DNA of 64,000 nucleotides from Oscillospiraceae bacterium (GTDB taxonomy: Bacteria > Bacillota > Clostridia > Oscillospirales > Oscillospiraceae), in assembly GCA_902787755.1 (NCBI GenBank), contig CADAHL010000003.1, positions 1 to 64,000 of the forward strand, written 5' to 3'. Position numbers and translations under genes: made by a program. The notes beneath the pieces were generated by a model. The model ran no database searches and was not told where the DNA came from. It saw only the letters and a list, made by a program, of their open reading frames with translations. Shown here piece after piece: positions 1 to 64,000 of the stretch. Positions within the stretch are counted from its first letter, which is position 1. Each line of letters begins with the position of its first letter.

Positions 1-144
1 TGTGGAGTGCGTGACATGGATAACAAAGAAACAGACAAATCGCAAATGAATGGAAGCATGAAAGATATGAATCAATTGCATTTGGAAAAGATCACTTATT
101 TTAGGTGCTATCCTTCCCAACAGATGAAAAGACTAGCTGACTAG
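1..144 (+). other. Possible 3' end of a gene entering from the left
   Basis: Reading frame 1 is open from the first base to a TAG at 142-144, giving about 47 residues rich in Asp, Lys, Met and Gln. No domain is recognisable and the start lies outside the window, so it may be chance. It is recorded only because it touches the edge. Confidence 0.2.
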
Positions 145-345
145 AGATAAAAATCTGTCGCGTGGCTTTGTTTATCACGCACATGCTGGACCGCCCCCTG
201 CGTAATGGGAAAGATTACGCGAAAAGCAGTAATCCTTGTTTCCCCAAAAAAGGAAAGAACCCCGGATCGTTGCGATAAAATCGCCCCTTTTGATCGACAC
301 GAACACCCTAGCGAAAAGTCAGCGGAATCATTGATCTACCGAATA
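145..345. other. Intergenic stretch with no recognised gene
   Basis: I see no convincing coding frame with a ribosome site here, and no RNA gene. The stretch separates the possible tail at the window edge from the hairpin cluster that follows tRNA-Ala on the minus strand. Confidence 0.4.
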
Positions 346-401
346 AAAAAGTCCTTGCTCAGCGCCTTGCTTTTAGGCAAGGGTTCGAGTAAGGACTTTT
401 T
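346..401 (-). terminator. Terminator-like hairpin beyond the tRNA-Ala hairpin array
   Basis: The arms at 346-360 and 387-401 pair over 15 bp with one G-U, and a second stem (365-370 with 377-382) sits inside the loop. Read on the minus strand the outer arm ends in a run of T, as in an intrinsic terminator. It directly follows a copy of the tRNA-Ala 3' end, mirroring the real tRNA plus terminator at 547-660. Confidence 0.55.
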
Positions 402-402
402 C

Positions 403-540
403 GTGGAGACGGAGGGATTCGCTTGCATTTCGTTTTCCCTTGTGCGAAATGGGAAAACGAAATAAAGGTATCGACCAGTGTTTGCACTGGTCGATGCAAG
501 CCACGCAGGTGGCTTGCGGACATGATTCGAATCCCTCTGC
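403..540. repeat. Three-hairpin element bounded by tRNA T-arm-like inverted repeats
   Basis: Three perfect stem-loops follow each other: 427-439 with 451-463, 471-480 with 485-494, and 496-504 with 509-517. The block is bracketed by a 10-bp inverted repeat (412-421 and 528-537) whose sequence equals part of the tRNA-Ala T-arm. The left edge (about 403-420) copies about 18 nt of the tRNA 3' end. It has the look of a non-coding, MITE or REP-like unit lodged next to a tRNA. Short peptides that can be read through it have no support as genes. Confidence 0.6.
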
Positions 541-546
541 ATAGCG

Positions 547-585
547 AAAAAAAACGGTACCCGCAAAAGCGGACACCGTTTTTTT
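547..585 (-). terminator. Intrinsic terminator of tRNA-Ala
   Basis: Immediately 3' of the tRNA CCA (minus strand) lies a hairpin with arms around 549-563 and 568-583, capped by an AAAA loop and followed by a T run on the minus strand. This ends the single-gene tRNA transcript. Confidence 0.85.
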
Positions 586-660
586 GGTGGAGACGGAGGG
601 ATTCGAACCCTTGACCTTACGGATGCGAACCGTACGCTCTCCCAGCTGAGCTACGCCCCC
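585..660 (-). tRNA. tRNA-Ala(CGC)
   Basis: The minus strand folds as a full cloverleaf of 76 nt including an encoded CCA. The acceptor GGGGGCG pairs with CGTCTCC with G-U wobbles, the T-loop is GTTCGAATC, and the anticodon stem TACGG/CCGTA encloses the loop TTCGCAT, giving anticodon CGC for Ala GCG codons. It has its own promoter (711-739) and terminator (547-585). Confidence 0.95.
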
Positions 661-710
661 ATGTTCTGTTCCTGCCGCCAAAAGAGCGCTCTCTCAACGA
701 CAGCTTTGTT

Positions 711-739
711 ATTATAGCACAGGAATTTTTCATTGTAAA
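711..739 (-). promoter_or_regulatory. Sigma-A promoter of tRNA-Ala
   Basis: On the minus strand TTTACA (734-739) and TATAAT (711-716) are separated by 17 nt, and the tRNA 5' end lies about 50 nt downstream. Confidence 0.8.
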
Positions 740-750
740 GAAAAAATTGA

Positions 751-779
751 TTGATTCTCGGGAAAAACTGTAGTACAAT
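751..779 (+). promoter_or_regulatory. Sigma-A promoter of the SRP RNA-dnaX region
   Basis: TTGATT (751-756) and TACAAT (774-779) are separated by 17 nt, which places the transcription start a few bases before the SRP RNA. It is back to back with the tRNA-Ala promoter. Confidence 0.8.
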
Positions 780-794
780 ATGTCCGTGGCTTTT

Positions 795-1074
795 GACAAG
801 GCTGCACTAGTTGGGGAGCCAGCGGTGCCCTGTAACCTGCAATCCGCTATAGCAGGGACGAATTCCCGGCCGAGGGGATGTTCTGTATCGTCCGACCCCG
901 GTAAGCAGCGTTGAAGACCCGGTCTTGCGCAAGGTCGACCCGTGAACCATGTCAGGCGGGGAACCGAGCAGCATTAAGCGGTGCTCGGCTTGTGCCGCGA
1001 GGTCGCCGGGTCCGAGCCGGCTGCCGGCGGTACGGGTATAGCGCATACTCCGGAGCCGGGTGTGCAGTCTTGTC
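795..1074 (+). ncRNA. ffs: Signal recognition particle RNA, large Firmicutes type
   Basis: The RNA of about 280 nt has terminal strands that pair (GACAAGGCTGCAC with the GTGCAGTCTTGTC at 1062-1074). The Alu-domain segment GGTGCCCTGTAACCTGCAATC near 825-845 and the conserved SRP54-binding helix (GTGAACCATGTCAGG, then GAGCAGCATTAAG, around 942-978) closely resemble Bacillus subtilis scRNA. It scaffolds Ffh for co-translational targeting to the membrane. Lying just upstream of dnaX is the conserved order in Firmicutes. Confidence 0.95.
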
Positions 1075-1107
1075 AAGAGCCACCATTGTATTTTCGGGAG
1101 GTGTGTC

Positions 1108-2973
1108 ATGTACCAGGCCCTGTATCGCAAATGGCGCCCCCAGACCTTTGACGAGGTCATCGGGCAGGATCACATCACCCATACGCTGAAAAACCAGGTC
1201 AAGGCCGATCGGCTCTCCCACGCCTATCTGTTCATCGGTACCCGCGGCACCGGCAAGACCACCTGTGCCAGGATCCTGGCCAAGGCCGCCAACTGTGAAA
1301 ACCCCGTGGACGGCAATCCCTGCGGCCGCTGCGCCGCCTGCCGGAGCATCGCCGACGGTACGGCCGTGGATCTGGTGGAACTGGATGCGGCTTCCAACAA
1401 CGGCGTGGACAATGTGCGCGCCCTGCGTGAGGAGGCGGTGTTCTCCCCCGCCACGCTGAAAAAGCGCGTCTACATCATCGACGAGGTACACATGCTCTCC
1501 CCCCAGGCCTTCAACGCGCTGCTGAAGATCCTGGAAGAGCCGCCCAAGCATCTGATGTTCATCCTCTGCACCACTGAGCTGCAGAAGATCCCCGCCACTA
1601 TCCTGTCCCGCTGTCAGCGGCACAGCTTCCACCGGGTGGACGCCAAAACCCTGGCCGAGTACCTGTCCCGGATCGCCGGGAAGGAGGGCCTGCACCTGGC
1701 TCCCGACGCGTCCGAGCTGATCGCCCGCCTGGCCGACGGCGGCGTCCGGGACGCCCTGAGTCTGCTGGACCAGTGCTCGGCCGCGGAAACCATTGGCGTG
1801 GATCAGGTGACCTCCGCCATGGGTCTGGCGGGCAAGCGCCGGATCGCGGGTCTGATGGACCGGATCCTGGCCGACGACGCCGAGGCCGCGCTGAAGGAAT
1901 TCGCCTCCCTGTGGATGGACGGCAAGGATCCCGCCAGTCTGATGACAGAGCTCAACGGTCTGATGCGGGATATCATGGTTCTGAAGGTGGCTCCGAAGGG
2001 CGGCTACGAGCTTCTCAGCGGGAATTTTGAGTTGGGGCTCCTGCGGGACCTGACCCGAAAGGTCAGCATGGAAGAGCTTCTGCGGAGCATGAACATCCTG
2101 CAGCAGGCGATCGCCGGGCTTCGGGACGCCAGAAATCCCAAAACCGCGGCGGAGCTGTGTCTGGTCACGCTTTGCGAAAAGCCCGACGCCTCTGACCCGG
2201 AGGGTCTGAGAGCCCGGATCGCGCGGCTGGAACGCCGGCTGGAGCAGGGTGATTTCGCAGCGCCCCGGGCCTCCGCCATACCGGTCACCGACCCGGAACC
2301 GGAAGAAGCCCCGCCGTTCGGGGAGGGGGCGGCGGAAGATCCGGAGGAAGACGAAGCGCCTCCCGCCCCCTGGGATGAGCTGGATGAGATCGAGGCCCGT
2401 GCGGAGCCTTATTTCCGCTCCGAAGCCCGGGATGCGGACGAGAACGAGGACGAGGACAGCCGCGAGGAGTTTCTGGACGACGAGCCCTCTTCCCGTGGGG
2501 AAACCGAAGAAGATTTCCCGGACCCGGACGCCTTCTATGAGCCTCAGCCGGAGGATCAGATCCCCGCGCCTCTGAAGAAAGACGATCCGGAACCGGCGGA
2601 ACCCCGGACCGAACCCGCCCCGGCGTCTGAACCGAGCGCTCCCGCGCCCCAGTCCCCCGCCCTGCCGGACGACCTCTGGGAGCAGGTTCGGGACAAGGCA
2701 GCTCAGGTCCTTCCCAGAGAGCTGCGCGGTCCTCTGAAGGACGAGAACAAAGTTCGCGGTCACGCCGAGAGCGGCACCCTGGTGATCGAAGTGGTCGCCG
2801 GTTTCCTGGAGGACCGGTTCCGCCAGGCGGAGACGCTGCGCAAGCTGGACGCCGCCGCTCAGGAGGCTCTGGGACGGCAGATTCGGATCCAGATCCGGCA
2901 GATGTCCTTTGAAGCCCGCCCGGTTCGTCCTCTGGACGAGTTGAAGGGATTCCAGGAGGTTTCCATCACATGA
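1108..2973 (+). CDS. dnaX: DNA polymerase III subunit gamma/tau
   Basis: The product of 621 aa is the clamp-loader ATPase that opens the beta clamp and links polymerase cores. It begins MYQALYRKWRP, typical of the family. Walker A (GTRGTGKTT) lies at residues 44-52, zinc-binding cysteines at 63, 72, 75 and 78, the Walker B DEVH at 125-128, and a sensor-like ILCTTE follows. A very acidic, Pro-rich linker (roughly 400-530) precedes the tau C-terminal domain. ATG at 1108 is chosen because GGGAGG sits upstream and the conserved N-terminus starts there. A GTG at 1060 would run into the SRP RNA. ybaB follows 65 nt later. The identification is secure. Confidence 0.97.
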   Translation: MYQALYRKWRPQTFDEVIGQDHITHTLKNQVKADRLSHAYLFIGTRGTGKTTCARILAKAANCENPVDGNPCGRCAACRSIADGTAVDLVELDAASNNGVDNVRALREEAVFSPATLKKRVYIIDEVHMLSPQAFNALLKILEEPPKHLMFILCTTELQKIPATILSRCQRHSFHRVDAKTLAEYLSRIAGKEGLHLAPDASELIARLADGGVRDALSLLDQCSAAETIGVDQVTSAMGLAGKRRIAGLMDRILADDAEAALKEFASLWMDGKDPASLMTELNGLMRDIMVLKVAPKGGYELLSGNFELGLLRDLTRKVSMEELLRSMNILQQAIAGLRDARNPKTAAELCLVTLCEKPDASDPEGLRARIARLERRLEQGDFAAPRASAIPVTDPEPEEAPPFGEGAAEDPEEDEAPPAPWDELDEIEARAEPYFRSEARDADENEDEDSREEFLDDEPSSRGETEEDFPDPDAFYEPQPEDQIPAPLKKDDPEPAEPRTEPAPASEPSAPAPQSPALPDDLWEQVRDKAAQVLPRELRGPLKDENKVRGHAESGTLVIEVVAGFLEDRFRQAETLRKLDAAAQEALGRQIRIQIRQMSFEARPVRPLDELKGFQEVSIT

Positions 2974-3038
2974 TCAGCGCATCAGCGCTCAGCAGATAAA
3001 AAAATACGCGCCGATATACGGCAGATTGGAGAATTGAT

Positions 3039-3383
3039 ATGGCAAAAGGCGGATTTCGCGGCGGTATGCCCGGCAGTCAGATGAACATGATGAAGCAGGC
3101 TCAGAAAATGCAGCAGGACTTCATGAAGATGCAGCAGGAGCTGGAGTCTACCGAGTTTGAGTTCACCGCCGGCGGCGGCGCGGTCAAGGCTGTGATCGTC
3201 GGCACCCGGCAGTTCAACCGGATCGAGATCAATCCCGAGGTCGTAGACCCCGAGGATGTGGAGATGCTCCAGGACCTGATCCTGACGGCTGTCAACGGCG
3301 CGCTGAAGAAGGCCGACGACAGGACCAGCGAGGCGATGGCCAAGCTGCAGGGCGGCATGGGCGGTTTCCCCGGCCTGTTCTGA
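3039..3383 (+). CDS. YbaB/EbfC family nucleoid-associated protein
   Basis: The 114-aa product has a Gly/Met/Gln-rich N-terminus and a helical KQAQKMQQDFMKMQQEL stretch. It continues into the family core (VKAVIVGTRQFNRIEINPEVVDPED, followed by DLILTAVNGALKKAD). Such proteins form dimers that bind DNA. dnaX-ybaB linkage is conserved in bacteria. The usual third gene, recR, is absent here and its place is taken by a radical SAM gene. A strong hairpin follows at 3393-3428. Confidence 0.93.
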   Translation: MAKGGFRGGMPGSQMNMMKQAQKMQQDFMKMQQELESTEFEFTAGGGAVKAVIVGTRQFNRIEINPEVVDPEDVEMLQDLILTAVNGALKKADDRTSEAMAKLQGGMGGFPGLF

Positions 3384-3392
3384 GCAGGACTG

Positions 3393-3428
3393 CCCGGAGG
3401 TGCGAAAGTTTGTTTTCGCACCTCCGGG
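3393..3428 (+). terminator. Strong hairpin after ybaB
   Basis: A perfect 15-bp inverted repeat (3393-3407 with 3414-3428) with a 6-nt loop lies 10 nt after the ybaB stop. Only a short T-rich run follows, so it may terminate partially or attenuate transcription into the radical SAM gene. Confidence 0.6.
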
Positions 3429-3477
3429 CTTTCGCATTCACGCTGCGCTGACGAAGTTTCCTCCCGGAAGAAGTGAG

Positions 3478-4317
3478 GTGAGGCTTACGCTGAGAAAAGC
3501 ATATCTGGAGATCACCAATGTCTGCAATCTGAACTGCGCCTTCTGTCCGGGCACCCGGCGGGCGCCCCGCTTTCTGAGCGCGGAGGAATTTCGGATTCTG
3601 GCCCGGCGGCTTCGCGGGCACACGGACTATCTGTACTTTCACTTGATGGGCGAGCCCCTGCTCCATCCGGAGCTGGGGACCCTGCTGGACATTGCCGGAG
3701 AACTGGGCTTTCGGGTCATGATCACCACCAACGGCACGCTTCTGCCGGAACGCGGATCGCTTCTGCTGGCCTCGTCGGCCGTCCACAAGGTGAACCTCTC
3801 CCTCCAGTCCTTCGAGGCCAATGCGGGCGGAGAGCTCGACAGCTACATCTCCGCATGCTCCGGCTTTGCCGCCCGTGCCTCCGCCGCCGGAAAGCTCTGT
3901 GAGCTGCGGCTGTGGAACCACAGGGGTCTGGAAACGCTGAACCGGCGGATCCTGGAGCTGTTGGAGCTTCGCTTTCCCCAGCCCTGGGAGAAAAGCCGGA
4001 ACGGGCAGAAGCTGGCCGATCGGCTCTGGCTGGACCCGGGGGACCGCTTCGACTGGCCCGACCTGGAGCATGGTTCTCTGGGTGAGAATTGTTTCTGCTA
4101 TGGTCTTCGGGATCAGATCGGGATCCTGTGCGACGGCACGGTAGTCCCCTGCTGCCTGGACCACGAGGGAGACATTCCCCTGGGCAATCTCTTCGAGACC
4201 CCGCTGGAGGAGATCCTGGCCGGTTCCCGGGCCCGAGCCATCTACGAGGGCTTCTCCCGAAGGAAGGCCGTAGAGCCCCTCTGTCAGAGCTGCGGTTACG
4301 CGCGCAGATTTTCATGA
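3478..4317 (+). CDS. Radical SAM protein with SPASM-like C-terminus
   Basis: The product is about 279 aa. Near the N-terminus CNLNCAFC gives the CxxxCxxC motif that holds the radical SAM [4Fe-4S] cluster. HLMGEPLLHPEL resembles the GGEP motif, and MITTNGT and VNLSLQS are further barrel motifs. The C-terminal third carries a SPASM-like cysteine set (CFCYGL, VPCCLDHEGD, GNLFETPLEEI, CQSCGY) for auxiliary clusters. The substrate cannot be told. GTG at 3478 is chosen because upstream codons fall in the hairpin at 3393-3428. The gene sits where recR normally follows dnaX-ybaB. Its 3' end overlaps the convergent symporter gene by 22 nt. Confidence 0.85.
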   Translation: MRLTLRKAYLEITNVCNLNCAFCPGTRRAPRFLSAEEFRILARRLRGHTDYLYFHLMGEPLLHPELGTLLDIAGELGFRVMITTNGTLLPERGSLLLASSAVHKVNLSLQSFEANAGGELDSYISACSGFAARASAAGKLCELRLWNHRGLETLNRRILELLELRFPQPWEKSRNGQKLADRLWLDPGDRFDWPDLEHGSLGENCFCYGLRDQIGILCDGTVVPCCLDHEGDIPLGNLFETPLEEILAGSRARAIYEGFSRRKAVEPLCQSCGYARRFS

Positions 4318-5585
4318 TCCGGCGCCCCTGCGGGGGCGTCTTTTTTCAGTTCCGGGCTCAGCAGGAACAGGGCTGTCAGATTGGGCAGCGCCATCAGCAC
4401 GTTAACCGTGTCTGCCGCGGAAAACACCGCTCCGGTGGGCAGGATCGCCCCCAGCAGCGCGCACAGGGACCAGACCGGGGCAAAGAGCGGCGGCAGCCCG
4501 CCGGTCAACCAGCGCAGGCAGGTTCCGGCGAAAACCGAGCTGCCCAGGATGGTGGAGAAGCCGAAAAGCAGCAGGGACAGCGATACCAGCAGTCCCGCCG
4601 GAGCCGGACCGACGACTTCCGACAGCGCTTTTGTCAGCGCCTCGGCTCCGGGCAGACTGCCGTATTTCTGGGCCGCCGGGCTGCATAGGATCAGCAGCCC
4701 CGTCACAGTACAGATCAGGGTATCTGCGGTCACCTCGAACACAGCCCAGAGGCCGTGCTGTCTCGGATCCTCCGCCCGAAGAGCCGCATGGGCCAGCGCG
4801 GCAGTCCCCAAACCCGCCTCATTGGAGAATACGCCCCGCCGCAGGCCCCAGAGAACCGCCGCGGTCATGGCCCGGGGCCGCAGCCCCTCTTTCCAGATCA
4901 GCGCCAGCGCTTTGGGCAGCGCTGACCTGCAGATCAGCAGTACCCAGGCTCCCAGGCTCAGATACATCAGACCCATAACCGGCACCAGGCGCTCGGCCGC
5001 CCGGCCTACGGCCCCCGCCCCGCCACGAAGGATCCTCCAGGTCAGCAGCGCCAGCCCCAGTCCCAGAGCCAGCCGCCATCCGGCTCCGAAGCCCGGTGCG
5101 CCAAAGCTCCCGATCTCCTCTGCCAAGGCCGCGCACAGACTGTTTGCCTGGGCCAGATTTCCCATACAGAAGGCAGAGATCAGCGCCAGCGCGGCATACA
5201 GTCCGGCGCTTCCCTTCCCCAGGGCCTGGCGGATATAGGCCATCGGGCCTCCTTTGAGCTGTCCCAGAACGATCTCGCCGTACCGGACCAGCATCCCCGG
5301 GACTGCGCCGATCCACAGCCAGAGCAGCGCGCCCGGGCCGCCCATCAGCAGGGCCTGAGCCGTGCCCACAATATTCCCGGTGCCGATGGAGGCGCTCAGA
5401 GCGGTACAGGCAGCCTGAAGCGGACTCATGGTCCCCCGGCTCCCCTCCCGGCGGAAGGGCAGGGTCAGCGCCCGGGGCAGAGATCTGAGCGGGGCAAGGC
5501 GGGTAAAGCGCCCCAGCCGCCAGGCGCAAAGCGCAAACAGAGGCAGAAAGCCCCAGAGCCAAAGCCATTCATTCCATTGTTCCAT
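4296..5585 (-). CDS. AGCS family sodium:amino acid (alanine/glycine) symporter
   Basis: The 429-aa integral membrane protein has about ten hydrophobic segments. The signature run TALSASIGTGNIVGTAQALL followed by GGPGALLWLWIGA is typical of the alanine/glycine:cation symporter family, as are GQLKGGPMAYI and RGVFSNEAGLGTAALAHA. It probably imports alanine or glycine with sodium. It stands alone, convergent with the radical SAM gene, whose terminator lies inside this gene's 3' end. The amino acid specificity is inferred from the family only. Confidence 0.9.
   Translation of the reverse strand: MEQWNEWLWLWGFLPLFALCAWRLGRFTRLAPLRSLPRALTLPFRREGSRGTMSPLQAACTALSASIGTGNIVGTAQALLMGGPGALLWLWIGAVPGMLVRYGEIVLGQLKGGPMAYIRQALGKGSAGLYAALALISAFCMGNLAQANSLCAALAEEIGSFGAPGFGAGWRLALGLGLALLTWRILRGGAGAVGRAAERLVPVMGLMYLSLGAWVLLICRSALPKALALIWKEGLRPRAMTAAVLWGLRRGVFSNEAGLGTAALAHAALRAEDPRQHGLWAVFEVTADTLICTVTGLLILCSPAAQKYGSLPGAEALTKALSEVVGPAPAGLLVSLSLLLFGFSTILGSSVFAGTCLRWLTGGLPPLFAPVWSLCALLGAILPTGAVFSAADTVNVLMALPNLTALFLLSPELKKDAPAGAPDHENLRA
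4322..4347 (+). terminator. Intrinsic terminator of the radical SAM gene
   Basis: A GC-rich stem-loop (GCGCCCC/GGGGGCGT around 4322-4340) is followed by TTTTTT. It lies 5 nt after the radical SAM stop and within the 3' coding end of the convergent symporter gene. Confidence 0.8.
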
Positions 5586-5744
5586 AAGCCTCCCGAAGTT
5601 TATTAATCTTTCTTAAATTCACAGATTAGACTTTCTTTTTCGGTTACAACGTGGTAACATAGCGCAAGGTTCCGGGGAGATCCCCTTTGGGCCATGACTA
5701 TGAATGATTCGGAAAAATATGCCTTTCTTTCAGGAGGAAACGAT

Positions 5745-6617
5745 ATGAAAAAAATACTCTCTGTATTATTGGCTGTGCTGTGCCTGACGGCCCTTGCCAC
5801 GCCCGCTTACGCAGAGCTGAACCAGAGCCGGGCCGTGATCGGCGCGGATCTGAACGACGAACAGATCGCCGCCGTCTACCAGGCCTTCGGCGTGAGCCGG
5901 GGCTCGGTCATTGAGCTGAAGGTCACCAACCAGGAGGAACGCCAGTACCTGGAGGGCTATGTGGACAGCGCCATCATCGGTACCCGGTCCATCTCCAGCG
6001 TATACGTGGAGCTGCTGCCCGAGGGCTCCGGCATGGACGTGACCACCAGCAACATTACCTGGTGCACCCCGGAAATGTACATTAGCGCTCTGGCCACCGC
6101 CGGCGTTACCGACGCCAAGGTGGTAGTGGCCGCCCCCTTTGAGGTCAGCGGCACCGCGGCCCTGACCGGCATTTACAAGGCCTACGAGGATATGACCGGC
6201 AAGAAGCTGGATGATCTGGCCAAGCTGGTCTCCACCCAGGAGCTGACCATCACCGGGGAACTGGCCGAGGAGATCGGCAGCATGGATTCCACCGCCATTG
6301 TCAACGATCTGAAGCTGATGCTGGACGAGACCTCCAAAATGAGCGACGAGGAGATCCGGCAGCAGATCATCCAGATCGCCGCGACTTACAACGTAAAGCT
6401 CACCGACAAACAGATCCAGCAGCTCATAGACCTGTGCCGCTCCCTGGAGGGCCTGGACGCCAACGCCTTGCGCAGCCGGGTAGAGGAGGTCCAGAACACG
6501 CTGAAAAAGGTCTCCGAAGCCAAGACCAAGGTCGTCGGCTTTGTGGACACGGTGAAGAAAGTCGTCACCTCCATCAAGGAGTTCTTCGATAAGCTCTCCG
6601 CCATCTTCGGAAAGTAA
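5745..6617 (+). CDS. Exported DUF1002 family protein
   Basis: The 290-aa precursor has a signal peptide (MKKILSVLLAVLCLTALATPAYA, cleavage after about residue 23). The mature part matches my memory of the DUF1002/YpuA family: RAVIGADLNDEQ, RSISSVYVELL, ITWCTPEMYISALATAGV, and a Gln/Asp-rich helical C-terminus (IRQQIIQIAATYNVKLTDKQIQQL). No enzymatic residues stand out and the role is unknown. ATG at 5745 follows AGGAGG by 7 nt. The gene is monocistronic and ends at a terminator (6647-6677). Confidence 0.88.
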   Translation: MKKILSVLLAVLCLTALATPAYAELNQSRAVIGADLNDEQIAAVYQAFGVSRGSVIELKVTNQEERQYLEGYVDSAIIGTRSISSVYVELLPEGSGMDVTTSNITWCTPEMYISALATAGVTDAKVVVAAPFEVSGTAALTGIYKAYEDMTGKKLDDLAKLVSTQELTITGELAEEIGSMDSTAIVNDLKLMLDETSKMSDEEIRQQIIQIAATYNVKLTDKQIQQLIDLCRSLEGLDANALRSRVEEVQNTLKKVSEAKTKVVGFVDTVKKVVTSIKEFFDKLSAIFGK

Positions 6618-6646
6618 GCGGAGCACAGCATATCCCTACGGAACAT

Positions 6647-6677
6647 GGGGCAGCCGCAACCAGCTGCCCCGTTTTTT
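6647..6677 (+). terminator. Intrinsic terminator of the DUF1002 gene
   Basis: GGGGCAGC (6647-6654) pairs with GCTGCCCC (6663-6670), followed by a T6 run. Confidence 0.9.
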
Positions 6678-6680
6678 CAT

Positions 6681-6722
6681 CCCCCCAGGGGGGTTGCTGA
6701 ACGAGTATTTTTAGAGTATAAT
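6681..6722 (+). promoter_or_regulatory. CsoR-type operator overlapping the csoR-like promoter
   Basis: A CCCCCC-A-GGGGGG palindrome (6681-6693) directly abuts the -35 TTGCTG (6694-6699). The -10 TATAAT is at 6717-6722 after a 17-nt spacer. CsoR/RcnR family repressors bind G-tract palindromes of this kind, so autorepression of the gene at 6743 is likely. Confidence 0.75.
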
Positions 6723-6742
6723 CTGCCCAGAAAAGAGAAAGC

Positions 6743-7129
6743 GTGGCGAACAGGATGCACATTCCCGAAGAAGAAGTTTATTACCATGACCACGGTGACG
6801 GCCATGTCCATGCCCACCCTCTGGATCACGATCACGAACACAGTCATGATCACGAGCACTCCCACGGCCATTCCCACACCCAGACCAAGGCCGTACTCAA
6901 TCGCCTCTCCCGGGCCATCGGACACCTGGAGTCGGTCCGCCGGATGGTGGAATCCGGGCGGGACTGCACCGAGGTGCTGGTCCAGCTGGCAGCTGTGCGC
7001 TCAGCCCTGAACAGCACGGCCAAGGTGATCCTGAAGGACCACCTGGAACACTGTGTCACCGAGCCCGGCGTGGACGCCGCCCAGCAGCTGGCCGCGCTGA
7101 ACGAAGCCATCGACAAATTCATGTCCTAA
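6743..7129 (+). CDS. CsoR/RcnR family metal-sensing repressor with His-rich N-terminus
   Basis: The product is up to 128 aa. The C-terminal two-thirds is an all-helical DUF156/CsoR fold (LNRLSRAIGHLESVRRMVESGRDC, QLAAVRSALNSTAKVIL, DHLEHCV). It carries the Cys...His-x3-Cys set used for copper by CsoR. Ahead of it lies an unusual stretch of alternating His, Asp and Glu (about residues 15-47) that looks like a metal-binding tail. The start is uncertain: GTG at 6743 or ATG at 6755, both just after the predicted transcription start. No transporter gene follows, so the controlled partner is elsewhere or the gene regulates only itself. Confidence 0.85.
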   Translation: MANRMHIPEEEVYYHDHGDGHVHAHPLDHDHEHSHDHEHSHGHSHTQTKAVLNRLSRAIGHLESVRRMVESGRDCTEVLVQLAAVRSALNSTAKVILKDHLEHCVTEPGVDAAQQLAALNEAIDKFMS

Positions 7130-7180
7130 ACGACGCGGGCTCCCGGAACGCGCCCGCTCTGCGGACGATCCCCGCATCGA

Positions 7181-7233
7181 AAAAAACACCCCGTCTGCCG
7201 GGCAGTCTGAACTTCCTGCCGGCAAACGGGGTG
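7181..7233 (-). terminator. Second terminator of the cps triad
   Basis: The stem CACCCCGT/ACGGGGTG plus TGCCGG/CCGGCA (7187-7233) is followed on the minus strand by a T6 run (7181-7186). It lies beyond the hairpin at 7255-7300. Confidence 0.75.
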
Positions 7234-7254
7234 CCGCTTTGTTCTGCTCACTAT

Positions 7255-7300
7255 GCAAAAGGATCCGGCGGCTGCTCCAGCAGCTGTCGGATCCTTTTGC
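7255..7300 (-). terminator. First hairpin after the BY-kinase gene
   Basis: GCAAAAGGATCCG and CGGATCCTTTTGC form a perfect 13-bp outer stem with further pairing inside, 17 nt after the kinase stop on the minus strand. It probably protects or ends the cps transcript. Confidence 0.65.
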
Positions 7301-7316
7301 TCTGCATCTTTCGGTT

Positions 7317-8036
7317 TCAGCCTTTGTGCCGTTTCGGAGTGCTCTGGCCGTAGTAGTCGCCATAGTACTTCTGGTAATAGCCCTTGCGGTAGTAGTACTT
7401 GTCGTTCTTCTTCTCGACCATGTTCAGCACCGCTCCAAGGATCGGGGTGCCGGTGGCTTCCAGCTGCCGCACGGCATTCTGAGCCATGCGGTACGGAATG
7501 CTGCCGGAGTTGACCACCATGATAATTCCGTCGCACATCGGAGCTACGATGGCCGCATCCACCACCAGATTGATGGGCGGGCAGTCCACGATCACATAGT
7601 CGTACTCATTCCGGCAGATCTCGATGAGCTTCTCCATACGGGGATTGGACAGAAGCTCGGTGGGGTTGGGGGGCACGCGTCCCGCCAGGATCAGATGGAA
7701 ATCCTGGACATCCGTAGCCAGCAGGACTTCCTCCAGGCTGCTCCGGGCCGCCAGAAGATAGGACAGGCCGGGCAGATCCTTTGCCCCCTGCAGCGCCTGA
7801 CTGGCAAGCACCGATTTTCTCATATCCGCGTCGATCAGCAAAACCCGGGATCCCAGCTGAGCCAGAGAGGTGCACAGATTCATCGAGACCGTGCTCTTTC
7901 CCTCATCGGCCACGGTGCTGGTTAAAAGGATCACCTTTTTGTCCTTCCCGTAGAACTGGAGATTGGTACGCAGCAGCTTCATAGCCTCGTTTACGTCGTA
8001 GGGAAGCTCCCGCTTGTTCAGTTTGACTTGCTGCAT
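7317..8036 (-). CDS. cpsD: CpsD/CapB-type tyrosine autokinase (BY-kinase)
   Basis: The 239-aa cytoplasmic bacterial tyrosine kinase has Walker A (TSTVADEGKST, about residues 39-49), Walker A' (VLLIDADMRKS) and Walker B (YVIVDCPP). The tail is Tyr-rich (KYYYRKGYYQKYYGDYYGQ), where autophosphorylation takes place. It needs the CpsC membrane adaptor encoded two genes upstream for activation. It is last of three genes in the order cpsC-cpsB-cpsD, 15 nt after cpsB. No glycosyltransferases are nearby, so the polysaccharide it controls is made elsewhere. Confidence 0.93.
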   Translation of the reverse strand: MQQVKLNKRELPYDVNEAMKLLRTNLQFYGKDKKVILLTSTVADEGKSTVSMNLCTSLAQLGSRVLLIDADMRKSVLASQALQGAKDLPGLSYLLAARSSLEEVLLATDVQDFHLILAGRVPPNPTELLSNPRMEKLIEICRNEYDYVIVDCPPINLVVDAAIVAPMCDGIIMVVNSGSIPYRMAQNAVRQLEATGTPILGAVLNMVEKKNDKYYYRKGYYQKYYGDYYGQSTPKRHKG

Positions 8037-8051
8037 GTTTTCTACTCCTCG

Positions 8052-8771
8052 TTATTGATCCTTTATCAGAGCCATTGGGCCGGTGCAGAGCAGACGCTCT
8101 GCCGTTTCCTGCCCATATTTTCTTGTCAAAAGCGCGGCACAGTCCGCCAGATTCGGCTTGCGCCCCTCCAGATCGTGGGCGTCGCTGGCAACAGCGGCCA
8201 CCAGGCCCTGTCGAACCAGGCGATGGGCCAGCCATTTCTGACGCAGACCCTCCCAGCCCAGAAGACTTCCGGCATTGACCTGGAGCTTGGCTCCCTGCTC
8301 CAGCAGCTTTTCCGCCAGTCCCGAGTCCTGACGGGTGGGCTCGTACCGCTCCACATGAGCGATCAGCGGCTGAAAGCCCGCCTCCCGGCAGAGCCGGATC
8401 GCCTCAAACATGTTCTCCGCCCGGTGGCGCCGGCCGAACTCCACAAGGAGAGTCTTCCCCTCCCCCATGGCTTTCAGGCGTCCTTCCGCCAGGCAGCGCA
8501 GAAAGCCCTCGTCGAAATGATACTCCCGACTGTCATACAGCCGCAGCGGCAGCTCCGCCTCCCGCACCAGTTCCCGGAGCCGGTCGACCTGTCTGTCGAT
8601 CTCGCTCTGGTCGGTCTCAAACATTCCTTTTCGAAGGTGGGGCGTGAGGCAGATCGTCTCCACTCCCTGCCTGACCTGCTCCCGCAGCAGCGCCTTTGCC
8701 TCATTCAGATCGTAGGCGCCGTCATCCACATAAGGGACCAGGTGGCAATGGATATCAACAAGTTTTGTCAT
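8052..8771 (-). CDS. cpsB: CpsB/CapC-type tyrosine-protein phosphatase (PHP family)
   Basis: The 239-aa manganese-dependent PHP-fold phosphatase removes phosphate from the CpsD tyrosine tail. The metal-binding motif VDIHCHLVPYVDDGAYD begins at residue 5. CLTPHLRKG, LIAHVERYEP and VAAVASDAHD carry the remaining His/Asp/Glu ligands. It lies between the adaptor and the kinase genes, as in streptococcal capsule loci. A gap of 185 nt separates it from cpsC, without a convincing gene. Confidence 0.92.
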   Translation of the reverse strand: MTKLVDIHCHLVPYVDDGAYDLNEAKALLREQVRQGVETICLTPHLRKGMFETDQSEIDRQVDRLRELVREAELPLRLYDSREYHFDEGFLRCLAEGRLKAMGEGKTLLVEFGRRHRAENMFEAIRLCREAGFQPLIAHVERYEPTRQDSGLAEKLLEQGAKLQVNAGSLLGWEGLRQKWLAHRLVRQGLVAAVASDAHDLEGRKPNLADCAALLTRKYGQETAERLLCTGPMALIKDQ

Positions 8772-8956
8772 TCTGTTTCTTTCTGGGCTGTCAGCCCGGT
8801 GCTGCAGCCCGGGAAATCTCTTCTCAGCGGACCGCAGTCCTCCGAAGAAGGCGTCCCGACAGAGTCGAAGACGATGCAGAACACCCGCTCTCGCTTTTTT
8901 GCATCTGGCAGATGCCGAAAAGCCGGTTCATCTCCGATCCGCTCATCGGGTGTAGA

Positions 8957-9682
8957 TTACTTTGCGATATTCTTCTCAAAAGGCACCGAGGCCAGCACCG
9001 TCAGATTCAGGTAGCGACGGATATCCTCCTCGGTGCTGATGGTGTCGTCGGCAAAGTAACGGATCAGAACCACTGCCACGACCAAAGCCGCCAGAGCCAA
9101 TCCTCCCAGAACCACGTTTCGTTTCATACTGGGGCTGCTCGGGGACTCGGGAACTACAGCCCTGGAAACCGTGGAGGGCTTGTCGGTGTTCATGACGTCC
9201 GCGATCTGCTCTCGAAGCACATCCGCCAGAGCATTTGCGACCTGGGCAGCCCGCTGGGGATCGGGGTCCTGTACCCGAATGGTCAGCATATGGGAATCCT
9301 CCGGATTTGTTACGGAGATCGAGCCCACCAGCTGCTTATAGTAACTGGGTTCCAAACCAAGCTCGTCAATCACCTGGTTGATCGTCTCCCTGGTAGTGGC
9401 GATGATCTGGAAGTCCGTGGTCAGCTGGTTGCTGAGCTGGATATTCGCAGCGCTGGTATTGCTGCTGCTCTTACTGAATACATAGATGGTCGAACTGGCC
9501 GTGTAGCGCGGAGTAATGAACAGTTTGGTTCCGATCCCCGCCAGAAGCGCGCCAAGAACGAAGGCCAGAAGGATCAGCCATGCCCTGCCCAAAAGCACGC
9601 GCATGACCTCCATCAGGTCGATCTCTTCCTCCATCTGCCCCTGCTGAAGCTCCAGGCCCTTTCTCCACGGTGTCTGGTCCAT
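8957..9682 (-). CDS. cpsC: CpsC/Wzz-type chain-length determinant and kinase activator
   Basis: The 241-aa membrane adaptor has two TM segments (around residues 34-56 and 188-208) flanking an extracytoplasmic loop with SSSNTSAANIQLSNQLTTDFQIIA, typical of YveK/CpsC proteins. The cytoplasmic tail (YFADDTISTEEDIRRYLNLTVLASVPFEKN) is the kinase-activating end. ATG at 9682 follows AAAGGGA. The first gene of the triad, it has a promoter at 9752-9779. Confidence 0.92.
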   Translation of the reverse strand: MDQTPWRKGLELQQGQMEEEIDLMEVMRVLLGRAWLILLAFVLGALLAGIGTKLFITPRYTASSTIYVFSKSSSNTSAANIQLSNQLTTDFQIIATTRETINQVIDELGLEPSYYKQLVGSISVTNPEDSHMLTIRVQDPDPQRAAQVANALADVLREQIADVMNTDKPSTVSRAVVPESPSSPSMKRNVVLGGLALAALVVAVVLIRYFADDTISTEEDIRRYLNLTVLASVPFEKNIAK

Positions 9683-9716
9683 ATGTCAATTCCCTTTCTC
9701 TTACTGGATCCCTAAG

Positions 9717-9779
9717 TTAAAACGGAACCGTTTTATGCCTACATTTTTAAGATTGTATCACAAATTACGAAAAGCGCAA
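9717..9779 (-). promoter_or_regulatory. Promoter and leader palindrome of the cps triad
   Basis: On the minus strand TTGCGC (9774-9779) and TACAAT (9752-9757) are 16 nt apart. Downstream in the leader, TAAAACGG/CCGTTTTA (9717-9734) forms an 8-bp inverted repeat with a 2-nt centre, a possible operator or stem. No gene occupies 9780-9924. Confidence 0.6.
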
Positions 9780-9924
9780 GATGATTTTTCTGGTCAAGCT
9801 CCATCTCAATCGTATATGGTCAGCCCCGGTTCCGAAAAGCTGCTTTGACCTGGTACAGCAGTTTCCTCCCCTGCCCGCCTTTCTCCCGGGGTTGAAAAAT
9901 ATCTTGGTTTTTTCAAAAAAGTAG

Positions 9925-9953
9925 TTGACAAACCCAAAGCCCTGTGCTATTAT
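9925..9953 (+). promoter_or_regulatory. Promoter of tRNA-fMet
   Basis: TTGACA (9925-9930) and TATTAT (9948-9953) are 17 nt apart, with the tRNA starting 46 nt later. Confidence 0.85.
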
Positions 9954-9999
9954 AGTCAAGCTCAAGGGTCCGGTTTTGTCGGCCATTGCAAGTGAATAT

Positions 10000-10075
<76 letters not shown>

Positions 10076-10081
10076 CATTGG

Positions 10082-10118
10082 CACACAGGCTATGATACAA
10101 TAGCCTGTGTGTTTTTTT
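10082..10118 (+). terminator. Terminator of tRNA-fMet
   Basis: An inverted repeat of about 12 bp (CACACAGGCTAT with ATAGCCTGTGTG) is followed by T7. The 281 nt from here to the next start (10400) hold no gene that I can support. Confidence 0.9.
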
Positions 10119-10399
10119 CGCTTCTACCATGAAAAGGCTAGAAGGAATCTAGCTTGCGAAGAGGTGAGTTCAATCATCGGTTTTATCACTCCATATACTC
10201 ATAATAAGGAATCTTTCATTCCGACGGGCAAGTGAAAAGAGAGCGCTCGACTCTTTTCTCTTTCCTGCATACCTTATAGCTTTTTCTCTTTCACGGTGAT
10301 ATGATGTCCTTACCGAACTCAAAAGCGCTCCGGAAGCTCGCGGCGGGAAAGGGCGCCAAGCACCGGATAATTCAGAGATGTGAAGAGAGGAATACGTAT

Positions 10400-12226
10400 A
10401 TGGAAACAAAAAAAGAAAACCTATGGCGCACGGTGGCCGTGTTTGCGCTGATTCTTTGCCTGGTGCTGGGCATTCTGTATCTGACAGCTTTGGCCCCGGG
10501 AAGCCCGAGCGCGGAGACGCAGCCAAGCGGCGAAGAGTCGCCGCTGGTTTCCTGGGCGTCTGATTCTGCGGCAAAAGCCAGTCTTCTCTCTTACATTGAG
10601 GCCGTCACCGAAGAGGGCGGCGCGGATTATATCCCCGTGAAGGATCGCATTGCGGTGTTCGACATGGACGGGACTCTCACCTGTGAGACCTATTACACGT
10701 ACTACGACACCATGATGTTCATCGAGTACTGCCTGGTCGATCACCCGGAGCGAGTGTCGGACGAACTGAAACAGATCGCCGCGTCGATCCAGCCCGGCTA
10801 TCTGGCCGACGAGACCCTGGCCCGGAACTTCGCCAAAGCCTACGCCGGGATGACGATGGAAGAGTTCTATCGCTACGCGGTCGAATTCGGGCAGAAGCAG
10901 ACCGAGAGCTTCGACAACATGCGCTACATCGACAACTTCTACCTCCCCATGGCGGAGCTTGTCCGGTACCTGTATGAAAACGGCTTTACGATCTATGTGA
11001 TCAGCGGCACAGAACGCACCACCACCCGGGCCATTGTGGCCAATTCGCCCATCCGGGATTACGTTTCGCCTAACCACGTGATCGGCACGGACTTTGAAGT
11101 GAAGCAGGCCGGACACGAGACGGAGTCGTCCAATATGGATTTCAAATACGCAAACGGGGACGAGCTGGTCATCACGGGCGGCTTCATTCAGAAAAATCTT
11201 AACGGCAACAAATCCATCTATATCCAGCGGGAAATCGGGCAGCGCCCGGTGCTGGCCTTCGGAAACAGCGGCAGCGATACAAGCATGATGAACTACACGA
11301 TCGACAGCCGGAATCCATATCGGGCCCAGGCGTATATGGTGGTTGCCGACGACGACGTCCGTGAGTGGGGCAAGCAGGACTGGGAGACCAAGTCGGCGGA
11401 TTACACGGCAATGGGCTACATTCCGATCTCCATGAAAAACGACTTCGCGCAGATTTATGCGGAAGGCATCGTCCCCTCTTCCCAGCAGTACCGGGAGCGG
11501 GATTGGACCGCCGCAGTCACGGAGGCGGAGGCCCCGGAAGAAGCGCAGAGCGCGGATCCCGACGTGATCCTTTCGGACGATTCTTCCGATTTTGTCCTGT
11601 TGAGCGAAGCCGTGCCCGACGCCATTTTGGAGATCCGGTATTACTCCACCTATAACTTTGTCGGAGACCGGATCAACGGATACGAAGAACCGCTCGCCAT
11701 GTTGACCGCGGAAGCCGCAGACGCGCTGCGGGAAGTCAGCGACGAGCTCATGGGCATGGGCTACCGGCTGAAAATCTTTGACGCCTATCGGCCGCAGATG
11801 GCCGTCACGCATTTCATGAACTGGGCGCTCGACACGGAGGACACCCGCATGAAGGCGTATTTCTACCCGGAGCTGGACAAAGACGTGCTCTTCCCCCAGG
11901 GCTACATTGCGGAGCACTCAGGCCACAGCCGCGGCAGCACCGTGGATCTCACTCTGTTTGATATGACGACGGAGCGGGAAGTCGATATGGGCGGCACCTT
12001 TGACTATTTCGGAGAGCTGAGCCATCCGGACTATACCGGCATTACCGAAGAGCAGTATGCCAACCGCATGATTTTGCGCGAGGTCATGTTGAAGCACGGC
12101 TTCAAGCCCCTGGCCGAGGAATGGTGGCACTTCACCCTGGAGAATGAACCGTATCCGAACACCTATTTCACCTTCCCCATCAACAGCGACTCCATCGCCG
12201 CCCTGAGCCAGGAGAACGCGGCGTAA
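10400..12226 (+). CDS. Membrane-anchored HAD phosphatase-VanX (D-Ala-D-Ala dipeptidase) fusion
   Basis: The 608-aa two-enzyme protein starts with an N-terminal TM anchor (about residues 11-31) followed by a Ser/Glu-rich spacer. This suggests both domains face outside. Residues about 80-380 form a HAD-superfamily domain with the DMDGT nucleophile motif at 88-92, VISGTERTT and GNSGSD. Residues about 400-600 are a VanX/DdpX-type M15D peptidase. DAYRP, SGHSRGSTVD (His 509, Asp 516) and EWWHF (Glu 574, His 577) match the zinc ligands and catalytic Glu of VanX, with the same H-x6-D and E-x2-H spacing. It may trim cell-wall dipeptides and dephosphorylate an envelope substrate. ATG at 10400 follows GAAGAGAGG. 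There is no vanH/vanA gene nearby, so a resistance role is doubtful. Confidence 0.85.
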   Translation: METKKENLWRTVAVFALILCLVLGILYLTALAPGSPSAETQPSGEESPLVSWASDSAAKASLLSYIEAVTEEGGADYIPVKDRIAVFDMDGTLTCETYYTYYDTMMFIEYCLVDHPERVSDELKQIAASIQPGYLADETLARNFAKAYAGMTMEEFYRYAVEFGQKQTESFDNMRYIDNFYLPMAELVRYLYENGFTIYVISGTERTTTRAIVANSPIRDYVSPNHVIGTDFEVKQAGHETESSNMDFKYANGDELVITGGFIQKNLNGNKSIYIQREIGQRPVLAFGNSGSDTSMMNYTIDSRNPYRAQAYMVVADDDVREWGKQDWETKSADYTAMGYIPISMKNDFAQIYAEGIVPSSQQYRERDWTAAVTEAEAPEEAQSADPDVILSDDSSDFVLLSEAVPDAILEIRYYSTYNFVGDRINGYEEPLAMLTAEAADALREVSDELMGMGYRLKIFDAYRPQMAVTHFMNWALDTEDTRMKAYFYPELDKDVLFPQGYIAEHSGHSRGSTVDLTLFDMTTEREVDMGGTFDYFGELSHPDYTGITEEQYANRMILREVMLKHGFKPLAEEWWHFTLENEPYPNTYFTFPINSDSIAALSQENAA

Positions 12227-12359
12227 GAAATACGGAACAGTTCACGGAAAGAAAGAGAGTTTCACGGTATGGAAACGGATCGGTCGTGACCACACATAAA
12301 GAGGAAGCGCTCCGGGTTCCGTTCCCGGTCCGCTGCGGGGAAGCATGGGAGGCGAAAGA

Positions 12360-12854
12360 ATGGAGACAGAATTGAGGCGCTGCCGCAGCAATCTCAGCAT
12401 TCTCGGCAGCGGGGTGATCGTGTTTACGGTCTGGGAGCTGATCAGGCCCATTCTGATCAGCCTGCTGGTGCAGAAGACAAGCGATGCGGCACCGGCAGAC
12501 GTGTCGGTGCCGGAGCTTCCGCTGGAGTTGGTCGTTTTGTTGATCGCGGCGATCCTGGCGCTGGCTGTCCTGGATCTCCTGCTGCGCTTTCATATCGGCC
12601 GCGCGGCGCGGGCAGAGGCAGCGGGAAAGCGAAAAGGGAACGCGTATGTGGTCTTTGCGTTTTTGATCTTCGGTTTTCAGGCGATCGGCCTCCTCGTCAC
12701 GGTCATTCAGCTGTTTCGGGCCGGACTGATGGAATCGTCCATTTTGGATACCGCCGCATCTCTGCTGGTTGAGCTTGGCTCCACCGTCATCATGGGAGAG
12801 CTGGCCTTCACCGCTGTAAAAGTCAAAAAGCTGAGCAAGCCGGACATTGGGTGA
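12360..12854 (+). CDS. Four-TM membrane protein of unknown function
   Basis: The 164-aa product has hydrophobic segments near residues 20-37, 57-78, 100-122 and 132-153. No family is recognised. The start at 12360 follows GGGAGG. It lies 6 nt before the DUF6765-like gene, so the two are probably co-transcribed. Confidence 0.65.
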   Translation: METELRRCRSNLSILGSGVIVFTVWELIRPILISLLVQKTSDAAPADVSVPELPLELVVLLIAAILALAVLDLLLRFHIGRAARAEAAGKRKGNAYVVFAFLIFGFQAIGLLVTVIQLFRAGLMESSILDTAASLLVELGSTVIMGELAFTAVKVKKLSKPDIG

Positions 12855-12860
12855 ACAGAC

Positions 12861-14027
12861 ATGCAGAAGGATTTTCATTATTACGCCACATACTGCGCCG
12901 CGCGCATCGCGGGCTACTCCCACGATCAGGGGATGGAGATCTGCTACAGCTCTCAGCTGGTGGACTGGTGCTCCAAGACCTTTCTGTCCAAGCTCAGCGG
13001 TCCGCCCGCCGCGGCAACGACACAGCTGCAGCTGGAGCTGATGGAGGCCAGGACCGATCTTGTCGGCCTGCAGGACATCACCCGCATCTGGGCGTCCTTT
13101 CATTTTTTGCCCTATGACCTGTATGCGCCGGTCAAGCGCGGCTTCCGCACCTACCGAAACAAATACCGCCTGATCTGTCAGCCGAACGGCGCGCTGGTGA
13201 GCGACACCGTGGAACTGGCAAAAAAGCGCGGTACGCAGGCGGTCGGGATCGCGATGCACGTGCTGGCCGACACCTGGGCGCACCGGAATTTTGCCGGAAC
13301 GCCGTCTCTTGTCATCAACAACACGGACGCCTATTTCTATGAGCTGGTCGAGCAGGAGGGCGAGGAGCAATGGCGCCCCGTCCGTTTCCGCCACAGCCCC
13401 GGCGCGCCGGATGAGCTGGAGCAGGGGCTTTACAGCAACAGCATCTATCAGTGGGAGGAAAGCTCCATCATGAACCTGGGGCACGGCCGGGCCGGCCACC
13501 TTCCGGACTACAGCTTCGCCCGCTACAAGTATCTGCCCGCCTGGGCCGATTACGAGGAAAGCTTCAAGGACAATCCCACAGAGTATTACAAGGCCTTCTG
13601 CCAGATGATCCACGCCATGCAATATCTCCGGGGCGCTGTCCCGGACTTCTCGCTGGATACCTATGCCTATGAAGTGGCCGCCCCCTGGGCGGAGGAGATC
13701 CGCAGCATCCTGAACAAGCGGCAGCTCGACGCCTGTGCGGACTGGAAGGCGCTGGCGGAAAAGATCGCCGGGCGGGAGATCGAGGACTTCGATCAGAAAA
13801 AGTACCAGGCTGAATATCTCGCCGCAGAGAAGGCGGAGAAGGCCGGGACTTTCCTGGGCGCGTTCTTTCTCGCGGCCATGGCGCAGAAGAGCATGGTGAC
13901 CAATGCGATCTTTCGCTCCGGGAATCTTCTGGCCGGCTTTTCGGTGGACTTCTCCGAGAAGGGCTTCCGCGGCATCCGGGATTATCGGCATCTACTGGAG
14001 CATGAGAAGGGGGAGAAAACGCAATGA
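12861..14027 (+). CDS. DUF6765-like protein resembling zinc phospholipase C-type folds
   Basis: The 388-aa cytoplasmic-looking protein lacks a signal peptide. It begins MQKDFHYYATYCAARIAGYS. The motif MHVLADTWAHRNFAG (about residues 133-147) resembles the H-x3-D-x2-AH zinc site of phospholipase C/S1-P1-type helical hydrolases, and further His residues (FRHSPG, NLGHGRAGH) are spaced as possible ligands. I recall such proteins as DUF6765; the function is unknown. Its end overlaps the next gene by 4 nt (ATGA), implying translational coupling. Confidence 0.7.
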   Translation: MQKDFHYYATYCAARIAGYSHDQGMEICYSSQLVDWCSKTFLSKLSGPPAAATTQLQLELMEARTDLVGLQDITRIWASFHFLPYDLYAPVKRGFRTYRNKYRLICQPNGALVSDTVELAKKRGTQAVGIAMHVLADTWAHRNFAGTPSLVINNTDAYFYELVEQEGEEQWRPVRFRHSPGAPDELEQGLYSNSIYQWEESSIMNLGHGRAGHLPDYSFARYKYLPAWADYEESFKDNPTEYYKAFCQMIHAMQYLRGAVPDFSLDTYAYEVAAPWAEEIRSILNKRQLDACADWKALAEKIAGREIEDFDQKKYQAEYLAAEKAEKAGTFLGAFFLAAMAQKSMVTNAIFRSGNLLAGFSVDFSEKGFRGIRDYRHLLEHEKGEKTQ

Positions 14028-14566
14028 CTCTGACTCAGCGGATCGGAAAGGTCCTCCGCGCTTTGATTTTGTGTCTTACGGCGTGGGCTATGGTCAAGCT
14101 GGGAGAACAGGGCTTCGTCCTGGTAAGCGCCCTGCTCAGCCTTGGGCTGATCGTATTCGGTGTGCGCAAGCTCGTATATTATTTCACCATGGCACGGCAC
14201 ATGGTGGATGGACGCAGCATTCTGTATCTCGGCGTAATCGCCTTTGACTTCGGCGTCTTTACCCTGTCGATCTCCGATCAGCACGGCGTGTTCATCGTGC
14301 TGTACCTGCTGGGGGCGCATGCGTTCTCCGGGCTGATCGATATCCTGCGTGCGCGGGAGGCCAGGCAGTTTGAAGCGCCGTCCTGGAAAATCAATCTGGC
14401 AGAGGGGCTCGCCAATATCGGCGTGGCTGTCGTCGCGGTGGTGTTCGGCCTCGTTCTGGGGAACATGCGGGCCCTGACGATGATATACGCCGCGGGCCTG
14501 GTTTATTCAGCCCTTTTGAATCTGCTCTCCGTGTTTCGGAGGACCGCCATCGTGTATATCCCATGA
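14024..14566 (+). CDS. HdeD/DUF308-like membrane protein
   Basis: The 180-aa product has six short hydrophobic segments with a repeat-like two-TM organisation (IVFGVRKLVYYFTMARH, IVLYLLGAHAFSGLIDILRAREARQ), as in the HdeD/DUF308 family. The assignment rests on general pattern only. It starts within the stop of the DUF6765-like gene. Confidence 0.6.
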   Translation: MTLTQRIGKVLRALILCLTAWAMVKLGEQGFVLVSALLSLGLIVFGVRKLVYYFTMARHMVDGRSILYLGVIAFDFGVFTLSISDQHGVFIVLYLLGAHAFSGLIDILRAREARQFEAPSWKINLAEGLANIGVAVVAVVFGLVLGNMRALTMIYAAGLVYSALLNLLSVFRRTAIVYIP

Positions 14567-14608
14567 CGGAAGTCGGGAGCGATTCCGGCAAAAAAGCGAG
14601 ACCTGAGT

Positions 14609-14944
14609 ATGCTCCTGCTCAGCCTGCTTTTCGGAAGAGAGCAGAAAGGAGACGTCATTCCGGCTCTTGTCATTGCTTTTCTTGGCGCGGCAGTGAACAT
14701 CTATTTCTGGCGGCGATATGCCGGACTTCATCGGAAGCAAGGAAATGCGTTTTTACGTGTTCAGTCTCGGCTCTATGGCGCAAAATCCTGCGTAGATCTG
14801 TGCGTCACCGCAACTCTTGCAGCGGTCCTGCTTTTACCTGGCTCTACGTTTTCATATGCTTTGGACTTTGCCGGCTCGTTGCTGGTATCTCTTTATATGA
14901 TCTTCTGTGAGGTAAAGACCATTTATGAGCATAAGAAATGTTAG
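14609..14944 (+). pseudogene. Probable C-terminal remnant of a CDF-like membrane protein
   Basis: The 111-residue frame has about three TM segments (ALVIAFLGAAVNIYFW, CVDLCVTATLAAVLLL, YALDFAGSLLVSLYMIFCEV). It resembles the last membrane part of cation-diffusion-facilitator-like proteins. A normal member would carry about 90 more N-terminal residues, and none are present upstream, where the previous gene ends at 14566. It reads as a 5'-truncated gene, though a genuine short membrane protein is possible. Confidence 0.5.
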
Positions 14945-15248
14945 ATACGTGCGTAAGAAGGATGCTCTGTGTAACTGCGCCGAGCTTCCTCTCCTATAAT
15001 TTGATCATGACGATGAAAAGTCCAGGGGAGGAAATCTATTCCCCTGGACTTTTCATGTGAATCAAATTCTCTTTATCGTTCCGTCCGTCAATACATCGAT
15101 CATGATCCTTGCGGCCAAACGGAAAGAATAAATGAAGGTTTATACGAGTTAAAGCTATAATAGGAACAAGCTCACGCTCGCGGTACTTCAAAATCATTTT
15201 TACAAATACAGGATTCTCGTGGCGACCGCTGAGAACAACAACCTCAGA
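14945..15248. other. Intergenic region with terminator and an element-like sequence
   Basis: Apart from the hairpin at 15016-15053 no gene is visible. About 15166-15195 resembles the left-end sequence of the mobile element at 50886-50915 (CTCACGCT, then a Pu/Py-variant CG, then TACTTC). That may mark an old insertion scar. Confidence 0.4.
15016..15053. terminator. Bidirectional terminator
   Basis: AAAAGTCCAGGGG (15016-15028) pairs perfectly with CCCCTGGACTTTT (15041-15053). The T run on either strand suits termination from the left-hand genes and from the minus-strand AraC gene. Confidence 0.75.
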
Positions 15249-16339
15249 TCAGACATGCTTTTCCCTGTATTCATTCGGCGTAAGGCCGACATATTTCTTG
15301 AATACCCTCGAAAAATGAGCGGGAGAAGAAAAAGCGAGATAGTCCCCGATGGCCGCAGCGCTGCGGTCGGTATAGCGGAGGAGACGTTTGGCCTCCTCCG
15401 TTTTCTGCTGGAGGATAAAGTCGTTGAGTTTGATCCCCGTTTTTCGGTGAAACTTGGTAGACAGATACGAACGACCCATATACAGCGACTGAGCAAGCGC
15501 TTCTGTGGAGATGTTATCAGACAAATGATGCTGCACGTAATTGGCGACCGCCACAGCCAGCTTTCCCGGGTGCTCGCCTAGATGAAGCCGCTCCACTCGC
15601 TCGGTGAATTCCAGCACCATGTGGTATTGAAGGTTGGTGATCTTCTCCGGCGTGTCCAGCCGTTCACAGCTTTGAATGTAGGAATCGCTGAGGGAAAAGG
15701 CGTCGTCCACATCCAGCCCGCCGCGGATGGCGGCCCGGGAGCAGAGCGTTGCCGTGACAATAAAAATGTTTTTCATCTGGCGCAGATACTCCGGCGACAG
15801 AATACCGCCCCGGACATGGGAGGCTGCATTTCGCCACCCTTTTGAATGACCTGAGAGGCACGAATCGTTCGCAGCATATCCTGCTCGTCGGTGGTGATCG
15901 TCAGATCCCGGAGCTCCAGTCTCTCGCCGTTGACCAGATAGTTGATGGAGCAGAGCATCAGCAGAAGGCTCTCCACAGGCATATTGACGATGGCCTTGAT
16001 ACTGCGGCCAAACTCCTCCGCGTCCTCCTTGCTCAGCCCCATATGAAAGGCGTACTCCCGCAGTTCCTGATCGGAGGCGGGAAGCTGCCGGGTGGGCCCG
16101 ACGATGAAGCGGATCTCGCCGGAAACGAGGACGCCGTAATAGTAGAAGTGCTCCGTCAGAAAGTAACCGACATGATCGGAAATCCGCCAAAGCTGCTCCC
16201 TGCACAGCAGCATGGGGTCACGGATCAGTGTGACCGGTGAGTGAAAGGAAAGCAGATCCTCTCCCTTGTAGACGCGCACCGGGATCCCCGACAGGTTCGC
16301 GGTGATCCGACACAGATAGTCAAAGTCAATACGCATCAT
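15249..16339 (-). pseudogene. AraC-family transcriptional regulator, frameshifted
   Basis: Starting at ATG 16339 (after AAGGGAGG), the frame encodes an N-terminal sensor (MMRIDFDYLCRITANLSGIP, FIVGPTRQLP, MLCSINYLVNGERL). It loses register near 15815-15825. After a one-base shift the frame resumes at HVRGGILSPEYLRQMKNIF and reaches a complete AraC DNA-binding domain (YVQHHLSDNISTEALAQSLY, SYLSTKFHRKTG, FSSPAHFSRVFKKYVGLTPNEYR). Together about 363 codons remain, the right length for the family. The shift falls in a C-rich run (CCTCCC on the coding strand), so it is either a real mutation or a sequencing error. It is divergent from the GH3 gene and probably its activator. Confidence 0.85.
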
Positions 16340-16354
16340 GCCGCCTCCCTTCAC

Positions 16355-16387
16355 ATTCGAACAAATTATAATAGAATTCGAACAAAT
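16355..16387. promoter_or_regulatory. Direct repeat, candidate AraC operator
   Basis: ATTCGAACAAAT occurs at 16355-16366 and again at 16376-16387, 21 bp apart (two helical turns). It lies between the divergent AraC and GH3 genes, which is the usual geometry for AraC-family half-sites. Confidence 0.55.
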
Positions 16388-16451
16388 CTGCAAGGACAAA
16401 CGGGATAGAATTTGTTATACTGATTTCAGTAAACCGAAAAGGAGCAGTGAC

Positions 16452-18782
16452 ATGAAAAAGCTCAGAAATCAATTGGGAAAACTGGTCCAGCGTATCATCG
16501 ACTCCGCCATGGGCAACGGCCTGATGCAGGAGGAGACGACCGCCGGCGGCGAACGCTATGTCACGCCGGGGATCGGGGAGCTCATTCGGCAGGCGGGGGC
16601 GGAAAGCTGCGTCCTGCTGAAGAACAGCGGCGCGCTGCCGCTGAACAAGGAACGGGAAGTCGCTGTTTTCGGGCGCTGCCAGCTGGACTGGTTCTACGTG
16701 GGCTACGGCAGCGGCGGCGATGTGAACGCCCCCTATCATGTGAACCTGATCGACGGCCTGCGTAATGCGGGCGTGAGGATGAACGATGAACTCCTGCAAG
16801 CCTATGAGACCTGGACGCAGCAGGAGGACAACGTGGCCGATCACGGCTGGTGGGGCCACTGGCCCATGAACTACCCCGAGATGCCGCTGGACGCCGCGCT
16901 GGTAAACAGGGCCGCGCAGTCTGCCGAGACCGCGCTGGTGGTGCTCGGCCGCGCCGCGGGAGAAGATCGGGAGAACACCCTCACCAAGGGCAGCTACTAT
17001 CTGACCGACGAGGAGCGCGCGATGCTGGATACGGTCACGGCGGCCTTTACCAGAGTCGTGGTGCTGCTGAACATCGGCAATATCATGGACATGGCCTGGA
17101 CGGAGGAATATGGCGACAAGCTCTCCGCCCTGATGATCGTCTGGCAGGGCGGCATGGAGAGTGGCAACGCCGTGGCGGACGTGCTCACCGGCGCGGTGAC
17201 TCCCTGCGGCAAGCTTGGCGATACCATCGCCCGCCGCTATGAGGATTACCCCAGCAGCGCAAACTTCGGCGGCAAGGAGTATAACGACTACGCCGAGGGC
17301 ATCTATGTGGGCTATCGGTATTTCGATCAGCACCCCGACAAGGTACTCTATCCCTTCGGTTTCGGTTTGAGCTATACAGACTTTGCCTTGAAGGTCGAAA
17401 GTCTGCACCATACTGCTGATGAAACGGAGGCGACGATCACCGTCACGAACACCGGGACGCTGCTCGGTAAGGAGATCGTGCAGCTCTGGTGTCATGCGCC
17501 CAAGGGACGGCTGGACAAGCCCCTGCGGGTGTTGGTCGCTTTTGGAAAGACAAAAACCCTCGCTCCCGGGGAGAGCGAGACGCTGACGCTGCGCTGCGAC
17601 GACAAGTGCCTGGCCTCCTACGACGAGGAGCGCAGCCGCTTTGTCCTGGAATCCGGCGAATACCGCTTCACAGCCAACAATACCGAGGCGGGCAGTTTTT
17701 CTCTGGAAGAGGAGATTACAGTCGAACAGTGCGAGCCGCTCTGCAAAACCAGCACCGCGCTGCGAGAGCGGATCACGAGCTGCCTGCCGAAGGCCATCCC
17801 GGTCACCGGCATTCGGCGCTATTCGCTGGATGACGTCAAAAACGGGAAGATCACACTGGACGACTTCATCGCCCGGCTCAGTGACGAGGAGCTGGAAGCC
17901 CTCAGCCGCGGCCACGGCATGATGGGAAGCTCCCTGGGCGTGGCGGGCAACGCGGGCGCCTTTGGCGGCGTGATCGAAAGTCTGCGGCAAAAAGGTGTGC
18001 CGCCCATCATCACCTCCGACGGCCCTGCGGGGCTTCGCTTGAAAAAGTACTGCGCGCTGCAGCCCTGCGGCACCGCCCTGGCCTGCACCTGGAATACGGA
18101 TCTGATCGAAGCGCTCTCCGCCAAGGTGGGCGAGGAGATGATCCACTACGGCGTGGACGTGCAGCTGGCCCCCGGCATGAACATCCACCGCAATCCCCTC
18201 TGCGGCCGCAACTTCGAGTACTTCTCCGAAGACCCGCTGCTCTCCGGCAAGATGGCGGCGGCCACGGTGCGCGGCGTGCAGAGCAAAGGAAAAGCCGCCT
18301 GCCCCAAGCATTTCGCCTGCAACAACCAGGAGACCAACCGCAACAAAAACGATTCCCGCGTCTCCGAGCGGGCGCTGCGGGAGATCTATCTCAGAAACTT
18401 TGAGATCGTGGTCAAGGAGGCAAAGCCTCTCACTATCATGACAAGCTACAACAAGGTCAACAGTGTCTGGAGCCACTACAACTACGATCTCGTCACCACC
18501 GTCCTGCGCGGGGAGTGGGGTTACACCGGCTGCGTGATCACCGACTGGTGGATGCAGAAAGCGAAGAGCCCGGAGTTCCCGAAGCTCCGAAACAACGCCT
18601 ACCGCGTCCGCGCCCAGGTGGACGTGCTGATGCCGGGCGATATCGGGCATCTGGCGAAGCAGTATAAGTCCGACGGCAGCCTTCTTGAAACTCTGGGGCA
18701 GCCGGAGGGCATCACCCGCACTGAGCTCCAGCGGACGGCACGAAATGTACTGATGCTTGCGCTGCGGCTGGACAAGAGATGA
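16452..18782 (+). CDS. GH3 beta-glycosidase with permuted domain order
   Basis: The 776-aa product is cytoplasmic, with no signal peptide. The domains run in reverse of the usual GH3 order. First comes the C-terminal (alpha/beta)6 sandwich ([44 protein letters not shown]), then a fibronectin III-like part (about residues 315-430). The TIM-barrel catalytic domain comes last ([40 protein letters not shown]). The likely nucleophile is the Asp of CVITDWWMQ. Such permuted enzymes are known in rumen bacteria. With the GPH transporter and rhamnosidase that follow, it probably hydrolyses an imported plant glycoside. ATG at 16452 follows AAGGAG. Confidence 0.9.
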
Positions 18783-18796
18783 AAGGGAGAGGAAAG

Positions 18797-20329
18797 ATGG
18801 AAAAGCTGTTTGAGAGACTTCCCGCAAGCCGGATCCGCTCCGAGAGCGTGACCGGCAAAGAAAAATGGCTAGGCTATCTGGTCGGTCCTGCGGGAGCACT
18901 GCTCCTAAACGCGGTGCTGGCAACCTATCTGAACGTCTACTATACGGACGTTCTGAACCTCACGCCCATGTGGGGCGGCATGTTCCTGACGATCTTCCCC
19001 ATCGTCTCCAAGGTCATCGATGCCGTGACCAACGTCATTATGGGTCAGATCATCGACCGCACCCGGACGAAGGAGGGCAAGGCGCGCCCCTGGCTGCTGG
19101 TTTCGGCGCCGCTGATCACGATCACGGCGATCCTGCTGTTCACCGTGCCGGAATCCAATCCGACGGTCAAGGCGATCTGGATCATGGTCTCCTATAACCT
19201 GTTCTATTCCTTCGCCTATACGATCTTCAACATGAGCCACAACCTGATGGTGCCGCTGAGTACCCGCGACACCACGGCGCGGGGTGGGCTCAGCGTCTTC
19301 AACCAGATCACCACCATCATGATGAGCGGCATCCTGGTGGCGCTCATCTTCCCCATGGTCATCATGCCGAGCATCGGCGTGGACAAGTCGAAGTGGATCA
19401 CGCTGATGACGATCCTTTCCATCTTTGCCCTGCCTCTGACCTTGATGGAGTATTTCTTCACCAAGGAGCGCGTGACAGCGGAGGAAGATGCCGCCGGCGC
19501 CAAGAGCGATCTGAGCCTGAGCGAGCAGATGAAGATCCTGTTCACCGACAAATACATGCTCCTCATGTATGCGTATTTTCTGATCTCCACCACGGGGGCG
19601 ATGTTCAAAAACCTGGCTTTGGTCTATTACTGCAACTACGTCCTCGGTACCTATAACGACGGGATCACCCAGATGCTGGTCTCCGTCATCGGCGGCTTGC
19701 CCATGGGCATCGGCATCTTCGCCGTGTGGCCGCTGGCCAAGCGCTTCGGCAAGCGGAACGTGACGATGGTCGGCTTTGTGATCTGTGCCGTAGGCAGCTT
19801 GATCTGCTGGCTCTTCTCCCGGAATCTGGTCATGGTCCTGGCCGGCCAGTTCATCAAGAACATCGGCACTCTTCCCAGCGCGTATGTCTTTATGGCGCTT
19901 TTTGCCGACTGTCTGGATCATCTGGAATGGAAGACGGATCTCCGTGTGGACGGTGCGGCCATGAGCATCTATAACATCATCGCGGTGGCTATGGTGGGTG
20001 TGGTCACGGGCCTTTTCAACTGGATGCTGGCGCTGACCGGCTATGTGGCGCCCATCAGCGCGAACAGCGTTGTGGAGGCCTCTTCCTATCTCGAGTCCAG
20101 CGGACTGACGCCGCAGCTCGCGCTGGAGTCGCTGAAGCCCGCGGCTGACGGCGTGCTCACCGTCGCCGTGCAGCAGACGGCCTCCGTCAACAGTGCGATC
20201 ACCTTCTCCTTCGTCGGGCTCGAGGTGTTCACCGGCCTGATCCTGGCGGCGATCCTGCTGTTCGTGGACGTGGAAAAGCGGATCGGAAAAGAGCAGGAAG
20301 AGATCAAAACCAGAAGGGAAAAAGCATGA
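18797..20329 (+). CDS. GPH-family glycoside/pentoside/hexuronide symporter
   Basis: The 510-aa transporter has about 12 TM segments, of the MFS-related GPH type. [17 protein letters not shown] is the family's loop 2-3 signature, and [17 protein letters not shown] is also characteristic. It probably imports the oligosaccharide cleaved by the neighbouring GH3 and GH78 enzymes. ATG at 18797 follows AGGGAGAGG. It begins 14 nt after the GH3 stop, and its stop overlaps the rhamnosidase start by 4 nt. Confidence 0.92.
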
Positions 20330-22826
20330 GAGCTGTTCGACTGACTTGTGAGTACTTGCGGGATCCCGTCGGGATCGATATGCGGCAGCCCCGCCTCATG
20401 TGGAATTGCGAGGGCGGCGTGAAGCAGACGGCGTACCAGATTATCACAGAGAACTGGGACAGCGGCAAAGTCGTAAGCGATTCAATGCGCGCCATCTATC
20501 CCGAACCGCTTCGCAGCCGCGAGCGGGTGAACTGGCGTGTCCGCCTCTGGGACGAAAATGATCAGCCCGGCGAGTGGAGCGAGGCCTTCTTTGAAATGGG
20601 TCTTCTCGAGAGAACGGACTGGACGGCCAGATGGATCACCGGAGACTATACGCCGAATAAGAAAGAGCGCTATCCCGTTGACTGCTTCCGCAAGGTCTTC
20701 ACGGTCACGAAGAAAGTCCGCCAGGCGCGGCTGTATATCACGGCCTGTGGGCTGTACGAGGCGAAGCTCAACGGCGAGAAGGTGGGCGGTTTTTGCCTGG
20801 CCCCGGGCCATACGGATTACCGCAAGCGGGTACAATACCAGACTTACGATGTGACTGATCTGCTTGGCGCCCCCACCGGGGGAGCTGCCGCGTCAGCGGC
20901 TGAGGGGGTCGAGAATGAACTCACCGTTCAACTGGCCGATGGATGGTACCGCGGCAGCTGCGGCGCCTGGGGCATCACCAACCAGTACGGCACGGAGACG
21001 AAACTCCTCTGCCAGCTGGAAGTCGAGTACGAGAGCGGTCGGCGGGAGACCGTGAGCTCCGACGGAAGCTGGCAATGGTCCAATGACGGCCCCATCCGCT
21101 TCGCTGACAACAAGGACGGCGAGATCGTCGAGGCCTTCCGCACGCCTTCCTATCGGGGGCGAGTGAAGGAGACGAGTCACCCGGTCGTGCCGACCGCGTC
21201 CAACAACGTCCCTGTCACGGAGCATGAGCGCTTTCATCCGGTCATCACCACCGCGCCCAACGGCAAGAAGCTGCTCGACTTCGGGCAGAATCTGGCGGGA
21301 ACTGTGGCCTTCACGGTGAACGCCCGCGTCGGGCAGCGGATGCTGTGGCGCTTCGGCGAAATACTGGACACTGACGGCAACCTGACACAAAAGAACATTC
21401 AGTGCGTGAGCAAAAAGAAAACCTCCCCCTTGCAGCAGATCAAATACACCTGTGGGGAAGGAAAAAACGTGTATAAAACCACCTTCGCGGTCTTCGGCTT
21501 CCGCTATGCGGAGGTGGATACGGACGTGGAGCTGCTGCCGGAGAATATCGAGGCCATCGCCGTCTATTCCGACATGCGGGAGACCGGGCGCTTTGAAAGC
21601 TCCAATGAGCTCCTGAACCGCTTCGTGGAGGCCACCAGATGGTCTACAAAGTCCAATTCTCTGGACATCCCCACCGATTGCCCCACCCGGGAGCGCCACG
21701 GCTGGACCGGCGACGCGCAGATCTTCTTTGAGACGGCCTCGTATCTCTTCGACTATGCGGCCTTTTCCCAGAAATATCTTTGCGACGTGTACGACTGGCA
21801 GAAGCGGGACGGCCGTCTGCCACAGATCGCGCCATACGGCGGCGTGGACTTTTACATGTGGACGATGAACGGCTCGGTGGGCTGGTCGGATATCGGGATC
21901 CTGCTGCCCTACCGCTTCTGGAAAAAGTACGGTGACCGGAAGATCCTCACGCAATACTACGACCGCATGAAGAAATACGCCGCTTTCATGATCCGGCGCG
22001 TCTCCCCGGACGGGGTGGTGCGCCGTGGACAGAGCTACGGCGAGTGGGCCGAGCCTGCAGACGTCAAGCCCAACGACTGGAAGGACATGGTGCTGCCGCA
22101 CAGCGAGGTCAGCACGGCTTACACCGCTTATGTGCTGCGCTGCCTGGCGGAGATCGCGGAGGAACTGGATCGTACGGAGGACGCGGCAAACTACCGCGCC
22201 ATCTCGGACAAATGCAAGGCTGCCTATCAGAAGGAATTCGGAAACGATCTGGACACGGACCGGCAGGCCCAGCTGGTGCGGCCGCTGGCCTTCGGGCTGC
22301 TGGATGAGGAGCAGACGAGCTTTGCCGAAAAGCGCCTGATCGAGGCGCTGGAGCACTACGGTTGGCGGCTGGGCACGGGCTTGACATTGAGGCGGCCTAT
22401 CGCCTGCTGGAAAATGAGGAAATGCCCGGCTGGCTCTTTATGCCAAAAGCCGGCGCCACCACCATCTGGGAAAGCTGGGAGGGAACCGAGGCCCAGGGCG
22501 GCATCGCCAGTCTCAACCACTACTCCAAGGGCGCAGCCGTCGAATGGCTGTTCAAAACCATGTGCGGCATCCGAGTGGACGGCGAAAATCATTTCACCAT
22601 CGCTCCGCGCCCGGGCGGGAACTTCACCTTTGCCAGGGCCGGCTATGACAGCGTTTACGGCACGGTGGAGAGCAGCTGGAAGCGAGGGAATGGAAAAACC
22701 GTCTATACCTTCTCTGTCCCCGCCAATTGTACCGCTGAGCTGATTTTGCCCAACGGGGAAACGCGGGAATTGTCCGCCGGTGTATATCAGGCCCAAGTAC
22801 AGGAGATCTCGGCGCGGGCAGACTGA
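20326..22826 (+). pseudogene. GH78 alpha-L-rhamnosidase, disrupted by an internal deletion
   Basis: The frame starts [23 protein letters not shown] and carries the GH78 N-terminal Ig-like and beta-sandwich domains (WTARWI, YEAKLNGEKVGGFCLAPGHTDY, LLDFGQNLAG). The (alpha/alpha)6 catalytic domain follows, with DCPTRERHGWTGDAQ. Near 22378 the frame breaks: after YGWRLGTG it becomes nonsense, while the +1-related frame resumes at LDIEAAYRLLENEEMPGWL and continues to 22826. GH78 proteins normally have about 10-14 residues (a FLSTP-like motif) at this point, so a small deletion that also breaks the frame is likely. The first frame runs on to 22743 and would give an 805-aa protein with a false tail. 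Cytoplasmic, last gene of the locus. Confidence 0.88.
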
Positions 22827-23011
22827 ACATGTCTGAAAAACGAAGAAAAACGCCAGATAGAAAAGGGCTCTTCCGAAAATCTGGTGTTCGAGATGTAACA
22901 TTACTGCAAGATCGAGGGATTATCCGCCTTGTTTCAAGCGGAAAACAACAGGTTCGCCGAGGGAGGATCCCCCTGGCAGAACCAGGGGGAAAACATAAGA
23001 TTGGGCCAGAA

Positions 23012-23068
23012 AAAAGGACCGGGCCGACCCGGCTTCTCACGAAGTCAGGTCGGCCCGATCCTTTTATT
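23012..23068 (+). terminator. Terminator of the GH3-GPH-GH78 operon
   Basis: An 18-bp stem (23012-23029 with 23048-23065, one G-U) is followed by a T-rich run. It lies 185 nt after the end of the rhamnosidase remnant. Between 22827 and 23011 no gene is seen. Confidence 0.75.
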
Positions 23069-23070
23069 TC

Positions 23071-23231
23071 CCTCCGACCGGCTGGATCTCACCGGCATCG
23101 CCGTTCTGGGGACGCAGCCGCCCTGCGAAGTGGAGATCGGGATCGCCGCCCCCCGCCGGGAGGATCGCTCCCCCGCGGCCGAGAGCTTTCTCCGTTTCGC
23201 GCAGGAGCGGCTTCCGGCGGGCCGCGCGTAG
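23071..23231 (+). pseudogene. Possible C-terminal remnant of a LysR-type regulator
   Basis: A 53-codon frame ending in TAG at 23231 reads LDLTGIAVLGTQPPCEVEIG and then PRREDRSPAAESFLRFAQER. This pattern resembles the last strand and helix of a LysR effector domain (the 'R/K...SPAA..F..F' tail). There is no start or helix-turn-helix. The convergent EamA gene ends 18 nt away. Confidence 0.4.
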
Positions 23232-23249
23232 CGCGGTCTCTCCGGCGGC

Positions 23250-24095
23250 CTATTTTGCCCGGAGCTGGGCGGCGATCACGGCGCCGACGATGATCACCGC
23301 GCCAAGGATCTCCCGAAGCGTGGGGATCTCTCCCAGAAGCAGCAGGGCAAACAGGATCCCGTAGACCGTCTCCAGGGAGGAACAGACCCCGGCCAGCTGG
23401 GCGGGCAGCGTTTTCAGGCTGCTGATGAACAGCGTGTGGGCCAGAGCCGTGGTGATCACGCCCAGCCCCAGCAGCAGGGTCAGATCCGGGAGCGTGGGCC
23501 GGACCTGCACCGTCAGCATCAGAGGCAGAAGGACCAGGGCGGCGGAAGCCTGTTCCCAGAAGGCAGTCACGGTACCGCTGAGCGACCCGGCCAGCTTCTT
23601 GTTGATCAGGGTCAAAACCGCGTAGGCCAGGGCGGACAGCATCCCGATCAGGATGCCGAAGAAGACGTGATTGTCAAGGGAGAACTCCGGAACTGTGATC
23701 AGCACGCCGAGCAGGATCAGAAGGGCGATGAACACGTTGCGTCGCTCCAGCTTCTGCCGGAAGAGCAGCGGCTCCAGGAAGGTCACAAACAGCGGAAAGG
23801 AGGAAAAGGTGATCGTTCCGATGGCCACGGAGGACAATTGGATAGACTGGAGAAAGGCCCACCAGTGCAGCGCCAGGATCCCGCCCGCGGCCGCCAGCAG
23901 GAGCCGATCTCCCGGCCGGGCGACCCGGACGCTCTGCCGCCGAAGCAGCAGATACAGGCCCAGGGCCAGGGAGGAGAACAGTACCCGCCCGAAGGTGATG
24001 GCGATGGCTGGCAGCCGGATCCATTTGGCGAACAGACCGGCCAGGCCGAACAGCAGCACGGCAAGATTGACGGCCAGAATTCCCCGCTTTTTCAT
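23250..24095 (-). CDS. EamA-family (DMT) transporter
   Basis: The 281-aa product has ten predicted TM segments in two EamA repeats (residues about 5-135 and 145-278). LFGLAGLFAKWIRLPAIAITFGRVL and ALLLLGEIPTLREILGAVIIVGAVI are typical. Members export metabolites or import amino acids and sugars, and the substrate is unknown. It stands alone with a promoter at 24192-24221. Confidence 0.88.
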   Translation of the reverse strand: MKKRGILAVNLAVLLFGLAGLFAKWIRLPAIAITFGRVLFSSLALGLYLLLRRQSVRVARPGDRLLLAAAGGILALHWWAFLQSIQLSSVAIGTITFSSFPLFVTFLEPLLFRQKLERRNVFIALLILLGVLITVPEFSLDNHVFFGILIGMLSALAYAVLTLINKKLAGSLSGTVTAFWEQASAALVLLPLMLTVQVRPTLPDLTLLLGLGVITTALAHTLFISSLKTLPAQLAGVCSSLETVYGILFALLLLGEIPTLREILGAVIIVGAVIAAQLRAK

Positions 24096-24191
24096 GTCTT
24101 CTCTCTCCCCTCTTTCCGCTCTTTGCCCGGTTCCGGAGCAGCGGCCCGTCCGGTCTCCCCGCGCAGGCCGCGGGAGACCTTTTTTTCTCTG

Positions 24192-24221
24192 ATTATATCA
24201 CAGCTGCGGCGGCTTTCGTAA
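24192..24221 (-). promoter_or_regulatory. Promoter of the EamA gene
   Basis: On the minus strand TTACGA (24216-24221) and TATAAT (24192-24197) are 18 nt apart. Confidence 0.6.
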
Positions 24222-24240
24222 GGGGAAACGCATGTGACTC

Positions 24241-24269
24241 TTGCAAATTCCCGAGGGACTTGGTAGACT
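24241..24269 (+). promoter_or_regulatory. Promoter of the TrkA-C membrane protein
   Basis: TTGCAA (24241-24246) and TAGACT (24264-24269) are 17 nt apart. The gene starts about 70 nt downstream. Confidence 0.6.
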
Positions 24270-24340
24270 GATTTACAGAGGAACACGGTGCAGGCGGGCA
24301 TACCGTTTGCAGGCGAAGAAGCCTTCCGGGAGGGAAGAAA

Positions 24341-25057
24341 ATGAACTTATACGTAGCCCTGTCCCTGTTTTCGCTGATCATCCTGACCTACTGGGTGATC
24401 ACAGAGCTGTTTACCATTCTGTTTCGCTTTACCGGGCTGCCGGACGAGCGGGCCCGGTTCCAGGTGATCTCCCTGCTGACCGGCTGCGGCTATACCACCA
24501 AGGAGAGCGAGATGTTTCTCTCCAACCGGCGCAGACGCCGGCTGGCCCGGGTGACCATGCTTTTCGGGTACGTCTTCAACATCACGATCGTATCCGCTTT
24601 CGTCAACATCTTTCTGTCCCTGAAGCAGAGCCAGATCGAGCACTTTTACATCGGCATTCTGATCCCTCTGATCGCGATAGCCATCATTTTCATCTTCATG
24701 CGCGTGCCCCGGATCCGCGCCTGGGGTGACAGTCTGCTGCAAAAGGTGGCGGACCGGCTCATCGGCCGGACGGACTCCTTCAACACCGTCACGCTTCTGG
24801 ACTACATCGGCACCGATACCATCGCTATGGTGACCCTGAATCATATCCCCCAGCAGTATCAGGGCGTGCGCTTGGCGGATATGGGGCTGAAAGCGGAAAC
24901 CGGCATTCTGGTGATGCTGACCGAGAAGCCCGGCCGGAAAGCAATCCCGGCCGGGGCGGATACGGTGTTTGAAGTGGGCGATCAGCTGACCGTCTTCGGT
25001 GATTATCCCACGATCTGCCGGGCCTTCCACGCCAGAGAGCGCTTCGCGGACATCTGA
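24341..25057 (+). CDS. Membrane protein with C-terminal TrkA-C (RCK_C) domain
   Basis: The 238-aa product has an N-terminal TM helix (about 2-28), a charged cytoplasmic part with GCGYTTKESEMFLSNRRRRRLAR, and two further TM helices (about 66-88 and 101-122). Residues about 155-235 form a TrkA-C ligand-binding domain (VRLADMGLKAETGILVMLTE, IPAGADTVFEVGDQLTVFGD). TrkA-C domains bind ions or cyclic di-AMP and usually gate K+ transport. Here there is no nucleotide-binding TrkA-N domain. It may be a small regulatory or channel protein. Confidence 0.82.
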   Translation: MNLYVALSLFSLIILTYWVITELFTILFRFTGLPDERARFQVISLLTGCGYTTKESEMFLSNRRRRRLARVTMLFGYVFNITIVSAFVNIFLSLKQSQIEHFYIGILIPLIAIAIIFIFMRVPRIRAWGDSLLQKVADRLIGRTDSFNTVTLLDYIGTDTIAMVTLNHIPQQYQGVRLADMGLKAETGILVMLTEKPGRKAIPAGADTVFEVGDQLTVFGDYPTICRAFHARERFADI

Positions 25058-25071
25058 ACACTCTTTCCCCT

Positions 25072-25110
25072 GCTCCCGGCTTCCCCGCCGGGAGCATTTG
25101 CCTGTTTTTT
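25072..25110 (+). terminator. Terminator of the TrkA-C gene
   Basis: GCTCCCGGC (25072-25080) pairs with GCCGGGAGC (25087-25095), followed by a T-rich run including T6. Confidence 0.85.
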
Positions 25111-25218
25111 GCCCCTTTCTCCGGAACGCCTTTCTCCGCAAAGCCCCCGGTCAAAGGAGCGCCGCAGGTCCGAAACCCGGCCCGTCGGAAAAAGGTTCCC
25201 CCTTTTCCCGTCCGGCAA

Positions 25219-25247
25219 TTGCCTTTTTCGGCAGATAATGGTAAAAT
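25219..25247 (+). promoter_or_regulatory. Promoter of the NHLP-type export operon
   Basis: TTGCCT (25219-25224) and TAAAAT (25242-25247) are 17 nt apart, 73 nt before the first ATG. No other clear promoter or terminator is seen before 33301, so all six genes may share this start. Confidence 0.7.
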
Positions 25248-25319
25248 GTTAATAATACACCGTTGGGACGGCGGGTGTAAGCGCCGTCCCGGGAGATCGC
25301 AGGGCAAAGGAGCGGAATC

Positions 25320-25736
25320 ATGGAGCAAGCGCGTCTGTATCGCAAAGAGAGCCTGGATCGCATCCAGTCTCCCGAACAGCTGAATGATTATCTTCGTGTC
25401 ACCAACCCCAGCGTCTGGATTCTGCTGATCGCGGTGATCCTTCTGCTGGTGGGTCTGTTGGTCTGGGGTTCCCTGACCTACATCGACAGCGTGGTTTATG
25501 GACAGGCTGTGGTAGACCAGGGCGTCATGACGGTCCGTTTCCAGGACCCGGCCGACGCCGAGCGTCTGGAGCCCGGTATGCACGTGGACGCCGGCGGGCG
25601 CATTACCCAGATCAGCAGTCTGGGACGGGATGAGGACGGCGTCTTCGCGCTGGCCGAGACCGACCTGGCCGACGGTCTGTACGAGGTCTCGGTGCGCTAC
25701 AAGCAGACCCAGGTCCTGAAGCTCCTGTTTCGCTGA
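25320..25736 (+). CDS. Short HlyD/NHLM-like membrane anchor protein of the export system
   Basis: The 138-aa product starts MEQARLYRKESLDRIQSPEQLNDYLRVTNP, followed by one TM helix (about residues 34-55). This matches the N-terminus of NHLM bacteriocin-system secretion (HlyD-like) proteins. The extracytoplasmic part (about 56-138) is far shorter than a normal membrane fusion protein and lacks the long coiled coil. It may be a minimal adaptor for the ABC exporter that starts 5 nt downstream. Confidence 0.7.
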   Translation: MEQARLYRKESLDRIQSPEQLNDYLRVTNPSVWILLIAVILLLVGLLVWGSLTYIDSVVYGQAVVDQGVMTVRFQDPADAERLEPGMHVDAGGRITQISSLGRDEDGVFALAETDLADGLYEVSVRYKQTQVLKLLFR

Positions 25737-25741
25737 GGGAG

Positions 25742-27925
25742 ATGAAGATGAGAGCGGATATCCCCAAGCCGATGACAGGAGGCGTGGCCAGAGTCCCTGT
25801 CGTGATGCAGATGGAAGCGTTGGAATGCGGTGCGGCTTCACTGGCCATGATCATGGCCTATTATAAAAAATGGGTCCCGCTGGAGCAGGTCCGTCTGGAC
25901 TGCGGCGTGTCCCGGGACGGCTCCAACGCCAAAAACGTCCTCCTGGCTGCTCGTAATTATGGGTTTCAGGCAGCAGGGTTCCGCTGCGAAACAGATTCGC
26001 TCCGGACCGAGATCCAGCTGCCCTGCATCCTCCATTGGAATTTCAATCACTTTGTGGTGCTCCGGGGCTTCCGGGGCAAATACGCCTATCTGAACGACCC
26101 CGCCCGAGGCGAGATCCGGGTGGGACCGGAAGAATTCAACCGGTCCTTCACCGGCGTCTGCCTCCAGATCACCCCGGGGCCTGAATTTGAGCCCGGCGGA
26201 AAGCGCAAGAGTACTCTGGCCTTTGCCCGGAAACGACTGACCGGTGCGGGCGCGGCGGTGGCCTTTGTGATGCTGTCCACCGCCATCGGGGCGCTGTTCG
26301 GTATCCTCAACCCCGTGTTCTCCAACTTCTTCATGGACCGGCTGCTCACCGGGGAAAACCGGGAGCTGCTGACGCCCTTTCTGATCCTGCTGGCCGTTCT
26401 GGGCGCTGCGCAGATCCTGGTGGCCTGGATCCAGGCCGTGTACTCCCTGAGAATTAACGGAAAAATGGCCCTGGTGGGCAGCAGTTCCTTCTTCTGGAAA
26501 CTGCTGCGGCTGCCCATGTCCTTTTTCAGCCAGCGCATGTCCGGCGACGTGCTTCAGCGCATGGGCTCCAACGCCGCCATCGCGGGGACTCTGGTGGACA
26601 CCTTCGCCCCCCTGCTGCTGAACACCGGCATGATGATCTTCTATTTGGTCGTCATGCTGCGCTACAGCCCGGTGCTGACTCTGGTGGGTCTGGTCACCAT
26701 CGTGCTGAACCTTCTGATCTCCCAGATCATCTCCCACAAGCGGGTGAACATCACCCGCGTCCAACTGCGCGACAGCGGCAAGCTGGCCGCGGCCACGGTA
26801 TCCGGCATCCAGATGGTGGAAACCATCAAGTCCAGCGGCGCGGAAAACGGGTATTTCCAGAAGTGGGCCGGGTACCAGGCTTCCGTCAACGCCGCGCAGG
26901 TCCGCTTCGCCAGGCTGGATCAGTATCTGGGCATGATCCCGGCGCTGCTCAGCTCCCTGGCCGGCGCGGCTGTGCTGATCCTGGGCGTCCGGCAGGCCAT
27001 GGACGGGCAGTTCACCATCGGTATGATTCTGTCCTTCCAGGGCTTCCTGAGCGCCTTTATGTCCCCTGCCATGCTGCTGATCTCCGCCGGACAGTCCATC
27101 CAGGAGATGCGCACGGAGATGGAGCGGGTAGAGGACGTGATGAGTTACCCCGACGATCCCGTTTTCAGCGACGCCCCACTGACCGAGGAGCAGGACTACT
27201 CCAAGCTCTCCGGCGAGGTGGAGCTGCGCCACGTCACCTTTGGCTACTCCCCTCTCAGCCAGCCGCTGATCCGGGATTTCTCCCTGCACGTCAAGCCCGG
27301 CAGCCGGGTTGCCTTTGTAGGCGGCTCGGGCTGCGGCAAGAGCACGCTCTCCAAGCTCATCTCCGGTCTCTACCAGCCCTGGAGCGGTGAGATCCTCTTC
27401 GACGGCAAGCCGATCTCCCAGATCGACCGGAGCGTGTTTACCGGCTCGGTGGCGGTGGTGGATCAGGACATCGTCCTGTTTGAAGACACGATCGCCAACA
27501 ACATCAAGATGTGGGACAGCTCCATCGAGGACTTCGAGATGATCCTGGCCGCCAGGGACGCCCAGATCTATGACGATATCATGGCGCGGGACGGCGGCTT
27601 CTCCGGTATGCTCACCGAGAACGGACAGGATCTGTCCGGCGGACAGCGGCAGCGTCTGGAGATCGCCCGGGTCCTGGCCCAGGACCCCACCCTGATCATC
27701 CTGGACGAGGCCACCTCCGCCCTGGACGCCCTGACCGAGTACGAGTTGGTAAAGGCCATCAAGGACCGGGGCATCACCTGCATCGTGATCGCCCACCGGC
27801 TGTCCACGATCCGGGACTGCGATGAGATCCTGGTGCTGGATAAGGGCGCCGTGGTCGAACGCGGGACGCATGACGAGCTGTACGCCAGGGGCGGTCTTTA
27901 CGCCGACCTGATCGCCAGCAGCTGA
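25742..27925 (+). CDS. NHLP-family bacteriocin exporter: C39 peptidase/permease/ATPase
   Basis: The 727-aa product has an N-terminal C39 peptidase that cuts leaders after a double glycine. The catalytic Cys is 29 (EALECGAASLAMIM), the His lies in NFNHFVVLRGF (about 100) and the Asp in YLNDPARGE. A six-TM ABC permease (about 165-450) follows. The nucleotide-binding domain has GGSGCGKST, LSGGQRQRLEIAR, LIILDEATSALD and an IAHRLST switch. It cleaves and exports small leader peptides, and its likely substrates are encoded at 30258 and 33083. Start ATG at 25742 or 25748, both after AGGGAG. Confidence 0.93.
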   Translation: MKMRADIPKPMTGGVARVPVVMQMEALECGAASLAMIMAYYKKWVPLEQVRLDCGVSRDGSNAKNVLLAARNYGFQAAGFRCETDSLRTEIQLPCILHWNFNHFVVLRGFRGKYAYLNDPARGEIRVGPEEFNRSFTGVCLQITPGPEFEPGGKRKSTLAFARKRLTGAGAAVAFVMLSTAIGALFGILNPVFSNFFMDRLLTGENRELLTPFLILLAVLGAAQILVAWIQAVYSLRINGKMALVGSSSFFWKLLRLPMSFFSQRMSGDVLQRMGSNAAIAGTLVDTFAPLLLNTGMMIFYLVVMLRYSPVLTLVGLVTIVLNLLISQIISHKRVNITRVQLRDSGKLAAATVSGIQMVETIKSSGAENGYFQKWAGYQASVNAAQVRFARLDQYLGMIPALLSSLAGAAVLILGVRQAMDGQFTIGMILSFQGFLSAFMSPAMLLISAGQSIQEMRTEMERVEDVMSYPDDPVFSDAPLTEEQDYSKLSGEVELRHVTFGYSPLSQPLIRDFSLHVKPGSRVAFVGGSGCGKSTLSKLISGLYQPWSGEILFDGKPISQIDRSVFTGSVAVVDQDIVLFEDTIANNIKMWDSSIEDFEMILAARDAQIYDDIMARDGGFSGMLTENGQDLSGGQRQRLEIARVLAQDPTLIILDEATSALDALTEYELVKAIKDRGITCIVIAHRLSTIRDCDEILVLDKGAVVERGTHDELYARGGLYADLIASS

Positions 27926-27938
27926 GAGGAGGCAGGAT

Positions 27939-30140
27939 ATGAGTTGGTTTGACGACCAGATCCGACAGCGCAAGCAGAAGGATCAGGAGATCTTCGAAGA
28001 CTCCATTTTCCGCATGGCCTCCGTGGTGCTGGGCAAACGAAACGCGGGCTCTCTCAACGATCAGCGGATCGTCACCAAAGCGGCCATCGATGAGATCCTG
28101 AAATTCTACGGTATCAAGCCCGGAGAGATCCCGGACAATCTGGAAGACGCGGAGGAGCAGCTGGAATACTGCCTGCGGCCCCACGGGATCATGCGCCGGA
28201 ATGTCCAGCTGGAGGAGGGCTGGTATCGGGACGCCTTCGGCCCCATGCTGGGTTTTTACGGTCCGGAGCAGATCCCGGTGGCTCTTCTGCCCAATTCCCT
28301 GGTGGGCTATCACTTTCTGGACCCCGCCAGCGGTGAAAAGCGCGCCCTGAACAAAGAAACCGCCGCCCTGTTCTCCGCGGACGCCATCTGCTTCTACCGC
28401 CCTCTGCCGCTGAAAAAGCTGGGGATCCCAGATCTGCTCGCCTATCTGCGGGATTGTCTGAGCGCAGGGGATGTGCTGGCCCTGGCCGCGCTGACCCTGC
28501 TGGCCACTCTGGTGGGCATGCTGATGCCCCGCATCACCCGGGCCCTGACCGGCGTGGTGCTGGAGCGCGGCAGCCTGTCCATGCTGGCCGGCGGCGCGGT
28601 GTTCACGGTATGCACCCTTGTCTCCATGCAGCTGATCTCCAGTGTCCGTGAGCTGATGATGAGCCGGATCCAGATCAAGACCTCTCTGGCCGTGGAAGCC
28701 GCGGTCATGATGCGGGTCATCAATCTGCCGGCGGATTTCTTCCGGAAGATGTCTTCCGGCGAGCTGTCCAGCCGCTTCGGTTCGGTCAATCAGCTCTGTG
28801 ATCTGCTTCTGGGAAGCGTCTTCTCTCTGGGGCTGAGTTCTCTGATGTCCCTTCTGTACATTACGGAGATCTTCCGCTACGCGCCGGCCCTGGTGCTGCC
28901 CGCCCTGGGCGTGATCCTGCTGAGCGTGGGCATCGGCGCCATCGCCTCGCTGGTTCAGATGAAGATCAGCCAGCAGGCCATGGAGCTGGGCGCCAAGGAT
29001 GAAGGGCTGAGCTTCGCTCTCATCAACGGCATTCAGAAGATCAAGCTGGCCGGTGCGGAAAAGCGGGCCTTCGCCCGCTGGGCGCAGTCCTACTCCGAAG
29101 TGGCGGAGCTGAGCTACGATCCGCCGCTGTTTCTGAAGATCAGCAGCGTGATCACCACCGCCGTCTCCCTGGCGGGTACGCTGCTCATGTACGCGCTGGC
29201 GGTAAAGACCCACGTCAGTCCTTCCGAGTACCTGGCCTTCAACGCCGCCTTCGGCATGGTCTCCGGCGCCTTCTCCGCCTTGAGTGCCGTAGCTCTCACC
29301 GGCGCCAAGATCCGTCCGATTCTGAACATGGCGGAGCCCATTCTGAAGACAGAGCCGGAGTCCTCCGAGTCCAAGTCCGTAGTCACGCGGTTATCCGGCA
29401 GTATTGAGCTGTCCAATGTGTATTTTCGCTATCGGGAGAGCATGCCCTATGTGATCGAAGGCATGAATCTGAAGATCCGCAGCGGAGAATATGTGGCCAT
29501 TGTTGGTTCCACGGGCTGTGGCAAAAGCACGCTGATACGACTGCTGCTGGGCTTCGAAAAGCCGGAGAAAGGCGCGATCTATTATGATGGCCGGGATATG
29601 AGCAAGCTGGATCTCCGCTCCCTGCGCCGCAAGATTGGAACCGTCATGCAGAGCGGCAGCCTCTTCCAGGGCGATATCTATTCCAATATCGTGATCTCCG
29701 CCCCTCAGTTGTCCCTGGAAGATGCCTGGGCCGCAGCGGAGCTGGCCGGGATCGCAGACGATATCCGGGCCATGCCCATGGGGATGCAGACCTTGATCTC
29801 CGAAGGACAGGGCGGGATCTCCGGCGGGCAGAAGCAGCGGCTGATGATCGCCCGAGCTATAGCGCCCAGGCCCAAAATCCTCATGTTTGACGAAGCCACC
29901 TCTGCTCTGGACAATCTGACTCAGAAGCGGGTATCGGAAGCGCTGGACACCCTCAAATGCACCCGGATTGTGATTGCCCACCGCCTCAGCACCATCCGCA
30001 ACTGTGATCGGATCCTGGTGCTGGACAAAGGTCACATCGTAGAAGACGGCAGTTATGATGAGCTGATCGCCAGAAACGGACGGTTTGCGGCGTTGGTCGC
30101 CAAACAGAGACTTGACACGGAGGGTGGTTCTGCCACATAA
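27939..30140 (+). CDS. NHLP-family exporter, second ABC permease-ATPase subunit
   Basis: The 733-aa product has an N-terminal cytoplasmic region (about 1-165; MSWFDDQIRQRKQKDQEIFEDSIFRMASVV, PEQIPVALLPNS) without a peptidase, characteristic of the partner subunit in NHLM systems. Six TM helices follow (about 180-450) and then an ATPase with GSTGCGKST, ISGGQKQRLMIAR and MFDEATSALD. It should pair with the peptidase-bearing subunit 13 nt upstream to form a heterodimeric exporter. The ribosome site is GAGAGGAGG. Confidence 0.92.
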   Translation: MSWFDDQIRQRKQKDQEIFEDSIFRMASVVLGKRNAGSLNDQRIVTKAAIDEILKFYGIKPGEIPDNLEDAEEQLEYCLRPHGIMRRNVQLEEGWYRDAFGPMLGFYGPEQIPVALLPNSLVGYHFLDPASGEKRALNKETAALFSADAICFYRPLPLKKLGIPDLLAYLRDCLSAGDVLALAALTLLATLVGMLMPRITRALTGVVLERGSLSMLAGGAVFTVCTLVSMQLISSVRELMMSRIQIKTSLAVEAAVMMRVINLPADFFRKMSSGELSSRFGSVNQLCDLLLGSVFSLGLSSLMSLLYITEIFRYAPALVLPALGVILLSVGIGAIASLVQMKISQQAMELGAKDEGLSFALINGIQKIKLAGAEKRAFARWAQSYSEVAELSYDPPLFLKISSVITTAVSLAGTLLMYALAVKTHVSPSEYLAFNAAFGMVSGAFSALSAVALTGAKIRPILNMAEPILKTEPESSESKSVVTRLSGSIELSNVYFRYRESMPYVIEGMNLKIRSGEYVAIVGSTGCGKSTLIRLLLGFEKPEKGAIYYDGRDMSKLDLRSLRRKIGTVMQSGSLFQGDIYSNIVISAPQLSLEDAWAAAELAGIADDIRAMPMGMQTLISEGQGGISGGQKQRLMIARAIAPRPKILMFDEATSALDNLTQKRVSEALDTLKCTRIVIAHRLSTIRNCDRILVLDKGHIVEDGSYDELIARNGRFAALVAKQRLDTEGGSAT

Positions 30141-30257
30141 TAAAAGGGGGGCTGATTTTCAGTTTTTCCCGAGCGAAGTCCCGTAGTCCGATTTGTAGTA
30201 TGATCTGGCCTTTTTTTCGGAGGCCTTATCAATATAGAAAAGAAAGGAAGAAAAACC

Positions 30258-30572
30258 ATGTCTATTGAAAAGCTGAACGACGAAGTGCTGGAGGGTGTCT
30301 CCGGCGGCATGACCGCAAACCTGAAGGCTGCCTATGCCTGCATCGACGGCGTTTACGGCAACGGCGAAGCCCGCGTGGCCGCTCTGAGAAGGGCCGGTTT
30401 TGACCCCAAGGTAGTGCAGGGTTTGGTAAACGACCTGCTCAAGTACGAGAAGGTGGCCAAGGATGTGATCGACGGCAAGTACGGCAATGGCGAAGCTCGT
30501 CGGATCGCGCTGGAGAAGGCCGGCTACTCCTACAACACCATTCAGAATCTGGTCAACAATATGCTGCTGTAA
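30258..30572 (+). CDS. Double-glycine-leader protein carrying two CW_7 (Cpl-7) repeats
   Basis: The 104-aa precursor has a 17-residue leader ([17 protein letters not shown]) ending in Gly-Gly, the C39 cleavage signal. The 87-residue remainder is two tandem repeats of about 40 residues (about 22-62 and 63-104), each with the pattern ID-G-x-YGNGEAR-x2-AL-x2-AG-x4-(V/I)Q-x-LVN. That pattern matches the CW_7 cell-wall-binding repeat of the Cpl-7 lysozyme (muropeptide binding). No catalytic domain, and no Cys/Ser/Thr-rich core of a modified peptide, is present. It follows the two exporter genes, with a strong AAGGAAG ribosome site. I infer an exported peptidoglycan-binding protein. A bacteriocin role is possible. 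Confidence 0.85.
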
Positions 30573-30614
30573 GGCTCTGCCGAAACTGCAGTAAAAAAAA
30601 TACGGGCGATATCG

Positions 30615-30639
30615 CGGGTTCCGGTCGAACCGGATCCCG
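30615..30639 (+). promoter_or_regulatory. Stem-loop between the CW_7 and lipoprotein genes
   Basis: CGGGTTCCGGT and ACCGGATCCCG form an 11-bp stem with one mismatch and a 3-nt loop, without a T run. It could stabilise the upstream message or reduce read-through. Confidence 0.45.
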
Positions 30640-30664
30640 TGTTGCCGCTCAGACGGAGAAACGT

Positions 30665-33064
30665 ATGAATAAAAAATCAATTCTTTGTCTTCTGCTGGCC
30701 CTGGTAATGCTTCTCTCCCTGGCGGCATGCGGCATGGACACCAAGCCCGCGGAAGAGCCCCAAAGCCAGGAGGCCGACACGCCCCCCGCTCACGAGGAGC
30801 TCCCTGTAGAGACTCCCGCCCCCACTCCCGAAGCCGCTCACGAGGTCGATCCTCTTCTGCAGGCTCTGTTTCTGTCCCTGCCTTCTATCCGGCAGGACGA
30901 TTCCCGCCAGTGGCGTTACGCGGTCACGGACCTGGACCACAACGGTCGTTTTGAGATTTTGGCCGCGACCCAGCACCAGGCAGACCGCGCCACCACGCTG
31001 AAGCTCTGGGAGCTGAGCGAAAATCACGACGCCTTGCTGGAGTGCTCCATCCCTCTGCAGGAGGATGAGTCCTTCCCCGATATTCTGTCGGATAATACCG
31101 ACACCTTCTACAACGCTTCCACCAACACCTGGTCCTATCTGTTCTACGACACCATTCTGCTGTCCGAGAACGAGGCCTACACCGCCAAGTGCGCCGTTAC
31201 GCTGAAGGACCAGACTCTGCGTTATGAGAGCTTTGCCTTCCAGTATGTCTCCTCCGTGAACGGACAGCACATCGTCAATTTCATTGGCCTGGACGGCAAG
31301 GAGATCTCTCCGGAGGACTACAACTCTGCCGGTCAGCTGGCCTTCTTCGGCTGGGAGAAGAGCAGCACCAACTTTGGCTGGTTCTCCTATGAGGACGCCA
31401 CCGACGCCACCTGCCTGGAAGAGAGCCTGGGCGTCTTCAACGGCGAGCGGACTCCCGACAAGACCAATCCCCTGCCCGTGCCCCAGCCTCTGGGACAGGT
31501 CGATCCTCAGGGTCCCTCCTCCGGCTCCGCTCCCCTCTTCCTCTACGTCACCAAGAACCCCACCAACGAGAGACGGGACGAGGGCCAGACCGCTTATTTT
31601 GTGGCCTTCTCCAACATCTACACCTCTCTGAGCTGGACCTTTGTGTCCCCCGAGGGTGTGGAGTACACGCCCCAGAACTTCGCCAACAAATTTCCCGGCA
31701 TCGTGCTGGACGGTCTGTACAGCACCACGCTGAGCATCGGCAAGCTCCCGAAGGGCGCCGATCGCTGGGGCGCCTACTGCACCTTCAACTATGACGGTCA
31801 GACCGCCCGGACCAACACCGCTTACCTCAGCGTCATTCCCAAGCCCACGCCGACGCCCACTCCCACGCCCGCGCCCACTACGGCTCCCACGCCCACCGCG
31901 GCGCCTGTGCCCACCACCCGGCCCGTTCCCCCTGAGGGCGAGGTTCTGGCCAAGGGCGGCTTCAGCTCCGATACCGGGACCGGCCTGGATCTGTGCTGCG
32001 ACTGGGTGGCGACGCGGATCGGCGAGCACCGTGCGGACCTGACCATCGGCATCAGCATCCGTTCCGCCACCATCAACCTCAACCAGCTGGCCAACGGCTT
32101 CCACATTGAGCTTGGCTCGAGCGCTCAGGATCTGACTCAGCCCGCGATGAACTACAGAGGCGGCAAGACCACCACTTACCTGGGCGGCACCAGCTATGTG
32201 CTGGATCTGGCGGAAGGCGTCAATGAACTGCCCCTGTCCCTGGTCTGGCATTTCCGGGGCACCTATGGCGGCAAGTCCATGCAGGACATCACCTGCGGCG
32301 GCAACGTCGTCATCGTGGAGCTGCCCACCCCGACGCCCGAACCGGAGCCCACTCCCACTCCGGAACCCATTCCGGAGCCCACTACAGAGCCCTCTCCGGA
32401 ACCCGAACCGGAACCGATCTACGCCTCCATGGCCGGCAACGTCTTTAACATCGACGCTGAGCGCTACACCATCGTCCTGGCCAATGGCATGACCGTGACC
32501 GTGGATCCGTCTGCTTGCCGTCTGTGCTACGGGACGCTGGCCGAGGGCTGCGACTGCACCGTGTACTACGAGAATGAGCCCAGCGATACCTCCATCTACC
32601 TGGTGGATATCTACGGCGAGGTGGAGCCCGCTCCTGAACCGGAGCCCGCTCCCGAGCCGGAGCCCGCTCCTGAACCGGAACCCGCTCCCGAACCGGAACC
32701 CGCTCCCGAACCGGAGGTCGTTGACCTGAGCGGCAGCTACCAGTCCAGTACGGACAGCCGGATCGAGATGAAGCTAAGCACCACGGACAAGACCCGGTAT
32801 GAGATCACCGTGATCGTGCCCACCAGCGACACCGAGCGGGTCCGTTGGGTCTTCCACGGCAGCTTCGGCGAAGACGGAAAGCTGAGTTACACCGACGGTG
32901 TCAAAACCGTTGAGGTTCTGGGCGAGGACGGTCAGTACGCCGCCCAGAGTCAGGTTACCGGCACCCGGGGCAGCCTGGTCCTGAACAAGGACACCGGGCG
33001 GCTCTCCTGGACCGAGGAGACCGAAGGCAGCGCCAAAGATATGGCGTTTGCAAAGAAATCTTGA
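30665..33064 (+). CDS. Large lipoprotein with Pro-rich spacers, in the export operon
   Basis: The 799-aa precursor has a lipobox LSLAAC placing lipid on Cys 22. An acidic, Pro-rich tether leads to a globular domain (about 65-270; [18 protein letters not shown]). Ig-like segments follow, separated by PTPTPTPAP (about 391-420), [13 protein letters not shown] (about 555-585) and a tandem EPAPEPEP repeat (about 655-680). The C-terminal domain (about 685-799) reads [17 protein letters not shown]. No enzyme motif is seen. Such spacers usually cross or reach out of the wall. It may be the surface receptor, immunity factor or scaffold for the exported modules. Gap to the next gene is 18 nt. Confidence 0.75.
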
Positions 33065-33082
33065 GAATAGGAGACTAAAACT

Positions 33083-33283
33083 ATGAATGCAGCTCCCCTG
33101 GAAGATGATGTGCTGGAAGCCGTCAGCGGCGGAACCGTGATCCCCTATATCGTCAATCCCGGCGATACCGTTGAGTCCATTGCCAAGAAGTTCCACTGCA
33201 CGGTAGAGCAGATCTGCCGCTGGAACAACCTGCGCAATCCTCAGGATCTGAAGGTTGGCCAGAAGCTGACGATCCGCTTCTGA
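33083..33283 (+). CDS. Double-glycine-leader protein carrying one LysM domain
   Basis: The 66-aa precursor has a 17-residue leader (MNAAPLEDDVLEAVSGG) of the same length and nearly the same end as the CW_7 protein (D-[ED]-VLE-x-VSGG). The 49-residue remainder is a complete LysM domain (YIVNPGDTVESIAKKF, then QICRWNNL, and LKVGQKLTIRF), which binds GlcNAc-containing glycans such as peptidoglycan. Nothing else is attached. It is the last gene of the operon, followed by a terminator at 33301-33346. Its co-occurrence with a C39 exporter makes export after leader removal the simplest reading. Confidence 0.88.
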   Translation: MNAAPLEDDVLEAVSGGTVIPYIVNPGDTVESIAKKFHCTVEQICRWNNLRNPQDLKVGQKLTIRF

Positions 33284-33300
33284 GTCCTCCGTTAACCGCA

Positions 33301-33346
33301 ATACCCCCTGGCCGGCCGCAGCTGCGGCCGGTCAGGGGGTATTTTT
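33301..33346 (+). terminator. Terminator of the NHLP export operon
   Basis: A long GC-rich hairpin (ATACCCCCTG...CAGGGGGTAT, with the inner CCGGCCGCAGCTGCGGCCGG) is followed by T5. Confidence 0.92.
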
Positions 33347-33410
33347 AACACAGTTCCCGGGTAAAGAAAAGGCTGTTCCCTTCTCCTGTGAGGAAGAAAC
33401 AGCCTGCGCT

Positions 33411-34544
33411 TCAGGTATCGGCCTGCTCTCCGCCGATAAAGACGGCCCTCCGCCGAAGCTCCGCGTCACAAATCACAAAATCCGCCCGCTTGCCCGCTTC
33501 GATGGAGCCCAGCTCTCCCTCGGCGCCGATCTCCCGCGCCGGAAGGATCGTAGCGGCCGCGATGGCCTCCTCCCGGGGAATTCCGAACCGGACGGCCTGC
33601 AGCATGCAGTCATACAGACTGGTGGCTGAGCCGGCAATGGTCCCGTCCGCCAGGCGGGCGATCCTGCCCTGAAGGAACACCTCCTGACCGCCCAGCAGGT
33701 AAGAGCCGTCCGGCATGCCGCAGCAGCGCAGGGAATCCGAGATGAGGCAGATGCGCCCCGGGAACAGGCGGAAGGCCATGCGTACCGCGCTGGGATGGAC
33801 GTGCAGACCGTCACAGATCAGCTCGGCCACCACATTCGCCCGCTCGGAGGCCGCACCGATCACACCGGGCTTTCGATGATGGATCGGCGGCATGGCGTTG
33901 AAAAGATGGGTCAGATGTCCGGCGCCGGCGTCGAAGACCGCACAGGCCTCGTCATAGTCGGCGTCGGTATGGGCCACCGACACCTTGCAGAGTTTGCAGG
34001 CCTGTTCCGTGAACTCCACCGCGCCGTCCAGCTCCGCCGCCACGTCCACAATGCGGATCAGGCCGCCGCTGGCCTGTTGAAGCGCCTGAAAGGCTTCAAA
34101 ATCCGGAAGCCTCAGATACGCGGCATTCTGGGCCCCTTTCTTTTTCTCGGAGAAGAAGGGTCCCTCCATGTGGATACCTGCCAGCCGTGCACAGCCCTCC
34201 GGCCGGTTCCGATGGTATTCGGCAGCAAGGGCGAAGGCCCGGCCCAGCGTCTCGTAGGGCAGGGTCATGGAGGTCGGCGCAAAGGCTGTGATCCCGTTTT
34301 GGGCATACCAGGCGCCCATACGCCCCAGGCCCTCCGGGTCCCCGTCGGAAAAATCCGCGCCGGCACAGCCGTGGGTGTGGATATCGATCAGGCCGGGTAT
34401 CACGTACGCCCCCTGCAGATCAAAGCCGGTCTCCCCCGGCACCCCGCTCATTACCCGCTTAAAAAGACCGTCCTCCACGGAGAAGCTCCCGAAGACAAAT
34501 TTTTTGTCCGGGGTGAACAGGTAGGCATTTTTAAACAGCATCAT
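33411..34544 (-). CDS. nagA: N-acetylglucosamine-6-phosphate deacetylase
   Basis: The 377-aa amidohydrolase converts GlcNAc-6-P to GlcN-6-P plus acetate in amino-sugar recycling. GLIDIHTHGCAG carries the HxH-like site, HMEGPF the metal Glu, VAHTDAD and LTHLFNAM further ligands and substrate residues, and CLISDSLRCCG the catalytic Asp. The length is usual. No nagB is in the window. A 30-codon upstream frame overlaps its start by 4 nt (ATGA). Confidence 0.94.
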   Translation of the reverse strand: MMLFKNAYLFTPDKKFVFGSFSVEDGLFKRVMSGVPGETGFDLQGAYVIPGLIDIHTHGCAGADFSDGDPEGLGRMGAWYAQNGITAFAPTSMTLPYETLGRAFALAAEYHRNRPEGCARLAGIHMEGPFFSEKKKGAQNAAYLRLPDFEAFQALQQASGGLIRIVDVAAELDGAVEFTEQACKLCKVSVAHTDADYDEACAVFDAGAGHLTHLFNAMPPIHHRKPGVIGAASERANVVAELICDGLHVHPSAVRMAFRLFPGRICLISDSLRCCGMPDGSYLLGGQEVFLQGRIARLADGTIAGSATSLYDCMLQAVRFGIPREEAIAAATILPAREIGAEGELGSIEAGKRADFVICDAELRRRAVFIGGEQADT

Positions 34545-34633
34545 TTATACCTCCGGTAAACTGGCAGCCGCCACGCTCTGGCCTGCTCGCCGGGTCTTCT
34601 GCTCATCGCAAATTCGATTCCCAGATCGTTCAT
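34541..34633 (-). CDS. Possible upstream micro-ORF overlapping nagA
   Basis: After GGGAGGGTGCT, an ATG at 34633 opens 30 codons (MNDLGIEFAMSRRPGEQARA and ten more). Their TGA overlaps the nagA ATG as ATGA. The strong ribosome site and the coupling geometry suggest it may be translated to feed ribosomes to nagA or to regulate it. The peptide resembles nothing I know. Confidence 0.4.
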   Translation of the reverse strand: MNDLGIEFAMSRRPGEQARAWRLPVYRRYK

Positions 34634-34750
34634 AGCACCCTCCCAGGTTTTTCTATCTACCAGTATAGATGCTTTTTCCTGTTCCGGAAATGTCTGCGGA
34701 TGCGTCTTTTTGACTGTCTTTGGGAATCCTTGTGCCGCGCCGATGCGGAA

Positions 34751-34782
34751 GGTCCCGGAATGACCAAAGTCAATCCGGGACC
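34751..34782 (-). terminator. Hairpin after psuG
   Basis: GGTCCCGGA and TCCGGGACC (34751-34759 and 34774-34782) form a perfect 9-bp stem just after the psuG stop on the minus strand. No good T run follows. Confidence 0.5.
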
Positions 34783-34789
34783 TCTCAGC

Positions 34790-35716
34790 TTACTTCATTT
34801 GTGCCAGGCACACAGCGGTACGGGCCGCAACGCGGGCGTTGTTCAGCACCAGCTGGATATTGCTCTCCAGGCTCTCGCCGCCGGTGAGCTCCACCACCTT
34901 GGCCAGCAGGAAGGGCGTAGTCTCCTTGCCGTGAATGCCCTGGGCCTTGGCCTCGGCCAGCGCCTGCTCGATGGCGGCGTCGATCACGTCCTTGTCCATG
35001 GCGTACTGTTCAGGGATGGGATTGGTGACCAGCATGCCGCCCTTGTACTCCAGGCCGCGCTGGGCCTTGAAGATGGCCGCCAGCTCCTCAGGGCTGTCCA
35101 CCCGGTAGTCCACGCCGAAGCCGGACCGGCGGGTGTAGAAGGCGGGCAGCTCCTCCGTGCCGTAGCCGATGACGGGCACGCCCTTGGTCTCCAGATACTC
35201 CAGGGTCAGCCCCAGGTCCAGGATGCTCTTGGCGCCTGCGCAGACCACCATCACCGGCGTCTGGGCCAGCTCCTCCAGGTCGGCGGAGATATCCATGGTG
35301 ACCTCGGCGCCGCGATGCACGCCGCCAATGCCGCCGGTGGCAAAGATCTTGATGCCGGCCATGTGGGCGATGATCATCGTCGTGGCGACGGTGGTGGCGC
35401 CGTCGGCCTTCCGGGCCACCAGGGCGGGAAGATCCCGGCGGCTGGCCTTGGCCACGCCACGGCCGGTCTTGCCCAGGTATTCGATCTCCTCACGGCTCAG
35501 GCCGGCCTTCAGGCGGCCGCCGATGACGGCGATGGTGGCGGGCACCGCGCCGTTTTCGCGCAGCGTCTGCTCCACCAGCAGAGCGGTCTCCACATTTTTC
35601 GGGTAGGGCATACCATGGGAAATAATGGTGCTTTCCAGGGCCACCACGGGCTTGCCCTCTGCCAGAGCCTGCGCCACTTCCGGCGCTACGTCCAGATACG
35701 GATTCATGTTCATCAT
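34790..35716 (-). CDS. psuG: Pseudouridine-5'-phosphate glycosidase
   Basis: The 308-aa enzyme splits pseudouridine 5'-phosphate into uracil and ribose 5-phosphate. The family signature VALESTIISHGMPYP lies near residue 27, with GVHRGAEVTMDISADL and VVCAGAKSILDLGLTLEYLET further on. It is coupled to psuK: its ATG overlaps the psuK stop by 4 nt. The pair degrades pseudouridine from RNA turnover. No pseudouridine transporter is adjacent. Confidence 0.95.
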   Translation of the reverse strand: MMNMNPYLDVAPEVAQALAEGKPVVALESTIISHGMPYPKNVETALLVEQTLRENGAVPATIAVIGGRLKAGLSREEIEYLGKTGRGVAKASRRDLPALVARKADGATTVATTMIIAHMAGIKIFATGGIGGVHRGAEVTMDISADLEELAQTPVMVVCAGAKSILDLGLTLEYLETKGVPVIGYGTEELPAFYTRRSGFGVDYRVDSPEELAAIFKAQRGLEYKGGMLVTNPIPEQYAMDKDVIDAAIEQALAEAKAQGIHGKETTPFLLAKVVELTGGESLESNIQLVLNNARVAARTAVCLAQMK

Positions 35717-36810
35717 TGATCCTCCAAAATTATATTTTTCATTTCTTCTCTCAGCGTGTCCGCGCTCATGGCCGGGTTGATGGTCTCCTCCCCCGCCATA
35801 GCGATGGCCGCGGCGGCCATACCGGCCCGGGCGCTCTCTGCCAGCTCCGCATTCCGGAGCCAGGCCCAGACCAGGGCTGCCATAAAGGCGTCGCCGCTGC
35901 CGGTGGTATTGACCACCCGGCGCGCCCGGCCTCTGAGCCGCACTCGACGGTTTTCCCCCGCCGCCAGCACGCCATCGGGCCCCAGGGTGAGAAACACCCG
36001 CTGCAGCCCCGTCTCCAGAAGGCGGTCCGCCGCCCGGTTCAGGCTCTGCTCGTCGGTGATGTTCACCCCGGACAGCAGCTCGGCCTCCAGGCGGTTGGGC
36101 TTGAGGGTATGGATCCGGCCCAGTACCTCCCGCAGCTTTCCCGCTTTGGTCACACTGACCGGGTCGGCGAAAACAGGCGTATCCGTGTGGCTGCAGAGCC
36201 AGACGATGGATTCCTCCGGGATATTGGTATCCAGCACCAGGACCCGGGCCCTGTTCAGCCAGGCCCCCCGGGCCGCCAGCGCCGCGGGTGTCAAATGCCG
36301 GTAGAGGTCCATATCCGCCACCGCCAGACGCATATCTCCGGAGGGATCGGCGATGTACACATAGGTGGAGGTCGCCGCTCCGGGCACCCGGAGGGAATTG
36401 CTCAGATCGATCCCCAGCTCGGCACAGGAATCGCTGATCTGCCGGGCGTATCCGTCGTCGCCGAGAACGGTGACCAGCCGGGTGTCGATCCCCAGCAGGG
36501 CCATATTGTGGGCGATGTTGCGCCCCACGCCGCCCAGGCTCAGGCGCACCCGCCCCGGATTGGAGTCGGCGGGGATCAGCGGCTGAAACGCGATCCCGCC
36601 CACGTCCATGTTCACGCCGCCGATCACGGCGGCATAGCTGGCCGGGGGCAATATATAGCCCTTGCCGGAAAGGTAACCCTTCCGGATCATATTGGAAATA
36701 TGCACGCCCATGGAGGAGCGGGTGATCCCCGCCCGGTCCGCCAGCTCCTGCTGGGAAACCATGGGGTTTTCTTCGATCCAGCGCAGGATCTGCCTCTCCC
36801 GATCGGTCAA
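35713..36810 (-). CDS. psuK: Pseudouridine kinase, PfkB family, with N-terminal helix-turn-helix
   Basis: The 365-aa product has residues 1-55 forming a winged-helix segment (MTDRERQILRWIEENPMVSQQELADRAGITRSSM), which may allow autoregulation. The rest is a PfkB kinase (GGVNMDVGG, GGVGRNIAHNMALLG, and the catalytic VNTTGSGDAFMAAL). It makes pseudouridine 5'-phosphate for PsuG. The N-terminal HTH is common in Firmicute members of this kinase group. Confidence 0.92.
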   Translation of the reverse strand: MTDRERQILRWIEENPMVSQQELADRAGITRSSMGVHISNMIRKGYLSGKGYILPPASYAAVIGGVNMDVGGIAFQPLIPADSNPGRVRLSLGGVGRNIAHNMALLGIDTRLVTVLGDDGYARQISDSCAELGIDLSNSLRVPGAATSTYVYIADPSGDMRLAVADMDLYRHLTPAALAARGAWLNRARVLVLDTNIPEESIVWLCSHTDTPVFADPVSVTKAGKLREVLGRIHTLKPNRLEAELLSGVNITDEQSLNRAADRLLETGLQRVFLTLGPDGVLAAGENRRVRLRGRARRVVNTTGSGDAFMAALVWAWLRNAELAESARAGMAAAAIAMAGEETINPAMSADTLREEMKNIILEDQ

Positions 36811-36933
36811 GGTCCTCGCCTCCTATTCGGGATCCAAGTCAATAAGCATTTGTTCAAGCATCTAAGCTCTTCTTTATTTTACACGTCCGACAGAGCCCTG
36901 TCAAGCTTTTTTGCCCTCCCGTTCTTCCCAGGA

Positions 36934-36962
36934 TTGCATCTTCCCGGGGGCCATGCTATGAT
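36934..36962 (+). promoter_or_regulatory. Promoter of the DUF4256 gene
   Basis: TTGCAT (36934-36939) and TATGAT (36957-36962) are 17 nt apart, 52 nt before the start. Confidence 0.7.
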
Positions 36963-37014
36963 GGCTGCACAGGGAAGTTGTTTTAGGATCATAACAGGGA
37001 AAGGAGCGGAAACC

Positions 37015-37563
37015 ATGTACGATCAGGAACAGTACTCCGCGCTTGTGCAGCGGTTGGAGGGGCGTTTTCTTGCCCATCCGGAGCGCCATCCGGCCCTCTC
37101 GTGGGCGGAGGCGGCATCCCGGCTGGAAGATCACCCGGAAGTACTGGAGACTCTTGCGCTGATGGAACAGACCGGCGGGGAGCCGGACGTGATCGGTCGG
37201 GACGCGGCCACCGGCGAGATCCTGTTCTGCGACTGCTCGGCCGAAACTCCGGCCGGGCGCAGAAGTCTGTGCTACGACCAGGCCGCCCGCCTGTCCCGGA
37301 AGAAGGGGGCTCCCGCAGACAGCGCCATAGAACAGGCCGAACGCATGGGGCTTGCGCTGCTGACGGAGGAGCAGTACCTGGCCCTTCAGGAGCTGGGAGA
37401 GTTCGACCGGAAAACCTCCAGCTGGATCTGCGCGCCGGAGGAGATCCGCCGGAAGGGCGGCGCGCTGTTCTGCGAGCGGCGCTACGGCCGGGTCTTTACC
37501 TTCCACAACGGCGCGGACTCCTACTACTCCGTCCGGGGCTGGCGGGGGCTCAAGCGGGTGTAA
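37015..37563 (+). CDS. DUF4256 family protein
   Basis: The 182-aa cytoplasmic protein spans the full DUF4256 domain: RHPALSWAEAASRLE, MEQTGGEPDVIGRDAATGEI, FCDCSAETPAGRRSLCYD, MGLALLTEEQYLALQELGEFDRKTSSW and FCERRYGRVFTFHNGADSYY. The function is unknown. The longer upstream frame is discarded because ATG 37015 has AAAGGAG at the proper distance. It is monocistronic. Confidence 0.93.
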   Translation: MYDQEQYSALVQRLEGRFLAHPERHPALSWAEAASRLEDHPEVLETLALMEQTGGEPDVIGRDAATGEILFCDCSAETPAGRRSLCYDQAARLSRKKGAPADSAIEQAERMGLALLTEEQYLALQELGEFDRKTSSWICAPEEIRRKGGALFCERRYGRVFTFHNGADSYYSVRGWRGLKRV

Positions 37564-37576
37564 AAGAAACAAACGC

Positions 37577-37606
37577 TTGCCAGAAGCGCCCCGGATGTGG
37601 TATGCT
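37577..37606 (+). promoter_or_regulatory. Promoter of the PIN-like gene
   Basis: TTGCCA (37577-37582) and TATGCT (37601-37606) are 18 nt apart, just after the DUF4256 stop. Confidence 0.55.
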
Positions 37607-37647
37607 CTGCGTGCCGCTATTACACAGAAAAGGAATATAGAATCAAA

Positions 37648-38502
37648 ATGAAGCACTATTACCTCGTAGATTTCGAGAACGTAGCCGACACCGGTCTGGA
37701 GGGCTTTTTCCAGCTGACCGCGGAGGACACGGTCTATCTGTTCTACTCCCCCAAGTCCAACCGCATCAACATCGACTTCATCCAGAAGCTGCTGGAGGGC
37801 AAGGGGCAGGCCAATCTCCGCTTCCTCTCCGTGTCCGCAGGAAACCAGGCTCTGGATCTGCAGCTGGCCTCCTTCCTGGGCAGTCTCATCTCCCAGGGCA
37901 GCGAAGACTGTGTCTATACCATCGTCAGCCGGGACAAGGGCTTTGCCGTCCTTCGTTCCTTCTGGAGCAATCACGCCGGGCTCTCCGGCATCCAGCAGGT
38001 CAGCCGCATTGCCGACGCCCGGCAGCTGGAGTGGCCGCTCAGAACCGAGCCGGAGAAAGTCTCTGCGCCAAAGAGTGAGTCTGCGGAAGAAGAGCCCTCG
38101 GAACCGGCCGCGTCCGCCGAGGAGCAGCCCGAGCCCGTCGCCGCCGCCGCGGAATCCGATGCCGGACAGGCCGATGAGTCTGCGGAGCCTGCGCAGAATC
38201 CGGAAAGCGCCCGCGTCTCGGAAACCAAGCCCGAGTCCGCCAAGGAGAAGAAGCCTTCTCCCCCGCCTCAGAATCGCACCTCCCAGCAGAGCGGGGCGGC
38301 CAAGCAGGCGCTGAATACCAGCGTCCAGCAGGTCTTGAGCAAGGCCAAATATGAGGACAAGATTATCAGCCCCGTGGCCTCCCTGGTCTCCCGGGCCTAC
38401 GGCGACAAGAAGATCCGCCAGACCGTTTACCGGGAGCTCATCAAGCTCTTCGGCCAGAAGCTGGGTTTGGAGGTCTACAACCACGTGAAGCCCCTGCTCT
38501 GA
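37648..38502 (+). CDS. PIN/NYN-like domain protein with disordered acidic middle
   Basis: The 284-aa product starts with MKHYYLVDFENVADTGLEG. This is the opening of NYN/PIN-like domains, in which Asp, Glu and Asn gather metal for RNase activity. LDLQLASFLGSL and YTIVSRDKGFAVLRSFW complete the fold (residues 1-125). A long Glu/Ala/Pro/Ser-rich segment (about 130-220) leads to a conserved helical C-terminus (VASLVSRAYGDKKIRQTVYRELIKLFGQ). Its substrate is unknown. A terminator lies 2 nt after the stop. Confidence 0.8.
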   Translation: MKHYYLVDFENVADTGLEGFFQLTAEDTVYLFYSPKSNRINIDFIQKLLEGKGQANLRFLSVSAGNQALDLQLASFLGSLISQGSEDCVYTIVSRDKGFAVLRSFWSNHAGLSGIQQVSRIADARQLEWPLRTEPEKVSAPKSESAEEEPSEPAASAEEQPEPVAAAAESDAGQADESAEPAQNPESARVSETKPESAKEKKPSPPPQNRTSQQSGAAKQALNTSVQQVLSKAKYEDKIISPVASLVSRAYGDKKIRQTVYRELIKLFGQKLGLEVYNHVKPLL

Positions 38503-38504
38503 GC

Positions 38505-38547
38505 AAAAAACACAGCCCGCAGTTCATGAACTGCGGGCTGTGTTTTT
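38505..38547. terminator. Bidirectional terminator
   Basis: AAAAAACACAGCCCGCAGTTCATGAACTGCGGGCTGTGTTTTT is a near-perfect palindrome that can stop both the PIN-like gene and the minus-strand apiosidase-like operon. Confidence 0.9.
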
Positions 38548-38560
38548 GTCTTTCGTCGGA

Positions 38561-40108
38561 TCAGCCGACTCTGGTAGCCAGAACAGCCAGGCCCTCTTCT
38601 CCGGGCAGCTGCAGCAGCGTACTGCCGGAGGCGTCCTCCCGGAGCACCTGACGGGTCATGTTCCAGACGTCGATCAGCTCCACCCGGTACTTCTTATCCT
38701 CAGGCAGGGGCAGGGTCTGCTGGCCAAAGCACTGCCGGTCATTGAACCAGAGGTAGGCCTCCTCGCCGGCGTGAGCGGCCCATTCATGCTCCCCGGCGAT
38801 GTGGGCGGTGCGATCGTCGATCTCCATGCGCCGGATGCTCTTGACGAAGAGCCTTGCGATCTCCTTCCACTGGCCCTCGACCTGCTCCAGCGCCGCGTCC
38901 ACCTGCTCGTCGCTGAGCAGCGCCATCTGCACCCAGCCGCCGGGCATCGGCGTCAGCGGGCCGGGCAGAGCCTCCACGATCTGCCGCAGGAAGGCGATCC
39001 GCTCCGGGCTTTCGCCTTTCAGCCTGCCGCCTCTGGCCCACCAGAGCACCTCGTCCTCGGCCAGGAAGGTCTCGCCGTGGGTGCAGTAGGAGCCGCTGGC
39101 GATGCAGCGCCAGAAGCGGTTGACCATCTCCCGGGCGGAAATGCTGCCCCAGAAGTGGGGCAGGTTGCCCTCGTAGCAGCACTCGTCGATGACGACGGGC
39201 TTCTGATAGCGCTGGATCCAGCGGGGGATCTCGGTCAGGCCCTTGGTCTGGAGGCTGGCGTGGGTCACGTTGGGCCGGGTGGCGTCCCAGAAGCAGAAGC
39301 AGTTGTGGTTGGACAGCAGATGGCCGTAGGGGTCGTTTTCCGCAACGAAGGCTTCGATCCCCTCCCAGTCGGCCAGGGATTTGGCGCCGCACAGATCGTA
39401 CTCATTGGCCAGAGACCACCAGATCCCGGGTCGGGCCGCCAGCCGGCGGAGCAGATAGTCCAGATAGACCAGGTTCTCCTCCTGGCTGAATCTGGAGAAG
39501 CCCCAGCGATCATAAGGATGGAACAGGATCAGATCCACCTGGATCCCCATGGCGCAGATCCGGTCCAGGATGGTCTCGAAGCGGTCCCAGAAGGCGATGC
39601 AGGGACGGGCGACGTCCCAGCTGCCGTCGGCCTTTTTCTCGAAGGCGTAGACGGGCGGCTCGTTGTGGTTGTAATCGTAATCCTTGGGGAACACGCACAT
39701 ACGGACCTTGTTGAACGACGCGGTGCGCAGAGTCTCCAGGGTCTGCTCCACCAGAGCGTCATCCTGGTGGGCCAGAGCATAGACGGTGGTCCCGAAGGGA
39801 TAAAACAGCGTGCCGTCCTCGAAGGCAAAATGGGTCTCCACCGCTTTTACCAGGCCGTGATCCCCGGCCTGTGCGGGCTCGCAGATCTCACTGCCCCGGG
39901 CGTCGAGCAGGCCGCTGACCGTCCAGCAGACCTCTCCCGCCGTCTCGGGCAGGTAGCGGACAAGGTACTTCCCGTCCCCGGCATAGAAGCCTTTGACGGT
40001 TTTGCTCGCGCCGCCTGCGGTAAAGGTTGCGCTCAGATCGATCTGCGCCCAGTTTTCGGAAAGCTCCGGCCCCTGAAAGGCCAGTTCAAAGCACTGATAC
40101 TGTCTCAT
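38561..40108 (-). CDS. Apiosidase-like glycoside hydrolase (DUF5060-DUF4038-DUF5605 type)
   Basis: The 515-aa intracellular protein has an N-terminal beta domain (about 1-90; DUF5060-like), a TIM-barrel (about 95-400) of the kind once called DUF4038 (apiosidase/GH140-like), and a C-terminal beta domain (about 425-515; DUF5605-like). The likely acid/base Glu is 236 in WWSLANEYD and the nucleophile Glu 309 in VVIDECCYEG. It is 65 nt downstream of a transketolase pair whose operon fits D-apiose breakdown, so release of apiose from a side-chain fragment is proposed. The domain family call is firm, the substrate is inferred. Confidence 0.82.
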   Translation of the reverse strand: MRQYQCFELAFQGPELSENWAQIDLSATFTAGGASKTVKGFYAGDGKYLVRYLPETAGEVCWTVSGLLDARGSEICEPAQAGDHGLVKAVETHFAFEDGTLFYPFGTTVYALAHQDDALVEQTLETLRTASFNKVRMCVFPKDYDYNHNEPPVYAFEKKADGSWDVARPCIAFWDRFETILDRICAMGIQVDLILFHPYDRWGFSRFSQEENLVYLDYLLRRLAARPGIWWSLANEYDLCGAKSLADWEGIEAFVAENDPYGHLLSNHNCFCFWDATRPNVTHASLQTKGLTEIPRWIQRYQKPVVIDECCYEGNLPHFWGSISAREMVNRFWRCIASGSYCTHGETFLAEDEVLWWARGGRLKGESPERIAFLRQIVEALPGPLTPMPGGWVQMALLSDEQVDAALEQVEGQWKEIARLFVKSIRRMEIDDRTAHIAGEHEWAAHAGEEAYLWFNDRQCFGQQTLPLPEDKKYRVELIDVWNMTRQVLREDASGSTLLQLPGEEGLAVLATRVG

Positions 40109-40173
40109 AGCGTTTCTCCTTCTTCTGTTGTCCGATATATCATATCACAAAAAAACGAATGTGCGAACCCGCT

Positions 40174-41142
40174 TTACAGCGATTTTGCCGCCCGAATGAT
40201 GCCCTGGGCGTTCAGGCCGTAGGTGTCGAAGACCTCCCGGGAATTGCCGGTAATGACCGGGGCGTCGGGCAGGGCCAGATTGATGACGCGTCTGGGGAAG
40301 TTTGCCGCCACCACCTGGGACACCATGGAGCCCAGGCCGCCGAAGGGGGCGTGCTCCTCCACGGTGACGAAGCCCTTCACCCTGGGGGCCAGGGCCAGAA
40401 TGGCGTCCTTGTCCAGGGGCTTGACGCAATACATATCTACCACGCAGGCGGAAATTCCGTCAGCCTCCAGAGCCTTGGCCGCCTCGATGGCGGGACGCAC
40501 CATCTCGCCGCAGGCCACGATGGCCACGCCCGGGGTTTCGGTGTTGCCGAGAACAGTCGCCCTGTTCATCTCAAAGGGGCAGTCCTCCGCGCTGTAGATA
40601 TCCTCCACCGGGTTGCGGCCCACGCGGACGTAGGCGCACTTCCCGTCTTGAAGCAGGGCCTGAATGAGCTTTCTGGTCTGGTGCCGGTCGGAGGGCAGAT
40701 AGACGCGCATATTGGGGATGGCGGAGAGGGCCGCAATGTCCTGGGCGCTGTGGTGGCTCATGCCCAGCGCGCCGTAGCTGACGCCGCCGGAGATGCCGAT
40801 GAGCTTCACGTTGGTGTCGGAGTAGGCGCAGTCGATCTTGGCCTGCTCGTAGCTGCGGGTAGAGAGAAAACAGGCGGGCGAGAACGCGTAGGGCTTTTTG
40901 CCGCAGCTGGCAAGGCCCGCGGAGATGCTCACCAGGTTTTGCTCCGCGATGCCCACTTCGATGCTCTGTTCGGGGTAGGCGTTGAAAAAGGGCGTCATGG
41001 AGGCGGAGCCTCTGGAGTCGCTGCACAGGGCGACGACGCTGGGGTCAGCGGAAGCGGCCTCCATCAGCGTGTCGCAGATGGCCTGCCGGTTGGGGATCTT
41101 ATTGCCCACGGTGCTCAGTTCAGGCAGCTTATGCATTCTCAA
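40174..41142 (-). CDS. Transketolase C-terminal subunit (candidate apulose-4-phosphate transketolase B)
   Basis: The 322-aa product covers the pyrimidine-binding and C-terminal domains of a split transketolase (VALCSDSRGSASM, IEVGIAEQNLVSISAGLASCGKKPYAF, GALGMSHHSAQDIA, TVEEHAPFGGLGSMVSQVV). It overlaps the N-terminal subunit gene by 14 nt. In the D-apiose isomerase route a two-subunit transketolase (AptA/AptB) converts apulose 4-phosphate plus glyceraldehyde 3-phosphate to xylulose 5-phosphate and dihydroxyacetone phosphate. The neighbours fit that role. General pentose metabolism is the alternative. Confidence 0.9.
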   Translation of the reverse strand: MRMHKLPELSTVGNKIPNRQAICDTLMEAASADPSVVALCSDSRGSASMTPFFNAYPEQSIEVGIAEQNLVSISAGLASCGKKPYAFSPACFLSTRSYEQAKIDCAYSDTNVKLIGISGGVSYGALGMSHHSAQDIAALSAIPNMRVYLPSDRHQTRKLIQALLQDGKCAYVRVGRNPVEDIYSAEDCPFEMNRATVLGNTETPGVAIVACGEMVRPAIEAAKALEADGISACVVDMYCVKPLDKDAILALAPRVKGFVTVEEHAPFGGLGSMVSQVVAANFPRRVINLALPDAPVITGNSREVFDTYGLNAQGIIRAAKSL

Positions 41143-41965
41143 TCGCCTCCTTCCGACTGGTCAGATCCGCCTGGATCCGGGCATACTCTTCCGCGTTCGG
41201 GACCTTGTGGTGCCAGGGGGCCTGGTTCTCCATGACGGAGGAGCCGCGGCCCTTGATGGTGTGGGCGATGACCACGCTGGGCTGTCCCCTGGTCTCTTTG
41301 GCCTCGGTGAAGGCCGCGTCCAGAGAATTCATATCGTTGCCGTCGCACTCGATCACGTGCCAGCCGAAGGCGGCAAAGCGATCCGCCAGCGGCTCGTGGC
41401 TCATCACGTCCTCGGTCTCTCCGGAGATCTGCAGGCTGTTGCGGTCCACCACCGCGCAGAGATTGTCCAGATGATAGTGGCCCGCGGCCATGGCGCCTTC
41501 CCAGACGCTGCCCTCGGCCAGCTCCCCGTCGCCCATGACGGTGTAGACCCGGTAAGCCGCGCCGTCCATCTTCCCGGCCAGGGCCATGCCCACGCAGACC
41601 GGCAGGCCGTAGCCCAGAGAGCCGGAGTTCATCTCCACCCCGGGAAGCGTGTTGTGGGGGTGTCCGATGAACTCGCTGCCGTAGCGGGAGAAACTGTTCT
41701 TGTACGTCTCAAAGTCGAAGAAGCCCTTCTCGGCCAGGACGGTGTAGTAGCTCTCCACGCTGTGGCCCTTGGAGAGAACGAACCTGTCCCGGTTGGGATC
41801 GTCCTTGTTCTCCGGAGAAACGTTCATGTGCTTGAAATAGAGCATGACCAGGGTATCCATCACGCTCATGTCGCCGCCGATGTGCCCGGTTTTTGCGCCG
41901 ACGATCACATCCACGGTCTTTTTGCGCAGCTCATAGGCCAGCGCCGCCAGTTCCCTGTTCGTCAT
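41129..41965 (-). CDS. Transketolase N-terminal subunit (candidate apulose-4-phosphate transketolase A)
   Basis: The 278-aa product is the thiamine-diphosphate-binding half: GAKTGHIGGDMSVMDTLVMLYF, RDRFVLSKGHSVESYY, and the GDGELAEGSVWEGAMAAGHYHLDNL...VDRN motif that binds magnesium and the cofactor. It works with the C-terminal subunit encoded immediately downstream, overlapping by 14 nt. It begins 1 nt after the isomerase-like gene, so the three are strictly co-transcribed. Confidence 0.92.
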   Translation of the reverse strand: MTNRELAALAYELRKKTVDVIVGAKTGHIGGDMSVMDTLVMLYFKHMNVSPENKDDPNRDRFVLSKGHSVESYYTVLAEKGFFDFETYKNSFSRYGSEFIGHPHNTLPGVEMNSGSLGYGLPVCVGMALAGKMDGAAYRVYTVMGDGELAEGSVWEGAMAAGHYHLDNLCAVVDRNSLQISGETEDVMSHEPLADRFAAFGWHVIECDGNDMNSLDAAFTEAKETRGQPSVVIAHTIKGRGSSVMENQAPWHHKVPNAEEYARIQADLTSRKEAIENA

Positions 41966-41966
41966 T

Positions 41967-43391
41967 TCACACCTCGTCGAACACCACGTCTTCGCCGTGG
42001 AGATAGGCCTTCACCTTGTCCTCGATGGGATCGTAGAGGTCGGGCTTGACACCGATGTACTTGCAGGCCTCGTAGACCACCGGCACCACGTCGCCGTGGA
42101 TGGCAGCCACATGGTGGATGTAGGGGCCTTCCACCACCTTGGCCTCCAGACGCTTGAGATTGTTGACCTCCACCCAGACGTAGGTGCCCCGGGTCCAGGG
42201 GCCGTCGATGCCTCTGGCATGGCCCAGGAGGATGGAGTACTCGCCCTCGTCGCCGTCAAAGCGCACCAGGCTCATGGGGCCGTGCTTGGCCTCGGCGGAG
42301 ACCGCGCCGTTTTCCGGGAAGGCCACGGGTACGCAGATGGTGGGTTTTTCCTTGGCAACAGAGATCGGCCAGGGGCCGCAGTGCTGCAGAAGCTCGCCGT
42401 TGTCGTTGTCGGGGTGGCGCACCGTCCAGTCGGAGAACATGACCCGCCGCTCGTTCATGGACGCGGCCTCGGCGATCAACTGGGAGATGGCGCCGTGGAT
42501 ATCCGTCTCGCAGACCACGGGGATGCCCTCTTCGTTCAGCAGGGAGTTGGCCGCGCAGGGCATGATGTGGATCTCGTCCTGCAGGGCGTTCCAGCACTGG
42601 ATGGCAATGGCGTTGCAGCCGTACTTCTCGGCCAGAGCCTTCATGGCCACCTTCAGCTCCGCCACATTGCGCAGATATTCCTCGGAGATGGAGCAGGTCA
42701 TATTCTCATGACAGTAGGCGACGATCTTGTCCACCTCGGTCTTCTCCTCGCGCCACTTGCGCATTTCACTGTAGAGCTCCGGCAGGGGGATGGGGGCCAG
42801 CTGGATGTTGAACTTCTCCAGCAGCTCGCCCTCGTTGCACATGGTGCTCCAGAAATCGAAGGGCCGGGGGCCGATCTGTAGGATGCGGGTGCGGCGGAAG
42901 ACCTTGACCACGTTGCACACGGCCAGGAAATCCCGGACGCCCCGCTCGAATTCGGGGTCCTCCAGGTTGCAGTTGTTCATATAGGTGAAGGGCACGCGGA
43001 AGCGCCGCAGCACCTTGCCGGTGGCGAAAAGGCCACACTGGCTGTCCCGCAGGCGCATGCCCTTTTCATCCGGGCGCTCGTCCCGGGGCCCCCAGAGCAG
43101 CACGGGGACGTTCAGCGCCTTGGCAAGCCTCGCGCACTCATACTCGGTGCCGAAGTTGGCGTGGGGCAGGAACAGGCCGTCCACCTTCTCCCGCCGGAAC
43201 TTCTCGATGATCTTCTCCAGACCCGCGTCGTCATAGAGCAGGCCCTCGTCGTTCACGTCGTCGATGTCCACGAAGTCGATGCCCAGCTCCCGGAGGCGGG
43301 CGGCGGTGAGATTGCGGTATTCCACCGCGGCCGGGGCCGAGAAGATGGCCCGGCGGGTGGGGGCAAAGCCAAGCTTGATCGTTGCTTTCAT
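41967..43391 (-). CDS. L-fucose/L-arabinose isomerase-like protein (candidate D-apiose isomerase)
   Basis: The 474-aa product opens MKATIKLGFAPTRRAIFSAP, as in the smaller fucose-isomerase-like family. It contains CNAIAIQCWNALQDEIHIMPCAANSLLNEEGIPVVCETDIHGA, whose Glu and Asp would bind the metal, and a C-terminal barrel (HCGPWPISVA, HHVAAIHGDVVPVVYEA). The true fucose isomerase is about 590 aa, so this is a divergent sugar isomerase. Proteins of this type include the D-apiose isomerase (ApsI), and the kinase and split transketolase next to it support apiose. It lies 11 nt from the kinase gene. Confidence 0.85.
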   Translation of the reverse strand: MKATIKLGFAPTRRAIFSAPAAVEYRNLTAARLRELGIDFVDIDDVNDEGLLYDDAGLEKIIEKFRREKVDGLFLPHANFGTEYECARLAKALNVPVLLWGPRDERPDEKGMRLRDSQCGLFATGKVLRRFRVPFTYMNNCNLEDPEFERGVRDFLAVCNVVKVFRRTRILQIGPRPFDFWSTMCNEGELLEKFNIQLAPIPLPELYSEMRKWREEKTEVDKIVAYCHENMTCSISEEYLRNVAELKVAMKALAEKYGCNAIAIQCWNALQDEIHIMPCAANSLLNEEGIPVVCETDIHGAISQLIAEAASMNERRVMFSDWTVRHPDNDNGELLQHCGPWPISVAKEKPTICVPVAFPENGAVSAEAKHGPMSLVRFDGDEGEYSILLGHARGIDGPWTRGTYVWVEVNNLKRLEAKVVEGPYIHHVAAIHGDVVPVVYEACKYIGVKPDLYDPIEDKVKAYLHGEDVVFDEV

Positions 43392-43402
43392 ACGGTTCCT
43401 CC

Positions 43403-44881
43403 TCAGAATGATTTCTGCACGGCCTGTTTCCAGCCGTCGTATTTTTTGTTTCTTACGCTCTCATCCATCTGCGGTTCGTAGGCCTTCTTCAGCCGGTCGG
43501 CGGTGAGGATGCTCTCGTCGTACAGCCCGACGCCGATGCCGGCCAGGAAGGCCGCGCCCATGGCGGAGAGCTCTTCGGCCTTTTGGACACAGATCCGCGC
43601 TCCGGCCATATCGCTCTGAAACTGCATCAGATACGGATTTCCGGTAGGCCCGCCGTCCACACGCAGTTCCTTCAGTCGAACGCCGGAATCGCGGCTCATG
43701 GCCTCCAGGATATCCGTCACCTGCCAGGCGATGGACTCCAGACCGGCCTTGACGATCTCGTTCTTGCCGGTGGTGCGGCTCATGCCCACCAGCACCGCTT
43801 TCGCGTCGTCCTTCCAGTACGGCGCGCCCAGGCCCGAGAAGGCGGGCACCAGATAAGCCGTGTCCTCGGGATTTGCCGCCTGCGCCATGTCGGCGGTGTC
43901 CCCGGCGCTCTCAAACAGGCCCAGATCCTTCTGCATCCAGGTGATGACCGCGCCGGCATAGTTGACGTTGCCCTCCAGCACATAGTCCACCCTGCCGCTC
44001 CGGCCCCAGGCCAGAGAGGTGACGAGGCCGCTTCGGCTCTCCCGGAAGTCCGGGCCGATGTTCATCATGATGGAAGAGCCGGTGCCGTAGGTGGCCTTGG
44101 CCATCCCGGGCCTGACGCAGCCCTGGCCAAAGAGCGCCGCGTGGGAATCCCCCAGCACCGCGCGGATGGGCACCGGCGTGTCGAAGAAGCCGTTCAGGGT
44201 GGTCGTCCCAAAGTCCCCATCGGAGAATTCCACCTGCGGCAGGGCGGCAAGCGGCACGCCCAGCGTCTTGCAGATCTCTTCGTCCCACTGCAGGGAATGG
44301 AGGTTGAAGAGCTGGGTACGGGAGGCGTTGGAATGCTCCGTTTTGAACACCGCTCCCTCGGTCAGCTTGTATACCAGCCAGCTGTCGATGGTGCCGAGGC
44401 AGAGCTTTCCGGCCCTTTCAAGCTCCTGCGCACGTTCGTTGTGCCGCAGGATCCAGGCCGCCTTGGCTGCCGGGAAGTAGGGCGAAAGCGGGATGCCCGT
44501 CTTCTCCCGGACGCTCTTCCGGAATGCCTCGTCTGTTATTTCATCCGTGATCTCCTTCGCCCGGGCGCACTGCCAGACGATGGCGTGCTCCGCCGGCTTT
44601 CCCGTCTCCCGATCCCAGGCGACGGTGGTCTCCCGCTGATTGGAGATCCCGATGGCGGCCACGCTGTTCTTGTTGATGGCCGCGTCCTCCACGAGCTGCC
44701 GGATGACGTGGACGCTGTTGCGAAAAATCTCTTCCCCGTCGTGGCTGACCCAGCCCTCGGCGGAGATGATCTGCTCATGGGGCAGGAAAGCCTTTGCGAT
44801 GATCTCGCCCTCCCGGTCCATCAGGATCGCTTTGGTACCCTGGGTGCTCTGATCGAGGCCAATCACGTATCGGTTCAACAT
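43403..44881 (-). CDS. FGGY-family sugar kinase, glycerol-kinase-like (candidate D-apulose kinase)
   Basis: The 492-aa product has FGGY N- and C-domains: YVIGLDQSTQGTKAILMDREG (glycerol kinase has DQGTTSSR here), ISNQRETTVAWDRETG, AIVWQCARA, GDSHAALFGQGCVRPGMAKATYGTGSSIMMN, VPAFSGLGAPYW and LRVDGGPTGNPYLMQFQSD. It is more than a plain glycerol kinase: no glycerol facilitator or dehydrogenase is nearby, and it heads an isomerase-transketolase operon. Phosphorylation of D-apulose at C4 is the best contextual guess. Xylulose- or glycerol-type substrates remain possible. Confidence 0.88.
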   Translation of the reverse strand: MLNRYVIGLDQSTQGTKAILMDREGEIIAKAFLPHEQIISAEGWVSHDGEEIFRNSVHVIRQLVEDAAINKNSVAAIGISNQRETTVAWDRETGKPAEHAIVWQCARAKEITDEITDEAFRKSVREKTGIPLSPYFPAAKAAWILRHNERAQELERAGKLCLGTIDSWLVYKLTEGAVFKTEHSNASRTQLFNLHSLQWDEEICKTLGVPLAALPQVEFSDGDFGTTTLNGFFDTPVPIRAVLGDSHAALFGQGCVRPGMAKATYGTGSSIMMNIGPDFRESRSGLVTSLAWGRSGRVDYVLEGNVNYAGAVITWMQKDLGLFESAGDTADMAQAANPEDTAYLVPAFSGLGAPYWKDDAKAVLVGMSRTTGKNEIVKAGLESIAWQVTDILEAMSRDSGVRLKELRVDGGPTGNPYLMQFQSDMAGARICVQKAEELSAMGAAFLAGIGVGLYDESILTADRLKKAYEPQMDESVRNKKYDGWKQAVQKSF

Positions 44882-44950
44882 TGCCGGTCCTCCATGCTTT
44901 TTCTTGCTTTTATTCTATCTGCTGAGGAACTTAATTGATATAGATTCTTC

Positions 44951-44987
44951 AGTATTTCTTGACTAAATTTACTTAATACTCTATACT
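44951..44987 (+). promoter_or_regulatory. Promoter and palindrome ahead of the LacI gene
   Basis: TTGACT (44959-44964) and TATACT (44982-44987) are 17 nt apart. AGTATT (44951-44956) and AATACT (44975-44980) form an inverted repeat spanning the -35, and they sit between the divergent LacI and kinase genes. They are therefore a candidate operator for both transcripts. Confidence 0.65.
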
Positions 44988-45006
44988 GACGCCGAGGTGA
45001 TTTTCC

Positions 45007-46014
45007 GTGAAAGTGACCGCGAAGGATTTGGCCCGGGCCCTGGGGCTTTCGGAGGCGGCCGTGTCCATGGCGCTGAACAACAGGCCCGGCGTCAGCACCG
45101 CTACCCGCCGGAGGATCCTCGAAGAGGCGGAGCGCCGGGGTTACGACTTTTCCCGCAAAGCCGCGTTTGGCAACGAGCTGAAGGGCAGCTTCTGTCTGGC
45201 TGTGTATAAAAAAAGCGGCGCTGTCGTAGGCGACACGCCGTTCTTCGCCGATCTCACCGACGGCATCAGCGCCGCCTGCAAGAAGGCTCATTATGATCTC
45301 GTGATCCGCTATCTCTACGAGGACGAGGATCTGGACGACAGACTGTATTCCCTGTCGCGGGCAGATTTCAAGGGCATTCTTCTGCTGGCCACCGAGATGG
45401 ACGCGGCCTCTCTGGCCCGGTTCTCCCGCTTCAAAACGCCGCTGCTGCTTCTGGACTCCTATTTTGAAACGGCAAGCTACAACTGCGTGCTCATCAACAA
45501 CGTCCAGGGGGCATATCTCGCGACGAGCTATCTGATCAAAAAGCGCCGGACACAGCCCGGCTATCTGCGCTCCGCCTATCCCATCGGCAACTTTGACGAG
45601 CGGGCGGACGGCTTTTACAAGGCGATCCGTGTAAACGGCATGTCCACCGCCAAATCTCTGGTCCATCGGCTCACGCCCTCTCAGGAAGGCGCTTACGCGG
45701 ACATGAAGGCGCTGCTGGAGGCCGGCGAGAAGCCTGCCGACTGCTATTTTGCCGACAACGACCACATCGCCATCGGGGCCATTACCGCCTTGAAGGAGGC
45801 GGGCTACCGGATCCCGGAGGACGTGGCGGTTGTGGGCTTTGACGACATTCCCCTGTGCGAGTACCTGGATCCGCCCCTGACCACCATCGAGGTCCCCCGG
45901 CATATCATGGCGCAGACCGCCGTGGGCCGGCTCATTGAGATGGTGGAAAGCAAACAGCTTCACCCGGTGAAGATCCAGATCGGGGTGACGCTGAAAAAGC
46001 GAAAAAGCGTATAA
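45007..46014 (+). CDS. LacI-family transcriptional regulator
   Basis: The 335-aa product has a helix-turn-helix (VTAKDLARALGLSEAAVSMALNNRPGVSTATRRRILEEA, residues 3-42) and a hinge. The periplasmic-binding-like sensor ends in VAVVGFDDIPLCEYLDPPLTTIEVPRHIMAQTAVGRL. GTG at 45007 follows GAGGTG. Divergent from the kinase-isomerase-transketolase operon, it probably represses it until the sugar binds. GNFDERADGFYKAIR is an effector-pocket loop. Confidence 0.92.
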   Translation: MKVTAKDLARALGLSEAAVSMALNNRPGVSTATRRRILEEAERRGYDFSRKAAFGNELKGSFCLAVYKKSGAVVGDTPFFADLTDGISAACKKAHYDLVIRYLYEDEDLDDRLYSLSRADFKGILLLATEMDAASLARFSRFKTPLLLLDSYFETASYNCVLINNVQGAYLATSYLIKKRRTQPGYLRSAYPIGNFDERADGFYKAIRVNGMSTAKSLVHRLTPSQEGAYADMKALLEAGEKPADCYFADNDHIAIGAITALKEAGYRIPEDVAVVGFDDIPLCEYLDPPLTTIEVPRHIMAQTAVGRLIEMVESKQLHPVKIQIGVTLKKRKSV

Positions 46015-46134
46015 ACCCGCAGCGGGCAGAAGCGCAGCCCGGTCAGGGCCGGAAGAAGCGGTCCGGCTGCAGGCTGTGACCTTTTTCGATTTCCTGTGTC
46101 CGTGTTTTGATAAACCATACAAGGAGGAGTACGC

Positions 46135-47118
46135 ATGACAGAAGCGACGATCCGCGCCGACCGGTTTCGGGTAGAGTATCTGAAGGACCCTATCGGCATC
46201 GACTGCCTGCAGCCGGAGATCCAATGGCTCCCGACGGGGGCCGGGGCTCAGACCGCCTTCCGGGTGGTGGAGAGAGATCCGGCGGGGGCCATTCTTTCCG
46301 ACTCCGGGAAGATTCCGTCCCGGTCCACCGTCTATCGCCCGGCCAACAAGAAGAAATCCCGGGCTCGGGTGACCGTGGAGATCCGGCTCTGGGACGAGCG
46401 GGACCGGGAGGGGCCGGTGCAGTGCGCGCGGTATGAGCTGGGACTCACGGAGCCCTCCGATTTCTGCGCCAGGTGGATCGACCCGGAGCTTTCCAAGCGC
46501 CGGGGTCTGCGCGCCTCCTATCTGCGAAAGCGCTTCTCTCTGGACAGCACGGAAAACGCCCGGCTGTATATGACCGCCCACGGCCTGTACGCCTTCACCA
46601 TCAACGGCAGGCCCGTTACCGAACAGCTTCTGACCCCGGGCTACACCCAGTACAACAAGCGCCTGCAGGTGCAGACCTACGACGTTTCCCAGGCCCTGCG
46701 GGTGGGTGAAAACGAGATCCTGGTGCAGCTCACCGACGGGATCTGGCGGGGTCCCATGGGCTATATGCGCTCTCGCAACAGCTTCGGCAAGACCGTCGCC
46801 CTGCTCTGTCAGCTGGAGGTAAACGGTCAGCCGGTCTGCGTCAGCGACGAGAGCTGGGAGGCCTCCCAGCACGGCCCGGTCACCGGCGAGGATACCATGT
46901 GCTTTGAAAAGTACGACGCCCGGCTGGAGGTCCCGGACCGATGGCACAGGGTCCGGGTGGAGGACTTCGGTTATGACACCCTGATCGGCTGCAACGCACC
47001 GCCGGTGCTGATGCACGAGAGCTTCCGGCCCCGGGTGCTCACCACGCCAAAGGGCGAGACGGTGCTGGACTTCGGACAGAACCTGGCGGGCTTCGTGTCC
47101 TTCCGGCTGCAGGCGAAG
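46135..47118 (+). pseudogene. GH78 alpha-L-rhamnosidase, truncated
   Basis: It starts at ATG 46135 after AAGGAGG. It encodes the N-terminal domains of a GH78 enzyme closely parallel to the one at 20326: FRVEYLKDPIGIDCLQPEI, YMTAHGLYAFTINGRPVTEQLLTPGYTQYNKRLQVQTYDV and VLDFGQNLAGFVSFRL. The homology stops about 325 residues in, at 47107-47118. Beyond this, the frame reads the complement of a DUF1349 gene until a stop at 47172. The whole catalytic domain is missing. A deletion has fused it to the convergent gene. Confidence 0.85.
47107..47118. other. Breakpoint joining truncated GH78 and DUF1349 genes
   Basis: CTGCAGGCGAAG reads as LQAK in the GH78 frame and as the end of FGIFACS in the opposite DUF1349 frame, and both families look intact up to it. 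It is the probable junction, perhaps a short homology used by the deletion. Confidence 0.6.
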
Positions 47119-47618
47119 ATCCCGAACCGGATGGTTTTTCCGGCGTTGAACATATGGCAGATCCGCATCTGATGGAAGTTCTCTCCGTCCTCGGAGTGCT
47201 CGACGCAGAAGTCGTCCCCCCGGCGGCTGAAGCGGAACCAGGCGGATTTGACGGAGGCGTCCACATCCACCGAGGCCCAGTCGGAATAGCCGTTGTTGGT
47301 GACCACGCTGCCCAGACGCTGGATCCGGTCGTTCTCGTACTCGATGGCCGCCTTGAGCCAGTTGTCGCTGTCCAGGTACATGACGATGCCGCTCTGGTCA
47401 AAGCGGACCCGGGAATCAAACTCCGTCCTTACCACGAAGGAAAAGAACTGCTCCTCAGTACTCAGCTGCAGGACGGGGGCATTGTCGTTCCGGAAGTGAT
47501 AATAGGTCCTCTGCCACAGGTCGGTGCGGGGTTCGGTCATCACGGTGACTCCGTCTTCCCGCAATTCGTACTGCTTCGGCGCTCTGGTCCACTCCATGGT
47601 CCTCGGATCGATCTTCAC
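47107..47618 (-). pseudogene. DUF1349 family protein, 3'-truncated
   Basis: It starts at ATG 47618 after CAGGAG. MKIDPRTMEWTRAPKQYELREDGVTV, FDSRVRFDQSGIVMYLDSDNWLKAAIEYEND, DWASVDVDASVKSAWFRFSRRGDDF and KTIRFGIFACS follow the DUF1349 concanavalin-like fold to its last strands. After FACS the frame continues for about 45 residues into antisense GH78 sequence. Some 15-20 native residues are lost. It follows mogA by 17 nt on the same strand. Confidence 0.8.
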
Positions 47619-47635
47619 GTTTTTTCTCCTGTTCT

Positions 47636-48136
47636 CTATTGATGATGGTGGTGCTCGGTGGAACCCTCGCTCATCAGCATGTCCATCCCATGGCCGATGG
47701 CCTCAATGACCGCCTCCAGGTTCTCCCGGGCTGCCTTCTCGCTGCCGGGCAGGTTCACGATCAGGGTCTTTCCCCGGATCCCGGCCACCGCCCGGGACAG
47801 GCAGCCCCTGGGCGTGATCTGAAGGCTGGCATAGCGCATGGCCTCGGGGATCCCCCGGGTCTCCCGCTGGATGACCGCAAGGGTGGCTTCGGGCGTAATG
47901 TCCCGCTGGGAGAAGCCGGTGCCGCCGGTGGTCATCACCAGGCCGATCTTCTTCTCGTCGGCACAGCGGATCAGTTCCTCCTGGATCTGCCCGCTTTCAT
48001 CGGGCACCAGGCCGGTATATACCACATCGAAGCCCGCCCGCTCCAGGATCTCCCGGACCGCCGGCCCGCTGGTGTCGACCCGCTCCCCCCGGGAGCACTT
48101 GTCGCTGACTGTGATCACTGCTGCTGTATATTTCAT
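47636..48136 (-). CDS. MogA/MoaB family molybdenum cofactor biosynthesis protein
   Basis: The 166-aa product has the molybdopterin-binding fold with ITVSDKCSRGERVDTSGPAV and MTTGGTGFSQRDITPEAT, the adenylylation-type motifs. IVNLPGSEKAARENLEAV follows. It acts on molybdopterin before metal insertion. The C-terminus ends in a natural His run (EHHHHQ). It begins 2 nt after moaA. No molybdate transporter or moaC is in the window. Confidence 0.92.
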   Translation of the reverse strand: MKYTAAVITVSDKCSRGERVDTSGPAVREILERAGFDVVYTGLVPDESGQIQEELIRCADEKKIGLVMTTGGTGFSQRDITPEATLAVIQRETRGIPEAMRYASLQITPRGCLSRAVAGIRGKTLIVNLPGSEKAARENLEAVIEAIGHGMDMLMSEGSTEHHHHQ

Positions 48137-48138
48137 GC

Positions 48139-49092
48139 TTAGCCTCCGATCTGATTCATGTTCCGGTTGGCGTGGCTGCGTTCATAATAGGACAGCTCGC
48201 CGTGCCATTTGGGCTTGGACAGGATCGCCTGCCGCAGCGTCTCCGTCATTTCTTCCTGGGACTGCCCCTTGATGCTCCGCTCGTCCGGCGAGTGCAGACA
48301 GGGCTTGATGCGCCCGTCGGCGGTGATGCGGATGCGGTTGCATTCGGCGCAGAAATGGGCGCTGACCGGACTGATCAGCCCCACATTCCCCTGCGCTCCG
48401 GGCAGCCGGTAGAGCTTGGCCACGCCCCCGTCGGAGGGTACCGGCTCCAGCTCGGGCAGCTTTTCCAGCACGGTGGAATACGGGATGAAGGCCTCGGGCC
48501 CGAAATCCCCGCTGTCGTACATGGGCATCAACTCGATAAAGCGCAGATCCACCGGCCAGCGCCTGGTGAGCCCGGCCAGGGCCGGGATCTCATCGTCGTT
48601 GAAGCCGCCGATCAGCACCGTGTTGAGCTTGACCTTCCGAAAGCCCGCGCTGAGGGCCGCCTCGATGCCCGCCAGGGCATCCTCCAGCCGGCCGCAGCGG
48701 GTGATGTAGCGGTACTTTTCGCTGTCCAGGGTGTCCAGGCTGATGTTCAGTCGACTGACGCCGGCTTCCTTCAGAGGTCCCGCCAGAGACCGCAGCCGGA
48801 TCCCGTTGGTGGTCAGGCAGAGCTCCCGGATCCCGGGGATGGCCGCCGTCTCCTGACACAGCCGGACGATATTGGGTTTGACCAGCGGCTCTCCGCCGGT
48901 GATGCGCAGCTTGGTAATGCCCAGGGAGGCCGCGGCCCGCACCGCCATGACCATCTCCTCCTGGCTCAGCATCTCGTCATGCCTCTTTTTACATACGCCA
49001 TCTGCCGGCATACAATACCGACAGCGAAGATCACACAATTCGGTCACCGACAGGCGCAGATATCGGATCTCCCGTCCATAGGAATCTGTCAT
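48139..49092 (-). CDS. moaA: GTP 3',8-cyclase
   Basis: The 317-aa radical SAM enzyme is the first step of molybdopterin synthesis. It has CDLRCRYC near residue 20 for the SAM cluster and RITGGEPLV. The second cluster cysteines lie in CAECNRIRITADGRIKPCL. The C-terminus is the expected Gly-Gly (QIGG), needed for activity with MoaC. ATG at 49092 is preferred over a GTG 12 nt upstream that sits on the ribosome site. Promoter at 49143-49171. Confidence 0.95.
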   Translation of the reverse strand: MTDSYGREIRYLRLSVTELCDLRCRYCMPADGVCKKRHDEMLSQEEMVMAVRAAASLGITKLRITGGEPLVKPNIVRLCQETAAIPGIRELCLTTNGIRLRSLAGPLKEAGVSRLNISLDTLDSEKYRYITRCGRLEDALAGIEAALSAGFRKVKLNTVLIGGFNDDEIPALAGLTRRWPVDLRFIELMPMYDSGDFGPEAFIPYSTVLEKLPELEPVPSDGGVAKLYRLPGAQGNVGLISPVSAHFCAECNRIRITADGRIKPCLHSPDERSIKGQSQEEMTETLRQAILSKPKWHGELSYYERSHANRNMNQIGG

Positions 49093-49142
49093 GTTGCAGT
49101 TCACTCCTCCCGGTCCCAGCCGGATTTCGTTGACTAAAGCAC

Positions 49143-49171
49143 ATTATAGCCGTTTTCTTCCGTCCGCACAA
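49143..49171 (-). promoter_or_regulatory. Promoter of moaA-mogA
   Basis: On the minus strand TTGTGC (49166-49171) and TATAAT (49143-49148) are 17 nt apart. Confidence 0.75.
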
Positions 49172-49195
49172 GAGCACCGGAGCTATTTCTTTTCC

Positions 49196-50554
49196 TTATT
49201 TCTGTCTCGTCAGATTCCTCACCCATTTATATTTCCGGAAGCGGATCATCACCCAGGGGATCTTCCCCACTTCATCCAGGCAGGTGCAGGCGTAGACCAG
49301 CAGCACCGGCCAGTGGAACACAAAGGCCCCCAGCAGGGCCAGAGGAATGGCGATCCCCCACATGCACACCGCCAGGCTGTACATGTCGAAGAGCGTATCT
49401 CCCCCGCCGTCCAGCACGCCGTTGATGGTCACGGTGTTCACACAGCGGCCGATCATGTAGATCGCCATAATGATCATCATCCCGGTCAGGTAGCTTCTGG
49501 CCGTATCGGTCAGGATCACCATGCGCACCACCAGCGGGGTGACCGCCAGCACCAGAGCGGTAGAACCGAAGCCGATCAGGAAGGACAGATTCCGGAGCTT
49601 GATGCCGTAGGCTTTCCCCAGCTCCAGTTTTCCGGCTCCCAGCTCGTTGCCCACCAGGATCCCCGCCGCGGTGCCCACGCCGTTGCAGGCGCAGCAGACC
49701 AGGTCCCGGACCACCGCGGCCACGGAGTTGGCGGCAGCGGCGTCCACGCCCATATGGCCCAGGATGGCGGTGTAGGAGGTAAAGCCCACGCCCCAGAACA
49801 GGGATCCGCCCATCAACGGCAGGCACTGCTTTCCGAAGTCCCGGTTCAAGTTCCGGTCACCTCGGAAGATCTCTGCCCAGGCGGGCCCGATCATATTCTT
49901 TTTCCGTGACAGCACCACGCACAGGCCAAGCTCCAGCACCCGGGATAGAGTGGTGGCCAGGGCGGCGCCCCGGGCCTGCATCCGGGGCATTCCCAGCAGG
50001 CCGAAGATGAAAACGGCATTGAGCAGGATATTCGCCACTACCGCGCAGGAACTGATCCAGGCGCTGGGACGCACGTGGTCCGTCACCTTCATCATGCCAA
50101 GCACGCTCTGGGACAGGCCGGACAGCAGATAGGACCAGCCGGCAATACGCAGATAGTCGCTCCCGATGGCGACAAGACCTGGATCATTGGTGAACACCTG
50201 CATCAGCAGTCCGGGGATCAGCTCGCAGCCGGTGAAAAAGAGCAGGGACAGGAGCCCTGTATAGCGCAGCATCAGGCTGTACAGGCTCTGCAACGTCCTG
50301 CGGTCCCCTTTTCCCCAGTACTGGGCGCCCAGGATGGTCCCCGCACTGGTAATGGCGAAGAGGAACATGTTCTGCACGAACTGGACCTGCGTGGCCAGAG
50401 AGACCGCCGTCATCTCCTCCTGGGCCACCCGTCCCAGCATCAGCGCGTCGCCGGCCGCCACCAGGGCCAGCATCAGGCTCTGGAAAATGATGGGAAGGGA
50501 CAGGTCCTTCAGCTTTCCGTAAAACACTCTGTTGTCGACTCTCAGCTCGGGCAT
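49196..50554 (-). CDS. MATE-family efflux transporter
   Basis: The 452-aa product has 12 TM segments in two MATE repeats (LPIIFQSLMLALVAAGDALMLGRV, MGGSLFWGVGFTSYTAILGHMG, ILVGNELGAGKLELG). It exports drugs or metabolites with Na+ or H+ and the substrate is unknown. It is divergent from an XRE-type regulator gene whose product may control it, but that gene is interrupted by an 8.3-kb insertion. Confidence 0.9.
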   Translation of the reverse strand: MPELRVDNRVFYGKLKDLSLPIIFQSLMLALVAAGDALMLGRVAQEEMTAVSLATQVQFVQNMFLFAITSAGTILGAQYWGKGDRRTLQSLYSLMLRYTGLLSLLFFTGCELIPGLLMQVFTNDPGLVAIGSDYLRIAGWSYLLSGLSQSVLGMMKVTDHVRPSAWISSCAVVANILLNAVFIFGLLGMPRMQARGAALATTLSRVLELGLCVVLSRKKNMIGPAWAEIFRGDRNLNRDFGKQCLPLMGGSLFWGVGFTSYTAILGHMGVDAAAANSVAAVVRDLVCCACNGVGTAAGILVGNELGAGKLELGKAYGIKLRNLSFLIGFGSTALVLAVTPLVVRMVILTDTARSYLTGMMIIMAIYMIGRCVNTVTINGVLDGGGDTLFDMYSLAVCMWGIAIPLALLGAFVFHWPVLLVYACTCLDEVGKIPWVMIRFRKYKWVRNLTRQK

Positions 50555-50668
50555 GAATCTTTCCTCCTTTTCTCAAGAGGAGCATACCCGCTCCTGGAAA
50601 GAAAATCAAGAGTTTCCCTCGCCGGGAAGAGGAAACATGCCTTATCGCAGGGTTCTACCTCCGGTAGA

Positions 50669-50698
50669 TTGCCCGTCCCGGGTCCTACGGGGTATAAT
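50669..50698 (+). promoter_or_regulatory. Promoter of the interrupted XRE gene
   Basis: TTGCCC (50669-50674) and TATAAT (50693-50698) are 18 nt apart. A small inverted repeat CTACC/GGTAG (about 50656-50667) lies just upstream. Confidence 0.65.
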
Positions 50699-50732
50699 CC
50701 GGGCAGAACAAAAGGTGAAAGGAGCCGCATCT

Positions 50733-50873
50733 ATGATAGATCTGGAGCAGATCGGACAGCTGATCAAACAAGGTCGGAGGGAAAAGGGTCTGACTCAGCA
50801 GCAGCTGGCGGACCGGCTGGGCGTGACGAACAAAGCTGTGAGCAAGTGGGAACTGGGGGATTCATTTAGTTAA
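50733..50873 (+). pseudogene. 5' part of an XRE-family regulator, split by insertion
   Basis: From ATG 50733 (after AAAGGAG) 40 native codons encode most of a helix-turn-helix (IGQLIKQGRREKGLTQQQLA, VTNKAVSKWE). The frame then enters foreign DNA and stops at 50873. The missing rest (TGKSLPDAALFEPLCREL and onward) is found 8.3 kb away at 59168-59461. Rejoined at TGGGAA, the two make an in-frame 137-aa protein with two C-terminal TM helices. Confidence 0.9.
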
Positions 50874-50935
50874 GGATACAAAAACTGAAACTCACGCTTA
50901 CGATACTTCCAAATATGATTTTGGAGGTATAACCC

Positions 50936-51316
50936 ATGAAAATGCAGAAATCCTTATTTGAGCAAAACGGTGGCACCTATACACAGGTTGGTGATGTGTT
51001 TCTGCCTAACCTTACTTTAGGGGGAGTTGAGCGGCGGTCTATCGGCAAATATGGCCGGATGCGGAAACGTTATCTGAAAGAGCAGCATCCTGTACTCTAT
51101 TCAGAACTCTTGCTGTCCGGAAAACTGTATCCGCATCTGCTGGAGATCGACGAAGCCTGCGAGGAGCGCATGGAACTGCTCTCCCAGCAGATAGCCAAGC
51201 GCGAAGGTGTAACCGAAGCACTCAAGGCTTCCGATCAGATGGGATGGGTCACACGCATGAACAATATCCGCAACCGCGCAGAAGAGATTGTACTTCACGA
51301 GCTCGTTTCCTGCTGA
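50936..51316 (+). CDS. TnpV transposon-encoded protein
   Basis: The 126-aa product matches my memory of TnpV from clostridial serine-recombinase elements: LFEQNGGTYTQVGDVFLPNL, YLKEQHPVLYSELLLSGKLYPHLLEIDEACEER, REGVTEALKASDQMGWVTRMNNIRNRAEEIV. The role in transposition is unclear. Start ATG at 50936 or 50942 after TTGGAGG. A 30-nt stretch ahead of it (about 50886-50915) resembles 15166-15195. Confidence 0.88.
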   Translation: MKMQKSLFEQNGGTYTQVGDVFLPNLTLGGVERRSIGKYGRMRKRYLKEQHPVLYSELLLSGKLYPHLLEIDEACEERMELLSQQIAKREGVTEALKASDQMGWVTRMNNIRNRAEEIVLHELVSC

Positions 51317-51328
51317 GGAGGCGTCGAG

Positions 51329-51552
51329 ATGCTGATTTTGGAAGACCTGTACCTCGGCGATGTACGCCCCAGTGAGCGCAGCTTCAAGCGCAACAGCCAG
51401 TATGCGAAAGCTCTGGATGACCTCGTAAAAGCTGGGATGCTCTGACTGATACCCTCACCGAAAAGCAGAAGGAAACGTTTGAGGACTACATGACCGCCCA
51501 GCGGGAGGTCAATGTGCTCACAGATTGTGAGACCTTCCTTTATACCAGTTAA
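51329..51552 (+). pseudogene. DUF6809-like protein, frameshifted and truncated
   Basis: The frame from ATG 51329 (GAGGAGG upstream) reads MLILEDLYLGDVRPSERSFK...ALDDLVKAG and then hits a stop. Restoring one base near 51433 gives DALTDTLTEKQKETFEDYMTAQREVNVLTDCETFLY, the family's next stretch. It then ends at TAA 51552, about 15 residues short. This partner of TnpV is non-functional. Confidence 0.75.
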
Positions 51553-51629
51553 GAAACCGCGTCCTCCGCTCAACTTTTTTCGCGTTTTGCTTTTCAGACG
51601 CGATTCAATTTTTGCAAAATTGATAAAAA

Positions 51630-51710
51630 CAAAGGCAGGCATCAAGCCAAAGATCACGCGCAGTTCCTGCTGCTGCGTGATTCTTTTTTGGACTTGATAC
51701 CTGCCCTTTG
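51630..51710. repeat. Long imperfect inverted repeat
   Basis: CAAAGGCAGGCATCAAG...ATCACGCGCAG and its near complement CTGCGTGATTC...CTTGATACCTGCCCTTTG form a stem of roughly 35 bp with a few mismatches. It follows the DUF6809 remnant and may be a terminator or an element end. Confidence 0.6.
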
Positions 51711-51764
51711 CTTCCACATTCACGGGTGGGAGGACGGCTCACCATGCCAAAATATTCAGTTCAT

Positions 51765-51994
51765 TTAGGTGGCGACTCTGCCGTAAAGAGGAAGATTGTA
51801 AAACGGAATGATCGGCGATTCTTTGTGCCGGTACAGAACATATTTACTCTTGCACTTCGGGCAGACGACCGCAAAGTCTGCGGGCGTGTTCTCGGAATAT
51901 ATTCCAGTGGGATCAGTTCCGATTCATTCTTCGCTTCCCGGCTGACTGCAAACGCGATATTCTTTGCCGTGCAATTTGGGTTGGGGCAATCGAA
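51765..51994 (-). pseudogene. Zinc-ribbon small protein, frameshifted
   Basis: On the minus strand one frame reads DCPNPNCTAKNIAFAVSREA and on to LEYIP. After a one-base shift near 51897 it continues NTPADFAVVCPKCKSKYVLY to a TAA at 51765. The paired CPNPNC and CPKCK would form a zinc ribbon. There is no clear start. Such small proteins occur on mobile elements. Confidence 0.5.
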
Positions 51995-52022
51995 TGAAGG
52001 AAGTCGTAGACGTTTTTCTGTG

Positions 52023-52152
52023 ATAGCGTTCGTAAGATTTCTCCTATGTCCTTCCTCAGTTGCCCATATATTACCTGTCTGCGGTACTTCGGCGTAAACA
52101 CGATATGGTACTTGCAATTCGCCCTTGTGTGTAATAGGCTTTCTTTGTCCAT
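52023..52152 (-). pseudogene. IS200/IS605 TnpA transposase, N-terminal fragment
   Basis: From ATG 52152, MDKESLLHTRANCKYHIVFT and PKYRRQVIYGQLRKDIGEILRTL match the first 43 residues of IS200-type Y1 transposases. The HUH motif and catalytic Tyr are absent because the sequence changes at about 52023. Confidence 0.85.
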
Positions 52153-52254
52153 TTGGATGCCTCCTTGGTTTGATAGTTTTGGTTGGCAGACCTCTCCTAT
52201 CTTATCTCAGGAGGCTTTCTTTGTATATCTACGTATAGCTTTAAGCTTTTTGTA

Positions 52255-52273
52255 CCACTCGCATAGCGAGTGG
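52255..52273. repeat. IS200-type end hairpin
   Basis: CCACTCGC-ATA-GCGAGTGG is a perfect 8-bp stem with a 3-nt loop, about 100 nt upstream of the TnpA start. It is the position and form of the left-end recognition hairpin of IS200/IS605 elements. Confidence 0.6.
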
Positions 52274-52283
52274 CTTGTTAACA

Positions 52284-52607
52284 GAAAAAGGGAAATGACC
52301 GCTTTTAGGGCGTGCAAGATAGGGATCCGACAGTCTGAAAAAGGATCTTTTCCCGTCATGCTTCGTTGAAAATGCTCGAAATACATATCCAGTATTTCTG
52401 CGCTTTTCGCCTCGCCTGACAGAAAAATCTCTCTTTTTCAGATGCGAAGCAGTTTTGAGCGAGGAATTTTTCGTTCAGGCAAAATGAAAAATTGCGGGAA
52501 TACTTGTGTGTATTTCCGCAATTTTTCATGAAGCATGGGCGGAAAAGGCCCGCTCAAAACCTGCCGTCTCCCTACCTTGCACGCCCATTCGGCCATTTCC
52601 CTTTTTC
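52284..52607. repeat. MITE-like element with long inverted ends
   Basis: The ends 52284-52333 and 52561-52607 are complementary over about 47 bp with small mismatches (GAAAAAGGGAAATG, GGGCGTGCAAG, TAGGGA). The interior contains another strong stem-loop (52484-52503 with 52510-52529) and a smaller one (GAAATAC/GTATTTC near 52377). There is no coding frame with support. At about 324 bp with no transposase, it fits a miniature inverted-repeat element or a structured RNA. It fills the gap between the IS fragment and the GH3 gene. Confidence 0.6.
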
Positions 52608-52646
52608 ATGCAGCGCGTTTTAGTATGAGTCCCTCTGTGCGTGGAA

Positions 52647-54662
52647 TCAGACAGTCGCCGCGCTGCGGCTGTCCGTACCCACATAGACCGTGTATCCTTC
52701 GTCCAGTACCCAGCCGTCGGGCGTCCAGAACTTCAGCTCCTCCTTGGGGATGCTAATGGTGACGGTCTTTTCCTCGCCCGCCTTCAGCTCCACACGGGAA
52801 AAGCCCTTCAGCAGCTTCACCGGGCGGTCGTCTCCGTCGGCTGCGCCATTGCTGCCCACATAGACCTGCAGCACCTCCGCGCCGTCAAAGGAGCCGGTGT
52901 TCTTCACCTTCGCCGTGACGGTCAGCGTATCCTCGCCCCATGCGGCGGTCTTGTCAGAGACTTCAAAGCTCGTATAGCTCAGGCCGTAGCCGAAGGGATA
53001 GGCGGGCTCGATGCCCTCCTTGTCCATCTTGGTGTAGCCGTGGTAGTAGCCGTAGGTGATCTCGTAGGGTTTCTGGCCGATGCTGAGGAAGGCGGGATAG
53101 TCGCGCTCGTCCTTCGCCACGGTGAAGGGCAGCTTGCCGGAGAAGTTTTTCTCGCCGCAGAGGAGGTTTGCCAGCGCCGTGCCGCCCTCGCAGCCGGAAT
53201 AATAGTTCATGAGGATCGCGTCGGCGTACTGCTTCCACTCCTCCACGATGATCGCGCAGCCGGAGTAGAGCACCACCACGACCTTCTTGCCCTGGGCCTT
53301 GAGGGAGCGGATCAGCTCGACCTCCTCGGCCTCCAGGCGCAGGCTGTCCCGGTCGCCGCCGCAGTCCTTGGGCTTCTTCTTCATCTTCTCGCTGGCGCTG
53401 GCGAAGAACTCGCCCTCCTTCTTGCGGTTGGAGCCTACGCAGACCACCGCCACGTCGCCCTCGGTCAGGGAGGCGTTGGGGAAGACCCGGGAGAGACCCG
53501 CAAAGGGCGTCACGATGTTCTTGTCCCAGACGCGGCTGGAGCCCTGGTCGCCCACGTTGGCCTCGTCGGCATAGGGGCCGGTGACCAGCACGTGCGCAGC
53601 CTTGGACAGCGGCAGCACACCGTTGTTTTCCAGCAGCACCATGCCCTTTTCCGCGATCTCGCGGGCCAGGAGCCGATGCTCCACGGAGCCGATCACGCTC
53701 TTGCTGCGGGGCCGGATCTGCGGCACCTGGCGGATCAGCACGCGCAGGATGTTGCGCACGGCGCGGTCGATATGCTCCTGCTGCAGCTTGCCCTTCTTCA
53801 GCAGCTTCTTGATGGCAAAGCCGTTGTAGTGCATGGTGGACATCATTTCCACGTCGAGCCCGGCCTTGAGACTGCTCTCGGCGTCATGCACGCCGTTGAC
53901 AAAGTCGGACATCACAAAGCCGTCAAAGCCCCACTGGTCGCGGAGGATATCGGTGAGCAGCTTCTTCGAAGCGCAGCAGTAGTCGCCGTCAAACTTGTTG
54001 TAGGCGCCCATGATGGACTGAGCCCCGGCGTCGATGCACTTTTTGAAGTGGGGCAGATAGACCTCATGGAGCGTGCGGTCGTCGCACTTGGCGTTGACGA
54101 AGAAGCGCAGATCCTCGATGGAGTTGAGGGCAAAGTGCTTGGGGCAGGCGATCATGCCCTCCTCCTGCACGGCCCTGGTCAGCGTGGCGCCGTACTCACC
54201 CAGCAGGAAGGGATCCTCGCCGTAGGTCTCCTGGGTTCTTCCCCAGCGAGGATTGCGCACCAAGTTGATGCACACGCCCGCGAAGTAGTTGGCGTCCTGG
54301 GCGATGGCCTCGTCCGCAATGGCCTTGCCGAAGCGGTATTCCAGCTCCGGATCGAAGGTGGACGCCCGCAGCATGGACACCGGGAAGCAGGTGGAGTTGC
54401 CCATCACCACGCCCCGGGGCCCGTCGGTGAAGGCCACGGGCGGTACACCCAGACGCTTGCAGCCGCCCGCCTTCAGCGAGCGCACGTTGTAATTGCGCCC
54501 GGTTCTGATCATGTCCACCTGGGTCTGGCCGATGGTGTGGCCGGAGAGCATGTAGATCTTCTCGTTGAGCGTCATCTCGCCGCACAGAGCCTCGACTTGC
54601 TTTTCCAGGTTTTCTTTGGATGGGTCTGATTGGGTAGCTTTTACTGCCTCGTTAAAGTTCAT
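52647..54662 (-). CDS. GH3 beta-glycosidase, canonical domain order
   Basis: The 671-aa product is cytoplasmic. The catalytic barrel comes first (TDGPRGVVMGNSTCFPVSML, RNPRWGRTQETYGEDPFLLGEY, CPKHFALNS) with the nucleophile Asp in GFVMSDF. The alpha/beta sandwich (GMVLLENNGVLPLSK, VVVLYSGC, GGTALANLL) and a fibronectin III-like end (PFGYGLSYTSFEV, VELKAGEEKTVTISI) follow. It probably cleaves a beta-glucoside or beta-xyloside. It is divergent from a TetR gene over shared promoters, and unlike the permuted GH3 at 16452 in layout. Confidence 0.92.
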   Translation of the reverse strand: MNFNEAVKATQSDPSKENLEKQVEALCGEMTLNEKIYMLSGHTIGQTQVDMIRTGRNYNVRSLKAGGCKRLGVPPVAFTDGPRGVVMGNSTCFPVSMLRASTFDPELEYRFGKAIADEAIAQDANYFAGVCINLVRNPRWGRTQETYGEDPFLLGEYGATLTRAVQEEGMIACPKHFALNSIEDLRFFVNAKCDDRTLHEVYLPHFKKCIDAGAQSIMGAYNKFDGDYCCASKKLLTDILRDQWGFDGFVMSDFVNGVHDAESSLKAGLDVEMMSTMHYNGFAIKKLLKKGKLQQEHIDRAVRNILRVLIRQVPQIRPRSKSVIGSVEHRLLAREIAEKGMVLLENNGVLPLSKAAHVLVTGPYADEANVGDQGSSRVWDKNIVTPFAGLSRVFPNASLTEGDVAVVCVGSNRKKEGEFFASASEKMKKKPKDCGGDRDSLRLEAEEVELIRSLKAQGKKVVVVLYSGCAIIVEEWKQYADAILMNYYSGCEGGTALANLLCGEKNFSGKLPFTVAKDERDYPAFLSIGQKPYEITYGYYHGYTKMDKEGIEPAYPFGYGLSYTSFEVSDKTAAWGEDTLTVTAKVKNTGSFDGAEVLQVYVGSNGAADGDDRPVKLLKGFSRVELKAGEEKTVTISIPKEELKFWTPDGWVLDEGYTVYVGTDSRSAATV

Positions 54663-54688
54663 TGCTTCCTCCTCCGTTATTTTTTTGC

Positions 54689-54772
54689 TTGCTTTATTTG
54701 ACTAATTTCATTATAATAGACACAGAGTTGATTTACAATAAACAAATTTCATTAACTTTGCTTGTTAATGAA
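54689..54772. promoter_or_regulatory. Overlapping divergent promoters and TetR operator
   Basis: On the plus strand TTGCTT (54689-54694) and TATAAT (54712-54717) are 17 nt apart. On the minus strand TTGTAA (54733-54738) and TATAAT (54710-54715) are also 17 nt apart, so the two -10 boxes overlap almost fully. Downstream on the TetR side, TTCATTAAC-7-GTTAATGAA (54748-54772) is a perfect 9-bp inverted repeat that fits a TetR dimer. Confidence 0.75.
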
Positions 54773-54810
54773 CAGAAGTTCAAAATCTGTTGATTATCCC
54801 GGAGGACGCT

Positions 54811-55377
54811 ATGAACAATCAGGACGCAAGAGTACGTGTCACGAAAGAAATGCTGCATCGCGCACTGCTGCGCATGCTGAAGGAGCGGCCCATCGGGAGC
54901 ATTTCGGTCAAGGATCTGTGTGCCGAGGCTGGGATCAATCGGGGCACCTTTTACCTCCATTACGGCCAGCCCCAGGACGTGCTCAAGGAGATCGAAAACA
55001 ATTTCATCGCCGAGAACCTGGAGACCTTCGACCGCTTTTGGGATGACGGAAGAAACCTCAGTTACCTGGCCAAGATCTATTCCTGTGTCCTGCAGAACCG
55101 GGATCTCTGCCGCGTGCTGATGGGAGACAACGGCGACCCGCAGTTTCTCAACAGTATGCGGAATCTCGTCAAAGGCGGGATCGTGGACGAGTGGCAAAAA
55201 GAATTCCCAGCCTATGACCGGGAACGGCTGGAATTCATCTTTGACTATGTCTTTCTCGGCTCCATGCGGCTGATGCTCAACTGGATCGACGACGATCAGG
55301 ATCTGTCGCCCAGCCAGTTTGCCCGCCGTCTGGAACGGCTGGGGCATTACAGCCTGATCGCCGCGGGAGAATTCTGA
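54811..55377 (+). CDS. TetR/AcrR-family transcriptional regulator
   Basis: The 188-aa product has an N-terminal helix-turn-helix (GSISVKDLCAEAGINRGTFYLHYGQP, about residues 29-54) and a helical ligand domain (CVLQNRDLCRVLMGDNGDPQF, FIFDYVFLGSMRLMLNWI). ATG 54811 follows GGAGG. Divergent from the GH3 gene across a palindrome, it probably represses that gene and itself. Confidence 0.88.
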   Translation: MNNQDARVRVTKEMLHRALLRMLKERPIGSISVKDLCAEAGINRGTFYLHYGQPQDVLKEIENNFIAENLETFDRFWDDGRNLSYLAKIYSCVLQNRDLCRVLMGDNGDPQFLNSMRNLVKGGIVDEWQKEFPAYDRERLEFIFDYVFLGSMRLMLNWIDDDQDLSPSQFARRLERLGHYSLIAAGEF

Positions 55378-55443
55378 GCCTATCTATGAATACGCGCACA
55401 GGCGCGGCCAAAGCGGCCGCGCCTCTGCGCGTTTGCTGCAGGA

Positions 55444-56589
55444 TCATGCTCTTCCGTTCAGATGAAGATAGGAGCCCATGGCGAAGGACAGCCCTTCGAT
55501 TGCCTGGGGCAGCAGCTCCGCCAGCTTCTCCCGCATGGTGCGCTCGTCGGCGGGCTGGGGCTCGGGCAGGGTCACGATGCCTTCCTCAATCATCCAGTCG
55601 ATCTCTTCGGCAATGCTCTGGGCCATGGGGCGAGGATTGTAACCCAGCTCGGCGATGGCCTTGGAGGAATCGAACTCGTTGTTGCGCACCAGGTTGTAGA
55701 CAGCAAAGCTGGTCATGCGCTGCGGCTTGTGGGTCAGCTTCTCGGCCACATCGCTCATGCTGCCCAGCATCTTGCCGACAGAGGCAGGCAGGATGGTCTT
55801 GATGGTGGGCAGGCCCGTGTGCTCGGAGAGGATGTCGAAGACCTCCTTCATGTTGATCTGATCGCCGCCGAGGATGTAACTCTCGCCTGTCCGGCCGTCC
55901 TTGCAGGCTCGGAGGATGGTCTCGGCCATGTCCCGGTTGTCGGCGCAGTTGAAGGTTCCCTCCACGCCCGCGGGCATCTTGCCCTCGGTGTACTCGCGGA
56001 TCACGCCAGCCACGTTGCCGAAGGTGTAGTCCATCGGGCCGGAGATGCCGGAGGGCAGGATCAGGCAGCCGTCGATCTCGCCGGCATGGATGGCGTCCAG
56101 CACCAGCTGGCATGAGGCCGCCTTGGTCTGATCGTACAGACCGATGACCGCGTTGGGGTCATAGTGGTCGACCTCCTTGATGGCCGTGCCCATGGGCTGC
56201 TCGGGAATGGCGCCGGTGGAGCCGATGAAGATGAGGCGCACGCCGTGCTCGCGGCACTTGTCGATGATGTACTGCGTGCCGTCCACATTCACGTGCCAGA
56301 TCTTCTCGGCCACCAGATTGCTGACGGAGACCATGGCTGCGCAGTGGATGCAGTAGACCTTGGTGTCCTCGGGAATATCCGCGAACAGAGTTTCGAGAGA
56401 AGAGATATCTGTCACGTCGCCCTCAATGACCTGTGCCTCCTTGGGAAGATGTCTGGCGGCCTCCTCGCCCCGGAGGACGAAGGCGCGCACGGGCAAGTTC
56501 TTGCTGACGAGATTGCGGACGATGGCGCTGCCCAGATTGCCGGCAGCCCCGGTGACGATGTAAAGCTCGTTGGTGTTGGTAGTAGTCAT
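55444..56589 (-). CDS. NAD-dependent epimerase/dehydratase family protein
   Basis: The 381-aa extended short-chain dehydrogenase has an N-terminal NAD motif (VTGAAGNLGSAIV, about 11-23), FIGSTGAIPEQP with the catalytic Ser/Thr, and GLYDQTKAASCQL giving Y-x3-K. ILPSGISGPMDY and GGDQINMKEVFDIL are family features. The extra C-terminus is helical. The substrate is unknown; dihydroflavonol reductase-like steroid or sugar enzymes share this shape. ATG 56589 follows CGGAGG. It is convergent with the TetR gene. Confidence 0.85.
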   Translation of the reverse strand: MTTTNTNELYIVTGAAGNLGSAIVRNLVSKNLPVRAFVLRGEEAARHLPKEAQVIEGDVTDISSLETLFADIPEDTKVYCIHCAAMVSVSNLVAEKIWHVNVDGTQYIIDKCREHGVRLIFIGSTGAIPEQPMGTAIKEVDHYDPNAVIGLYDQTKAASCQLVLDAIHAGEIDGCLILPSGISGPMDYTFGNVAGVIREYTEGKMPAGVEGTFNCADNRDMAETILRACKDGRTGESYILGGDQINMKEVFDILSEHTGLPTIKTILPASVGKMLGSMSDVAEKLTHKPQRMTSFAVYNLVRNNEFDSSKAIAELGYNPRPMAQSIAEEIDWMIEEGIVTLPEPQPADERTMREKLAELLPQAIEGLSFAMGSYLHLNGRA

Positions 56590-56700
56590 TTTATATTCCT
56601 CCGTATCGGTTATTTTTTGTTTCAACCCCTTGGGACGCTCATAAGATACCAGAGGAATGTTTGCGAGGTTTTCACGAAATGTTTGAGAATTGTTAAAATG

Positions 56701-56730
56701 AAAAAAGTCCCGATTTTTTCGGGACTTTCT
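56701..56730 (-). terminator. Terminator of the two-component operon
   Basis: AAGTCCCGA (56705-56713) pairs with TCGGGACTT (56719-56727). On the minus strand it ends in T6, right after the stop at 56732. Confidence 0.85.
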
Positions 56731-56731
56731 C

Positions 56732-57100
56732 TTATTTCTGGCTCAGTTCCTCTGTCAGTCGGAGGATTTCCGGTGCGATCTCCGCCTTTCGTTTTTCCAC
56801 CATTTTGCGGTACAGCCAAGGGGCGACAAGCATCCCGATGATACCGGCCACGCACAGCAGCGCGCCCAGCACCCACAGGCTCCACACCAGAAAGCAGCAC
56901 ATGCCAACGCCGAAAATCAGCGCGCTCACGATACCCAGCGCCATGGAGGCGATCAGGGCTCTCGTTCCCACGCTGCCGTCCAGCTTCCGCAGCTGTTCCA
57001 TCTTGTCCTCCTGCTCATTCTGCGGCAGGTACTTTTTCCGGATCGCGTCGATCTCGCTCTGCCGCTCGGCGGAATAGCTGTATTCAAAATTCTCACTCAT
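56732..57100 (-). CDS. Two-TM membrane protein co-transcribed with a sensor kinase
   Basis: The 122-aa product has a charged N-terminal helix (SERQSEIDAIRKKYLPQNEQEDKMEQLRKLD), two TM segments (about 48-69 and 73-94) and a charged tail. I recall this architecture in small Firmicute proteins without assigned function. Its start overlaps the kinase stop by 8 nt, so it is probably an accessory or output of the two-component system. Confidence 0.75.
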   Translation of the reverse strand: MSENFEYSYSAERQSEIDAIRKKYLPQNEQEDKMEQLRKLDGSVGTRALIASMALGIVSALIFGVGMCCFLVWSLWVLGALLCVAGIIGMLVAPWLYRKMVEKRKAEIAPEILRLTEELSQK

Positions 57101-58175
57101 GTTTGCTTCCTCCTGTCGTCTTGATCTTCACGGTAAAGGTCGTGCCCTTGCCAAGCTCGCTCTTGACGCCGATCTCGCCGCCGATGATGTCCACGACCCG
57201 CTTGACCAGCGCCAGACCCAGACCGTTGCCCTGGGTGGCGTGGGAGGTGTCGCCCTGATAGAACTTCTCGAAGATATGCGCGCCCACCTCCGGGCTGATG
57301 CCGCAGCCGGTGTCCGAGACTTCGACGACCGCATGACCGGCGTCCTTGTAAAGCTTCAGGCCGACCATGCCGCCTGGTTCGGTAAACTTGATGGCGTTGG
57401 AGAAGAGATTGTTCCAGACTAGGCTCAAAAGCTCCGGGTCGCTCTCTACGGTAACGCCGTCTTCGATCTCCGTTTCGATCTCCAGTTCCTTCGCTTCCCA
57501 GGCGTTTTCAAACGTAAGCAGGCATTCGCAGAGCTGTTCGCCCAGATCGAAGCGCTCCTTCTTCGGATAGATCTGCTGGTTTTCCAGCTTGTTGAGCTTG
57601 AGGATGTTCGTAATGAGGCTTGCCAGCCGCTGGGACGCGTTCGTCACCGTGCGGGCGTAGTCTTTCCGTTCTTCCTCGGGGAGGTTCGGCTGCTGCAGCA
57701 GGGAGCCGTAGTTCTGAATCACCGCCAGCGGGGTTTTCAGTTCGTGGGAGACGTTGGCGATGAAGTCCGTACGCAGGGTCTCCATACCGGAGAGCTCTTC
57801 CACCATGCGGTTGAAGTAGTCGATGATGGCATTGAAGCCCGCGTCCACGCCCCGTACCGGCTCGATCCGCGCGCTCAGATCGCCGTCCATGACCTTCTGC
57901 GCGCCCTCGATGATGCGCCTCACCGGGCGCTCCACCGTCAGCTTCCGCCGCAGCGTATCCACCGCCGCGCAAATCAGGCTGAGAAAGAACACATTGCCGA
58001 AGGTTACGATCGCCGCGATGCGGATGTTGGCGTCATCCCAGCTGATCTCCATGGAGTTTCTGAGATAGGTCATAAACAAGATCATGGAGCTGGTCAGCAC
58101 AAAGGCGATCAGCAGGAAGAAAATGCAGAACAGCTGCAGAAAGGCGACCTTCTTCTGGTTCTTCTCCGCTTTCAT
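57093..58175 (-). CDS. Sensor histidine kinase
   Basis: The 360-aa product has two TM segments (about 10-32 and 50-70) with a very short outside loop, then a HAMP domain. The DHp box is NVSHELKTPLAVIQNYGSLL (phospho-His about residue 144), with ATPase motifs WNNLFSNAIKF, VSDTGCGISPEVG and GNGLGLALVKRVV. The tiny sensor loop suggests detection within the membrane, as in BceS/VanS-like envelope-stress kinases. It overlaps the regulator gene by ATGA. Confidence 0.92.
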   Translation of the reverse strand: MKAEKNQKKVAFLQLFCIFFLLIAFVLTSSMILFMTYLRNSMEISWDDANIRIAAIVTFGNVFFLSLICAAVDTLRRKLTVERPVRRIIEGAQKVMDGDLSARIEPVRGVDAGFNAIIDYFNRMVEELSGMETLRTDFIANVSHELKTPLAVIQNYGSLLQQPNLPEEERKDYARTVTNASQRLASLITNILKLNKLENQQIYPKKERFDLGEQLCECLLTFENAWEAKELEIETEIEDGVTVESDPELLSLVWNNLFSNAIKFTEPGGMVGLKLYKDAGHAVVEVSDTGCGISPEVGAHIFEKFYQGDTSHATQGNGLGLALVKRVVDIIGGEIGVKSELGKGTTFTVKIKTTGGSKHE

Positions 58176-58846
58176 TTGAGCACCGCCTTGTAGCCGAGAC
58201 CGTGGACGGTAACGATTTCAAAATCGTCGCAGCCGGCAAATTTCTGCCGCAGCTTCGTCATGTACACGTCCACCGTGCGGGGGCCGGAGCCAGTCTCGCC
58301 GTCCCAGAATTCGTCCATGAGCTGGCTGCGGGTGAAGGCCTTCTTTGGATAGGAAAGCAGCTTGTAGAGCAGATTGAACTCCCGCACGGTCAGCGGGATC
58401 TCCTCGCCCTTCAGCACGGCGCTTCTCTCATCCGCGTCCAGCACGAGGGAACCGACCTCCAGCTTGTGGCTGGTGGTGATCCCGGCTCTTCTGAGCAAGG
58501 CTTCCACATGCAGCAGCAGCTCCTCCAAGTCGATGGGCTTGACCATGTAGTCGTCGATCCCCATGCGGAAGCCCCGCTGCTTGGCGGCAAAGTCGTCCCG
58601 GGCGGTCATAAAGAGGATGGGGATATTCTTGTCCGTTCCCCGGATCGTGCGGGCAAATTCGAAGCCGTCCACCTCCGGCATCATGATATCCGAGATGATG
58701 AGATCGAACACCGTGCCGCCGTACAGGGCGTCATAGGCTTCGTTGGCGCTGAGACATCCCAGCGCGTCGTATCCGTTGCGATTCAAAAACGAGCAGACCG
58801 CGCGATTGAGCTCGCGGTCGTCCTCGACAACTAACAGTTTGAACAT
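58172..58846 (-). CDS. OmpR-family response regulator
   Basis: The 224-aa product has a receiver domain with the acidic pair in LLVVEDDREL, the phospho-acceptor Asp in LIISDIMMPEVDG (about residue 52) and the Lys in DYMVKPIDLEELL. The C-terminal winged helix ends YMTKLRQKFAGCDDFEIVTVHGLGYKAVLK. ATG 58846 follows TTGGAGG. It is the first gene of the operon, with direct repeats upstream at 58893-58912 that fit its own binding. Confidence 0.93.
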   Translation of the reverse strand: MFKLLVVEDDRELNRAVCSFLNRNGYDALGCLSANEAYDALYGGTVFDLIISDIMMPEVDGFEFARTIRGTDKNIPILFMTARDDFAAKQRGFRMGIDDYMVKPIDLEELLLHVEALLRRAGITTSHKLEVGSLVLDADERSAVLKGEEIPLTVREFNLLYKLLSYPKKAFTRSQLMDEFWDGETGSGPRTVDVYMTKLRQKFAGCDDFEIVTVHGLGYKAVLK

Positions 58847-58892
58847 AGTTGGACCTCCAACAAATGTTTTCGGCCGGAAGTATACCATGTCG

Positions 58893-58912
58893 ATGTTAAA
58901 GATATGTTAAAG
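58893..58912 (-). promoter_or_regulatory. Direct repeat, candidate response-regulator box
   Basis: ATGTTAAAG occurs at 58893-58901 and 58904-58912 (CTTTAACAT on the minus strand). The 11-bp period is standard for OmpR/PhoB-type dimers. It lies just upstream of a TATACT -10 (minus strand, about 58878-58883) and the regulator gene, suggesting autoregulation. Confidence 0.65.
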
Positions 58913-58913
58913 T

Positions 58914-59138
58914 TTGAGGCGTTTTTTCAAAAAAGCAAAAGATCTCGGCAAAAGCATTGAAAACGCCGAGAACTGGATCCGCATCATCAAAGAGATCGGG
59001 TGTCCCGAAGAACTGACGGCTGAGGTCCTGAATGCTCTGATCGAGAAAATCATTATCCATGAGGCAACGGAAGACGACTTCGGCTTCCGACAGCAGGAAA
59101 TCGAGATCATCTTCCGTTTCGTTGGCAAAATCGATTAA
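58914..59138 (+). pseudogene. C-terminal remnant of a large serine recombinase
   Basis: The 74-codon frame ends SIENAENWIRIIKEIGCPEE, LTAEVLNALIEKIIIHEAT and EIEIIFRFVGKID. This is the usual extreme C-terminus (DUF4368 region) of Tn4451/TndX-like site-specific recombinases. The catalytic Ser domain and the rest, about 450 residues, are absent. It lies 24 nt inside the right boundary of the inserted element. Confidence 0.85.
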
Positions 59139-59161
59139 ACTGATAAATGGTTCTTTAACTA

Positions 59162-59461
59162 TGGGAAACGGGAAAGAGTCTGCCGGACGCCGCTCTGTTT
59201 GAGCCCCTCTGCCGGGAGTTGGAGCTGAGCCTGACCGAGCTTCTGGCCGGCCGCGAGATCCGGCAGCATTCCCTTCTGGTGAGGCTGATTCATGCAGCAG
59301 CGCTGTTTACCACTCTGGCGGTGATCCATTACCCCGCCTCCCGGCGGGAGGAGATCCCGCTCTGGAGCTTTCTGCTGACCTTCGCCGTGCCCTTCCTTGC
59401 TTCCGTTTTGATCAACTACTGGCTCTGGCACTACCAGAGAAAGAAAAACAGCAGACGGTGA
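59162..59461 (+). pseudogene. 3' part of the XRE-membrane regulator, split by insertion
   Basis: The frame ETGKSLPDAALFEPLCRELELSLTELLAGREI is the normal continuation of an XRE helix-turn-helix, followed by two TM helices (SLLVRLIHAAALFTTLAVIHY and LLTFAVPFLASVLINYWLW). The missing first 40 codons are at 50733-50852. An internal ATG at 59219 could start an 80-aa protein, but no ribosome site supports it. It is separated from its promoter by 8.3 kb. Confidence 0.9.
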
Positions 59462-59540
59462 CGTTGGGTCAAGGTCTGCTGTTTGATTTGTCTCCGGCGC
59501 GCCGCATTTTCCTTGTTGGATCGGTCCCGCGCCGATGGGC

Positions 59541-61841
59541 TCAGATCGCCAGCTCCAGATTCGAAGCCACCGGAAATACCAGGGCGGACAGCACCTCATA
59601 GACGGTAGAAACCGGCGTGATCTCCAGCGCCTGCTTTACCTCCTCCGCCACATCCTTCAGGTCATCCATGTTGTCCCTCGGGATGAACACCCGCTTCACG
59701 CCCGCGCGCTGGGCGGCCATCAGCTTTTCCGGCAGGCCGCCGATGGGATTGACGTCGCCCTGCAGGGACACTTCGCCCGTCATCGCCGTGGAGGGCGGCA
59801 CGGCACAGCCTGTCAGCTGGGAGGCCAGGGCCGTGGTCAGCGTAATACCGGCGGACGGGCCGTCCTTCGGCGTGGCGCCGTCGGGCACATGGATATGCAG
59901 ATCGCTCTCCGCCAGCGTCTGCGCCCGTTCGGGAAGCATAGCCTTGACCAGACTGACTGCGATCTGGGCAGATTCCTTCATCACATCCCCCAACTGTCCG
60001 GTAACGGTGATCTTCCCGCTGCCTCGAGTCAGCAGGGTCTGAATGTAGAGGATCTCCCCTCCTACCGGCGTCCATGCGAGGCCCGTAACGATACCGGGTC
60101 TTGCGCTCTCCGGTACGTGCCTGTGCCGCACCGGGCTCATGTCCATCAGTTCCTGAAGCATGGACGGCACAGCGGTAATGGTTGCGGTTTGTTCGTCTAC
60201 CAGGGTCACTGCGGCGCTGCGGCAAAGCTGATCCATTCGTTTTTTCAGGCCTCGCACGCCGGCTTCCCGGGTGTAGTCCTCAATAATGGCGTCGATGGTC
60301 TCATCCGGTACGACCAGTGCGCCGTCAGGGATCCCGACCGCCTGCATGGCGCGGGGCAGCAGGTGCTCCCGGGCGATGCGGTGCTTCTCGATGGGAGTAT
60401 AGCCCTGGAAGGGGATCACCTCCATACGGTTGAGCAGCGGTTCCGGGATCGACTCCAGGGTGTTGGCCGTGCAGATAAAAAGCACATCGCTCAGATCAAA
60501 GGGCACGTTCAGATAATGATCAGTGAAGGAAAAATTCTGCTCCGGGTCAAGCACCTCCAGCAAGGCGCTGGCAGGATCGCCGTTATAGGACATGGAGAGC
60601 TTATCCACCTCGTCGAGCACCATGACCGGATTGGAGGCGCCGCACTTGTGGATGCCGTCGATGATGCGTCCCGGCATGGCGCCTATGTAAGTGCGGCGAT
60701 GGCCGCGGATATCGGCCTCATCCCGCACGCCGCCCAGGGAAACGCGCACATATTTCCGGCCCAGAGCTTTGGCAATCGACTCGCCGATCGAAGTCTTGCC
60801 CGTCCCCGGCGCGCCTACAAAGCAAAGGATGGAGCCGGACTGTCTGCCCTTCAGCCGCATCACGGCGATCTGCTGCAGGATGCGCTTTTTCACCTTCTCC
60901 AGGCCCGCGTGCTCCGCGTCCAGCGCCGCCCTTGCCTTGTCCATGGAGATCTCCTCCGCCGGCTCCTTCTTCCAGGGCAGGCTGGTCAGCAGATCCAGCC
61001 AGTCGGTGAGCATTCCGGCCTCCGGGCTGTTGGAGCCCTCGCCCTTGAGGCGATTCAGGACCTTGCGCCCTTCCTTCAGCGCAGTCTCGTTCATGCCCGC
61101 TTCTTCCAGTTTGAGCTCCAGCCTCCGCACCTCGGACACATTTTCCGGGTGCATGGCGTCCAGCTCCTTCTGCAGATACTCGATCTGCTTTCTGATGGCG
61201 GATTCGCGATAGAGCTTCTCGTGATCCTCCTGCTGAGCGGCCTGGGCAGCGTTCTTCACATCCGCCAGTTCCAGGCCCTCCATCAGCACCCGTTCCAGCT
61301 TCTCAAAGCGGACGCGCTGGCTGTCCTCCGCCAGCAGCTCATAGCGCTCGGCATTGGAGATCGGAAGCCACGGAGACAGGGCCGCCGCCACCGTCCACAG
61401 GGAATCCCAGTAAGCGGCAAACGCACGCAGCCAGCCTTCCCACTGCTGATCTTTGGAGAAAGCCAGGATCCGCTCCTTGACCTCCTTCAGTCTGCGTCCG
61501 GCATCCTCCTGATCCAGATCCTCCAGATCCGGCCTGCGTGTCACGGTCATGCTGAAGCTGTGATCCGCCTGAACGGTAACTCCCTCGATGTTGATGCGGT
61601 TCTGAATCTCAACAGCGACAAAGCCCGCTTCGTTCACGTCACGGATAACGCCGACTGTGCCGATGGAATGAAAGCTGTCGGCTGTCAATGCCTTGCGTCC
61701 CTCGTCCTCCTTCTGCATCAATATGGTGACCTTATCCCCCTCCACAGGAGCCTTTCCGGTCAATTCCCGGTAAACGCCGCTGCGCAGCCAAAGACGTGCG
61801 CCGGGCAGCGCAATCATATTGTACAAGGGTATAATAGACAT
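59541..61841 (-). CDS. lon: ATP-dependent Lon protease
   Basis: The 766-aa product has an N-terminal LAN domain (IPLYNMIALPGARLWLR), a coiled region (YRESAIRKQIEYLQKELD), and an AAA+ module with GAPGTGKTSIGES and VMVLDEVDKL. The C-terminal protease domain has its Ser in DGPSAGITL and Lys in GLPEKLMAA. It degrades misfolded and regulatory proteins in the cytoplasm. ATG 61841 follows CAGGAGG. It is divergent from a TetR-like gene over two palindromes, implying that Lon may be under that regulator. Confidence 0.95.
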   Translation of the reverse strand: MSIIPLYNMIALPGARLWLRSGVYRELTGKAPVEGDKVTILMQKEDEGRKALTADSFHSIGTVGVIRDVNEAGFVAVEIQNRINIEGVTVQADHSFSMTVTRRPDLEDLDQEDAGRRLKEVKERILAFSKDQQWEGWLRAFAAYWDSLWTVAAALSPWLPISNAERYELLAEDSQRVRFEKLERVLMEGLELADVKNAAQAAQQEDHEKLYRESAIRKQIEYLQKELDAMHPENVSEVRRLELKLEEAGMNETALKEGRKVLNRLKGEGSNSPEAGMLTDWLDLLTSLPWKKEPAEEISMDKARAALDAEHAGLEKVKKRILQQIAVMRLKGRQSGSILCFVGAPGTGKTSIGESIAKALGRKYVRVSLGGVRDEADIRGHRRTYIGAMPGRIIDGIHKCGASNPVMVLDEVDKLSMSYNGDPASALLEVLDPEQNFSFTDHYLNVPFDLSDVLFICTANTLESIPEPLLNRMEVIPFQGYTPIEKHRIAREHLLPRAMQAVGIPDGALVVPDETIDAIIEDYTREAGVRGLKKRMDQLCRSAAVTLVDEQTATITAVPSMLQELMDMSPVRHRHVPESARPGIVTGLAWTPVGGEILYIQTLLTRGSGKITVTGQLGDVMKESAQIAVSLVKAMLPERAQTLAESDLHIHVPDGATPKDGPSAGITLTTALASQLTGCAVPPSTAMTGEVSLQGDVNPIGGLPEKLMAAQRAGVKRVFIPRDNMDDLKDVAEEVKQALEITPVSTVYEVLSALVFPVASNLELAI

Positions 61842-61871
61842 AGTTCTGCCTCCTGTTCTGCCAGGTGTTAG

Positions 61872-61940
61872 CTTGACAATTGTCAAGTTTTCTGAATTCT
61901 ACATCAAATCTTGACAGTTGTCAAGTCTATTTGATATAAT
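61872..61940. promoter_or_regulatory. Two 16-bp palindromes and promoter between lon and the TetR-like gene
   Basis: CTTGACAATTGTCAAG (61872-61887) is a perfect palindrome and CTTGACAGTTGTCAAG (61910-61925) nearly so, 38 bp apart. The second contains the -35 TTGACA (61911-61916) of the plus-strand promoter, with TATAAT at 61935-61940 after 18 nt. The first offers a TTGACA to lon on the minus strand. Binding would block both promoters. Confidence 0.8.
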
Positions 61941-61971
61941 ACCGTCCATCAAGAACCTGGGAGACGGAACC

Positions 61972-62535
61972 ATGTACTGTGGAAGGAATAAAACAGCGCT
62001 TCAGTCTCAGCGGCAGATCGCGCAGGCGATGATGGCGCTGCTGCGGGTAAAACCCTATGCGCAGATCACCATCAGTGAGCTGTGCAAGGAAGCCGGTATT
62101 TCGAGGCAGACTTTCTATACTCTGTTCACCAGCCGTGAGAACGTGATGGTCTTTACCCTGCAGGCCGGTGAGTGTGAGACGCCGGAGATCTCCCTGCCCG
62201 AGCCCGAGCCCTCCCGGCAGGCGGCTCTGGGCTGGCTGTGCCGGGGTTACAGCGAATATATTCTCCAGAACCGGGATCTGATCAAGCTGCTGGTGGACAA
62301 TCGCATCGACTACCTTCTGTACGACAGTTTTTTTGAGGCTATGTATGACTGCGAGTGTTTTCTGTCCGGAGCGGAGCCCTGCCTGCGCAGTTACGCCGCC
62401 AGCTTCTACGCCGGCGGCATAGCCTGCGTGGCGCGGCGCTACGCCCAGGAGGGCTGCACCACTACGATCGACGGTCTTAAGGCCATGCTGTTGACCCTGC
62501 TGTCCGGGGAACTGTTCTGTGAACCCGACCGGTAA
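61972..62535 (+). CDS. TetR-like transcriptional regulator
   Basis: The 187-aa product has MMALLRVKPYAQITISELCKEAGISRQTFYTLFTSRENV, a TetR-type helix-turn-helix ending in FYTLF, followed by a helical domain rich in Cys (YDCECFLSGAEPCL). ATG 61972 follows GGGAGACGG. The palindromes upstream are probably its operators and tie it to lon. The ligand is unknown. After it, 62536-62754 holds no gene I can support. Confidence 0.85.
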   Translation: MYCGRNKTALQSQRQIAQAMMALLRVKPYAQITISELCKEAGISRQTFYTLFTSRENVMVFTLQAGECETPEISLPEPEPSRQAALGWLCRGYSEYILQNRDLIKLLVDNRIDYLLYDSFFEAMYDCECFLSGAEPCLRSYAASFYAGGIACVARRYAQEGCTTTIDGLKAMLLTLLSGELFCEPDR

Positions 62536-62754
62536 GAGCACCTCGTCATCAGGTCTCCCAGTTAAGCTTGAGGATTGATCGCCCCTTCAAAGGGCTGTTC
62601 ATCATGTTCTATTTTTCCTGCGATTAACATGTTGTTCCCGTGAGTAAACCGTGAGGTATTCGTGAGTAAAATCGGTTCTCAGAGTTTACGCTTTTCTCCC
62701 AAAGGCTTAACCTCACGCTCAGATTTGGACGCCGGTTTTCCCCGAAATCACGGC

Positions 62755-62807
62755 AAAAAAAAGAAGAAAACCGCGAGCCTGCAACAGGTTCACGGTTTTC
62801 TTCTTTT
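62755..62807 (-). terminator. Terminator of tRNA-Arg
   Basis: AAAAGAAGAAAACCGCGAGCCTG and CAGGTTCACGGTTTTCTTCTTTT pair over about 22 bp with small mismatches. On the minus strand a T run follows the stem directly after the tRNA CCA. Confidence 0.85.
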
Positions 62808-62884
62808 TGGTACGGCCGACGGGATTCGAACCCACGACCTCCAGAGTCGGAGTCTGGCACTCTATCCAGCTGAGCTACGGCCGC
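62808..62884 (-). tRNA. tRNA-Arg(CCG)
   Basis: The minus-strand cloverleaf of 77 nt includes CCA. The anticodon stem CCAGA/TCTGG encloses CTCCGAC, giving anticodon CCG for CGG codons. The T-loop is GTTCGAATC. The first acceptor pair is G-U, the rest Watson-Crick. Confidence 0.95.
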
Positions 62885-62906
62885 ATATGCACTTGCGAAC
62901 AGGAAC

Positions 62907-62935
62907 TTTACATTATAAAAAGAATTTGCTATAAT
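62907..62935 (+). promoter_or_regulatory. Promoter of the aldo/keto reductase gene
   Basis: TTTACA (62907-62912) and TATAAT (62930-62935) are 17 nt apart, 92 nt before the start. Confidence 0.7.
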
Positions 62936-63027
62936 GTCCCTGTCCCTCATGAGCAAGGGGTATTATACCAAAAGGATCCGAAAAAGGCAAGTCTTATTTT
63001 CAATATTTTCCGAAGGAGGAGTTTCCT

Positions 63028-64000
63028 GTGAAAAGCATCCCCCTGGGGCGGACCGGCCTGATGGTCACCAAGACCTCCATGGGCTGCCTTCCCGTTCAGC
63101 GCTGCGGCCTGGATGAGGCTGTGGAGCTTCTGCGGGCCGCCTATGACGGCGGTATCCGCTATTTTGACACCGCCAATCTCTACACCGACAGCGAGAAGAA
63201 AATCGGGCTGGCCCTGAGCGATGTACGCGATCAGATCGTGCTCTCCACCAAGAGCACCGCCAAGGACCGGGACGGCGTCCTGGCACATATCGAGAACAGT
63301 CTGAAAATGATGCGCACCGACCATATCGATCTGTTCCAATTCCACCAGGTGGCCGAGGTCCCCGATCCGGAGGATCCCAACGGCGCTTACGCCGGAGCCC
63401 TGGAGGCCAAACGCCGGGGATGGATCGATCACATCGGCGTCACCTCCCACCGGGTCAATATCGCCGAGGACTGCATCGCCTCTGGCAATTTCGAGACCCT
63501 GCAGTTCCCCTTCAGCTACATCTCCAGTCCCCGGGATCTGGATCTGGCCGCCAAATGCAAGGCCGCGGGCATGGGCTTTATCGCCATGAAGGGTCTGGCC
63601 GGCGGCATGCTCACCAATGTCCGGGCCTGCCACGCCTTCATGAAGCAGTACGACAACGTGGTGCCCATCTGGGGCATCCAGTCCATGGAGGAACTGCGGC
63701 AGTGGCTGGAGGTGGACCGGGAAGACCCGGACATGGACGACGAGCTGCGGTCCTTCATCGACAAGGAGCGCCGGGAGTTGTCCGGCTCCTTCTGCCGCAG
63801 CTGCGGCTACTGCATGCCCTGTCCCGTGGGGATCGAGATCCGCAACTGCGCCCGGATGGACCGGCTGCTGCGCCGCTCCCCCTGGCAGCAGTACATGACC
63901 GACGAGTGGCGGGCCAAGATGGAAAAGATCGAGGACTGTCTGGAATGCCATCGCTGCTCCAGCCGCTGTCCCTACCAGCTGGATACGCCCAGCCTGCTCA
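63028..64000 (+). CDS. Aldo/keto reductase with C-terminal ferredoxin-like cysteines (partial)
   Basis: At least 324 residues, running past the window edge. It starts at GTG 63028 after AAGGAGGA. The AKR barrel shows PLGRTGLMVTKTSMGCLP, YFDTANLYTDSEKKIG (catalytic Asp and Tyr), STKSTAKDRDGV and HIDLFQFHQV. Then come two cysteine clusters (CRSCGYCMPCPVGIEI and CLECHRCSSRCPYQL), typical of the AKR subfamily that carries [4Fe-4S] centres. It presumably passes electrons between an iron-sulfur partner and a carbonyl substrate, which is unknown. The stop is not in the window. Confidence 0.9.
   Translation, partial: MKSIPLGRTGLMVTKTSMGCLPVQRCGLDEAVELLRAAYDGGIRYFDTANLYTDSEKKIGLALSDVRDQIVLSTKSTAKDRDGVLAHIENSLKMMRTDHIDLFQFHQVAEVPDPEDPNGAYAGALEAKRRGWIDHIGVTSHRVNIAEDCIASGNFETLQFPFSYISSPRDLDLAAKCKAAGMGFIAMKGLAGGMLTNVRACHAFMKQYDNVVPIWGIQSMEELRQWLEVDREDPDMDDELRSFIDKERRELSGSFCRSCGYCMPCPVGIEIRNCARMDRLLRRSPWQQYMTDEWRAKMEKIEDCLECHRCSSRCPYQLDTPSLL

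Follow-up and report, generated by a model that had tools for sequence, protein, structure and literature searches.

The window, by which we mean the whole 64,000-nucleotide stretch of DNA that was analysed, carries an export cassette, two small genes that join short double-glycine (GG) leaders to cell-wall-binding domains and, between these two, a gene for a large lipoprotein (Table 1).

Table 1. Features of the export locus, with coordinates in the window
Feature	Coordinates	Strand	Remarks
HlyD-like adaptor stub	25320..25736	+	138 aa, first gene of the cassette; TIGR03794 34.3 bits
C39 peptidase-containing ABC transporter	25742..27925	+	727 aa; C39 peptidase PF03412 112 bits, plus ABC
Partner ABC permease/ATPase	27939..30140	+	TIGR03797 711.3 bits
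Promoter-like TTGACA-18-CATAAT ahead of the CW_7 gene	30112..30141	+	11/12 consensus matches; consensus match only
Leader (17 aa) and two CW_7 repeats	30258..30572	+	104 aa; mature 87 aa, pI 9.1; PF08230; family A2
Lipoprotein with Pro-rich linkers	30665..33064	+	799 aa; no GG leader; lipobox LAAC, by eye from translation
Beta-sandwich domain of the lipoprotein	31937..32326	+	AF2 pLDDT 88, pTM 0.80, all beta
Leader (17 aa) and one LysM	33083..33283	+	66 aa; mature 49 aa, pI 9.2; PF01476; family A3

The exporter is a pair of ABC subunits, both of which exceed the curated cut-offs of the NHLM export cassette (Haft 2010, PMC2887384; excerpts of this and the other cited papers served for comparison): the peptidase-containing subunit scores 914.5 bits with TIGR03796 (cut-off 853.3) and its partner passes the TIGR03797 cut-off of 709.4. 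The catalytic residues C29, H103 and D119 of the C39 domain are invariant across six aligned exporters and align with C27, H101 and D117 of the LahT protease of Lachnospiraceae C6A11 (PMC6363468; PDB 6MPZ), to which 97 of 139 residues of the domain are identical (E 4.6e-69). An earlier, sequence-only reading had described an exporter with an intact Cys/His/Asp C39 peptidase and a partner ABC subunit, and this description stands. Its label 'NHLP' is good for the exporter, as a database name, and fails for the leaders: in the two small genes no NHLP model matched, and Nif11 reached 16.0 against a cut-off of 32.3, outside the leader. The 138-aa HlyD-like stub at the start of the cassette is an addition to that account. 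It is not a full HlyD subunit, its TIGR03794 score falling below the cut-off of 156.2 and covering profile positions 1-62 of 421 only, and in this, as in cargo that fits neither the NHLP nor the Nif11 model, the locus departs from the NHLM cassette. The stub is conserved nonetheless, with its homologue cluster present in 21 of 23 loci; a mediocre AF2 model (mean pLDDT 78, pTM 0.52) predicts a single long helix and a small beta domain.

Each of the two small genes encodes leader and binding domain only, with no catalytic domain such as an endolysin or autolysin would have. The product of the first matches PF08230 in two repeats (E 1.2e-27; 95.8 bits against a Pfam cut-off of 25) and that of the second matches PF01476 (E 3.4e-17; 62.5 bits against 20.9). 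Both repeats of the CW_7 protein keep the residues I, N, R and Q that contact the muropeptide in Cpl-7-type endolysins (PMC5705596), and among 20 unique CW_7 repeats the contact Arg is found in 19 and the contact Gln in 19, as in Cpl-7. The likeness to these endolysins ends there: the window protein lacks a catalytic domain, has a GG leader and is basic, whereas the Cpl-7 binding domain is strongly acidic. With the leader included, dN/dS lies at 0.09-0.21 in the CW_7 gene and at 0.10-0.29 in the LysM gene (in each case six pairs of four sequences). These signs of purifying selection, the profile scores and the recurrence of leader with domain in many genomes rule out chance matches. Thus the sequence-only reading was right about the coordinates of both genes and about the make-up and mature lengths of both proteins, and the profile scores that it proposed as a check are far above noise. 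Derivation from a phage lysin fragment was also considered and rejected: there is no catalytic part, and the 101 phage records that matched are all under 60% identical (the 12 listed being named lysin, endolysin, muramidase or amidase). The region of the promoter-like site ahead of the CW_7 gene holds 8 such sites, against 1.8 (sd 1.2) in shuffled sequence.

LahT is a substrate-tolerant GG protease whose cutting is blocked or impaired by a charged residue at -4 or -7 and by most substitutions of Leu-12 (PMC6363468). The two window leaders (that of the LysM gene is MNAAPLEDDVLEAVSGG) have L-12, L-7, V-4 and GG, the positions on which LahT depends, as a PCAT substrate should. The natural precursors for LahT are RiPP peptides whose leaders are of the Nif11 type; the window leaders, in contrast, are short, and inspection by eye of the translations of 18-42 kb, a coarser sieve than a scan of every ORF against a family library, disclosed no modifying enzyme. 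Nor is a Sec signal evident by eye on either gene. In a set of 77 unique leader-plus-domain proteins, selected by positions -7, -4, -2 and -1, there is L, I, M or V at -12 in 76 and D or E at -10 in 75, two positions that played no part in the selection. The leader filter excluded thirteen proteins. Four are lipoproteins, and another four do show a GG leader when inspected by eye; of the rest, one is truncated at a contig end, one comes from a frame that starts too early (its leader gene is known), one is a fragment and two are leaderless (L170, L098). The leader consensus is kept across four domain types. A peptide-type exporter seems to be already supplied in this genome by a second NHLM cassette, about 5 kb from which lies a gene whose product has a 31-aa core behind a long GG leader.

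The 799-aa lipoprotein-signal gene, a further addition to the sequence-only account, belongs to a homologue cluster that is represented at 8 of 23 loci. An HMM for its beta-sandwich domain matches the lipoprotein at E 8e-13, and the AF2 model finds no PDB fold at E <= 0.001 (best E 7.1e-3). In some relatives the sandwich is itself the cargo of a GG leader, so that the description of the cargo as wall-binding modules only is correct for both leader genes of the window and too narrow for the family. The cargo domains differ in charge: median pI is 9.23 for LysM (range 5.93-11.27) and 8.98 for CW_7 (5.23-9.63), mostly basic, and 5.46, acidic, for the sandwich.

Within the genus the exporter is patchy, counted in 58 of 102 genomes (63 were found, less five whose best identity fell below 72%; all genomes compared are drafts). 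Strong matches to the leader-CW_7 profile occur in 51 of the 102, that is, in 48 of 58 genomes with the exporter and 3 of 44 without it (48/10/3/41; Fisher p 3.5e-15, ignoring relatedness), so that ten exporter genomes have no strong match. The counts use 79 of 90 profile rows, three of which span the C-terminal part only. Because the 11 weakest rows were left out, five genomes with weak matches only are entered as lacking CW_7; G317, one of these, has a true leader-CW_7 gene, the match in G316 lies at a contig end, and adding both brings the tally to 50 of 58. The sequence-only reading had named three findings that would tell against it: profile scores at noise level, homologues lacking the leader and homologues never linked to C39 exporters. 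None came about: the profile scores far exceed their curated cut-offs, 76 of the 79 strong matches begin at position 6 or earlier, and 38 lie within 12 kb of a C39 exporter, in 33 of the 51 genomes (41 are not near one). The 20 regions picked by hand contain 23 LysM genes, 22 of them with a GG leader. The association is not perfect. At 7 of 21 close exporter loci no cargo type was found in the stretches examined; G328 (65% complete) and G333 (80%) have leader-CW_7 genes without C39; and G318 (93%) and G319 (83%) have leader-LysM genes with no C39 peptidase found, implying either that dependence on the exporter is not strict or that the exporter is absent from the assemblies.

Beyond the genus and a few relatives, samples of the family and order indicate that the combination of leader and module is rare or diverged. 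CW_7 occurs in 11 of 300 genomes of the family: with a leader in five genomes of the genus itself and in G084 and G292 of one other genus, in long frames in G145 and G282, and in small frames without a GG leader in G041 and G258 (such small leaderless CW_7 frames of other genera include L035 and L036). In the order, the leader-CW_7 profile matches 18 of 394 genomes, near full length (3-107) only in the genome under study; the remaining matches are chiefly to the domain, in frames of 242-594 aa, with two exceptions, one in a frame of 28 aa and the other, at E 8.8e-4, spanning profile positions 5-98 within a frame of 388 aa. Likewise, the genome under study is the only one of 388 in which the leader-LysM profile matches near full length; 43 others have shorter matches at E <= 1e-8 (the longest listed, in a frame of 443 aa, covers 12-84 of 88). 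Leader-SH3 proteins, a cargo type that the sequence-only reading had proposed, accompany some of the more distant exporters.

MAM of Faecalibacterium and EbfG of Synechococcus, both likened to the present proteins by description, are precedents for the principle. MAM, a GG-leader protein encoded beside a C39 exporter (PCAT), is the most abundant envelope protein of Faecalibacterium duncaniae and has, according to the excerpted text of PMC12184118, no known domain; here, in contrast, there are recognised peptidoglycan-binding modules, several cargo types and dispersed paralogues. EbfG1-4 of Synechococcus elongatus are small GG-motif proteins served by the C39-type transporter PteB, with a structural or social role in biofilm; they come from a cyanobacterium, and the excerpts of PMC4997328 mention neither LysM nor CW_7. 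For the NHLM cassette, the main text of PMC2887384 speaks of no LysM, SH3, cell wall or CW_7.

The explanation that we favour, and judge probable, is that the exporter clads the envelope of its own producer with small unmodified wall-binding proteins and does not deliver killing peptides. By homology, the C39 domain would cut each precursor after the double glycine and the ABC pair would export the 87-residue CW_7 and 49-residue LysM proteins. These would attach to the peptidoglycan of the cell that made them and remain on it, forming a coat of individual binding modules, although the hold of one LysM or CW_7 alone may be weak. Precursor genes are scattered in many relatives, where several of them appear to share one exporter. 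The lipoprotein, exported by Sec and anchored in the membrane, would probably belong to the same surface layer. Shielding against lysozyme or lysins, competition with autolysins and adhesion are conceivable uses. A wider and more specific version can be offered only tentatively: that one C39 exporter serves dispersed genes for minimal CW_7, LysM or SH3 modules, or for a beta-sandwich partner, all with the same short leader, and that these coat the producer's wall as removable modules, taking up the sites on which lysozyme, phage lysins or autolysins rely. Among the purposes suggested by the sequence-only reading, decoration of the producer's own wall is thus preferred to competition with neighbours, as a judgement and not as a proof.

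Competition nevertheless has to be weighed. Released modules might bind the peptidoglycan of competitors and, for example, block wall synthesis or disturb autolysins, in the manner of headless endolysins or as bacteriocins of a new class. CW_7 is found in phage lysins, and the muropeptide that it binds occurs in many bacteria (PMC5705596), so that the target could be neighbouring cells; secretion of bacteriocins and RiPPs is a known task of C39/NHLM exporters (PMC2887384); and the patchiness of the exporter in the genus points the same way. We nevertheless consider antagonism unlikely: the cargo has no catalytic or other known toxic domain, both leader genes are under purifying selection, and a binding domain that recurs in several scattered paralogues is better explained by a structural role. 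Class II bacteriocins have a short unstructured or membrane-active core and an adjacent immunity gene. Here the core is a CW_7 or LysM domain, and no immunity gene was recognised, in an analysis that included no dedicated search; one gene that could have this function encodes 131 aa with a hydrophobic stretch, matches no Pfam family and recurs at 7 of 23 loci, though not in the window.

It is also conceivable, if rather improbable, that the modules are anchors or adaptors, exported to hold another surface protein, the lipoprotein or a beta-sandwich partner, on the wall. The lipoprotein gene sits between the two leader genes in L042, L043 and L072 as it does in the window, and the sandwich, besides being free GG-leader cargo and part of the lipoprotein, is found in membrane-anchored Pro-stalk proteins, with 94 of 102 genus genomes having a sandwich protein of some sort. 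No direct sign of binding between module and lipoprotein was seen, however, leader-CW_7 and leader-LysM genes occur without a lipoprotein homologue in the stretches examined of L031, L032, L044 and L052, and the lipoprotein (dN/dS 0.40-0.50, three pairs) evolves faster than the leader genes. That the exporter does not serve these genes, or that the leaders are relics and the products are retained in the cell or exported by a different route, is very hard to credit: G318 and G319, and the half or so of leader-CW_7 matches that are not near an exporter, would suit it, but the leader consensus over four domain types, the strong co-occurrence with the exporter, the want of an evident Sec signal and the selection across leader and domain all argue against it.

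If cladding of the producer's wall is what the exporter does, it would add to Sec signals, sortase and S-layers a further means of building and adjusting a cell surface. Models named 'bacteriocin export' invite an antibiotic reading of neighbouring genes, and here the cargo consists of plainly recognisable wall-binding domains, which are conserved in the genus and have counterparts beside some exporters farther away. Taken with MAM and EbfG, this points to envelope construction as the possible task of a number of 'bacteriocin' exporters in Clostridia, in which case the annotation of such loci would change. The locus also offers natural, very small peptidoglycan-binding modules. As for where such loci are met with, among the best 80 of 527 relatives, 14 of the 20 closest named loci bear RUG names, which we take to denote rumen genomes, and two titles refer to goat ileum and sheep rumen.

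The sequence-only reading of the cargo as CW_7 and LysM modules beside a C39-ABC exporter holds: all score far above curated cut-offs. The cassette comprises six genes on the + strand (25320-33283). The genome that carries it (2.54 Mb, 92% complete) has no CW_7 besides the window gene, and one further LysM match, which lies inside a 463-aa frame and is taken as a putative ordinary wall- or spore-type enzyme.

Genes of the exporter cassette, in order along 25320-33283, and two genes of the related locus L031
Feature	Coordinates	Strand	Profile score
HlyD-like stub, 138 aa (first gene)		+	34.3 bits vs cut-off 156.2: fails
C39-ABC exporter, ABC1 (second)	25742-27925	+	far over curated cut-off
Second ABC subunit, ABC2 (third)	27939-30140	+	711.3 vs cut-off 709.4: narrow pass
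Leader protein, 104 aa, two CW_7 repeats (fourth)	30258-30572	+	CW_7 far over curated cut-off
Lipoprotein, 799 aa (fifth)	30665-33064	+	
Leader protein, 66 aa, one LysM (sixth)	33083-33283	+	LysM far over curated cut-off
STAS-domain gene, L031	9108-9407		
SpoIIE-type phosphatase, L031	10750-13470		

Judged by sequence, the 17-residue double-glycine (GG) leader of both cargo genes is believable as a C39-type leader, because the C39 domain resembles the solved protease LahT (6MPZ; gapless alignment, E 4.6e-69, 97 of 139 residues identical), the window leaders fit, two leader positions are kept among relatives and dN/dS is low in the CW_7 and LysM cargo genes (0.09-0.29). In the LahT study (PMC6363468), many substrates are cut, including a peptide of 17 residues that retains the final 13 of the leader; cutting is blocked or impaired by charge at -4 or -7 and by most changes of Leu-12, and Glu-8 is dispensable. 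Both window leaders have L-12, L-7, V-4, S-3 and GG. Across 77 unique GG-leader proteins with a CW_7, LysM, SH3-like or sandwich domain, chosen without regard to positions -12 and -10, the former is L, I, M or V in 76 and the latter D or E in 75.

For the CW_7 of Cpl-7, PMC5705596 gives the muropeptide GMDP as ligand and derives Arg, Gln, Asn and Ile contacts from a docking model; replacing Arg or Gln weakened the signal, and the result for the Ile mutant was difficult to read. All four residues are present in both repeats of the window gene; among 20 unique leader-CW_7 repeats, Arg and Gln are each kept by 19, Ile by 16 and Asn by 14.

Of the genus's 102 genomes, 56 have leader-CW_7 profile matches (strong in 51); the strong matches number 79, and 76 of them begin within the leader. 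The exporter, counted at >= 72% identity, is present in 58; exporter and leader-CW_7 occur together in 48 genomes, exporter alone in 10, CW_7 alone in three and neither in 41. One CW_7-only genome (G339) has an exporter match broken into two frames near the CW_7 gene, and no C39 match was found in the other two, G328 (65% complete) and G333 (80% complete). Of the strong matches, 38, spread over 33 of the 51 genomes, lie within 12 kb of the exporter; the remaining 41 are elsewhere or on different contigs. In 20 regions picked by hand, mainly for small LysM frames distant from the exporter, 22 of 23 LysM genes have a GG leader. Near-identical leader-LysM genes on three contigs of G343, and two copies encoding the same protein in G325, are recent duplications, with a conserved segment preceding LysM in each (L158, L159, L160, L161). 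Beyond the genus, genomes G084 and G292, both from a single further genus of the family, also have a leader-CW_7 gene; in the order-wide samples the full combination of leader and domain was found only in the window's own genome.

At 21 annotated loci with the closest exporters among the matches listed (the window, L042-L060 and L072), 14 have a leader protein with CW_7, LysM or sandwich, counting L055, where only remains persist at a contig end; none was seen in the available DNA of the other seven. The SH3-type cargo proposed from sequence was also found beside some related exporters: at 60 more distant loci, leader proteins with an SH3-like domain, called by our own profile built from four sequences, occur at six (leader with LysM at two), and of four tested against Pfam SH3_3 only those of L092 and L074 exceed the cut-off, L071 falling below (22.1 vs 27) and L068 giving no match. 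Some other distant loci have long leaders, Nif11-like by eye, with mostly cysteine-rich cargo (L069:14845-17496, L085, L094, L102; arrays in the first three); one such gene tested against Pfam gave no match.

The sandwich of the lipoprotein is a 130-residue, all-beta domain (AF2 model, pLDDT 88) with no PDB fold match at E <= 0.001. Some sandwich protein occurs in 94 of 102 genus genomes. In relatives the domain is itself GG-leader cargo, and it is also part of proteins that combine a hydrophobic N-terminal segment with a Pro-rich stalk (five were read), which together with the lipoprotein links the exporter to the envelope. One such stalk protein is in the window's own genome (G000:C40:13839-14213; L195:1959-2726).

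The best reading is that the C39 domain would cut the leader off the cargo, the cassette would export it, and the cargo would bind the producer's own wall. LahT homology and the co-occurrence of exporter and cargo argue for the export steps; two genomes, G318 and G319, with leader-LysM genes but no C39 match, speak against such an exporter being strictly required. Competition with neighbours is possible; the own wall is preferred as target because the cargo has no known toxic domain, the sandwich and the lipoprotein connect the system with the envelope, and MAM, a GG-leader envelope protein adjoining a C39 exporter in Faecalibacterium duncaniae, offers a precedent (PMC12184118). The parts of such a system are already known; as far as literature searches show, the combination and the genus-wide family are undescribed: among the matches listed from 5.39 million open papers, none showed LysM, CW_7 or SH3 modules as the cargo of a C39 exporter.

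A second NHLM cassette in the same genome (G000:C2:79532-84210; L037, L038 region) has an ABC1 about 42% identical and a longer HlyD protein (283 aa). A gene about 5 kb from this cassette (G000:C2:89886-90194) looks like an ordinary bacteriocin precursor: its GG leader is long and by eye resembles Nif11, and its core is 31 residues, hydrophobic and basic. A 131-aa gene with a hydrophobic stretch and no Pfam family (L045:15894-16289) recurs in seven of 23 exporter loci. Next to the HlyD stub of L031 is a gene with a STAS domain, whose homologue cluster spans 13 of 23 loci, the window not among them. The leader genes of L031 are adjoined by a phosphatase of the SpoIIE type that carries a sensor domain; together these suggest partner-switch regulation.
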